Positions 1-35,781 of a DNA stretch of 35,781 nucleotides are shown one piece after another. Under the pieces are notes generated by a model. The model did not search any database. It saw only the letters and a list, made by a program, of their open reading frames with translations, and was not told the origin of the DNA. Source of the stretch: a virus; IMG/VR virus record IMGVR_UViG_3300042898_000957, positions 1-35,781 of that record. One strand, written 5' to 3'. Numbering within the stretch: position 1 is the first letter of the stretch; each line of letters begins with the position of its first letter. The translations under genes were made by a program, and so were the position numbers.

Positions 1-95
1 TTTCTGCAGACGTAAACGGAACAGATGTAAGACTAAGAGTAGCAACAGCCAATAACAACTCAGATGTAACAGTTGTTGGTACATTGTTAGTCTAG
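1..95 (+). CDS. C-terminal end of a phage structural (probably fibre) protein, partial
   Basis: The reading frame starting at base 3 is open from the window edge and ends with TAG at 93-95, leaving 30 residues. The tail has alternating short polar and hydrophobic residues (for example RLRVATANNNSDVTVVGTLLV read as a beta-strand-rich end), as is common at the C-terminus of trimeric phage fibre or decoration proteins. The next gene starts 22 bases later and is also fibre-like, so this is probably part of the same appendage module. The fragment is too short to assign a family. Confidence 0.6.
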   Translation, partial: SADVNGTDVRLRVATANNNSDVTVVGTLLV

Positions 96-117
96 TAAAA
101 AAATTAGGGGGCAGTAA

Positions 118-570
118 ATGACTACAAGTCTAAAAGATTTTAAAGTCAAGAATGGATTAGTCGTAACTAACGGCGGTTCATTTGGAAACGCGGTAGCAGT
201 AGGAGAACCTACATTAGGAACTCACGCTACTACTAAAGATTACGTAGATTCTGTAACTGGTACACCAGTATCAAATACTGCCCCTCTTTCCCCAGACAAT
301 GGGGATATGTGGTTTGATACCACAGTAGAAAGATTAAAAGTTTATTATGAAACTGACTGGTTTACAATTGCAACAAGCAATGATGTACAAAATATTCCAG
401 ATCACATTCATGATACAGCAATTGATGGTAACGGAAGAATTGTTACAGTATTCTGGGATGCTGAACAATATGATGATCCACAAATTTCTACATTAAGTGG
501 TGGAACACCATTTTCAAATTCATGGGCAGCAGTATTTGATGGTGGAAATCCAGACAGTGAATTTAATTAA
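118..570 (+). CDS. Putative small tail fibre / appendage protein
   Basis: A 150-residue protein. The start is ATG 118, preceded by an AGGGGG Shine-Dalgarno at 106-111. The N-terminus (DFKVKNGLVVTNGG) followed by ATTKDYVDS at about residues 37-45 is the 'ATTK-YVD' pattern that recurs in phage tail fibre shafts. A Trp/Asp-containing middle (NGDMWFDTT) resembles short beta-prism or collar modules of fibre proteins. The protein is acidic with no signal peptide or membrane segment. It lies between a partial fibre-like gene and a large fibre gene. A weak box (TGTTAGTCT, 85-93) lies upstream, so it may be transcribed together with the preceding gene. The structural role is inferred from motif and context; the exact part is unknown. 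Confidence 0.6.
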   Translation: MTTSLKDFKVKNGLVVTNGGSFGNAVAVGEPTLGTHATTKDYVDSVTGTPVSNTAPLSPDNGDMWFDTTVERLKVYYETDWFTIATSNDVQNIPDHIHDTAIDGNGRIVTVFWDAEQYDDPQISTLSGGTPFSNSWAAVFDGGNPDSEFN

Positions 571-587
571 AACATTTTAAAAAAAAC

Positions 588-596
588 TGTTATAAT
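588..596 (+). promoter_or_regulatory. Extended -10 promoter of the 610-aa fibre gene
   Basis: TGTTATAAT is a perfect TGN-TATAAT extended -10, in the 70-base gap between two genes. No convincing -35 lies 17 bases upstream. Transcription would begin near 603, giving a leader of about 38 bases that contains the inverted repeat at 613-627 and a GGGAG ribosome binding site at 631-635. Confidence 0.65.
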
Positions 597-612
597 TAAA
601 ACAAAATCAAAA

Positions 613-627
613 GTAGGTAAGACCTAC
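613..627 (+). promoter_or_regulatory. Leader hairpin (GTAGGT-AAG-ACCTAC)
   Basis: A perfect 6-bp inverted repeat with a 3-base loop lies between the -10 box at 591-596 and the ribosome binding site at 631-635. It would fold as a 5'-leader hairpin. It has no T tract, so it is not a terminator. A role in mRNA stability or as an operator is inference. Confidence 0.45.
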
Positions 628-640
628 ACAGGGAGATACA

Positions 641-2473
641 ATGGCAACAAGGATGCTACAACGTAGAGGAACTGCTACACAGTGGGCTAACGCTAACCCT
701 ACTCTGGGTTCTGGAGAAATTGGTTTTGAAACCGACACAGGACAATTTAAAATAGGTGACAACTCTACAGCATGGGATGATTTGCCATACTTTAAAAATA
801 TAGAAGATCTAGGCGGAAACCTAGACGATTACATTTTATTAGAACAAAAAGGTGCAGCAAACGGTGTTGCCACATTAGATGGAAGCAATTTAATACCTAC
901 AGCACAGATACCTAGTGGTATTGCTAGAACTGCAGATTACGTTGCATTAACACAAAAAGGTGCAGCAAACGGTGTTGCTACACTTGACGGAAGCAACTTA
1001 ATTCCTTTAACACAAATTTCAAACAGCATTGCTAGATCTTCAGATGTAAGTAACTCAATTTCAAACGCAATTGCAACCCTTGTAGGAACAGCACCAGAAG
1101 CATTAAATACTTTACAAGAAATTGCTAATGCAATTAATGATGATCAAACTTATTTCTTCACCGTTGCCAATAACATAAATAACGCTTTAGATGCTGCTAA
1201 CGAATATACAGATAACAGCATAAGCAATTTATCAGCAGACGTTACAGAACAAATAGAATTATTAGCAAACAATACTGCAAATAATCTTGCAAACGCAGTT
1301 CAATCTTTACAATATGAAATTGGAAATGCTCAATCAGCAGCAGAAGATTATGCAAATGGTTTAGTAGATCAAGAAATATTAGATAGAGATACAGCAATTG
1401 AAGCAGAATCGTTTATATTAGGAAACACAATAGCAAACGCAATTACAGATTTAGAAGAATACACAGATAATGCAATTTCAGATCATAATCTAGAAACATT
1501 AAATGTGCACGGTATATCAAATACAGCAACACTAGTTACTCTCACACAGTTAGAAAATCATGAATCTGATACATCAAACGTACACGGTATCACAAATACC
1601 TTGGCAGTAGTTCTTACAGATGATGCAAGACTTTCTGATGCAAGAACACCACTTGATAACTCTGTTACAAATAACTCTATATCAGGAACAATCAATCAAG
1701 ATAAAATCACAAACCTTGTAACAACACTAGGAAATCTAGCATCCCTTTCAGGAGCAGCCTTTACTGGTAACGTTTCAACAACTGGTAATTTAACAGTAGA
1801 CGGAGATTTCACTGTAAGTGGATCTAACGTTCTTGTATCTGCAACACAAATTCAAATCGAAGATACTTTACTACAACTTGGTCACACAAATGCTAACAAC
1901 GTAACAGATCTAGGTTTGGTGGTTTCTTATAATGATGGAACACAAAAACATGCTGGTATCGTCAAAGACGTTACAGATAGCAAATGGAAATTGTTTGATG
2001 GTGTTACATCAGAACCTGGAACAACAGTTAACTTTGGACAAGGTTCACTAGATGTCTTGGCACTTTTGACACTTGAGGCAAACTCAATCACTGCAACATC
2101 AGATATCACTGCAAACGGAATCGTATTTGCAGACGGTACACAAAGATTAGAAGGTGTACCTTCACGGACACCTATTGTTCAAAAAACAGAAAGTTATACT
2201 TTGTCAGCATTGGCTGAAAGAGACAACTTGATAGAAATGAACAATGCTTATGCAACAACACTAACTATTCCTCTTAACTCAGCAGTAGCCTTCCCAGTTG
2301 GAACATCAATTGATATTCTTCAAACTGGTGTAGGTCAAGTAACAATTGCAGGAGACGCAGGGGTAACAGTAGATGCTACACCAGGTCTTAAATTACGCAC
2401 ACGGTGGTCATCATGCACTCTGTTTAAGAGAGCAACTAACACCTGGGTCGTATACGGCGATTTAAGTGCCTAA
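641..2473 (+). CDS. Tail fibre protein with Mtd-like N-terminal domain
   Basis: A 610-residue protein. The N-terminus (QRRGTATQWANANPTLGSGE, then IGFETDTGQFKIGDNSTAWDDLPYF) is the classic motif of the Mtd_N-type domain of phage receptor-binding and fibre proteins. Residues 69-140 carry two copies of a 36-residue repeat. Residues 150-290 are Ala/Asn/Glu-rich and probably form a trimeric coiled shaft. The element DDARLSDARTPLD near residue 328 is a widespread fibre-shaft motif. Beta-rich segments (SGAAFTGNVSTTGNLTVDGD) follow, and the last 100 residues end in WSSCTLFKRATNTWVVYGDL, a terminal fold typical of phage tail proteins. It has its own extended -10 promoter and leader hairpin. The role is probably receptor binding or adhesion; the receptor is unknown. 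Confidence 0.8.
   Translation: MATRMLQRRGTATQWANANPTLGSGEIGFETDTGQFKIGDNSTAWDDLPYFKNIEDLGGNLDDYILLEQKGAANGVATLDGSNLIPTAQIPSGIARTADYVALTQKGAANGVATLDGSNLIPLTQISNSIARSSDVSNSISNAIATLVGTAPEALNTLQEIANAINDDQTYFFTVANNINNALDAANEYTDNSISNLSADVTEQIELLANNTANNLANAVQSLQYEIGNAQSAAEDYANGLVDQEILDRDTAIEAESFILGNTIANAITDLEEYTDNAISDHNLETLNVHGISNTATLVTLTQLENHESDTSNVHGITNTLAVVLTDDARLSDARTPLDNSVTNNSISGTINQDKITNLVTTLGNLASLSGAAFTGNVSTTGNLTVDGDFTVSGSNVLVSATQIQIEDTLLQLGHTNANNVTDLGLVVSYNDGTQKHAGIVKDVTDSKWKLFDGVTSEPGTTVNFGQGSLDVLALLTLEANSITATSDITANGIVFADGTQRLEGVPSRTPIVQKTESYTLSALAERDNLIEMNNAYATTLTIPLNSAVAFPVGTSIDILQTGVGQVTIAGDAGVTVDATPGLKLRTRWSSCTLFKRATNTWVVYGDLSA
845..1060 (+). repeat. Two tandem 108-bp (36-residue) repeats inside the fibre gene
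   Basis: Units are 845-952 and 953-1060, coding residues 69-104 and 105-140. Each begins QKGAANGVATLDGSNLIP. The first 26 bases are identical between copies, and the rest differs mostly at third positions. This indicates an old in-frame duplication of a shaft module under protein-level selection. Confidence 0.8.
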
Positions 2474-2478
2474 CGGTT

Positions 2479-2487
2479 TGATATAAT
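2479..2487 (+). promoter_or_regulatory. Extended -10 promoter of the FN3-Hint gene
   Basis: TGATATAAT begins 6 bases after the stop codon of the fibre gene. The hexamer ends 17 bases before the ATG, so the leader would be about 10 bases, just enough for the AGGGAGAG ribosome binding site. There is no clear -35. Confidence 0.65.
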
Positions 2488-2504
2488 AAGACTAGGGAGA
2501 GAAC

Positions 2505-3752
2505 ATGGCAATAGGTAAAAGAGCAGGTAAAAAGTCACAACAGGCTAATGACTTTTTAGAACCACAACAACCAACAATTACTTCAGCAACTAACGTTGGT
2601 ACAGGTCGGGCTTTTAATAATGGTGCAGTTGATGTAGCATTTACACTACCAGCAAATTCTCCAGCAGCAACAGGTTTTACAGTGACTTCAAGTCCTGGAT
2701 CTCTTACAGCAACAGGTGCAACTTCTCCGTTGCGGGTTACAGGATTATCATCAGATACAAGTTATACTTTTACAGTTGTTGCAACTAATGCATCAGGTAA
2801 CTCGATTGCTTCAGCAGCATCAAGTTCAGTAACTGTTACAACAGTACCTGCAACACCTGCAGCACCAAGTGCATCATCACCAAACGCTAATCAAGATGTA
2901 ATTTCATGGAGTGCACCAGCAAACGGTGGATCAGCAATTACAAATTATTACTGGGAATCAACCGACGGTAAAAATGGAAATACTGGAACAGGAACCAGTG
3001 CATCACTAGGACAAGAAGCAGGAACAGCACAACAGTACAAAGTTCGGGCAACTAATGCTAACGGAAACTCAGAATTTTCTGCACTATCAAATTCAGTAAC
3101 AACTACATTTTCTTTCGTACCTTTTGGTGTGTTTGGTTTCTCACCTTTCTCAGTATTTGGTTTCTCACCTTTTAACGTGTTTGGTTTCTCCCCATTTAGA
3201 GTGTTTGGTTTCTCACCATTTAGAGTTTTTGGTTTCTCACCAACATACTTCTGTATAGATGAAGATGCACCAGTTCTTACAAAAACTGGAAATAAAAAAG
3301 CAAAAGATATTAAAGTTGGAGACACCTTAATAACAAAAACATTTGATCAATTACCAGTAGGACATTTTGCAGAAGTTATTATGTGGATGGGTATGGGCGG
3401 ACTTACTAATTATAGAGATATTGAGTCAACAGTCACAGAAATAGTTCCAAGTGTGGTAGAAGAAACAGTTATTATTAATAATAATCCAGACATGAGATTT
3501 TCAACTATGGAAGATATTCTTACAGTTAAAAAAAATGTGTATAAGTTTATTCCTTCAAGAGAAATTAAACCTGGAGATACCTTAGTAACAAAAGACTCTT
3601 TAATGGTAGTAGAAAATGTTGAAACAGTTAATGAAACTAGAACAGTATACATGTTTTCTAGAGATCCACTTGGCTTAGTTGTAGCAGGAAACCTGTTATG
3701 CTATAGTTCTTATGCTCTTACACAAGACTATTTAGGTTTACCTACAACCTAA
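2505..3752 (+). CDS. Tail appendage protein: two FN3 domains, aromatic repeats, C-terminal Hint domain
   Basis: A 415-residue protein. Residues about 22-112 and 116-198 are fibronectin type III-like (TGLSSDTSYTFTVVATNASG; YKVRATNANGNSEFSALSNS), as often found on phage tail proteins. Residues 207-246 are five 8-residue repeats of F-x-VFGFSP. From Cys250 the sequence changes to a Hint-type domain: CIDEDAPVLTKTGNKKAKDI followed by KVGDTLI matches intein block A, NNNPDMRF then SREIKPGDTLV resembles block B, and VYMF followed by LVVAGNLLCYSS resembles blocks F/G. The block B histidine appears replaced by Met, and the terminal His-Asn is Tyr-Ser, so full protein splicing is unlikely; cleavage before Cys250 is conceivable. 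It has its own extended -10 promoter. It is probably a virion tip or fibre component. The Hint call rests on motif reading, not a search. Confidence 0.72.
   Translation: MAIGKRAGKKSQQANDFLEPQQPTITSATNVGTGRAFNNGAVDVAFTLPANSPAATGFTVTSSPGSLTATGATSPLRVTGLSSDTSYTFTVVATNASGNSIASAASSSVTVTTVPATPAAPSASSPNANQDVISWSAPANGGSAITNYYWESTDGKNGNTGTGTSASLGQEAGTAQQYKVRATNANGNSEFSALSNSVTTTFSFVPFGVFGFSPFSVFGFSPFNVFGFSPFRVFGFSPFRVFGFSPTYFCIDEDAPVLTKTGNKKAKDIKVGDTLITKTFDQLPVGHFAEVIMWMGMGGLTNYRDIESTVTEIVPSVVEETVIINNNPDMRFSTMEDILTVKKNVYKFIPSREIKPGDTLVTKDSLMVVENVETVNETRTVYMFSRDPLGLVVAGNLLCYSSYALTQDYLGLPTT
3123..3242 (+). repeat. Five tandem 24-bp repeats coding F-x-VFGFSP
   Basis: Five in-frame 24-bp units encode FGVFGFSP, FSVFGFSP, FNVFGFSP, FRVFGFSP, FRVFGFSP (residues 207-246). 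Only the second residue varies; synonymous changes (TCA/TCC, CCT/CCA, GTG/GTA/GTT) show selection on the peptide. The block ends three residues before the Hint cysteine. Confidence 0.9.
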
Positions 3753-3761
3753 TCGTTCCTA

Positions 3762-3770
3762 TGATACAAT
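3762..3770 (+). promoter_or_regulatory. Extended -10 promoter of the paired oxygenase-like genes
   Basis: TGATACAAT lies 10 bases after the stop codon of the FN3-Hint gene. The hexamer ends 24 bases before the ATG at 3795, and a weak AGGAAA ribosome binding site follows. It would drive the 3795-5211 cluster. Confidence 0.55.
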
Positions 3771-3794
3771 AGTTATAAATAGATAGGAAAAATA

Positions 3795-4460
3795 ATGCAA
3801 CAAGGTCCACCACCAGAACTACGTGGTATTCAGCAATCAACAAAACCACATAAGTTTTTTGAAAGACATTTAAATAATGATTTAGATTTACTTGCAAATG
3901 AATTAATTGATAGATATCAAATGATTGAAAAGGTAGAATTAGATGGCATTACGCCAGTAAACTCTAAAGACTTTTGGCAAGAGTCAGGCAGTGTTTCTAC
4001 TGTAAAGTGGAGAGAATATAATGTATTTCAATTTCATATTGAAGGTATCTATGAGTTATATAAAAATATTCAAGATATGACTAAAGAGGCTTGCGAATAT
4101 TACGAAATAGATTTTGAGAAAAAACAGTTTATGCTTCAAGGATGGTTTAATATTAATTATACCAAAAAAGGAAAGTTAAATTGGCATGATCACGGACACA
4201 CAGGTGCCCCAGATAACTTTCATGGTTACTACTGTGTAAAAGCAGAACCTTCAACAACTTACTACAGAGTGTTTGGTAAAGATATTGAAAATAAAAATAT
4301 AGATAACCGTGCTATATTTTCAGAAATGGGTCATCCACACGCTCAAGGCGATTGGGATTGGGAAGGTCCAAGAATAACCGTTGCATACGACGTTATGACA
4401 CTAAAAGATTTAAAACATGTAGGTAAAGAACACGAACAACACTGGATTCCATTGATATGA
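3795..4460 (+). CDS. Putative 2OG-Fe(II) oxygenase-like (double-stranded beta-helix) protein, copy 1
   Basis: A 221-residue soluble protein. The C-terminal half has a histidine-rich core: WHDHGH (His131, His133, His135), NFHGYY (about 144-149), AEPSTTYYR, GHPH (His180, His182) and PRITVAYDV with Arg193. The H-x-H ... HGYY ... H ... R order resembles the putative 2OG-Fe(II) oxygenase family with an H-x-H motif and a sheet-forming core, but a cupin-type metalloprotein is also possible. The next gene is a clear paralogue, sharing KFFE near the N-terminus, the histidine core and the ending QHW-PL. The ATG has a weak AGGAAA site 8 bases upstream. It overlaps the next gene by 4 bases (ATGA), so the pair is translationally coupled. 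The substrate is unknown. Confidence 0.55.
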   Translation: MQQGPPPELRGIQQSTKPHKFFERHLNNDLDLLANELIDRYQMIEKVELDGITPVNSKDFWQESGSVSTVKWREYNVFQFHIEGIYELYKNIQDMTKEACEYYEIDFEKKQFMLQGWFNINYTKKGKLNWHDHGHTGAPDNFHGYYCVKAEPSTTYYRVFGKDIENKNIDNRAIFSEMGHPHAQGDWDWEGPRITVAYDVMTLKDLKHVGKEHEQHWIPLI

Positions 4461-5086
4461 TGAATCAAAAACCACAACATAAGTTTTTTGAAAAATATTT
4501 GCAAAACGATCTACCAGGATTAACAAAATATCTTTTAAGAGTTGAAAAAGATTTATTTGATGGGGTATATCCCAAAGTAACAAAAGAATTTGCAGCCACT
4601 GTTCCTGGAGTTCACCATTTAGGCACAAGGTTTAATGTTTTTCAATGCTATAATCCAGCAATACATAATATTTTTTCTGCAATACGTGAATTAACAATAG
4701 AAGCATGTGATTATTATGGTATTGATTACAAAAAACAACACTACATGGTTCAGGGATGGTTTAATACAGATGCAATGGCAGAGCCACCGCTTAATGAGGA
4801 TACACATTATCACGATCATTTGGGTGGTACTGGTGCTCCTAATTTTCATGGATATTATTCTATAGATGCAGAACCATCAGTTACATACTATAAAATTGGT
4901 GGACATGATGCAACACCAATTGAAAACGTTAATAAAAACAATAGAGTGATCTTGTCTGAAACTGGACACCCACATGGTATTGGTGCTTGGCCTTTTGATA
5001 AACCAAGAATTACTCTTGCCTATGACGTTTCTCCTTTTATGTATATGAGTGGTGACGAACTTCAACACTGGGTTCCGCTACCGTGA
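4457..5086 (+). CDS. Putative 2OG-Fe(II) oxygenase-like protein, copy 2 (paralogue of 3795-4460)
   Basis: A 209-residue protein sharing the whole plan of its upstream neighbour: QHKFFEKYLQNDL at the start, the central QGWFN, YHDH (His119, His121), GTGAPNFHGYY, AEPSVTYYK, GHPH (His171, His173), PRITLAYDV and a final QHWVPLP. Conservation concentrates on candidate metal-binding His residues and the Arg of PRIT, which suggests that both copies remain active. ATG 4457 overlaps the previous stop (ATGA); ATG 4460 is an alternative start. The small Cys-rich gene follows with a GTGA overlap. The pair probably arose by tandem duplication. Whether it works on a small metabolite, nucleotide or protein side chain cannot be told from sequence. 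Confidence 0.55.
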   Translation: MMNQKPQHKFFEKYLQNDLPGLTKYLLRVEKDLFDGVYPKVTKEFAATVPGVHHLGTRFNVFQCYNPAIHNIFSAIRELTIEACDYYGIDYKKQHYMVQGWFNTDAMAEPPLNEDTHYHDHLGGTGAPNFHGYYSIDAEPSVTYYKIGGHDATPIENVNKNNRVILSETGHPHGIGAWPFDKPRITLAYDVSPFMYMSGDELQHWVPLP

Positions 5087-5211
5087 ATAAGTTGATCTGT
5101 TTTGTTATTGGACATAAATTAAGTTCAACTACATGTCCTTATACTAAAAACACATACACGTTATGTGAACGTTGTAGTCCAAAACAACATACAGCAATGT
5201 CATTTCACTAA
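5083..5211 (+). CDS. 42-residue Cys-rich, probable zinc-binding microprotein
   Basis: A short open frame starts at GTG 5083, overlapping the preceding TGA as GTGA, and ends with TAA at 5209-5211. The peptide has the pattern LICFVIGHKL ... TTCPYT ... LCERCSPKQH, with Cys6, His11, Cys18 and a C-x2-C pair at Cys28/Cys31. This matches the style of small phage zinc-ribbon-like proteins that begin with a C-x4-H and end in CxxC. There is no Shine-Dalgarno of its own; expression would depend on coupling to the upstream gene. No promoter lies between them. The function is unknown; it could bind nucleic acid or a partner protein. Evidence that it is real is the stop-start overlap plus the ordered Cys/His pattern. 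Confidence 0.6.
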   Translation: MNKLICFVIGHKLSSTTCPYTKNTYTLCERCSPKQHTAMSFH

Positions 5212-5255
5212 CGCACAAATAAAATAAAAGTAGTGTTTTTAATTTTAATAAACTC

Positions 5256-5264
5256 TGCTATACT
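5256..5264 (+). promoter_or_regulatory. Extended -10 promoter of nrdJ
   Basis: TGCTATACT lies in the 90-base gap upstream of nrdJ. The leader would be about 31 bases and carries TTAGGAGAAA as ribosome binding site. The gap is too short to hold a cobalamin riboswitch and none of its features are visible, although the enzyme needs adenosylcobalamin. Confidence 0.6.
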
Positions 5265-5301
5265 TAGTACTTATTCAATTTCATTTAATTAGGAGAAATC
5301 A

Positions 5302-7332
5302 ATGTCAGACTTTTTTAGTTTTAAACTTCCAGAGGATTTTGTAACAAAATACACAACCATGGATAGTCCATTTGGATTTAACGATGCTGGAAACAACTCA
5401 TTAGGTGAAATTACTTTTATAAGAACCTATTCCCGCGTCAAAGAAGATGGAACTAAAGAAAGATGGCACGAAGTTTGTAAGCGTGTAATCGAAGGCATGT
5501 ATTCAGTACAAAAGAATCATGCAAAAGAAAATAGACTACCTTGGAATGACTATAAGGCTCAAAAGTCTGCTCAAGAAGCATTTGATCGTATGTTCAATCT
5601 TAAATGGACACCACCAGGTCGTGGTATGTGGGCTTTTGGAACCCCCATGACAATGGAAAAAAGGAACTCTGCAGCCCTTCAAAACTGTGCCATGGTATCT
5701 ACTAAGGATCTTGATAGAAACGACCCAGGGGCACTGTTTGCGTGGGTTATGGACGCTCTCATGCTTGGTATTGGGGTTGGATTTGATACCGTTGGACAAG
5801 ATAAAGAATTTTCAATATATGCACCATCAGAAGTTGATTCAATTTATGAAATTCCAGACACTAGAGAAGGTTGGGTAGAGTCTGTTAGATTATTATTAAA
5901 CTCATACCTAAGAACAGGTCAAGCAAAACAAAAATTTAATTATGATTTAATAAGACCTTTTGGTTCTCCAATTAAAGGATTTGGCGGGGTAGCGTCAGGA
6001 CCAGAACCATTAATTAAATTACATAATCAAATTGATAAAGTAATTGGTGGAAGAATTGGTGAAAAACTTGATGCCAGAGCAATAGTAGATATAATTAACT
6101 TAATTGGAACATGTGTGGTTTCAGGAAATGTTCGTAGATCAGCAACTTTAGCACTAGGTTCTGCTGGAGATAAAGACTTTATTAATTTAAAAAATCCAGA
6201 GGTTTTTCCAGAAAGAAATTCATTTGATTTAAATAATCCAGGTTGGGCTTGGATGTCTAATAACTCTATTTCAGCAACAGTTGGAACTAAGTATGAAGAC
6301 TATGTAGATTTAATAGTTAATAATGGAGAACCAGGTTTTATTTGGTTAGATGTTGCTAGAAATTACGGTAGATTGAAAGATCCAGCAGATGGAAAAGACT
6401 ATAGAGTAATGGGATTTAACCCATGTGCTGAACAACCATTAGAGTCATATGAGTTGTGTACATTGGTTGAGGTTCATTTAAATAGACATGAAAATAAAGA
6501 AGATTTCTTAAGAACTTTAAAGTTTGCATATCTTTATGGTAAGACGGTAACTCTTGTTCCAACACATTGGCAACAAACAAATGGAATTATGCAACGCAAT
6601 AGAAGAATTGGAACATCGCTTACAGGCATTGCTTCCTTTTCAGACAAACATGGTTTGCCTATAGTTCGTGAATGGATGGATGAGGGATATTTAAATATTA
6701 AAAAATATGATCATCAATATTCAGAATGGCTTTGTGTTCGTGAATCAATAAGAGTCACAACAGTAAAACCATCAGGTAGCGTAAGTATTCTTTCTGGTGC
6801 AACTCCAGGAGTTCACTGGGGTCCAGGTGGAAAGTTCTTTATGAGAGCAATTAGATTTGGTGAATCTGATCCTATGATTCATTTGTTTAAGGCTGCTGGA
6901 TATAAAATAGAAGATGATGTTGTATCTGCAAATACAAAAGTTGTATATTTTCCAATTGCTTCAGAACATGAAAGAGCAGAAAAAGATGTTAGTCTTTTTG
7001 AAAAAATTGCACTTGCTGCAACTGCTCAAAAATATTGGTCTGACAATGGGGTGTCTGTAACCCTTTCATTTGATAAAGAGACAGAGTCTAAGCATGTTGC
7101 TCCAGCACTACACATGTACGAAGGACAATTAAAGGCTGTATCGTTTTTGCCAATGGGAAACACGGTATATCCACAACAACCTTATACAGAAATTACAGAG
7201 GAAGAGTATAATAGTTATGTGGGACAGATTGCTAAAATCAACTGGGACGCTATCTATGATGGAGTAGAGAATCTAGAAGCACAGGGTGAGGCATACTGCA
7301 CTACAGATGTATGTGAAATAAAGGTAGGTTAA
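5302..7332 (+). CDS. nrdJ: Adenosylcobalamin-dependent (class II) ribonucleotide reductase
   Basis: A 676-residue protein. It reduces ribonucleotides to deoxyribonucleotides with a thiyl radical generated from adenosylcobalamin, supplying dNTPs for phage replication. Visible hallmarks are NCAMVS with Cys129 (redox-active pair member), NPCAEQPLESYELC with Cys375 (radical cysteine), Glu377 and Cys386 (second redox cysteine; 11-residue spacing as in the Lactobacillus enzyme), KPSGSVSILSG in the C-terminal barrel region, and a C-terminal shuttle pair CTTDVC (Cys666/Cys671). These fit the monomeric NrdJ type, though the length is slightly below the classical 739 residues. The start ATG 5302 follows AGGAG at 5291-5295. 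It has its own promoter and is followed after 2 bases by the P4H-type oxygenase. Its position within the late structural region is unusual. All key residues are present, so it should be active. Confidence 0.95.
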   Translation: MSDFFSFKLPEDFVTKYTTMDSPFGFNDAGNNSLGEITFIRTYSRVKEDGTKERWHEVCKRVIEGMYSVQKNHAKENRLPWNDYKAQKSAQEAFDRMFNLKWTPPGRGMWAFGTPMTMEKRNSAALQNCAMVSTKDLDRNDPGALFAWVMDALMLGIGVGFDTVGQDKEFSIYAPSEVDSIYEIPDTREGWVESVRLLLNSYLRTGQAKQKFNYDLIRPFGSPIKGFGGVASGPEPLIKLHNQIDKVIGGRIGEKLDARAIVDIINLIGTCVVSGNVRRSATLALGSAGDKDFINLKNPEVFPERNSFDLNNPGWAWMSNNSISATVGTKYEDYVDLIVNNGEPGFIWLDVARNYGRLKDPADGKDYRVMGFNPCAEQPLESYELCTLVEVHLNRHENKEDFLRTLKFAYLYGKTVTLVPTHWQQTNGIMQRNRRIGTSLTGIASFSDKHGLPIVREWMDEGYLNIKKYDHQYSEWLCVRESIRVTTVKPSGSVSILSGATPGVHWGPGGKFFMRAIRFGESDPMIHLFKAAGYKIEDDVVSANTKVVYFPIASEHERAEKDVSLFEKIALAATAQKYWSDNGVSVTLSFDKETESKHVAPALHMYEGQLKAVSFLPMGNTVYPQQPYTEITEEEYNSYVGQIAKINWDAIYDGVENLEAQGEAYCTTDVCEIKVG

Positions 7333-7334
7333 GT

Positions 7335-7865
7335 ATGGAAGATTTAAAGTCTCAAATTAAGTACATTAAAGGATTCATGGATCCTCAAGAAGCAGGTTTG
7401 GTAGCAGATTATGCAAAAAAACATTCTGAACTATTTTCTAACTATGGTAACGAAGAACAAGAGTTTACCGTTCACACCTATCATGAAATAGAAGGTTTGG
7501 ATAGCGACTTACTGGATACAATTCAAGAAACTGCGTTAATGGTTTATTCTTTTGTTTTAAATAACTACCAATCTAAGTTTGATCACTTTATTGATGAAAA
7601 AACTCATATAGCAAAATTTGTTGAAGGAAAAGGTATGCACGAGCATTTTGATGCTTCAAGACCAAATGATATAGCAACTTTAATTTATTTAAACAATGAC
7701 TATGAAGGAGGAGACATTTACTTTCCAAAATATGAAATGTCTTTTAAGCCAGAGCCTGGAGATTTGTTATGTTTTCCAGATAATCCAGATTTTGTTCATG
7801 GTGTTAAGCCAATAATTAAGGGAACAAGGTTTACATTACCTCGTTGGTTTACACGTATTGTGTGA
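7335..7865 (+). CDS. Prolyl-4-hydroxylase-type 2OG-Fe(II) oxygenase
   Basis: A 176-residue protein. The Fe(II) triad and 2-oxoglutarate residues are all visible: His104-x-Asp106 (MHEHFDAS), His155 (DFVHGVKP) and Arg165 (GTRFTLPRWF). LIYLNNDYEGGDIYFP and KPEPGDLLCFP form the standard core of phage P4H-like oxygenases, which are common in aquatic phages. The reaction class is hydroxylation coupled to decarboxylation of 2-oxoglutarate; the target is unknown and could be a protein side chain. The gene begins 2 bases after nrdJ, with AAGGTAGG at 7322-7329 (inside the end of nrdJ) as likely ribosome binding site, so it is cotranscribed with it. Its stop codon TGA provides the TG of the next gene's extended -10 box. 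Confidence 0.85.
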   Translation: MEDLKSQIKYIKGFMDPQEAGLVADYAKKHSELFSNYGNEEQEFTVHTYHEIEGLDSDLLDTIQETALMVYSFVLNNYQSKFDHFIDEKTHIAKFVEGKGMHEHFDASRPNDIATLIYLNNDYEGGDIYFPKYEMSFKPEPGDLLCFPDNPDFVHGVKPIIKGTRFTLPRWFTRIV

Positions 7866-7871
7866 TAAAAT
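7863..7871 (+). promoter_or_regulatory. Extended -10 promoter of the LamG protein gene
   Basis: TGATAAAAT, with the TGA being the stop codon of the preceding oxygenase gene. The hexamer ends 15 bases before ATG 7887; the leader of about 9 bases starts near the TAGGAG ribosome binding site. Confidence 0.5.
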
Positions 7872-7886
7872 AGACTAGGAGAACCT

Positions 7887-10800
7887 ATGTCTAACCCATC
7901 AAATCTTTATGCAGAAAAAATTTTTTCAGAGCATCCAGTAGCATTGTGGGCATTAGACGATAAATCAGACTATGTAATGTTGTTAAACAATACAGATAAA
8001 GATATTAGTCTTTGGGACATAACTAATGGCACTATTTCAGAAGAAACAAGTTTGCCAACTCAACCATTTATTTCTGAATCATTATATAAAATGGTTGGTG
8101 TACCCTCAACAACATTAGACAAAGTTGCTACATTAACTAGCAATAATGTTATAAATTTTTTAGATTTTAACTCAGATTTAGATACCTTTGTTTTATCTTG
8201 TTATTTTTATTCAAACAGTTTACACTTAAAATCTGTGGCGATAGGTTTTAAATATACAGATGTAAGTACTAGCGAATCTGTAGAAGTTTTAAAAAACGTA
8301 CCAATATCAGTAAGTGGAAAATGGTTTTTACTATCAGAAACATTTAAAAAAATAAACCAAAATACAACAATGCAAGTGGTAATTAAGATAGGATATTCAG
8401 CAAGTTTAAGCGGTAGCGAAGAGTACGAGTTTTTGCTTAATGGATTATCTTTGGGTCAATGGTCTGAAGAGTTTAATAATTATTCTATGGGTTCAGAAAT
8501 AGTTTCTATACCAACCGATATATCAATAGAGTCATCAGATGGAATTATTGCAAAATCATATGGATCTGACATAAATTATGGATATTATTTAGCAAATAAT
8601 AATAAGATATATGCACAAAACTTTGGGGTACCGTTAGTTTATGGTGCATCAAATGTTACTAAACTATATCCTAATATAAATGAAGACGAAACAGCAAAGC
8701 CATCTATAATTTTTCCAGGTTTTGGATTCTTAAACGAGTTTGGCAGGTATAGTACATATACCGTAGAAATGTGGTTAAGGTTTGGGGTTGACACCTTAGA
8801 AAGTAAAAGAATATTTGGACCAATTAACTCTAATGATGGTTTGTACGTTGATGATTGCTTTTTAACATTAGTTATTGGAAATCAATTTAAATCAATATAT
8901 GTTGGTGAATGGTCAAGACCAATGTTAGTTCAAATAGTTTATTCTGAAAGCAAAGTATTTTTATTTTTAAATGGAGAAAAAGTTATTGATATTGACATAG
9001 ATAATTCAACGATAACATTGTTACCTAAGTTAGATGAGTCTGATAAGGATCAAGATTGGTTAGGGTTCTATTGCTATACAGATATATATCCATTTGAATT
9101 AGATTGTTTTGCAATATATCCTTACGTTGTTCCAGAAATAATTGCAAAAAAGAGATGGGTTTATGGACAAGCAGTTAAATCTTCTGAGTCAATAGATTCT
9201 GCATATAGCGGAAAGTCAGCATTTATAGATTATTCATTTTCTAATTATGGAACAAACTATGATTATCCTAATATTGGAAAATGGCAACAAGGAAAGATAG
9301 ATAACCTAAATGTAACAAGTAGTTATTTAAGTAATCCAGATTATAGTTTGCCAAATATAAATGTTGAAAATATTAATGACTGGTATGAAGAATTGTATAC
9401 CCTACAAGACGAAGACTATCCATTTGTAACCTTCGCAGATCAAAACGGCTCCTTTGTATTTGAAAATCTTAATATTTTAAATAATGATATTAAATCTTTT
9501 CATGGAATATTTAAAACAGCATCTTTGTTAAACTCAACTCTTGTTATGATTAAAAATAAAAATAACTCAGATTTCTTTAAAATATATACAACAGATAGTG
9601 GAGATATATTTTATAAAATTAATGTGTCTGGAACAGAAACAACTTTACATCAAACCCAATATGTGGTAGATCAATACTTAGAAATTGGTGTTGACCTAGA
9701 AAAAATAACATCACACTTTGGAAAAAATATTGCCACTTTCTTTGGCAATAAGAATGCTTTAAAGTTAATACTTTTAAATAATGATAGCAATGACTCTTGC
9801 TTTAGTCAAAAAATGTATAGATTTGGATTTTCAACAAAAAATAATCACAAGTTATTTTCTACGCATTTTGAGAATAATGGAATACTTGAAGATAATGGCA
9901 ACATTAATGCTCATATGTTTAACGATTTAGCAAGTTATACATTAATGCCATCGGTTAGGTATGGCAAGTATTATTTGGATATAGGTGTTTCTGGATACTG
10001 GGAAGACTATGTGCCATTAAAGTATTTTGCAAAGTATATAACAAACTCATCTGGTAAAAAAGAGTATGGTTTAGATTATATTCAATATAACATCAATTTT
10101 CCTTCACCTTCTATCTTTAAACCAGTAGAAGACGCTGGTGGATGGACATATGGTAACCTAAATGCACTATTTGCAGCACCTTTGCAACAAACATATGAGG
10201 TGTTAGATAACTCTCTTTTTACAGGATATAATAATTATGATGATTTACAATATAACAGATCAGATTTAAGTTACGAATACGACTCTGTAAATTCTTTAGT
10301 AAAGTCCTATGTGTCTTTTCAGTTTACAACTACTGGATTAAATAAAAAGTTTGAGTCTTTTACTACTGTTGCACCAGCACTAAAGAGTGGTATTTTAAAT
10401 CTTGATAACTATCCAGATTGGCAAAACACAATATTTTTAGTACAAAACGATACTATTATTTACCCACCATCTTCAGTAAAATTTGAAGATCTAGCAATAT
10501 CAGTTCATTTAGATTTTTCTGTAAAGTCAACTATTAATAGAAAGATAAAGATTAAGAATCTAGAACTATCATCTAGGTCTTTAGACGAGGATGCTTCTAC
10601 ACCCATTAATACCAAGTCTGGCACTAAGTTATACCCATATATTAAAAATGGAATATATAACGATTATAAAGGCAAAAATCCAATTAGTATTTATAAAAAA
10701 TCTAATCCGTATCTACATTTAACCAGGTACTCTGGAATCAAATTAAAAGGTGATTTTAACTCTTATCAAAATAGAGGCATTAGTATGCTAATAAATGAAA

Positions 10801-11486
10801 ACAAAGACTCTTTATTTTCTGTATCTACCATTCAACTTGCAATTAAAAATGATACCAGTAACTTTACATACACGCCAGTTCAAATATTTCAAGTAAATAC
10901 ATCAAACTCTTCTATTAATTTTTATATTGTGGCAAATGGCGATTCTGGACAAAGAGCAAAAATATACGCGATAGATTCAAAAACTGGTCAATTACAAAAT
11001 GGCATATCATACTATTTAAATGGACTGCTAGTTGCTAATCCAGTAATTGACAATAAAAACTGGTATTTTTTAAGCATATCTTTTGCAAACGCTTTAACAT
11101 TTAACTCATTTACTGGATCTATAAGTTTAAACGGTCCATTGGTCTATAATCACATATCGTATTATAAGTTAACTGGTTTGCAACAAAAACAATCGTCTAT
11201 TACTAGAATTTGGGATGAGGTAAAGCAGCAGTATGTGCTTGGAGCAGAGGAACCATTTGATTTTGATTGGGATTTTTGGAACCAGGGATATTTGTGGTTT
11301 GGTGTATTAATTAAGACATCTTCTTCAGATTTTGGAGATACTTCTTCAAATATTTACAAAACATACATGGGAACTAACAAAATTATTGTTGGAAATGATG
11401 GAGAAAGACAGTTGTTGGCACAAAGTTACGATAATCCTATTCATATTGGTTCTTCGTGGCAACAATATATCCTCAATCCAACATAA
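7887..11486 (+). CDS. Large virion structural protein with LamG-like domain
   Basis: A 1199-residue protein with no signal peptide or membrane segment. It is rich in Asn, Ser, Tyr and Ile and predicted by eye to be almost all beta structure. Residues about 290-412 look like a concanavalin A/LamG jelly roll: YTVEMWLRF, then VFLFLNGEKVIDIDI, then a strand containing the FELDCFAIYP pattern. Further repeats of ligand-type beta domains may lie after residue 500 but I cannot name them. LamG modules in phage usually bind carbohydrate or decorate tail proteins. It has its own promoter and a TAGGAG site; it lies between the enzyme island and the portal, where a terminase large subunit would be expected in many siphoviruses. 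It is probably an adhesion or appendage protein. The family-level function is unproven. Confidence 0.65.
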   Translation: MSNPSNLYAEKIFSEHPVALWALDDKSDYVMLLNNTDKDISLWDITNGTISEETSLPTQPFISESLYKMVGVPSTTLDKVATLTSNNVINFLDFNSDLDTFVLSCYFYSNSLHLKSVAIGFKYTDVSTSESVEVLKNVPISVSGKWFLLSETFKKINQNTTMQVVIKIGYSASLSGSEEYEFLLNGLSLGQWSEEFNNYSMGSEIVSIPTDISIESSDGIIAKSYGSDINYGYYLANNNKIYAQNFGVPLVYGASNVTKLYPNINEDETAKPSIIFPGFGFLNEFGRYSTYTVEMWLRFGVDTLESKRIFGPINSNDGLYVDDCFLTLVIGNQFKSIYVGEWSRPMLVQIVYSESKVFLFLNGEKVIDIDIDNSTITLLPKLDESDKDQDWLGFYCYTDIYPFELDCFAIYPYVVPEIIAKKRWVYGQAVKSSESIDSAYSGKSAFIDYSFSNYGTNYDYPNIGKWQQGKIDNLNVTSSYLSNPDYSLPNINVENINDWYEELYTLQDEDYPFVTFADQNGSFVFENLNILNNDIKSFHGIFKTASLLNSTLVMIKNKNNSDFFKIYTTDSGDIFYKINVSGTETTLHQTQYVVDQYLEIGVDLEKITSHFGKNIATFFGNKNALKLILLNNDSNDSCFSQKMYRFGFSTKNNHKLFSTHFENNGILEDNGNINAHMFNDLASYTLMPSVRYGKYYLDIGVSGYWEDYVPLKYFAKYITNSSGKKEYGLDYIQYNINFPSPSIFKPVEDAGGWTYGNLNALFAAPLQQTYEVLDNSLFTGYNNYDDLQYNRSDLSYEYDSVNSLVKSYVSFQFTTTGLNKKFESFTTVAPALKSGILNLDNYPDWQNTIFLVQNDTIIYPPSSVKFEDLAISVHLDFSVKSTINRKIKIKNLELSSRSLDEDASTPINTKSGTKLYPYIKNGIYNDYKGKNPISIYKKSNPYLHLTRYSGIKLKGDFNSYQNRGISMLINENKDSLFSVSTIQLAIKNDTSNFTYTPVQIFQVNTSNSSINFYIVANGDSGQRAKIYAIDSKTGQLQNGISYYLNGLLVANPVIDNKNWYFLSISFANALTFNSFTGSISLNGPLVYNHISYYKLTGLQQKQSSITRIWDEVKQQYVLGAEEPFDFDWDFWNQGYLWFGVLIKTSSSDFGDTSSNIYKTYMGTNKIIVGNDGERQLLAQSYDNPIHIGSSWQQYILNPT

Positions 11487-11488
11487 TA

Positions 11489-11497
11489 TGGTATACT
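11489..11497 (+). promoter_or_regulatory. Extended -10 promoter, leaderless type
   Basis: TGGTATACT. The hexamer ends 7 bases before ATG 11505, so transcription should start at or within a base of the start codon. There is no Shine-Dalgarno between them, which fits leaderless translation. Confidence 0.6.
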
Positions 11498-11504
11498 AAT
11501 GGTT

Positions 11505-11900
11505 ATGAATAATCAAAATCCAAACAAAAAAAGAAAACCTCGTATGAAAGGCCAAATTGGCGACTCTAAAATAACCTTTATTGAAAAGAACTATGATTGG
11601 GGCGTTTATGTTTGGAAAAGAGCCAATGGTAAGTGGTTCACTGATGGAGAGGGTAATATTTTAAATATACCAGCCGTAAAACACGATATTGCCGCTTTAG
11701 CCGAAATAAAAAAGACAGCAGCATATTATGGAGAACCAGATGGAGAGGCTGTATTTTTTCCAGGTATGGGAAGAGTATCAGACGAAGAGTATTCCGAACA
11801 AGTAGATAGAATGAAAGCGGGATTAATCCCTAACCTTAATGATCTTGGTGCAGTAGCAGCAGCCAAAGCAACAATTGCAAAATATGGCGATGAAGAATAA
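11505..11900 (+). CDS. Conserved-looking protein of unknown function upstream of portal
   Basis: A 131-residue protein. I prefer ATG 11505 over ATG 11499, because 11499 lies 1 base from the -10 hexamer, while 11505 sits 7 bases away as in leaderless genes. The N-terminus is basic (NKKRKPRMKGQ). The middle has an aromatic stretch (NYDWGVYVWKRANGKWFTDG) and the C-terminal half is Ala-rich helical (LGAVAAAKATIAKYG). The stop overlaps the portal start (TAATG), so expression is coupled with the portal. The location suggests a packaging or head accessory role, but no terminase motif such as a Walker A loop is present. I do not recognise the family. Confidence 0.7.
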   Translation: MNNQNPNKKRKPRMKGQIGDSKITFIEKNYDWGVYVWKRANGKWFTDGEGNILNIPAVKHDIAALAEIKKTAAYYGEPDGEAVFFPGMGRVSDEEYSEQVDRMKAGLIPNLNDLGAVAAAKATIAKYGDEE

Positions 11901-13495
11901 TGAGTGAAGAATTTAACTATGTTATTGGTGCTAGGATAGACGAAAACGAACAAGCAGTTAATGCATTTGCTGGTTCAGACCCATTTAGCAAAAACTGGGA
12001 AGAGTTAAAAAACTATTCTGGTTTGGATAATAACTTTAAACGTCGTGCAGCAAGAATGTCCAAGGCTCTAGTAGATACAACCCAACAATCTTATATTGAC
12101 AGATCAATTGCAGTTCCACAAGGTATTGATGGTGCTCGCTCTAATCAGATAAATCCTGGTAACGTATTTAGAAATGGTTATGGACTATTTGACGTAATCA
12201 CACCACCATGGAATGTTTATGAACTTGCCAACTACTATGACACATCCTTTGCAAACCATGCAGCCATTGATGCTAAGGTTGAAAATATTGTAGGTTTGGG
12301 ATATGATTTTGATATATCAAAAAGAACAATGCTCAAATTAGAGAATTCCTCAAATGACGAATCAGTAAGTCGTGCAAGAAACAGAATTGAAAGAGCAAAA
12401 GTAGAGTTACGTGATTGGCTAGAAAGTTTAAACGCAGATGACTCTTTTACCACAACAATGGAAAAGATATACACAGATGTTCAAGCAATTGGTAATGGAT
12501 ACATGGAAATTGGTAGAACCACTCGTGGTGAAATTGGATACGTTGGTCATATTCCAGCAACCACAATGCGTTGTCGCAGACTAAGAGATGGATACGTACA
12601 GGTTATTGCAAACAAGGTAGTTTACTTTAGAAACTTTGGTGCTACAAATTCAAACCCAGTAACTGAAGATCGTAGACCAAACGAAATTATTCATTTTAAA
12701 CAATACTCACCATTAAACACATTCTATGGTGTTCCAGACATTATTTCAGCAATATCATCTCTACACGGTGATCAACTGGCTTCACAATACAATATTGACT
12801 ACTTTGGTAACAAGGCAGTTCCAAGATACGTAGTAACTATGAAGGGTGCCAAACTATCTGCAGACGCAGAAGACAAGATGTTTAGATTTTTACAAACTGG
12901 ATTAAAGGGTCAAAACCATAGAACTTTGTACATACCTCTTCCTGGAGATACAGAAAATAACAAGGTAGAGTTTAAGATGGAACCTATTGAATCTGGGGTA
13001 CAAGAGGGATCATTTAAGGAATATAGAAAACAAAACCGTGATGACATCTTGGTGGCACATCAAGTACCGCTTTCAAAACTAGGTGGATCAGACTCAGGGG
13101 CAATTGCAGCAGCATTGGCTCAAGATAGAACATTTAAAGAGCAGGTAGCCAGACCAGCACAGGCTCAACTAGAAAAACAAATTAATAAGATCATACGCGA
13201 GAAACAAGACGTACTAGAGTTTAAGTTTAATGAACTTACTTTGACAGATGAAATAGCACAATCACAAATTCTTGAAAGATATGTAAAAACACAGATTATG
13301 ATGCCTAATGAGGCAAGAGTGGCACTGGGTCTTCCACAAAGAGACGGTGGAGACGAACCATTTGTAGCCAAACCAGAGACTATGAATAATGATGCCAATC
13401 GTGCAAGAGATGGCGAAAGACTTAATAATCAGTCCGATGGATCTGCAACTGTAAGTGGTAGAAATCCAAAGGGCGAGGGTAGATCTTCAACCTAG
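11900..13495 (+). CDS. Portal protein
   Basis: A 531-residue protein forming the dodecameric DNA gate at the capsid vertex. Recognisable portal elements: an N-terminal NVYELANYYDTSFANHAAIDAKVENIVG, read in parts as ELANYYDTS and AAIDAKVENIVGLGYD; GNGYMEIGR (about 199-207); HFKQYSPLNTFYGVPD (about 254-269), the typical 'Y-G-P/V-P' portal segment; SLHGDQLASQYNIDYFGNKA; a crown-side RKQNRDDILVAHQVPLSKLG (about 376-395); and LERYVKTQIMMPNEARVALG in the C-terminal helix region. This is the PBSX/HK97-like portal type. The start ATG overlaps the previous stop (TAATG). The C-terminus is disordered and basic/polar. The head protease follows after 61 bases, the standard order. Confidence 0.93.
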   Translation: MSEEFNYVIGARIDENEQAVNAFAGSDPFSKNWEELKNYSGLDNNFKRRAARMSKALVDTTQQSYIDRSIAVPQGIDGARSNQINPGNVFRNGYGLFDVITPPWNVYELANYYDTSFANHAAIDAKVENIVGLGYDFDISKRTMLKLENSSNDESVSRARNRIERAKVELRDWLESLNADDSFTTTMEKIYTDVQAIGNGYMEIGRTTRGEIGYVGHIPATTMRCRRLRDGYVQVIANKVVYFRNFGATNSNPVTEDRRPNEIIHFKQYSPLNTFYGVPDIISAISSLHGDQLASQYNIDYFGNKAVPRYVVTMKGAKLSADAEDKMFRFLQTGLKGQNHRTLYIPLPGDTENNKVEFKMEPIESGVQEGSFKEYRKQNRDDILVAHQVPLSKLGGSDSGAIAAALAQDRTFKEQVARPAQAQLEKQINKIIREKQDVLEFKFNELTLTDEIAQSQILERYVKTQIMMPNEARVALGLPQRDGGDEPFVAKPETMNNDANRARDGERLNNQSDGSATVSGRNPKGEGRSST

Positions 13496-13501
13496 TTACA
13501 C

Positions 13502-13534
13502 TGTTTATAACATGTTTATAACTTGTGTATAAAA
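13502..13534 (+). repeat. Three tandem 11-bp repeats with DnaA-box-like cores
   Basis: TGTTTATAACA, TGTTTATAACT and TGTGTATAAAA lie head to tail in the portal-protease gap. On the - strand the cores read TTATAAACA, TTATAAACA and TTATACACA. The last fits the E. coli-type DnaA box TTATNCACA and the others miss it by one base. An 11-bp period places each copy on the same DNA face, which suits a protein-binding site just upstream of the -10 box at 13541. Confidence 0.6.
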
Positions 13535-13540
13535 GGGCTC

Positions 13541-13546
13541 TATAAT
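13541..13546 (+). promoter_or_regulatory. -10 box of the protease-scaffold gene (leaderless type, non-TG)
   Basis: TATAAT, preceded by CTC instead of TGN. It ends 10 bases before ATG 13557 and no Shine-Dalgarno lies between, so the message would have at most a few leader bases. The three 11-bp repeats lie directly upstream at 13502-13534 and might replace a -35 element by binding an activator or repressor. Confidence 0.5.
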
Positions 13547-13556
13547 GTATAGTACG

Positions 13557-14873
13557 ATGTCTATATTAAAAGCCCAATGGAATACAGAAGGCGAGAATGT
13601 CCGCCTTTCTATGCCTTTTAGTAAGGTTGATAAACAACGCCGCATTGTTTCAGGCTTTGCCTCATTAGATAACTTAGATCGTCAAATGGACATTGTAACT
13701 ACAGAAGCCAGCATGAAGGCATTTGAAAACTTTCGAGGTAACATAAGAGAAATGCATCAACCATTAGCAGTAGGCAAAATGGTTTCATTTAAGCAAGACA
13801 AATATTTTGATTCAGAGTCAAAGAAGTTTTATAACGGTGTTTTCGTTTCCGCTTATGTCTCTAAAGGTGCTCAAAGCACATGGGAAAAGGTTTTGGATGG
13901 CACACTAACAGGTTTTTCTATTGGTGGAAAAATGAACAAATGGGACGACGCTTTTGATGAGAAGTTAGATTCTCAAATTAGAATTATTAAAGATTATGAT
14001 CTTGTTGAGTTAAGTCTTGTAGACTCTCCAGCAAATGAATTTGCAAACATTATGTCTGTTGAAAAAGTAGACGGAGTTGCAGTAATTAAAGGTGATAATA
14101 CAACCTTAGAAAATGTTTTTTGGGATTCAGAAACTGGAATTGTTATGGTTTCAGAAAATGAAAAAGAAATCAGTCCAACAACTGGCAATGAAATGAAAAA
14201 TATAGGATTCGTTGAAAAAACGGATAATGAAAAAATCAATATGATAAAGTTCTTAGTCGATAGTGCTAAAGGCATTACCACTTCTAAGATTACCAAGGAG
14301 GTAAGTCCTATGACAGAAACAACAGAAGTAGTAGCAGAGATTGTTGAAAAATCTGATATTGCAGTTGAAAATGTTGAGGTTGCTCCAGAGGCAGATGCCG
14401 TAGTTGATGCTCCTGTTACAGAAGTTGTTGCAGAAGATGCACCAGCAGCGGAAACAGTTGTGGAAGCAGAAAAAGCAGACACAGTTGAAGCAGTAGCAGA
14501 AGTTATTGAAGAAGTTGCTACAGAAGTATCTAAAGCAGACGATGTTATTGTTGAGGCAGTAACAGAAGTTAAGAATACTCTTACATCAGCCTTTAGCGAT
14601 CTACTTGCAACAGTAAAGTCTTTACAGACAGAAGTTGCAGATTTAAACAAACAAGTTGCTGACACAAAGTCACAAATTGTTAATACACAAAATGCACTAG
14701 TTGAAACAAACGGTGCAGTTAACGAGTTTGGAAAGAGAATGGAATCAGTAGAATCTGATACCGCTTTCCGAAAGTCTGGCGATCTCGGCGAGGTCGTACA
14801 GTTACAACCAGTAATGGTTGAGAAATCCCTATGGGGCGGACGTTTCCTCAAAACAGCCGATCTATTCAGATAG
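13557..14873 (+). CDS. Prohead protease (HK97 gp4 / peptidase S78 type) fused to scaffold domain
   Basis: A 438-residue protein from ATG 13557; the alternative ATG 13545 overlaps the -10 hexamer and is rejected. Residues 1-170 are the protease: SGFASLDNLDRQMDIV, catalytic His67 in REMHQP, catalytic Ser121 in LTGFSIGGK, and ELSLVDSPANEFANI. It cleaves scaffold and capsid precursors during head maturation. Residues about 252-365 are Ala/Glu/Val-rich and low complexity; about 345-410 form a coiled coil (LQTEVADLNKQVADTKSQI); the C-terminus ends in WGGRFLKTADLF, a possible capsid-binding tail. This is a protease-scaffold fusion as in lambda gpC-type arrangements. An internal start for scaffold alone is at 14310. 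The capsid protein gene follows. Confidence 0.9.
   Translation: MSILKAQWNTEGENVRLSMPFSKVDKQRRIVSGFASLDNLDRQMDIVTTEASMKAFENFRGNIREMHQPLAVGKMVSFKQDKYFDSESKKFYNGVFVSAYVSKGAQSTWEKVLDGTLTGFSIGGKMNKWDDAFDEKLDSQIRIIKDYDLVELSLVDSPANEFANIMSVEKVDGVAVIKGDNTTLENVFWDSETGIVMVSENEKEISPTTGNEMKNIGFVEKTDNEKINMIKFLVDSAKGITTSKITKEVSPMTETTEVVAEIVEKSDIAVENVEVAPEADAVVDAPVTEVVAEDAPAAETVVEAEKADTVEAVAEVIEEVATEVSKADDVIVEAVTEVKNTLTSAFSDLLATVKSLQTEVADLNKQVADTKSQIVNTQNALVETNGAVNEFGKRMESVESDTAFRKSGDLGEVVQLQPVMVEKSLWGGRFLKTADLFR
14310..14873 (+). CDS. Nested in-frame scaffold protein (C-terminal part of the protease gene)
   Basis: Inside the protease gene a consensus Shine-Dalgarno AAGGAGG at 14295-14301 lies 8 bases before an in-frame ATG at 14310 (codon 252 of the long protein). 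Translation from it gives 187 residues beginning MTETTEVVAEIVEKSD, made only of the acidic helical scaffold, its coiled coil and the conserved-looking C-terminal tail. This mirrors lambda gpC/Nu3, where the scaffold is made in excess from an internal start. The ribosome site is stronger than that of most genes in the window, and the long form lacks any ribosome site (leaderless), so the ratio would favour scaffold. It is inferred from sequence alone. Confidence 0.65.
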   Translation: MTETTEVVAEIVEKSDIAVENVEVAPEADAVVDAPVTEVVAEDAPAAETVVEAEKADTVEAVAEVIEEVATEVSKADDVIVEAVTEVKNTLTSAFSDLLATVKSLQTEVADLNKQVADTKSQIVNTQNALVETNGAVNEFGKRMESVESDTAFRKSGDLGEVVQLQPVMVEKSLWGGRFLKTADLFR

Positions 14874-14897
14874 AAAAATCACGTGGAGGTGAAATAT

Positions 14898-16043
14898 ATG
14901 TCGGAAGAAATAATTAAAAATCAGCCAGGAACATCAGGCGATCTAGGTGGAACAGCACCTGGAACAGCCCAAGCACAAGGTGCATTCGCATCTGGTTCTG
15001 ATGCTGGTGAAAACGTAGCAGGCAACTATGCAAACGGTGGTGTTTTAGGTAACATCGCAGAAGCATCATTTGGCTCTACATCAGGAGTTAACGCAGTAAA
15101 TCCTTCAGGTGATACTGGAAGCGGTATCTTACGCCCTGAACAAGCACGTCGTTTTATAGACTATGTGTGGGACGCAACTGTATTGGCTAAAGATGGTCGC
15201 AGAGTGACCATGAAAGCAAACACAATGGAACTTGAAAAAGTTAACGTTGGAGAACGTGTAATCCGTGCAGCCTCACAAGGCTTAGGCGAATACACAAACG
15301 CTGGTGCAACATTCTCAAAAGTTGAATTAACTACAAAGAAAATTCGCTTAGACTGGGAAGTATCATCAGAAGCACTTGAAGACAATATTGAAGGTGCAGC
15401 ATTGGAAGATCATATCGTAAGATTGATGACCAACGCATTCGGTAATGATATCGAAGACCTTGCAATTAACGGAACAGGAACAGGTTCAAATGCTTTCACT
15501 AGCATCATGAACGGTTTCGTAAATCAAGTAACAGCGAACACTTCAGCAGCACACGAGTCAGTAGCCAACGTAGTATCAAATGCTTGGACAACAAACACAC
15601 TGCAAGATATAATTCTTGCAATGCCACGTAAGTACCGTGCACTTAAGAATAATCTTAAGTTCTACGCAGGTACAGACGTTTTCCAAGGTATTGTTAAAAA
15701 CAATGGTACTCTTGCCGATGCAATTGCCGAAGCCTTTGTAAATAAAGGTCCAGGTACAGAAGCAAATCGTCAAGCATACCTTGATGGTAACGCACAAACA
15801 TTCGGAGGAGCACGTACAACACGTGTACTCGGAATTGATGTTCAAGAAGTTCCTTACTACCCTGCAGGATATGTCGATTTGACATTCCCTGCTAACCGTG
15901 TATGGGGTTTCCAACGCGACATCACAGTTAACCGCGAATACAGACCAAAGAAAGATACTGTAGAATATACAGTTTTCGTTCGTTTCGGTATTCAATGGGA
16001 AGAACTAGATGCAGTCGCTTATGCGGATGCAGCAGGCGAATAG
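14898..16043 (+). CDS. Major capsid protein, HK97 fold
   Basis: A 381-residue protein. I choose ATG 14898, 7 bases after GGAGGT (14885-14890); the in-frame GTG 14883 overlaps that ribosome site. Residues 1-75 are Gly/Ala/Ser-rich and low complexity. The folded part starts near ILRPEQARRFIDYVWDATVL. ELTTKKIRLDWEVSSEALED is a clear HK97 E-loop/P-domain marker, followed by VRLMTNAFGNDIEDLAINGTG and, in the A-domain, GIDVQEVPYYPAGYVDLTFP with the final RFGIQWEELDAVAYA. It builds the icosahedral shell. It has distinctive codon use: 12 of 15 Phe codons are TTC and Arg is mostly CGT, unlike neighbouring genes. No promoter lies directly upstream; an inverted repeat at 16065-16096 follows. Confidence 0.93.
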   Translation: MSEEIIKNQPGTSGDLGGTAPGTAQAQGAFASGSDAGENVAGNYANGGVLGNIAEASFGSTSGVNAVNPSGDTGSGILRPEQARRFIDYVWDATVLAKDGRRVTMKANTMELEKVNVGERVIRAASQGLGEYTNAGATFSKVELTTKKIRLDWEVSSEALEDNIEGAALEDHIVRLMTNAFGNDIEDLAINGTGTGSNAFTSIMNGFVNQVTANTSAAHESVANVVSNAWTTNTLQDIILAMPRKYRALKNNLKFYAGTDVFQGIVKNNGTLADAIAEAFVNKGPGTEANRQAYLDGNAQTFGGARTTRVLGIDVQEVPYYPAGYVDLTFPANRVWGFQRDITVNREYRPKKDTVEYTVFVRFGIQWEELDAVAYADAAGE

Positions 16044-16064
16044 CCTAATCTGTAATACAATTTT

Positions 16065-16096
16065 AAGGGGAGTAGGATTAATTTCTTACTCCCTTT
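16065..16096 (+). terminator. Inverted repeat after the capsid gene, probable terminator
   Basis: A 12-bp stem (16065-16076 with 16085-16096, two G-T pairs) and an 8-base loop lie 22 bases after the capsid stop. The 3' arm ends in CCCTTT and is followed by AATATTTAATT, so the U tract is short. It could act as an intrinsic terminator or as a 3' stabiliser of the capsid message. A new promoter starts 15 bases downstream. Confidence 0.6.
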
Positions 16097-16110
16097 AATA
16101 TTTAATTAAA

Positions 16111-16119
16111 TGATATAAT
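16111..16119 (+). promoter_or_regulatory. Extended -10 promoter of the head-tail connector cluster
   Basis: TGATATAAT between the capsid inverted repeat and the next ATG. The leader would be about 11 bases and holds AAGGAGG. It would drive the tightly overlapping genes from 16137 to 19166. Confidence 0.65.
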
Positions 16120-16136
16120 ACTACAAGGAGGAATAT

Positions 16137-16577
16137 ATGTCAGAATTAGACAAAGATTTAAATCTACAAACACCAGAAACAGTTGAAGAAAATACTATTC
16201 AAGACGCAGTTGTTGAAGATATTGTAGAAGAAGTTATAGAAGAAATCCAACCAGCATTGTTAGCCCCAGGCGAAGCATTAATTCCAGAAGATAAAAAACA
16301 AGCAGTTCAAGACCTTGTTGAAGGACTTGCTCCATTATCAACTGGTGCCATTGGTGTTGGAAAACAACCAAGAACTAAAAAAGAAAAACCTGCTGAACCT
16401 AAACAAGGTAAAGAAAAAGTTGCAATTAAGTCAACTAAGAACGTATCCTGGATGGGTGTAGGCCAAGTAAAAGTTGGTATCAACTACGTATCCGCAGAGG
16501 AAGCAAAAGAATGGTCAACACGTAATCACATTACAGTTTTGAAACCAGAAGACGTTGCAAGGGAATACGGCTTATAA
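16137..16577 (+). CDS. Unknown head-associated protein with acidic N-terminus
   Basis: A 146-residue protein with a strong AAGGAGG site 6-7 bases upstream. Residues 1-45 are strongly acidic (repeated VEDIVEEVIEEI), 75-95 are Lys-rich and probably flexible, and 98-146 form a small folded module (WMGVGQVKVGINYVSAEEAK and RNHITVLKPEDVAREYG). The position straight after the capsid gene is where phages often carry a head decoration, minor capsid or connector-associated protein. I do not recognise a family and give no function. It is followed after 3 bases by the connector gene. Confidence 0.65.
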   Translation: MSELDKDLNLQTPETVEENTIQDAVVEDIVEEVIEEIQPALLAPGEALIPEDKKQAVQDLVEGLAPLSTGAIGVGKQPRTKKEKPAEPKQGKEKVAIKSTKNVSWMGVGQVKVGINYVSAEEAKEWSTRNHITVLKPEDVAREYGL

Positions 16578-16580
16578 ACA

Positions 16581-17492
16581 ATGGAAGCATTAAGGGTTCC
16601 ACCATACCCACTAACACTAAAGTTTGATGTCCCAACAAGTGGAGATATCTACACTCTTAGATTACAGGATTTGGTGGAACACTTTGTTGAAGAATCAAAT
16701 ATAACTTCAGCAAACTTACAAATAACATATGTAATACCATTATCAAAAATAGAATTTGACAGAAAATATGAAGTTAAGATTTTAAATTCAGATGAAGAAA
16801 TAGTGTTTGAAGATAATTTAGACATAGTAAGACCATATACTGACCCTAATAAACTTGGAACTACCGCTTCAGAAATAACAGAAGCAAAATATAACGAACT
16901 TATTGCAAGATCAATTATTGACTCATTCGTTGTTGATGGTTTTTATAATCAAAAAGTTATTGTTCAAACAGTTGGAGAAGGATTAGATTATATACCTTTG
17001 TGGATAAATGCTTATAAGGTATTGAGAGTTTATGAAAACGATGTTTTAATTTTTGATGTTGATGAAGAAACAAACGATAGATATTTTAAATTATCATTAG
17101 ATAACTCTGCTGTACAAGAATATATTCCCAATTCAACAGAATCATTAAATAGATTAGAAAAAACGCTACCAAATCTTCCAGTATCATACGGTGATTTAGG
17201 GTATTATGGTTGGGATACTGTTACTTTTCCTACAGGATATGACTATACATTAGTTCTAGATGCTGGATATAAAACAATTCCGTCAGATATTCAGGCAGCA
17301 ACAGAAATGTTAGTTAATGATATTAAATGTGGAAGACTTGATCAATATAAAAGATATGTTGAAGAATATCAAACAGATCAGTACAAAGTTAAATTTAATG
17401 CTAAAAAATTATTTAACGGTACAGGCAATATCATAGTTGATCAAATACTATCAAAATATACTAAGAACATTACTAGACTAGGAATACTATGA
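16581..17492 (+). CDS. Head-tail connector / adaptor protein (gp6-like C-terminal part)
   Basis: A 303-residue protein. The first 100 residues are beta-rich, with features of an immunoglobulin-like or appended domain (YVIPLSKIEFDRKYEVKILN). The C-terminal 60 residues are helical, TIPSDIQAATEMLVNDIKCG then DQYKRYVEEYQTDQYKVKF, in the manner of gp6-like adaptors that ring the portal. Position after capsid and directly before head closure, neck and tail terminator genes supports the adaptor role. It overlaps the next gene by 4 bases (ATGA). The N-terminal extension makes it much longer than typical adaptors of about 100 residues, and I cannot name the added domain. Confidence 0.65.
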   Translation: MEALRVPPYPLTLKFDVPTSGDIYTLRLQDLVEHFVEESNITSANLQITYVIPLSKIEFDRKYEVKILNSDEEIVFEDNLDIVRPYTDPNKLGTTASEITEAKYNELIARSIIDSFVVDGFYNQKVIVQTVGEGLDYIPLWINAYKVLRVYENDVLIFDVDEETNDRYFKLSLDNSAVQEYIPNSTESLNRLEKTLPNLPVSYGDLGYYGWDTVTFPTGYDYTLVLDAGYKTIPSDIQAATEMLVNDIKCGRLDQYKRYVEEYQTDQYKVKFNAKKLFNGTGNIIVDQILSKYTKNITRLGIL

Positions 17493-17938
17493 CATGTTTA
17501 GACGACAACTTTTTATACCCTATGACAGCAGAAGTGTACTATTCATCCGTTCAGCAAGGTCAGTACGGTAATATTAAAAAGCAATGGTCAAAGTTTAAAG
17601 ATATAAAATGTTACTTTGCATCTGGTAACCTTAGAAATAAAGAAGAGCAACAAGTACAAAATGTAGCAATTTTGTTTGACAAAGTTTTGAGCGGTAGAGT
17701 TCCAACAGATATTAGATTTGATGATATGAATGGTGGAATTGCATTAACTAATCTTCTTATAACAAACATATCAGATGGAGAAGGTAACCCTATATATGTT
17801 GAAACAGGTGGGGTTCGTGCTGGTAAATCAAGTATTTTTGAAGTTGCAACACTAAGCCCATACTCTGGTTTGTTTGGAAAAACAGAATATTATAAGATTG
17901 TAATTAAAAGGTCTGATAGTCAGGCGATAGATTTATGA
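17489..17938 (+). CDS. Head closure (stopper) protein, putative
   Basis: A 149-residue beta-rich protein in the position of the SPP1 gp16/HK97-type head closure factor, which seals the portal channel and presents the tail-docking surface. The order of domains (TAEVYYSSVQQGQYGNIKKQ near the N-terminus, then an alternating strand pattern and DGEGNPIY) resembles these small head-tail joining proteins, but no diagnostic motif is present. The start overlaps the previous stop (ATGA) and the end overlaps the next start in the same way, so the cluster 16581-18603 is a translationally coupled neck cassette. The assignment rests mainly on gene order. Confidence 0.5.
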   Translation: MTCLDDNFLYPMTAEVYYSSVQQGQYGNIKKQWSKFKDIKCYFASGNLRNKEEQQVQNVAILFDKVLSGRVPTDIRFDDMNGGIALTNLLITNISDGEGNPIYVETGGVRAGKSSIFEVATLSPYSGLFGKTEYYKIVIKRSDSQAIDL

Positions 17939-18603
17939 TAATAGTTGATAATAAACAATTTAAAAAAGAAATGAACAACATTGTAGATTACTCTATTGGA
18001 TTTTTAGAAGGAATAAAAGGTGGAAAGACAGCGTTTCTTAATAACCTTGGGCGTGAGACTATACAAACATTAAAAGAATTTGTTGATTTAAATGCAAGAA
18101 TTGATCCAGCAATTCTGCAGCACGTATATGAATGGTATCAAGTTGGAAGTCCAAATGCAAGATTGTTTGATATTGAGTACACTGTAAGCAATCAAGGTTT
18201 GTCAATATACTCTACACTTAGCCAATCATCAAGAGTTAAAGATGGATCTACTACACCATTTTACGATAAAGCAAGAATTATGGAAAAAGGAATACCAGTA
18301 ACTATAAGACCTAAAAAATCTAAGGTGTTAGTATTTGAAGAAAATGGAGAAACAGTGTTTACTAAAAATCCAGTTACAGTTAACAACCCTGGCGGAGAAG
18401 ATGCTCAAGGTGGATTTGAAGAAGTGCTAGACATATTTTTAAATCAATATTTTAAACAATCATTTTTAAAGTCATCTGGTTTATCAGACTACATTAAAAA
18501 TCCAAAAGTATTTAAAACTAATTTAAGAGCAGGTGCCAAGTATGGCAAAGGTTTTGGATATTCAACTGGATATAAATGGATTGCTAATGCGGTGATTGCA
18601 TAA
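17935..18603 (+). CDS. Neck / tail completion protein, putative (HK97 gp10-like position)
   Basis: A 222-residue protein with a helical N-terminal part (KEMNNIVDYSIGFLEGIKGG, then a helix through LGRETIQTLKEFVD), followed by HVYEWYQVGSPNARLFDIEY and a positively charged, aromatic C-terminus (AKYGKGFGYSTGYKWIANA). The HVYEWYQVG..ARLF element is typical of siphovirus neck or minor tail proteins that join head closure and tail terminator. It has ATGA and TAATG overlaps with its neighbours. The role is supported by motif style and by order between head closure and tail terminator candidates. Confidence 0.6.
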   Translation: MIIVDNKQFKKEMNNIVDYSIGFLEGIKGGKTAFLNNLGRETIQTLKEFVDLNARIDPAILQHVYEWYQVGSPNARLFDIEYTVSNQGLSIYSTLSQSSRVKDGSTTPFYDKARIMEKGIPVTIRPKKSKVLVFEENGETVFTKNPVTVNNPGGEDAQGGFEEVLDIFLNQYFKQSFLKSSGLSDYIKNPKVFKTNLRAGAKYGKGFGYSTGYKWIANAVIA

Positions 18604-19166
18604 TGGCTGCTACGATACATCATCCACCATCATTAATTAATGCTTATTTACAAAATAAAATTAGTGAGTTTTTTGGAACATCAGCGATTGATGGGTTAGA
18701 TGAACAAGATACTTTCCTTATTCCATTTTTTCCAACTGCTCCAACAGATATCAATGCTTTAACTGAATCTTTTCCACAATCACTTGGAACATTTGCAGTA
18801 TATGACAGGATGTTTAGAATGAATAGAAAGACATTTCCACATATATATTGTGAACAAATAATGTATTATTTTTATAACTTTGGTGGAAATGCAATTGAAA
18901 GAACAATCATTCTAAGTCAAAAGATTCAAGATCTTTTAAATTCATTAGACGAGTCTGCAGTTGATATAAATAAGTGGATAAGAGATAATCAAGATACGGT
19001 TATTCCTGGTCCAGAAATAGCACTTAAAGATATGTCACTTCCCCTATATTTTCACACCTTTAAAACCTACCAACTTCAAGAGACTAGAGACATCATAGAC
19101 TTTGGAACAGCCAGAACCTATGCAGGAAACAAGATTATTTTAGATTATGACTGGCATAAAGGCTAA
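18603..19166 (+). CDS. Tail terminator protein, putative
   Basis: A 187-residue protein. Features of the lambda gpU/tail terminator class: an N-terminal helix (SLINAYLQNKISEFFG), a central sheet with IPFFPTAP and TFAVYDRM, a helix with IERTIILSQKIQDLLNSLDE, and a C-terminal strand ending in a Trp/His motif. It is the last gene of the coupled neck cassette (start TAATG) and immediately precedes the tail tube gene, exactly where a tail terminator is expected. Identity at family level is inferred from order and shape, not from a catalytic motif. Confidence 0.6.
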   Translation: MAATIHHPPSLINAYLQNKISEFFGTSAIDGLDEQDTFLIPFFPTAPTDINALTESFPQSLGTFAVYDRMFRMNRKTFPHIYCEQIMYYFYNFGGNAIERTIILSQKIQDLLNSLDESAVDINKWIRDNQDTVIPGPEIALKDMSLPLYFHTFKTYQLQETRDIIDFGTARTYAGNKIILDYDWHKG

Positions 19167-19174
19167 CAAAATGG

Positions 19175-19183
19175 TGTTATACT
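19175..19183 (+). promoter_or_regulatory. Extended -10 promoter of the tail tube gene
   Basis: TGTTATACT lies in the 82-base gap before the tail tube gene. The leader would be about 59 bases, the longest in the window, and ends in an AAGGAGAGG site 8 bases before ATG 19249. Confidence 0.6.
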
Positions 19184-19248
19184 TGACCTTGAGGAAACAT
19201 CGCTTTACAACTAAATAAGAAAACCCTTTACAAGGAGAGGTGAAATAA

Positions 19249-19899
19249 ATGGCATATTCTCGTGGACAATCCAACAACATTATCGTTGGTGCAGCCGCAT
19301 TGTTTACATACAATGACGGTGCTTTAGCACAAACAATCGGTACTGCAGGTGGACCACTACCAGCATTTGAAGCAGCAACATCATACAAAGATACTTTGAC
19401 TGATGACGTTGACTTCACAAACGTAGGTTATACCAGCAATGGTATCGAACTTACATTCCAACCATCTTTCGGTGAAGTTCAAGTTGATCAAGTTCTTGAC
19501 GTTGCTCGTCTTTTCAAAGACGGCATGCAAGTATCTTTAGCAACATCATTTGCAGAAGCAACACTAGAAAACCTTCTAGTGGCAGTAGCAGCAAACGCAA
19601 ATGATTTAGATGAATTATCAACCGCAACAGGTATTGGTACAGGAAGCCAAAGTTTCGACATCAACTCAGGTGAATTAGGCGACGTTCCTCTAGAACGTGG
19701 TATAGTAGCCGTTGGTCCAGGAACTGGTGACCCATCAATCGATAAGGAACGTATCTATATCGGATACCGTGCTTTGTCAATCGAAAACGTAGTAGCATCA
19801 GCAAAACGTGATGCAGCATCTATGTTTGACGTAACTTTCCGTATGTTACCGTTAGATGACGGTATGTATGGTAAGATTGTTGATCGTACAATTGCTTAG
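19249..19899 (+). CDS. Major tail tube protein
   Basis: A 216-residue protein that polymerises into the tail tube through which DNA passes. The N-terminus (AYSRGQSNNIIVGAAALFTYN) and the sections GYTSNGIELTFQPSFGEVQV and YIGYRALSIENVVASAKRD followed by FDVTFRMLPLDDG are typical of siphovirus tube proteins with an alternating beta core and long loop. Position just upstream of the chaperones and tape measure agrees. It has its own promoter, strong ribosome site, long leader and a perfect-stem terminator, and codon use shifted toward CGT and C-ending codons. All of this points to very high expression. Confidence 0.9.
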   Translation: MAYSRGQSNNIIVGAAALFTYNDGALAQTIGTAGGPLPAFEAATSYKDTLTDDVDFTNVGYTSNGIELTFQPSFGEVQVDQVLDVARLFKDGMQVSLATSFAEATLENLLVAVAANANDLDELSTATGIGTGSQSFDINSGELGDVPLERGIVAVGPGTGDPSIDKERIYIGYRALSIENVVASAKRDAASMFDVTFRMLPLDDGMYGKIVDRTIA

Positions 19900-19918
19900 T
19901 AAGTAATTTTACAAGATT

Positions 19919-19945
19919 AGCCCACCCATAAAACGGTGGGCTTTT
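19919..19945 (+). terminator. Intrinsic terminator after the tail tube gene
   Basis: A perfect 8-bp stem AGCCCACC (19919-19926) and GGTGGGCT (19935-19942) with an 8-base loop, followed directly by TTT, then C and a further T-rich run. The stem is more GC-rich than anything else nearby and lies 20 bases after the tail tube stop. A new -10 box begins only six bases beyond the T tract. Confidence 0.85.
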
Positions 19946-19950
19946 CTATT

Positions 19951-19959
19951 TGGTATAAT
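19951..19959 (+). promoter_or_regulatory. Extended -10 promoter, leaderless type, for chaperone GT
   Basis: TGGTATAAT, directly downstream of the tube terminator. The hexamer ends 6 bases before ATG 19966, so the A of the start codon would be the +1 base. No Shine-Dalgarno is present. Confidence 0.65.
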
Positions 19960-19965
19960 GGTTTA

Positions 19966-20652
19966 ATGGCCACAAAAATTTATGAAGAGGGTATCGTTGA
20001 GTTAGTAGACGGCACAAAAATAACAGTAGGTCCAGCAAAAATAAAATATTTAAAAAAAATATTAGATCAGTTTTCGTTAATATCTAAAGTTGACGGCGAA
20101 GATGAAACTCTAGAAATAGTCTTAGAGTGTGTAAAAATATCAATGCAGCAGTTCTATCCTCAGTTATCAAATAGCATAACAGACATTGAGGATAATTTTG
20201 ACATTAAGCAACTTTATAAAGTTTTAGAATTTTCAGCGGGTATCAAACTAAATGAGGATAAAGAAGATAGTATAGAGCAACAAGCAAAGTCAGAAAATGA
20301 CAAAGGGTCTAACTGGGACGACCTAGATCTTGCTAAACTAGAATCTGAGGTTTTTTTAATAGGTGCTTGGAAGAATTATGAAGAGTTAGAAACATCAATA
20401 TCTATGCCAGAGTTAATATCTGTGTTAGAAATGAAAAGAGAAATAGATCGCAACGATAAAAAGTTTTCTGCAGCAATGCAAGGGGTAGATATAGATAAAG
20501 ATAAAAATGATAATGCCTGGGAAGATATGAAAAAAAGAGTGTTATATAAAGGAAAAGATGCAAATGATATAACAAACCTTCGTGGAGCAAGAGCACAGAA
20601 AGCAGGGTTTGGCATTGGAAATGGTTTGGGATATGAAGAGGTTGTTGGTTAA
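19966..20652 (+). CDS. Tail assembly chaperone, long (GT-like) form
   Basis: A 228-residue protein. The start is ATG 19966; the upstream in-frame GTG 19936 lies inside the terminator stem and would put a nonsense leader on the protein. Residues 1-100 (VELVDGTKITVGPAKIKYLK ... ECVKISMQQFYPQL) match the N-terminus of the next gene. The extension after about residue 110 has WDDLDLAKLESEVFLIG, SMPELISVLEMKREIDRNDK, FSAAMQGVDIDKD and a C-terminus with RGARAQKAGFGIGNGLGYEE, as in the T portion of lambda gpGT-type chaperones. It wraps the tape measure and recruits tube subunits. Unlike lambda, the fusion is read in one frame with no shift needed. A T7 run (T_TTT_TTA at 20352-20358) lies inside. Confidence 0.75.
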   Translation: MATKIYEEGIVELVDGTKITVGPAKIKYLKKILDQFSLISKVDGEDETLEIVLECVKISMQQFYPQLSNSITDIEDNFDIKQLYKVLEFSAGIKLNEDKEDSIEQQAKSENDKGSNWDDLDLAKLESEVFLIGAWKNYEELETSISMPELISVLEMKREIDRNDKKFSAAMQGVDIDKDKNDNAWEDMKKRVLYKGKDANDITNLRGARAQKAGFGIGNGLGYEEVVG

Positions 20653-20667
20653 AATATAGGTCCTCTG

Positions 20668-20676
20668 TGATATAAT
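20668..20676 (+). promoter_or_regulatory. Extended -10 promoter of the short chaperone gene
   Basis: TGATATAAT, 15 bases after the long chaperone stop. The leader of about 20 bases contains the 14-bp palindrome at 20677-20690 and a strong AAGGAGG site. A separate promoter would allow the short form to be made in excess. Confidence 0.65.
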
Positions 20677-20690
20677 TAAGGTTAACCTTA
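20677..20690 (+). promoter_or_regulatory. 14-bp perfect palindrome at the transcription start (TAAGGTTAACCTTA)
   Basis: The palindrome adjoins the last base of the -10 hexamer (20671-20676) and spans the expected transcription start. It could be an operator for a dimeric regulator, or, in RNA, a short 5-bp stem with TTAA loop placed before AAGGAGG (20692-20698). Confidence 0.5.
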
Positions 20691-20702
20691 TAAGGAGGAA
20701 AA

Positions 20703-21023
20703 ATGGCAACTACTGTTAACGAAGAAAAAACAGTTACGCTTATTGATGGTACAAAAGTTAAAGTAAGACCACTGAAAATTTCTCTCCTACGTCCTTTCAT
20801 GAAGAAATTTGAAGGTGTAGCAGCGGTCGCAGAAGATAACGAAAAATCAATGAACATATTAATGGAATGTATTCAGATTGCAATGCAACAATACAAGCCA
20901 GAAATTGCAGAAGACTTGGCAGCGTTAGAAGAAAATATGGATCTTCCAACGGTATATAAAATTATAGAAGAGGCATCTGGAGTTAAGTTAGCAGATGCAG
21001 CATTACTTAATAATTTACCATAA
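20703..21023 (+). CDS. Tail assembly chaperone, short (G-like) form
   Basis: A 106-residue protein paralogous to the N-terminal half of the upstream gene. Both begin MAT and share the order EE-x-V-x-L-DGTK, then PLKI/PAKI, ECIQIAMQQYKPEI, ENMDL..VYKIIE and SGVKL. It stops where the long protein goes on to its T part. Only 25 bases separate its stop from the tape measure start and no hidden T-type extension exists in another frame, so the short form is encoded outright. It has its own -10 box, palindrome and AAGGAGG site, versus a leaderless start for the long form, which would give the usual G excess. Confidence 0.75.
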   Translation: MATTVNEEKTVTLIDGTKVKVRPLKISLLRPFMKKFEGVAAVAEDNEKSMNILMECIQIAMQQYKPEIAEDLAALEENMDLPTVYKIIEEASGVKLADAALLNNLP

Positions 21024-21048
21024 AAACTAAATAAAGAGGTAATAATGA

Positions 21049-24000
21049 ATGGCTGATATCGAATCCAATATAAAAATTGGTGTTGATGCTGATCAAGCGT
21101 TAAGGCAACTTAAACTTTTACAGCGTCAGTTATCAGCCTTTTATTCTACAATGGCCAAATCTGGGGCCGCTGGTGCAGCGGTTTCTCAGAACATGGCTCA
21201 AAACTTAACTAATCAAATTAATGCAAGCGGCAAATTCTATGCCGAAATGAAAAAGATTAAAACAACAACAGATTCTTTTAATGAGGCTTTAGAAAAAAAT
21301 AAATTTGGAATGAAGGAGTACTTCAGATACGCTGGTGCTTCTACTAAAACTTTTGGTAAATTATTTAAAACAGAGTTTGACACTATCAATAAAGTTGCAA
21401 GAGAAAATGTAAAAACACTACAAACCCAATATATTAAAATGGGTAGAGATGCAAGTGGTGCTCTCAAGGCAATGTCTATTCGTCCATTAACTTTGGATAT
21501 GAATGATTATGCAACTAAAACAGCAATGGCTGCTCAACGCCAAGCATTACTTAATCAATTATTAAGACAAGGATCTACAAATCTCTTAAACTTTGGTAAA
21601 AATACACAGTGGGCTGGTCGTCAACTTATGGTTGGTTTTACTGTACCATTAATGTATTTTGGTTCCGTTGCAGCAAAAACATTTATGGAATTAGAAGAAC
21701 AAGCAATTAGATTTAAACGTGTTTACGGTGACATGTTTACAAATACTAAAGAAACAACTGAAGCATTGCAAAATGTTAAAATGCTTGCAAATGAATTTAC
21801 TAAGTATGGTGTAGCCGTAGCAGATACAATGAAAATGGCTGCCGATGTGGCAGCAACAGGTAAAGTTGGAAATGATTTATTAGTTCAAGTTGCCCAAGCA
21901 AATAAACTTGCTGTACTTGGTGGCATTGATCAACAAAAATCTTTGGACACTTTAATTTCTTTAACTTCTACTTTTGGAATTACTGCAGAAAAGACTGCAC
22001 AACAAATTGACTTTTTAAACGCAGTAGAAAACCAAACAATTCTAAGTATTGATGATTTAACAACAGCAATTCCTAAAGCAGCACCAGTAATTAAACAACT
22101 TGGTGGAGATGTTCAAGACTTAGCATTCTTTATGACTGCTATGCGTGAAGGTGGCATTCAGGCTGGAGAAGGTGCCAACGCATTAAAGTCTGGTCTTGCA
22201 TCTATTATTAATCCAAGTAAAAGAGCATCAGAGTTTCTTGCTAGTTTTGGCATTAATATAAAAGGAATTGTAGATGCAAATCAAGGTGATGTTAAAAAAC
22301 TTGTTATAGACGTAGCAAGTGCATTAGACAAACTAGATCCACTTAATCGTGCTAGAGCAATTGAACAACTATTTGGTAAGTTTCAGTTTTCACGTATATC
22401 TACGTTATTTCAAAACGTTATTAAAGAGGGCACTCAAGCACAAACTGTTGCTGAGTTAACCACTGCTACCGTAGAAGAACTTGCCATATTGTCTGAACGA
22501 GAATTAAATAAAATTTCTGAATCACCAATGTATAAGTTTAAAAAACAAGTTCAAGATCTTAAAACAGTAATAGCCCCAATAGGTGCAGAATTTTTAAAAG
22601 CACTAACACCAATTATTGAATTTTTTAATAAAATATTAAGACGTTTTGAAGATATGAGTGATGGCACAAAGAAGTTTGTTGTTTACTTAACCACAATTCT
22701 TGCTGGTATTGGCCCATTAGCCTTGATGTCTTTTGGTTTGTTGGCTAACGGTGTTGCAAACATTATCAAGTTGTTTGTTAGCATAAAGTCAGTATTTAAC
22801 AGGGCTGGAAATTCTACTACATATTTAGGTGAGCAAACTAACTATTTGACTCAAGCACAAATAAATGCTGCTGCAGTTGCATCATCATTAGATCAAGCAC
22901 ATATGACATTAACGCAAAGGTTTACTGCAGAAGCACAGGCAGTTAAGTTATTAAGAAATGCCTACATGGAAGCAAATGCTGCAAGCCTTAATTTTTCAAT
23001 TGGCAAGGGTATTGCAAAAACTCCAGGAATGCCATTAGCAAACGGTATATTAAGTGTACCTGGACCAAAGGGTGCAGGAGATGTAGTACCAGCAATGCTT
23101 TCACCAGGAGAGGCTGTAATTCCAGCAAAGCAAAATAAAAAGTTTGGTGGATTAATTAGAGGAATTATTGCTGACAAAATACCTGGTTTTATAAAAGGAT
23201 CAGCATCAATAAAAACAGTTAATTTTGGCGGTACTGACTATTCAAATATAGCAACTAATGCAAAAACAACAGAATCAAAATTATCTGAATATTTACATAG
23301 ATATAGTACTGGTGCAAATGCAACTCAAGAAACAAATGTACAATTAACAAAAATGTTAGAAACACTAAATCAAAGAGCATTAGCAGAAGGTAAAACTCAA
23401 ATACTTAGTTTAAAACAAATTCAACAAGCACTTGCTGAATTTAATTTAAGAGAAATAAATCCAAAGGGTACAGGCCGCCAGTCTGCTGGCAGTGTGTTTG
23501 CACATGGAAGTGCACCACGTAGAGCAACTCAAGAACAATTAAATATTATTAATCAAGAAGGACAGAGACTAATATCGCAAAATCCAGAATATCATGAAAA
23601 AACAAAATATAGTAAGGCGAATATGCTTGCTCAAGCAGAATCAGCAACTATGTATAATCGTTATGGCTTTAACACAGATCATTCTTATAACACAGGAAGT
23701 GGAGATACTAAACTATTTCAATCAGAATTTTTAGATCCAGCCAAACAAACAAAAGTTATGAGTCCATTTTATGAAGAGTGGGCCGCACAACAGGGAAAAA
23801 CTTTAAATGAAGTATTAAAAGATCCCAAATTATTTAAAAAAATGACTCTTGATACAAGTTCTTTTGCAAAAGCAATTGGAGAAGAAATTGGAAAAATAGG
23901 AACTGAAACTTTCTCAGATGATCAATTTTATAAAGCAGTTGCAGATGCAGAAGCAAAACATTTTGCTAAAGGATCAAGTGGAAAATTAAAAAGACCAAGA

Positions 24001-27000
24001 ATGAAAAGAGTAGTTGATGCATTAAAAGAAGATTATTCAACATTGGGACTGATGGGTGGAGAAGCAAACAGGGCAACTGGTCAAAGAGTTGGAGTTGCAC
24101 AAAGAGATCAAGAACTTAGACAACAACTTGGAATGCCTTTAAGTGGTAAACCATATAAAAGAGGCGGTCAGTATGCTTCTATTAGTCAAAAGGTAAGACA
24201 AAAAAGTATAGATTATGGATTTACTCAAATTGGAGACTCTTTTAGTGAAACACTAGATGCAAGGTCACCATCTAAAAAATTAAGAAAAATAGGAAAAGAT
24301 GCTGGCACAGGACTTTTATTAGGAGTTAAAGAATCAGTCAAGGATGCAAAAGGTGCTGGTCGTCAATTAGCCATGTCAGTTATTCAGGGGTCAATGCAAA
24401 TTCCACAATCAAAACTTACAACAATGAATAGAGGAATTGTTGGCCCAACTTCACCATATAATCCTGGCGGTAATGACAATAATAAACCAACAACTAAGAA
24501 TAGAGGAAGAGTTGGTGTTGGTGGATTAGCAATGGGTGCTAATGCATTGTTAATGGGTGGTTCTATGATGCCAGGCCAAGTTGGAGATATGTCACAAAAA
24601 CTTATGATGCCAGTTATGGCTTTGTCTATGATTCTTCCACTACTACAGAGTAAGTTTGGATTACTAACTGTTGGTATTGCGGCATTAACATATGCAATAG
24701 TTTCTACAAGAATGGCTTTTGATAAGGCACAAGACTCTGCAATGAAACTTGCTGAAAACTTAGGTAGTGGTGCTAAGGCAATGGAAGAGTTAGCAAAATT
24801 CTCAGGCAAAGTAAGTGCTACAGAAATTATGGATAAACGTCGTAAAAACTCTCTATCTCCATTTCAAGTTCAAACAGGTAAAACAACATTTGGACAAAGT
24901 TTTGTTGATTCAGATTTAGGAAAGCAAACAATATCTGCAGTTACTGATTCTATGAAAGTTGGTGGAAGAGCGGGTGCTCAATCTCAATTATTAAGTCAGT
25001 TAACTACAGGTGTAGTAACAGGATCTTTGACTGCTGATCAAGCAAGAAGCATTGCTGCAAATATTGGAGAACAACTTGGTGATTATTCATTTGGAATTCA
25101 GGTAAATGCAAAAATGTTAGAACTGCTTGGACCTAACGGAGAAAATCTTGAAAAAGATCCAATCGCTATTAGAGTTAAATTAATGCAAGACGCAAGACAA
25201 AAGGCTAACAGTGCAACTGGAATGATAGGCAATGCTGCAAGATATACTGGAAAAGATACTGCTAAGTTTGGTGGTTTTGGATTAGGTGGACTTATTGGCG
25301 GTGGAGCATTGGCAGTTGGTGGAGGAATGGCTTCAGCAGTTGCTGGTGGTGCCGCAGCAGGAAGTTTTGTTCCAGGAATTGGAACCGCAATTGGTGCTGG
25401 TGCTGGTGCTTTAATTGGTGGAACACTTGCTTTGCGTGATAGACAAAAAAGAATTGGTGCTGCTTCAGGTGGAGCGGTTGCAATGCAAAAGATGGCTCTT
25501 GAACAACAAACAGCAATGATGGATTCGTTAGAATTAGAATATGAAAAAAGAATTGATATTGCTAAAGCAGCAAACGATTTAGAAAAAGTAGCAAGGCTGA
25601 CAGCAGAGCGTGAAGCAGGAAGAATTGCTCTATTAGAAGAAAACAAAGGGTTATTAACTGATATTGGTGCATCTTATAGTGGTGCATCTTCGATGCTTGG
25701 CGGTAACGTACAAAAAGCAATGATGACTGGTGTGGACAAAGCAATCACTAATCAATATAAAGATACTGCAATGGCAGACATAGTTCCATTAGCACAAACC
25801 GCTATAGGTGGTTCTGGAGCAACTAAAGAACAACAATATAAAATTAAGATGGAAATGGCAAGTGGCAATATAGACCCTATGCAAATTGTTAGCATGTTTG
25901 AAATGTTTAAAGAAGATCAAGGATCAGTAGATGCCCTGTTAGATATTACGGCTAACTTTGGCGGTAAATTTGCAAACCAAGCAATATCAACAGTGTCAAT
26001 GTTTACCAATAAAGATGGAAGTGTAAATAAAACTGCTCAAGCAAAATTTATTGCAGACATAAAAACAAAGACACCAAAAGAAGCAGAAAAAATGTTAACC
26101 TTCTTTGGAGACATTACAAAAACTGGAGAAGTCTTAGACGTTGGGGTTGCAGTAGAATATTTGCAAAAAAATCCAAATATTGCTAACAACCTTCAAGAAA
26201 CAATAGCAAATATTAAAGCACAAAAAGGAAAGATAAGTTTAGAGGTAGCAGCAACAATCCTTGGTGCAAAAGAAATGGAAGCCTTGAGATCAGATCAAGA
26301 ATATTTTAATAGTCTTCCAGCAGAACAACAAAAGGTTTATTTACAAACACTCACAACTATGGCTGAAGTTACAGGAAATAACAGTAAAGAATTTTTGGCA
26401 TGGCAAGCAGCAAACCCAGGACAAAGTCCAAATAAATACTTTACTGGAGCCGCACAACAGTTAACCAAAGCAGAGGCCTTGGCAACACCAGCCACTGGCG
26501 AGGACGGTAGCGAGACAGGCACAGGACCAACTTCATCTCCACTAGATGAACTAGTAAAAAAGATTAGAGATACTAGAAAGGCTACTGAAGAACTAACCAC
26601 TGGATGGGATTCTTCTGCTAGTGCATTAAAAAGAATGGCAAAAGAAGGTATTGAAGGATTTAAAGGTTTGTCACAAACCCTTAGAAGTCAAGGTGCTAAT
26701 CAAAACACTATAGATTTTATTACTGCCCTATCTCCTGAAGACTACAACAAATACAAGAGTCTATTTAAAGACATGAAAACTTTACAGTCTGCTATTAACT
26801 TTGCTGAACTTGGATCATATCAAGATAGTCAAGAAAAAATAATTGCAGATACAGATAATCAAACAATAGCATTTAATAAGTTAGTTGCTGCAGGTATGGA
26901 TTCAGCAACTGCATACGAAGCAGTTCAAAACACTGGTTTTGCAGCAGCAGTTGCTACAGAAAAACTTGGCAAGAATATGAAAAAAATTGTTGACACCACA

Positions 27001-28440
27001 ACAGCAGCCAATAGGAAAAAAATTGAAGGTTTCTTAAAAATGGGACAATACTCACAAGCATTTGATCCTGGATATAATTTAGCACAAAGATATTTTGATG
27101 TTCAAGAAAAACTTATGAAGTTAAGAAGACAAGCAGAAATTGATCAACAACAAGCAGTAATTGATACCGCTGATATTCAAATAAAGAGTGCACAAAATAT
27201 TCAAGATGTAAATAATTATCAAATTTCTACATATGAAGATGGACTAAAAACTATAGATGATCAGGCTAATGAAATAACTAAAAAATATGACAAACAGTTT
27301 GAATCACTTGATAAGATTTCTAAGATTAATGAAACAATTGCTAGACAAGAAAAGGGTAGACTATCACTTGCCGAAGCATTGTCTCAAGGAGATATTTATG
27401 CAGCAGCAAGAGCGGCTCAAGAACTTCGTGCACAAAATGCAGCAGATGCAATTGCTCAACAAAGAACTGGAATGGAATCAGCAAGGGACGCACAGATAAG
27501 TGCCCTAACTGGTAATGGATTAACCAGAGACCAACTAGAAGAAAAAATAAAAGCATTAAAAGAACAAAATTATAGAATTGATCAAGACACTATTAAACCT
27601 TTACAAGAACAGTCAAGACTTGCACAAGTTAAATTAGATTTAATAAATCAAGAGGTAGAAGCACAAGCAAAAAATCTAACTCTTGCTGGAATGACAAAGA
27701 AAGAATGGGAAACACAAGCAACAAAGATAGAAGCAGCACAAGTTGCAACAGAACTATATAACGGTGTTCTTCAGGGATCCTTAGATGCAATTAACAAAAT
27801 GAATGCTGGATGGCAAGGCATTTTAGATAAACTTGGACAGTATGTTGGAACCAATTTACCATCACTACCAGATGGAACTACTACAACCACAACTACAACA
27901 GATTCAGGAACAAGTGAAAAACCACCAAAGGGTATAAAATCACCTGGAGTTGTATCAAAACCATCAACCCCATCAAGCGTAATTAATAAAAAATTTCCAA
28001 CAGTTACTTCTGCAAACATCATGGGAAGTGGAAGTGGATTTGGTATTGGAAGTTCATCTAGCAATAAAATTATGGGTGGAGGTAAAACTCTTGCACCCCA
28101 AACATGGCAACAAGCAGTTGCAAAAGCAGTTCCAAAGAAATGGAATATGGGTGGAAGAGTACAAAGATTTGCTTCAGGGGGATTTGCAATTGGTACTGAT
28201 ACCGTGCCAGCAATGCTAACTCCTGGTGAATTTATTGTAAGTAAATATGGTGTGGACAAATTCGGGGTAGATAACTTAAGAGCAATTAATAAAGGTGACA
28301 ATCCTTCATCATCTTCAGTGTATAATTATAACTTGAGTGTTAATGTTAAATCTGATGCAAACCCTAACGAGATTGCTAGAACGGTAATGATGCAGATTAA
28401 GCAAATAGATTCTCAAAGAATCAAGGGGAATAGAATATAA
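21049..28440 (+). CDS. Tail tape measure protein
   Basis: A 2463-residue protein that sets tail length and is ejected with the DNA. ATG 21049 follows AAGAGGT; ATG 21045 is out of frame. Residues 180-500 form the TP901-type tape measure core (NTQWAGRQLMVGFTVPLMYF; ATGKVGNDLLVQVAQANKLA; REGGIQAGEGANALKSGLAS). Hydrophobic stretches are at about 541-580 and 1186-1219, with a Gly/Ala zipper at about 1407-1463 (GGLIGGGALAVGGGMASAVA). The motif VPAMLSPGEAVIP (about 680) recurs as VPAMLTPGEFIVS (about 2386). A module at about 800-1070 is unlike tape measures I know, and ARSPSKKLRKIGKDAG follows it. Long coiled coils fill 1990-2260, then a Thr/Pro linker. At roughly 0.15 nm per residue the tail would be near 370 nm. 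It ends in TAATG, coupled to the next gene. Confidence 0.93.
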   Translation: MADIESNIKIGVDADQALRQLKLLQRQLSAFYSTMAKSGAAGAAVSQNMAQNLTNQINASGKFYAEMKKIKTTTDSFNEALEKNKFGMKEYFRYAGASTKTFGKLFKTEFDTINKVARENVKTLQTQYIKMGRDASGALKAMSIRPLTLDMNDYATKTAMAAQRQALLNQLLRQGSTNLLNFGKNTQWAGRQLMVGFTVPLMYFGSVAAKTFMELEEQAIRFKRVYGDMFTNTKETTEALQNVKMLANEFTKYGVAVADTMKMAADVAATGKVGNDLLVQVAQANKLAVLGGIDQQKSLDTLISLTSTFGITAEKTAQQIDFLNAVENQTILSIDDLTTAIPKAAPVIKQLGGDVQDLAFFMTAMREGGIQAGEGANALKSGLASIINPSKRASEFLASFGINIKGIVDANQGDVKKLVIDVASALDKLDPLNRARAIEQLFGKFQFSRISTLFQNVIKEGTQAQTVAELTTATVEELAILSERELNKISESPMYKFKKQVQDLKTVIAPIGAEFLKALTPIIEFFNKILRRFEDMSDGTKKFVVYLTTILAGIGPLALMSFGLLANGVANIIKLFVSIKSVFNRAGNSTTYLGEQTNYLTQAQINAAAVASSLDQAHMTLTQRFTAEAQAVKLLRNAYMEANAASLNFSIGKGIAKTPGMPLANGILSVPGPKGAGDVVPAMLSPGEAVIPAKQNKKFGGLIRGIIADKIPGFIKGSASIKTVNFGGTDYSNIATNAKTTESKLSEYLHRYSTGANATQETNVQLTKMLETLNQRALAEGKTQILSLKQIQQALAEFNLREINPKGTGRQSAGSVFAHGSAPRRATQEQLNIINQEGQRLISQNPEYHEKTKYSKANMLAQAESATMYNRYGFNTDHSYNTGSGDTKLFQSEFLDPAKQTKVMSPFYEEWAAQQGKTLNEVLKDPKLFKKMTLDTSSFAKAIGEEIGKIGTETFSDDQFYKAVADAEAKHFAKGSSGKLKRPRMKRVVDALKEDYSTLGLMGGEANRATGQRVGVAQRDQELRQQLGMPLSGKPYKRGGQYASISQKVRQKSIDYGFTQIGDSFSETLDARSPSKKLRKIGKDAGTGLLLGVKESVKDAKGAGRQLAMSVIQGSMQIPQSKLTTMNRGIVGPTSPYNPGGNDNNKPTTKNRGRVGVGGLAMGANALLMGGSMMPGQVGDMSQKLMMPVMALSMILPLLQSKFGLLTVGIAALTYAIVSTRMAFDKAQDSAMKLAENLGSGAKAMEELAKFSGKVSATEIMDKRRKNSLSPFQVQTGKTTFGQSFVDSDLGKQTISAVTDSMKVGGRAGAQSQLLSQLTTGVVTGSLTADQARSIAANIGEQLGDYSFGIQVNAKMLELLGPNGENLEKDPIAIRVKLMQDARQKANSATGMIGNAARYTGKDTAKFGGFGLGGLIGGGALAVGGGMASAVAGGAAAGSFVPGIGTAIGAGAGALIGGTLALRDRQKRIGAASGGAVAMQKMALEQQTAMMDSLELEYEKRIDIAKAANDLEKVARLTAEREAGRIALLEENKGLLTDIGASYSGASSMLGGNVQKAMMTGVDKAITNQYKDTAMADIVPLAQTAIGGSGATKEQQYKIKMEMASGNIDPMQIVSMFEMFKEDQGSVDALLDITANFGGKFANQAISTVSMFTNKDGSVNKTAQAKFIADIKTKTPKEAEKMLTFFGDITKTGEVLDVGVAVEYLQKNPNIANNLQETIANIKAQKGKISLEVAATILGAKEMEALRSDQEYFNSLPAEQQKVYLQTLTTMAEVTGNNSKEFLAWQAANPGQSPNKYFTGAAQQLTKAEALATPATGEDGSETGTGPTSSPLDELVKKIRDTRKATEELTTGWDSSASALKRMAKEGIEGFKGLSQTLRSQGANQNTIDFITALSPEDYNKYKSLFKDMKTLQSAINFAELGSYQDSQEKIIADTDNQTIAFNKLVAAGMDSATAYEAVQNTGFAAAVATEKLGKNMKKIVDTTTAANRKKIEGFLKMGQYSQAFDPGYNLAQRYFDVQEKLMKLRRQAEIDQQQAVIDTADIQIKSAQNIQDVNNYQISTYEDGLKTIDDQANEITKKYDKQFESLDKISKINETIARQEKGRLSLAEALSQGDIYAAARAAQELRAQNAADAIAQQRTGMESARDAQISALTGNGLTRDQLEEKIKALKEQNYRIDQDTIKPLQEQSRLAQVKLDLINQEVEAQAKNLTLAGMTKKEWETQATKIEAAQVATELYNGVLQGSLDAINKMNAGWQGILDKLGQYVGTNLPSLPDGTTTTTTTTDSGTSEKPPKGIKSPGVVSKPSTPSSVINKKFPTVTSANIMGSGSGFGIGSSSSNKIMGGGKTLAPQTWQQAVAKAVPKKWNMGGRVQRFASGGFAIGTDTVPAMLTPGEFIVSKYGVDKFGVDNLRAINKGDNPSSSSVYNYNLSVNVKSDANPNEIARTVMMQIKQIDSQRIKGNRI

Positions 28441-29081
28441 TGGCAACTTTAAATTACCTTGCTGGTAGAAAAAAATACAGTAGACCACAAGCACTGTTGT
28501 TTTCAAATAATCCTGGAACACTTGTCTCAGGCCCCAATGGTCCAACCCACGTACCATCTGGATACGAAATCGGAACTGATCCAACACAGATTGGAAATTT
28601 GACGGATGGTATTTTCTTAATATTATCAGATCATAATCGCAGTGCTATAGATATTAAACATAACAGACTTGAACAAAGAGAAAGAACTATAAATGGAAAG
28701 ATGAGATCATTTTTTATTGCAGATAAGAGTGTGTTTACTATAAGTTGGCAAAACCTGCCATCTAGATCTTTTGAAAATACTATAAATTTTGATACAACAA
28801 CTGGAAAAGAAGAAAGTGAATTAAAAAGATACACAGTAGATGGTGGAGCAGGAGGAAATGAATTACTAAACTGGTACTTAGAAAGTCCTGGATCATTTTA
28901 TTTATTTCTTGCTTATGATAAATATAATGCTTTTCAAGGACAAGATAACGTAATGGGAAGGCTTAATGAATATCAAGAAGTTAAAGAAGTTTTTATAACT
29001 GATTTTTCATATAACGTAAACAAAAGAGGTTCTAATACACACGACTTGTGGGACGTAACTATATCTTTGGAAGAAGTATAA
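28440..29081 (+). CDS. Distal tail / minor tail protein
   Basis: A 213-residue protein that starts within the tape measure stop (TAATG) and ends within the next start in the same manner. The position between tape measure and tail hub is that of the distal tail (Dit) or minor tail protein that links the tube to the tip. The sequence has beta-rich segments (KSVFTISWQNLPSRSFENTI; YLESPGSFYLFLAYD; DLWDVTISLEEV), fitting a tube-like sheet domain. I see no classic Dit motif, so the exact class is open. Confidence 0.6.
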   Translation: MATLNYLAGRKKYSRPQALLFSNNPGTLVSGPNGPTHVPSGYEIGTDPTQIGNLTDGIFLILSDHNRSAIDIKHNRLEQRERTINGKMRSFFIADKSVFTISWQNLPSRSFENTINFDTTTGKEESELKRYTVDGGAGGNELLNWYLESPGSFYLFLAYDKYNAFQGQDNVMGRLNEYQEVKEVFITDFSYNVNKRGSNTHDLWDVTISLEEV

Positions 29082-32000
29082 TGTTTGAAAATGACAACAT
29101 TAGAGGAGTTTTTGAAGGATCTGAAAGTGTAAACATTAAAGGATTAGTTTTAGCAGAATGGAATTTTAATAATGCAGAAAACTTATTTAAAATTGGAAAC
29201 TACAGACATCGTCCATTAGAAAGTTCGTCTAAATATAAAAATATTATTAATTTTTATGATCCCAATGATAGCGGCAATTTTTATACAGATGCAACTAATG
29301 CTGACATAGTAGTAGATGGTGGATACGACGATTCAGACGAACCGCAACTTTTTACATCTATTAAAGAAAAAGAAGGGCAGTTATTTTCTTTAGAGGATTG
29401 TTTTAATAAATTTAGACCAAGATCTGGAATAAATAAAATACAATACTTCAATAATAAATATTTTCATAATTCAAATTCTTATTTGGCCAATAGACCAAGA
29501 TATTATATGTCAGATAAAAGAGATTATTTTAAATATTGGAGTTCTTATAGAACAGAAGACAACATTGAAAGAGGTATTGCTAAAAATATTTCAAACAATA
29601 AAAATTATATAGATGATGCATCGCCGTTTGTGGTGTATAAAGATAGTATTCCAGTTAATAGAATTGTTATTAAGATGCAAACAAATATTGGAGAAATTGA
29701 TTTAGGTCCATTTTCAACAGTGTCTGAAAGTATAAGTGATCCATTTTATGGATACAGCAATCAGACAACTCCAAGTACTTGGAAGGTTCAGATACTTAAT
29801 AATAATATTTGGACGGATATAATTAATTTTGATGAAACTTCTACAAGATCAGATGGCAGTAATATTATTAAATCTGATGGGCACGTTGAATTAAAATACG
29901 GACTACTCACTCCATTAAAATATATTGATACCTTTTCTTTAATTGAAACTATTTCATCTACAGCACTGTTGCCAACAACATCTTCATATGGACATGCTTA
30001 TTTAGTTAATAATAATAATCAACTTGGAACTCTTCATATTTATAATGGATTTGACTATGACTTGTTTATTCCAGAATATGGGTGGGGCTTACTAGAAAAA
30101 GAAATAGATAAAACTTCCACGGTAACAGAACTAGTAAACGTAATATCCTATAACAATGCTAATACAAATAGCATATCTTATAAAGAATTTCAATATATAA
30201 ATGGAATAAGAGTTGTAGTAAGCACAATGAATAAGTTTGACAGTGTCTTTGATTTAATTGAGTTGTCTCCTAGATTGTTGGTAGACATAACAGATAATGT
30301 CACTACCTATACAATAAATAAATCAATATCTGATTTAAGCACAAACGGACTACCAGTAGGACAACTTTTGGCATCTACTGGCAACCTAGAATTAATTGAT
30401 CCAGATATGTCTTTTAATAAAAACAATACAAATAGCATTGTTCATAACTATTTAAATAATAATGTTAAATTTAGTTTTTATGAAAGTGTAGAGACTATTA
30501 ATAATATTTATGAGCACATACCGTTAAAAAAACTATACTCAGATTCCATACCGCAAACAGATGTAAAGAATGGTAAAACCTCTATAGAGTTAAGAGATTT
30601 ATATTTTTATCTAGAGCAGATAAATGCTCCTAGTTTATTTTTAACAAATGTGTCTTTAAGTTTTGTAGTTTCAACATTATTAGACTACGCTGGTTTCTCT
30701 AATTACATATTTAAAAAAATTGAAAATGAACAAGAACTTATTATTCCTTTCTTTTTTTGTAATGAAGAAAAAAATATTGCACAGGTTTTAAATGATTTAG
30801 CAATATCTTCTCAATCTTCTATGTTTTTTAATGAAGAAAATGATCTAGTTGTAATGAGCAAAAACTATACTGTACCAAAAATAACAGACAGGTTATCAGA
30901 CATCACTCTTTATGGCTCTAAAAATAATCAAATAAATAATAAAGAAAATATATTAAATGCTTCAATAGTGGATACAAAGGTTTTGAATTCTGGTAAAATT
31001 AATTATACTACTAGATATATTCAAAAAACTTTAGGATCAATCAAGCAAGCAACGTTAATTGATAAAGAAAAAACTTGGATATACAAGCCAACATTGTTAT
31101 GGGAAGTTTCTGGAAAGGGCAATACAAAAACTGTAAATGAGTCTGCCGCATCTATGTCGTCATATGTTTTAGCAGCAATACCGCTAGGATCATCTTTGTC
31201 AAGTGATGTTCCATCAATTAGTCACAATGTATTGTTAAATAATACCATTGATCTTGGAGAAAACATATATTGGATCAGCAACTATAATGGATATTTTTAT
31301 TCAAATGGTGAGGTTATTAGGTACGATGCAGTTGAATATAATGTTTCTGGAATAGGAAATATTTGGATAACTAATGTTGAAGATTATGAGAATTATTTTT
31401 CTCAGTTACCCTTTAACGGAAAAATGTATCCAACTGGATTAATTAGAATTTATACAGAATTGGATTATGTAGAAGTAAATGGTGTAAAAGTTTTAAAAGA
31501 TGGTGATGTAATAAAGAATGGAAGAGGTCAATTTGGAACAGAGGTCACAAGTCATCATGCTGGATTAAACCCATATTGGACTAGTGGAGACAACGTAAAA
31601 AGTTGTAACATGTATTCTGAATATTTGTTTGCAAATAAAACATTAGACAAAACAGTTGTAGTTGGTGCTGCTGGTGTTAGCGATAGCATAGCAAAACAAA
31701 CAACTAGAACTGGTATTATTAAAAACTTTTTATCAAGTTCTTATACTTCAGAGTATGATAATAAAAATTCAATTAATAAAAAATCTGGAAACATTCAATC
31801 ATCTGCATTGGTTATGACTGGGCCATCGTTTAACTTTGAACAAAAACCAATTAATTATATTAACTATGTTTATAAACCACTAAGCAGCAAATTTAAACAT
31901 TTTGGAACTAGATTAAGAATTATTGGTAAGGTTGAAAACAATGAGGTTAGAGGTCAAACACCAACTGGAAGCATGACATATTACGTTGTTCCTGGAACTG

Positions 32001-33334
32001 ATCCATCTCAAAATATCAGTATAGGTGGTGGCTCTGGTGGCTTAGGAATTATGGTTAACCCTACAAACAATGTGGGATATTATTTTGAAATCGCAGCATT
32101 AACAGAAACAAACATAGATAAATATGCCAATGGTTCTACAATTGCTAACTTAATGTTTTACAAGATAGGAAAAGATAGTGCAACAGATATGGCTGTTCCT
32201 GTAAAGTTATGGTCTGGCTCAACTAACATATTAGTAGATGATGGTAACTTTACTGGACAATACAGGGTAACAGGAGAGTCTAATCCAACCGTATATGACA
32301 TAGCAGTTGAATATTTAGATATTGGACAAACAAGAAAGTTTTATTTATATATAAATAATAACATTGTTGCCATAGTTGATGACACAAGCCCACTTCCTAT
32401 TTATAATAATATGTGTTTGTTTACCAGAGGAACATCTAAAATTATGTTTGAAAACATATTTGCTTTAGGAAGCAACTATTCTAAAAATGTTTCAGAAAAT
32501 ATAGATATACCATTTAATAAAATATTTGATAATCAAGAACTCACATCTAGTGATGCATTTAGAAAGTACGCTTTAAGTTCTGTAATACAGTCAACATACC
32601 TTTCTGGCATAAGTCCCTCAGAGCCTCCATCTTACAATTTTTATTTTGATGAGTTTGGTTCTATTATGAGAGAGTGTGCATATTTTAATATCAAGTTTGA
32701 TAAAGCATATCCAGCACTATATTCTAAAATATCTCCAACTTTTAATAAAATAAAGGGTTATACAGTTTCTGGATTTTTACCAGATGCTTACGGTGCAGAA
32801 TTTTTAATTTTTAATGCAACTGATACTGTCTTAACGCTAGATGAAACATCTGGTAATTATTTAAGAATTCAAGGAGTTGCGTTTACTCAATCAACAAACC
32901 ATACTTTAACAGTTGAAGATTATTATAAAGAAAACTCTAACTATATTAAAACACAATATTTAGATGATCAAGTTATAAAATCAAATACTGAATCTAAAGA
33001 TAAATATAATAAGTTAAAAATAAGTAAATCTAAATATGGCACTAAAGAATTTACAATGGATACTCCATACATACAATCAAGAGATGATGCCGAAGCATTG
33101 CTTGGATGGATTGTTAATAAAACTATAGATCCTAAAAATGCAATTGGATTAGAAATATTTGCTATGCCAACAATTCAACTTGGAGACATAGTTAACGTAT
33201 ATTATAAAAATGCCAATAATGAAGATATCATAGCATCAGAAAATAAAAGATTTGTTGTTTATAATATTGAGTATGCAAGATCAGCACAGGGTCCAACAAT
33301 GAAGTTATATTGTTATGAGGTAGCAGATGAGTGA
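29081..33334 (+). CDS. Tail hub / tip protein with embedded LamG-like domain
   Basis: A 1417-residue protein. I choose ATG 29081 (TAATG overlap) over the upstream in-frame start at 29048, which would overlap the previous gene by 34 bases. The middle (about 540-620: LRDLYFYLEQINAPSLFLTN, LLDYAGFSNYIFKKI, FFFCNEEKNIAQVLNDLAIS, MFFNEENDLVVMSKNY) resembles hub domains of siphovirus tail tips (lambda gpJ or Tal-like N-terminal ring). Residues about 926-1130 look like a LamG jelly roll (IGGGSGGLGIMVNPTNNVGY, KFYLYINNNIVAIVDD). The last 90 residues (QLGDIVNVYYKN ... VVYNIEYARSAQGPTMKLY) close the hub fold. It is rich in Asn, Tyr and Ile. It probably forms the tail-tip ring and carries a carbohydrate-binding module. 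It overlaps the next gene by 8 bases. Confidence 0.7.
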   Translation: MFENDNIRGVFEGSESVNIKGLVLAEWNFNNAENLFKIGNYRHRPLESSSKYKNIINFYDPNDSGNFYTDATNADIVVDGGYDDSDEPQLFTSIKEKEGQLFSLEDCFNKFRPRSGINKIQYFNNKYFHNSNSYLANRPRYYMSDKRDYFKYWSSYRTEDNIERGIAKNISNNKNYIDDASPFVVYKDSIPVNRIVIKMQTNIGEIDLGPFSTVSESISDPFYGYSNQTTPSTWKVQILNNNIWTDIINFDETSTRSDGSNIIKSDGHVELKYGLLTPLKYIDTFSLIETISSTALLPTTSSYGHAYLVNNNNQLGTLHIYNGFDYDLFIPEYGWGLLEKEIDKTSTVTELVNVISYNNANTNSISYKEFQYINGIRVVVSTMNKFDSVFDLIELSPRLLVDITDNVTTYTINKSISDLSTNGLPVGQLLASTGNLELIDPDMSFNKNNTNSIVHNYLNNNVKFSFYESVETINNIYEHIPLKKLYSDSIPQTDVKNGKTSIELRDLYFYLEQINAPSLFLTNVSLSFVVSTLLDYAGFSNYIFKKIENEQELIIPFFFCNEEKNIAQVLNDLAISSQSSMFFNEENDLVVMSKNYTVPKITDRLSDITLYGSKNNQINNKENILNASIVDTKVLNSGKINYTTRYIQKTLGSIKQATLIDKEKTWIYKPTLLWEVSGKGNTKTVNESAASMSSYVLAAIPLGSSLSSDVPSISHNVLLNNTIDLGENIYWISNYNGYFYSNGEVIRYDAVEYNVSGIGNIWITNVEDYENYFSQLPFNGKMYPTGLIRIYTELDYVEVNGVKVLKDGDVIKNGRGQFGTEVTSHHAGLNPYWTSGDNVKSCNMYSEYLFANKTLDKTVVVGAAGVSDSIAKQTTRTGIIKNFLSSSYTSEYDNKNSINKKSGNIQSSALVMTGPSFNFEQKPINYINYVYKPLSSKFKHFGTRLRIIGKVENNEVRGQTPTGSMTYYVVPGTDPSQNISIGGGSGGLGIMVNPTNNVGYYFEIAALTETNIDKYANGSTIANLMFYKIGKDSATDMAVPVKLWSGSTNILVDDGNFTGQYRVTGESNPTVYDIAVEYLDIGQTRKFYLYINNNIVAIVDDTSPLPIYNNMCLFTRGTSKIMFENIFALGSNYSKNVSENIDIPFNKIFDNQELTSSDAFRKYALSSVIQSTYLSGISPSEPPSYNFYFDEFGSIMRECAYFNIKFDKAYPALYSKISPTFNKIKGYTVSGFLPDAYGAEFLIFNATDTVLTLDETSGNYLRIQGVAFTQSTNHTLTVEDYYKENSNYIKTQYLDDQVIKSNTESKDKYNKLKISKSKYGTKEFTMDTPYIQSRDDAEALLGWIVNKTIDPKNAIGLEIFAMPTIQLGDIVNVYYKNANNEDIIASENKRFVVYNIEYARSAQGPTMKLYCYEVADE

Positions 33335-33809
33335 TTCAATTCCAAATACACCACAAATAATATACTCTAATTCATCAGATAGTTCTTTGGTTAAGGTTGC
33401 AGAGCCGCAATACATCATAGTGGGAGACGAAGAAGTATCTATAGAGACTATGTCTAATTTAATATTTGAAGATATTGGTGGACAAGAAATTATTAATATT
33501 GATAGAAATGATACGGTGTTTGGCTCTAAACTTGTTTATGACAATATATACAATTCTAATAAAATATTACAAAGTTATAATTCTTACACCTTAGCCCCAG
33601 TTTTTCAAACATCTTATGAGTACTTTAAAAACTTTACAATTGTTCTTGATCAAAAGATACCAAATGTTGCAAATGGTAACAATGGTGTAAACGTTTATAT
33701 AGAATCATCAACAGGAGATTTAGTTCTAGAACTAGTTAATATTGAAGATGATGAACAAATAGAGATAAATATACTAACTAGTGGAAGCGGCTATTATGAT
33801 ACAATATAA
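33327..33809 (+). CDS. Unknown tail-tip protein
   Basis: A 160-residue acidic protein whose start overlaps the hub gene by 8 bases (ATG inside its last codons). It is beta-rich by eye, without Cys, signal or membrane segments. Segments such as QYIIVGDEEVSIETM and GVNVYIESSTGDLVLELVNI suggest a small beta-sandwich. The coupling to the hub gene implies a baseplate or tip partner. I recognise no family. Confidence 0.6.
   Translation: MSDSIPNTPQIIYSNSSDSSLVKVAEPQYIIVGDEEVSIETMSNLIFEDIGGQEIINIDRNDTVFGSKLVYDNIYNSNKILQSYNSYTLAPVFQTSYEYFKNFTIVLDQKIPNVANGNNGVNVYIESSTGDLVLELVNIEDDEQIEINILTSGSGYYDTI
33797..33805 (+). promoter_or_regulatory. Extended -10 promoter of the 387-aa tail protein gene
   Basis: TGATACAAT inside the last codons of the preceding gene; an overlapping TATAAT (33805-33810) is a second candidate hexamer without TG. 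The start GTG 33824 lies 18 bases beyond the first hexamer, with TAGGAG at 33812-33817. Confidence 0.5.
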
Positions 33810-33823
33810 TATAGGAGATTTAA

Positions 33824-34987
33824 GTGATTACTAGTACTGGCAAAAATATAATATTGAAGTACCTACTTGGTCAAGTTCCCTCATATGCTTCATATATCGC
33901 TGTTGGTTGCGGTGCAAGGCCTTTAGAGCCATACGTTAGCGGTACAAAGCCAGACTATTCAAATAAGACAGAACTAGATTTTGAAATGTTTAGAGTACCA
34001 GTTTCTTCAAGGGGTATAGTAAATGAAGACGGTATATCAAAGATTGTGCTTACTGCAGAATTACCAACAGAAGAAAGATATGAAATAACTGAGGTTGGAA
34101 TATACTCTGCAGGCTTTAATCGATTATTGAACTCTAGCGATAGCAAATCTTTGCTATCCTTTACTCAATCAGAAAACTGGACTATTAATGGATCTAATAC
34201 TTTAAACATTGTTGCAGAACCATTAGATGATCCATTGATTCTAAACGTTGTTAAAGATTACTTTACTGTTAACGGATCATCTTTAGAGTTAGATATTTTT
34301 CAAACTAATGCAGATAATACTATTTTCTTAAATACATCTAGGTATGAAAAGAATGAAAGATCAAGATTTTTAAACAACATGGTTTTAATGAGAGGAGACT
34401 CTTCAACATTTTCTGGATCAACAGGAACACTAGTTGGTGCTGGTAACTTTATTCAGTTATCTGGAACATCCGCAAACCTTTCAAAATATTCTACCTCTGA
34501 TGAACTCAGACTTGCTTTTAGTGTTTTAAATAAAGATGGTAGTGATGCAGACATCAATACATCAAAAATTGCTGCTCGAATTTTAGTAGAGTTTTCTGCA
34601 TCTAATACTCCTGGTGCGTATGCAAGAATGGAAGCAAGAGTTGATCATGTTAACGATGACTCTGCTTATGATTTTGATGTAAACAGATATTTTGTTGTAA
34701 ATAAAGAACTTAAAGATCTAAACACAACTCAGGGTTTTCCTTGGAAATCTGTTGATACAATTAAAGTTTATGCTCAAGTTCTTACTGGTGCATCAACTGC
34801 TAATACTGTAGATGATTCTTACTATGTAGCACTAGATGCCCTGAGAGTTGAAAGCAAAAACAATATAAATCCAGCATATGGTTTAACAGGTTATACAGTT
34901 GTAAGAAATATAGATTCATTACCAATTGTAAAAAGTCCTAATACTAGCAACTACATAGAGTTTAGGTTTGCTATGGATGTTGAATAA
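33824..34987 (+). CDS. Putative baseplate / tail appendage protein
   Basis: A 387-residue protein with a GTG start, 6 bases after TAGGAG. The N-terminal 100 residues (ITSTGKNIILKYLLGQVPSY, then YIAVGCGARPL and RYEITEVGIYSAGFN) look like the N-terminal attachment part of phage tail-appendage proteins, where 'I-VG-GA-P' and 'ITEVGIY' are typical. The rest is beta-rich, with a likely jelly-roll at 180-350 (GNFIQLSGTSANLSKYSTSD; YYVALDALRVES). The last segment (NTSNYIEFRFAMDV) couples to the next gene by TAATG. It probably anchors or decorates the tail tip. The ligand is unknown. Confidence 0.6.
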   Translation: MITSTGKNIILKYLLGQVPSYASYIAVGCGARPLEPYVSGTKPDYSNKTELDFEMFRVPVSSRGIVNEDGISKIVLTAELPTEERYEITEVGIYSAGFNRLLNSSDSKSLLSFTQSENWTINGSNTLNIVAEPLDDPLILNVVKDYFTVNGSSLELDIFQTNADNTIFLNTSRYEKNERSRFLNNMVLMRGDSSTFSGSTGTLVGAGNFIQLSGTSANLSKYSTSDELRLAFSVLNKDGSDADINTSKIAARILVEFSASNTPGAYARMEARVDHVNDDSAYDFDVNRYFVVNKELKDLNTTQGFPWKSVDTIKVYAQVLTGASTANTVDDSYYVALDALRVESKNNINPAYGLTGYTVVRNIDSLPIVKSPNTSNYIEFRFAMDVE

Positions 34988-35529
34988 TGGTAGATCAAAA
35001 TATAAAAAAAGTTAGAATATTAAAAAAAGATTTACCTAATTATATAGGAAATAATGATGAACTATTTTATCAAATGAGATATAGAATTGTTTCTGAAGAT
35101 AAGAATAGGTCTTCACATTGGTCACCAATACATAAACTAGAATCAACAAGTACGTTTGATGAAGTTGGTTTTGATATTGAAGATATTGCAGGAACAAGTA
35201 TTCCTCATAATGTTTATATAGATGATTCAAACCATACGGCTGCAATTACTTGGACAATGCCATCATTATTAATTACAAACCCAACTGATGAACAAAAGTT
35301 AACACAAGTTTATGAAGGATCACTTAAGAGTTTTGATGTTTATGTTCAATGGAAAACAAGTGGAAGTTATGGTAGTTGGATCTGGGTTGGTATTTCTAAT
35401 GGTAAGTACGATATGAAATATCCATCTACAGGACCAACGCACATGAAGTTTAGAGTACAAAAAGTTACACAAATTAAACAAGCCTTTGATGCTGCCACAT
35501 ATCTAATTAGTACTGAGCAAGCCCTTTAG
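34987..35529 (+). CDS. Putative tail protein with FN3-like fold
   Basis: A 180-residue protein. The N-terminus VRILKKDLPNYIG then YQMRYRIVSEDKNRSSHWSPIH resembles an interaction segment of tail proteins, and the second half has an FN3-like pattern (HTAAITWTMP, FDVYVQWKTSGSYGSWIWVG, KFRVQKVTQIKQAFDAATYL). It starts inside the stop of the preceding gene (TAATG). Its stop TAG is followed immediately by the next promoter. It belongs to the distal tail or fibre cluster; the exact function is unknown. Confidence 0.55.
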   Translation: MVDQNIKKVRILKKDLPNYIGNNDELFYQMRYRIVSEDKNRSSHWSPIHKLESTSTFDEVGFDIEDIAGTSIPHNVYIDDSNHTAAITWTMPSLLITNPTDEQKLTQVYEGSLKSFDVYVQWKTSGSYGSWIWVGISNGKYDMKYPSTGPTHMKFRVQKVTQIKQAFDAATYLISTEQAL

Positions 35530-35538
35530 TGGTATAAT
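35530..35538 (+). promoter_or_regulatory. Extended -10 promoter, leaderless type, of the last gene
   Basis: TGGTATAAT begins directly after the TAG stop. The hexamer ends 9 bases before ATG 35548 and there is no Shine-Dalgarno, so the leader would be at most about 3 bases. Confidence 0.6.
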
Positions 35539-35547
35539 AGAATAACT

Positions 35548-35781
35548 ATGGCTAGAATACCTCTCCCAAATCGTGGTCAACCACTTGATGTTGCTTATAT
35601 GTATCAAATAGCAGATACTTTAAATACATTATCTACCCAAGTTTCACCATCACTTAATAAATATATGACAATAGATACTATTTCTTCTGGAAAACAAGAT
35701 GTGAAATCATCTGAAATGAGAATGGTTGGTGGATATGTAGAGGTTGCAAATAATAGTACAGTTAGTGCTGGAAACGAACTT
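35548..35781 (+). CDS. Tail fibre / structural protein, N-terminal part (cut by window end)
   Basis: 78 codons are visible with no stop before the window ends. The protein begins MARIPLPNRGQPLDVAYMYQ and continues with a helical segment (ADTLNTLSTQVSPSLNKYMT) and a beta-like part (MRMVGGYVEVANNSTVSAGN). The pattern fits an N-terminal tail-attachment domain of an appendage protein. It has its own leaderless-type promoter and is the last gene of the distal tail group seen here. The C-terminal receptor region, which would tell more, lies outside the window. Confidence 0.65.
   Translation, partial: MARIPLPNRGQPLDVAYMYQIADTLNTLSTQVSPSLNKYMTIDTISSGKQDVKSSEMRMVGGYVEVANNSTVSAGNEL

Follow-up and report, generated by a model that had tools for sequence, protein, structure and literature searches.

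A Hint domain behind aromatic repeats at the C-terminus of a predicted phage fibre protein, and its probable role in trimming or attachment of the fibre end

Introduction

Known carriers of Hint domains are inteins, Hedgehog proteins, bacterial intein-like (BIL) proteins and pretoxins. The known BIL domains occur in variable bacterial proteins. Those of the B type cleave at their N side without a C-terminal motif (PMC7765530). Some inteins devoid of the block B or the penultimate His still splice (PMC7664689). In Hedgehog, a C-terminal Hint (Hog) domain acts via its first Cys on the N-terminal partner. HINT domains of polymorphic toxin systems are autoproteolytic and follow filamentous repeats (PMC3482391), while C-terminal chaperones of the S74 peptidase type mature a fibre or spike by autoproteolytic removal of a domain (PMC7824862). 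In the open-licence literature we found Hint domains in phage terminases, in other inteins and, just before the toxin, in polymorphic toxins. The same literature yielded no phage fibre with a terminal Hint domain of the type described below, and no prolyl hydroxylases linked to phage fibres in such an arrangement.

The present analysis concerns a viral DNA stretch of 35,781 nucleotides (IMG/VR record IMGVR_UViG_3300042898_000957, positions 1 to 35,781), hereafter called the window, which encodes a fibre-type protein ending in such a domain. B-type BIL domains share with it the Hint fold, the first Cys (Cys1), the loss of the C-terminal motif and the expected N-side cleavage, but the domain of the window is terminal on a phage fibre protein, with nothing behind it, and carries SxxE in block B. 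Like the Hog domain, it is a C-terminal Hint expected to act through Cys1 on an N-terminal partner, whereas it is viral, has neither the sterol-recognition region nor the block B His, and its partner is an array of aromatic repeats. Inteins agree with it in fold and block order, and distant relatives of the window's protein even have the C-terminal His-Asn; however, this family is terminal, with no sizeable C-extein and no homing endonuclease. In contrast to polymorphic toxins, no toxin stands behind the Hint domain. Jumbo phages (NCTB and the Erwinia SNUABM phages) possess C-terminal Hint domains of detectable similarity on structural proteins, behind collagen-like stretches, but these have the canonical TxxH and His-Asn and, in NCTB, a Gly-rich junction. 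They are called an "intein domain" by record name only, and no mechanism for them was found in the literature. The S74 peptidases, although their Ser/Lys catalysis is unrelated and the parallel is one of role only, are by analogy the nearest functional parallel to a Hint-capped fibre. We rate the fold and the expected chemistry of the window's domain as known, and its location, its partner and its altered active site as new.

Results and Discussion

Anatomy of the fibre protein

The modular structure of the protein and its genetic surroundings is summarized in Table 1. The coordinates and the anatomy given in the first-pass annotation, i.e. two FN3 domains, five F-x-VFGFSP repeats and a Cys residue (Cys250) three residues further on, were all reproduced by inspection of the ORF, Pfam searches, Tandem Repeats Finder (TRF) and residue shuffling. 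TRF described the repeat array as 5.1 copies of a 24-bp unit, and none of 20,000 shuffles of the residues of this stretch contained more than one F-x-VFGFSP unit. The three residues separating the last repeat from Cys250 are TYF. In a model of the full-length protein the FN3 and Hint domains were predicted with confidence, and the repeats (residues 208-247) had a pLDDT below 50. The 415-aa protein is presumably a component of a tail fibre or of an adhesin-like appendage, its virion location being suggested by gene order alone.

Table 1. Features of the fibre gene and of neighbouring genes in the window
Feature	Position	Strand	Evidence
Tail-fibre gene with Mtd_N, directly upstream	641..2473	+	Pfam Mtd_N, E 5.9e-12
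FN3-FN3-aromatic repeats-Hint protein, fibre-type, 415 aa	2505..3752	+	single unbroken ORF
First FN3, about residues 22-114	2568..2846	+	Pfam fn3, E 1.2e-8; beta-sandwich, pLDDT >90
Second FN3, about residues 116-201	2850..3107	+	second fn3 stretch; pLDDT about 86-96
Array of five F-x-VFGFSP octapeptides (predicted disordered), residues 207-246	3123..3242	+	
Hint domain, Cys250 to Thr415, 166 residues	3252..3749	+	AF2 model, PDB fold matches, family profile
Cys250 (Hint Cys1), predicted nucleophile and predicted scissile junction	3252..3254	+	
Block B Ser333-x-x-Glu336, in place of Thr-x-x-His	3501..3512	+	register from intein profile alignment and relatives
Tyr400-Ser401, standing where block G has the C-terminal His-Asn	3702..3707	+	
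Two paralogous ORFs (3795-4460, 4457-5086), directly downstream	3795..5086	+	conserved synteny
2OG-Fe(II) oxygenase, prolyl-4-hydroxylase-like, PF13640	7335..7865	+	E 2.2e-10

Identification of the Hint domain

Searches with the single protein (Pfam, NCBIfam, phmmer against PDB) were suggestive at most. The Pfam scores of the window's protein (Intein_splicing, E 0.023-0.047; Hint_2, E about 0.1, with 0.13 where Intein_splicing gave 0.047) lie under the cut-offs, and the only match among PDB sequences was the TFIIB intein (E 1.3). Among 35 family members the best Pfam Hint/intein E-value was 6.5e-5, against 0.023, below the curated cut-off, for the window. A profile built from 35 relatives matched first the PDB sequences 2lwy (BIL domain, E 9.5e-4), 4e2u (RadA intein, E 1.2e-3) and 5o9j (TFIIB intein, E 2.2e-3); a BIL domain together with inteins made up its five best matches, whose E-values ranged from 9.5e-4 to 0.038. 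The profile check proposed by the first-pass annotation succeeded with the family profile but fell short of the Pfam Hint cut-offs with the window's protein alone.

An AlphaFold (AF2) model of the domain, calculated on the alignment of 35 relatives (pLDDT 88.6, pTM 0.83), has the horseshoe-shaped Hint fold. In a Foldseek search of PDB, all 48 chains matched with E below 0.001 were Hint domains, which agrees with the domain type originally proposed. The leading match was 2lwy (E 1.4e-6, TM 0.63/0.75), and the others included BIL2 of Tetrahymena and the Hedgehog structures 1at0 and 6tyy. The nearest predicted viral structures are proteins of uncultured phages that bear no annotation beyond "Fibronectin type III", "PASTA_pknB" or "Hint domain containing". 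Because the family profile and the predicted fold override the Pfam scores below the cut-offs, the 166-residue domain is, as modelled, a genuine Hint domain. The segments noticed earlier, which resemble intein block A (CIDEDAPVLTKTG), block B (ETVIINNNPDMRFSTMEDIL) and block F/G (RTVYMFSRDPLGLVVAGNLLCYS), are all present in it.

A family of repeat-associated Hint domains

Scans of viral contigs, after removal of duplicates, provided 78 distinct Hint domains, including those of jumbo phages. Their sources are mostly uncultured phages, largely from freshwater. The Hint domain is C-terminal in every complete member and is nowhere inserted between two exteins. Nearly all of these domains directly follow aromatic or proline repeats of the FxVFGFSP, FFxPP, FFPP, YSFTP, FPSFPT or FFRPPPPP type, while the junction in phage NCTB is a run of Gly behind collagen-like or other structural sequence. 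The N-terminal modules across the family are FN3 or PASTA (the latter with E 4e-6). On the maximum-likelihood tree, a few deep, long branches of which are unsure, the repeat classes require 11 changes where a minimum of four would suffice, and so the Hint domains and the repeats appear, from these sequences, to have recombined with their adjacency retained. That a large phage family ends its fibre proteins in a Hint domain, after repeats unlike in sequence but alike in their aromatic/proline composition, suggests a general mechanism by which fibre tips are finished or attached.

Several phages carry two repeat-Hint genes located 8-10 kb apart. Record IMGVR_UViG_3300044638_001517 is identical to the window over the Hint gene and has its second, PASTA-type gene 8.3 kb upstream, a position that would fall outside the window. 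In other homologues (L036-L041 and L189) what stands behind the PASTA/FN3 modules and FGFSP repeats is not a Hint domain but a short tail rich in Cys (e.g. ...CNFSNCCGAGSGAACATCSCRAC); contig IMGVR 3300027769_000023 encodes both the Cys-tail and the Hint versions. A divergent Hint domain with Ser in the first position instead of Cys, TxxH kept and a Phe-Asp end follows FN3 and (GAF)n repeats in L182:3146-4411. The tail-fibre cluster of phage NCTB (L114:4960-12219) encodes three Hint proteins, two of them with the domain behind structural sequence and a Gly-run-Cys junction, and one a stand-alone Hint-like ORF of 153 aa.

Active-site residues

Column-by-column alignment placed Cys in the first position of 77 of the 78 Hint domains and Ser in the remaining one; Cys1 had played no part in the patterns with which the second viral scan was run. 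Neither an unconserved Cys250 nor the lack of any Hint match or fold, which the first-pass annotation had named as sequence-level grounds for its rejection, was observed. A disulphide role for Cys250 is unlikely and was rejected, since Cys1 is the sole Cys of the entire ORF in 40 of the 78 relatives.

The residue in register with the block B His is Glu336 (RfSleedvL against RVTRSHSVF in the alignment of the family profile to the TFIIB intein), and not Met, as had been stated; alignment to solved inteins and to the 78 relatives places Met335 one residue earlier. The block B His is kept in only 10 of 78 members, as TxxH in three jumbo-phage members and L182 and as SxxH in six, and the others have SxxQ (22), TxxE (10) or SxxE (36). 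Since functional inteins without this His have been published (PMC7664689), its absence does not bar membership among Hint domains.

His-Asn still closes the domain in 47 of the 78 members. It is missing from a clade of 30 members that includes the window (tree support 100/99), in which the His position is occupied by Tyr in 28/30 and the Asn position by Asn, His, Gly, Ser or Pro; the earlier reading of Tyr-Ser in the window was correct. Within this clade the invariant columns number only 12 out of about 160, and they include Cys1 and both block B residues, Ser84 and Glu87 (Ser333 and Glu336 in the window's protein). The naive chance of these three named positions falling within the 12 columns is 3e-4, although invariance may also be structural. 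Relative to the motif pattern of B-type BIL domains, the window has kept Cys1 and the block B Ser, replaced His by Glu and lost His-Asn. The simplest reading of these alignments is that the window's clade has retained the N-side reaction and given up Asn cyclisation, and this accords with the previous opinion that splicing is unlikely, with N-terminal cleavage or transfer possible. The dN/dS ratio of the Hint domain ranged from 0.08 to 0.56 in 11 pairs, nine of which were at or below about 0.25, as would be expected of a domain mostly under purifying selection.

Across the family the His-Asn is followed by 1-15 residues, usually 3-5. A nucleophile at +1 (Cys/Ser/Thr) is found in only 10 of the 47 His-Asn relatives, and the C-junction of nine YSFTP-type relatives reads His-Asn-Ser. 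Residue -1 of the N-side junction is unrestricted. At +2 after His-Asn, Lys occurs in 43 of the 47 members (x-K-x-F/Y; e.g. L116, L117, L129 and L150), and in the clade without His-Asn this position holds Tyr or Cys in 28/30.

The graded series TxxH with His-Asn, SxxH with His-Asn, SxxQ with His-Asn, SxxE with His-Asn and SxxE without His-Asn constitutes a natural experiment on the residues needed for each half-reaction.

Proposed maturation of the fibre end

In the freshwater virus of the window and in dozens of its relatives, the fibre end is probably trimmed or chemically attached by a route for which we found no phage precedent in the open-licence literature. We are slightly inclined to the view that a Hint domain of the N-terminal-cleavage type trims the fibre so that it ends in its repeats, the Hint cap being discarded. 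The Hint domain would fold and, being adapted to the N-terminal half of the intein reaction, would convert the peptide bond before Cys250 into a thioester on Cys250 (N-S acyl shift), with the Ser333/Glu336 pair presumably substituting for the usual Thr/His. Water or a small thiol would then release the thioester, so that the fibre would terminate in ...FGFSPTYF and no longer carry the Hint cap. The domain would thus serve as a removable cap restraining the sticky, disordered aromatic tail until fibre assembly. We infer the cleavage, its timing and the repeat array as the mature end alike.

Trimming is supported by the Hint fold, by the existence of the family, by the conservation of the N-side residues, by the loss of C-side residues in the window's clade and by the placement of the domain behind the repeats. 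Two homologues (L215 and L217) contain no Hint domain and end in repeats, and therefore resemble the product expected from Hint cleavage. Counting against it, Glu at the position of the block B His is absent among the functional examples that we found documented, and simple trimming does not explain the +2 Lys in 43/47 His-Asn members.

A second molecule, such as the host envelope, a further fibre subunit, a lipid or a sugar, might instead take over the thioester on Cys250 through an amine or hydroxyl, with covalent attachment of the repeat tail, as Hedgehog is joined to cholesterol. Hog domains are indeed among the PDB fold matches, the PASTA and FN3 modules upstream of the repeats are of the adhesive type, the junction tolerates any residue at -1, and the +2 Lys (Tyr/Cys in 28/30 of the other members) makes a nearby acceptor conceivable. 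Unlike in Hedgehog, with its sterol-recognition region, no acceptor-binding domain follows the Hint, and we regard such acyl transfer as unlikely. The conserved +2 Lys tail, as read from the alignment, may be the main hint of something more than trimming. In a more specific version, which we consider distinctly improbable, a thioester formed at the Ser/Glu site by the aromatic, possibly hydroxylated, repeat tail would be transferred to an acceptor on the host envelope or the virion or, in the His-Asn relatives, to the +2 Lys as an isopeptide; if true, thioester transfer would be a device for covalent phage attachment or cross-linking. As another possibility, the window's clade could have given up the chemistry and kept the fold only as a structural or receptor-binding cap. 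The missing His-Asn, the exchange of the block B His for Glu and the graded loss of catalytic residues across the family agree with an inert domain, but Cys1, Ser84 and Glu87 are invariant in 30/30 members without His-Asn and nothing obliges a dead fold to begin with an unpaired Cys, and we find this explanation rather unlikely as well.

It is highly improbable that the domain is a true splicing intein. The profile and fold matches do establish homology to inteins, and the nine YSFTP relatives with His-Asn-Ser would in principle be able to splice a tail of three residues. The window, in contrast, having Tyr-Ser in place of His-Asn, cannot splice in the usual way, and for want of a +1 nucleophile a true intein was rejected for it; that nucleophile is also missing in most His-Asn members. 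Moreover, there is no C-extein of any size, the domain is terminal rather than inserted in a conserved protein, and no homing endonuclease is present. The idea of a pretoxin Hint releasing a C-terminal toxin deserves the least credence: HINT domains are known just before toxins in polymorphic toxin systems, also behind repeats of the tail-fibre type (PMC3482391), but the few residues after His-Asn leave no cargo, and toxin release was rejected because no C-terminal cargo or toxin domain stands behind the Hint.

Genetic neighbourhood and host

Genes of the Mtd_N type precede most family members for which upstream sequence exists. The two paralogous ORFs directly downstream of the fibre gene have no match to a Pfam family; judged by eye from their His-x-Asp ... 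His ... Arg pattern, they may be divergent 2OG-Fe(II) oxygenases. Matches to PF13640 above the cut-off numbered 91 in 20 large phage records, and 57 of them lie within 7 kb downstream of Hint genes, a region representing 11.7% of the bases, which corresponds to a 12.6-fold density, although these records are related and a binomial P is not meaningful as such. Such oxygenase genes lie directly downstream of repeat-Hint genes in the window and in the G006-G014 and G018 records. Hint genes of the FFxPP type are mostly followed by five of them, often in a row, the FGFSP type of the window by the two divergent paralogues and then one PF13640 gene, and YSFTP-type records have no oxygenase genes near the Hint gene. 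Hydroxylation of the repeats by these oxygenases is no more than a reasonable guess, although with the arrays so close the idea that the repeats are modified can be tested.

The major capsid protein encoded in the window is closest to those of Streptomyces phages (43% identity over 77%). Because of this match and of the PASTA/FN3 modules, the host is likely to be actinobacterial. Two scans of bacterial genomes revealed no member of the Hint family and hence no prophage host. A gene set for a B12-dependent (class II) ribonucleotide reductase (window positions 5302-7332) lies between the tail-appendage genes and is syntenic in many relatives.
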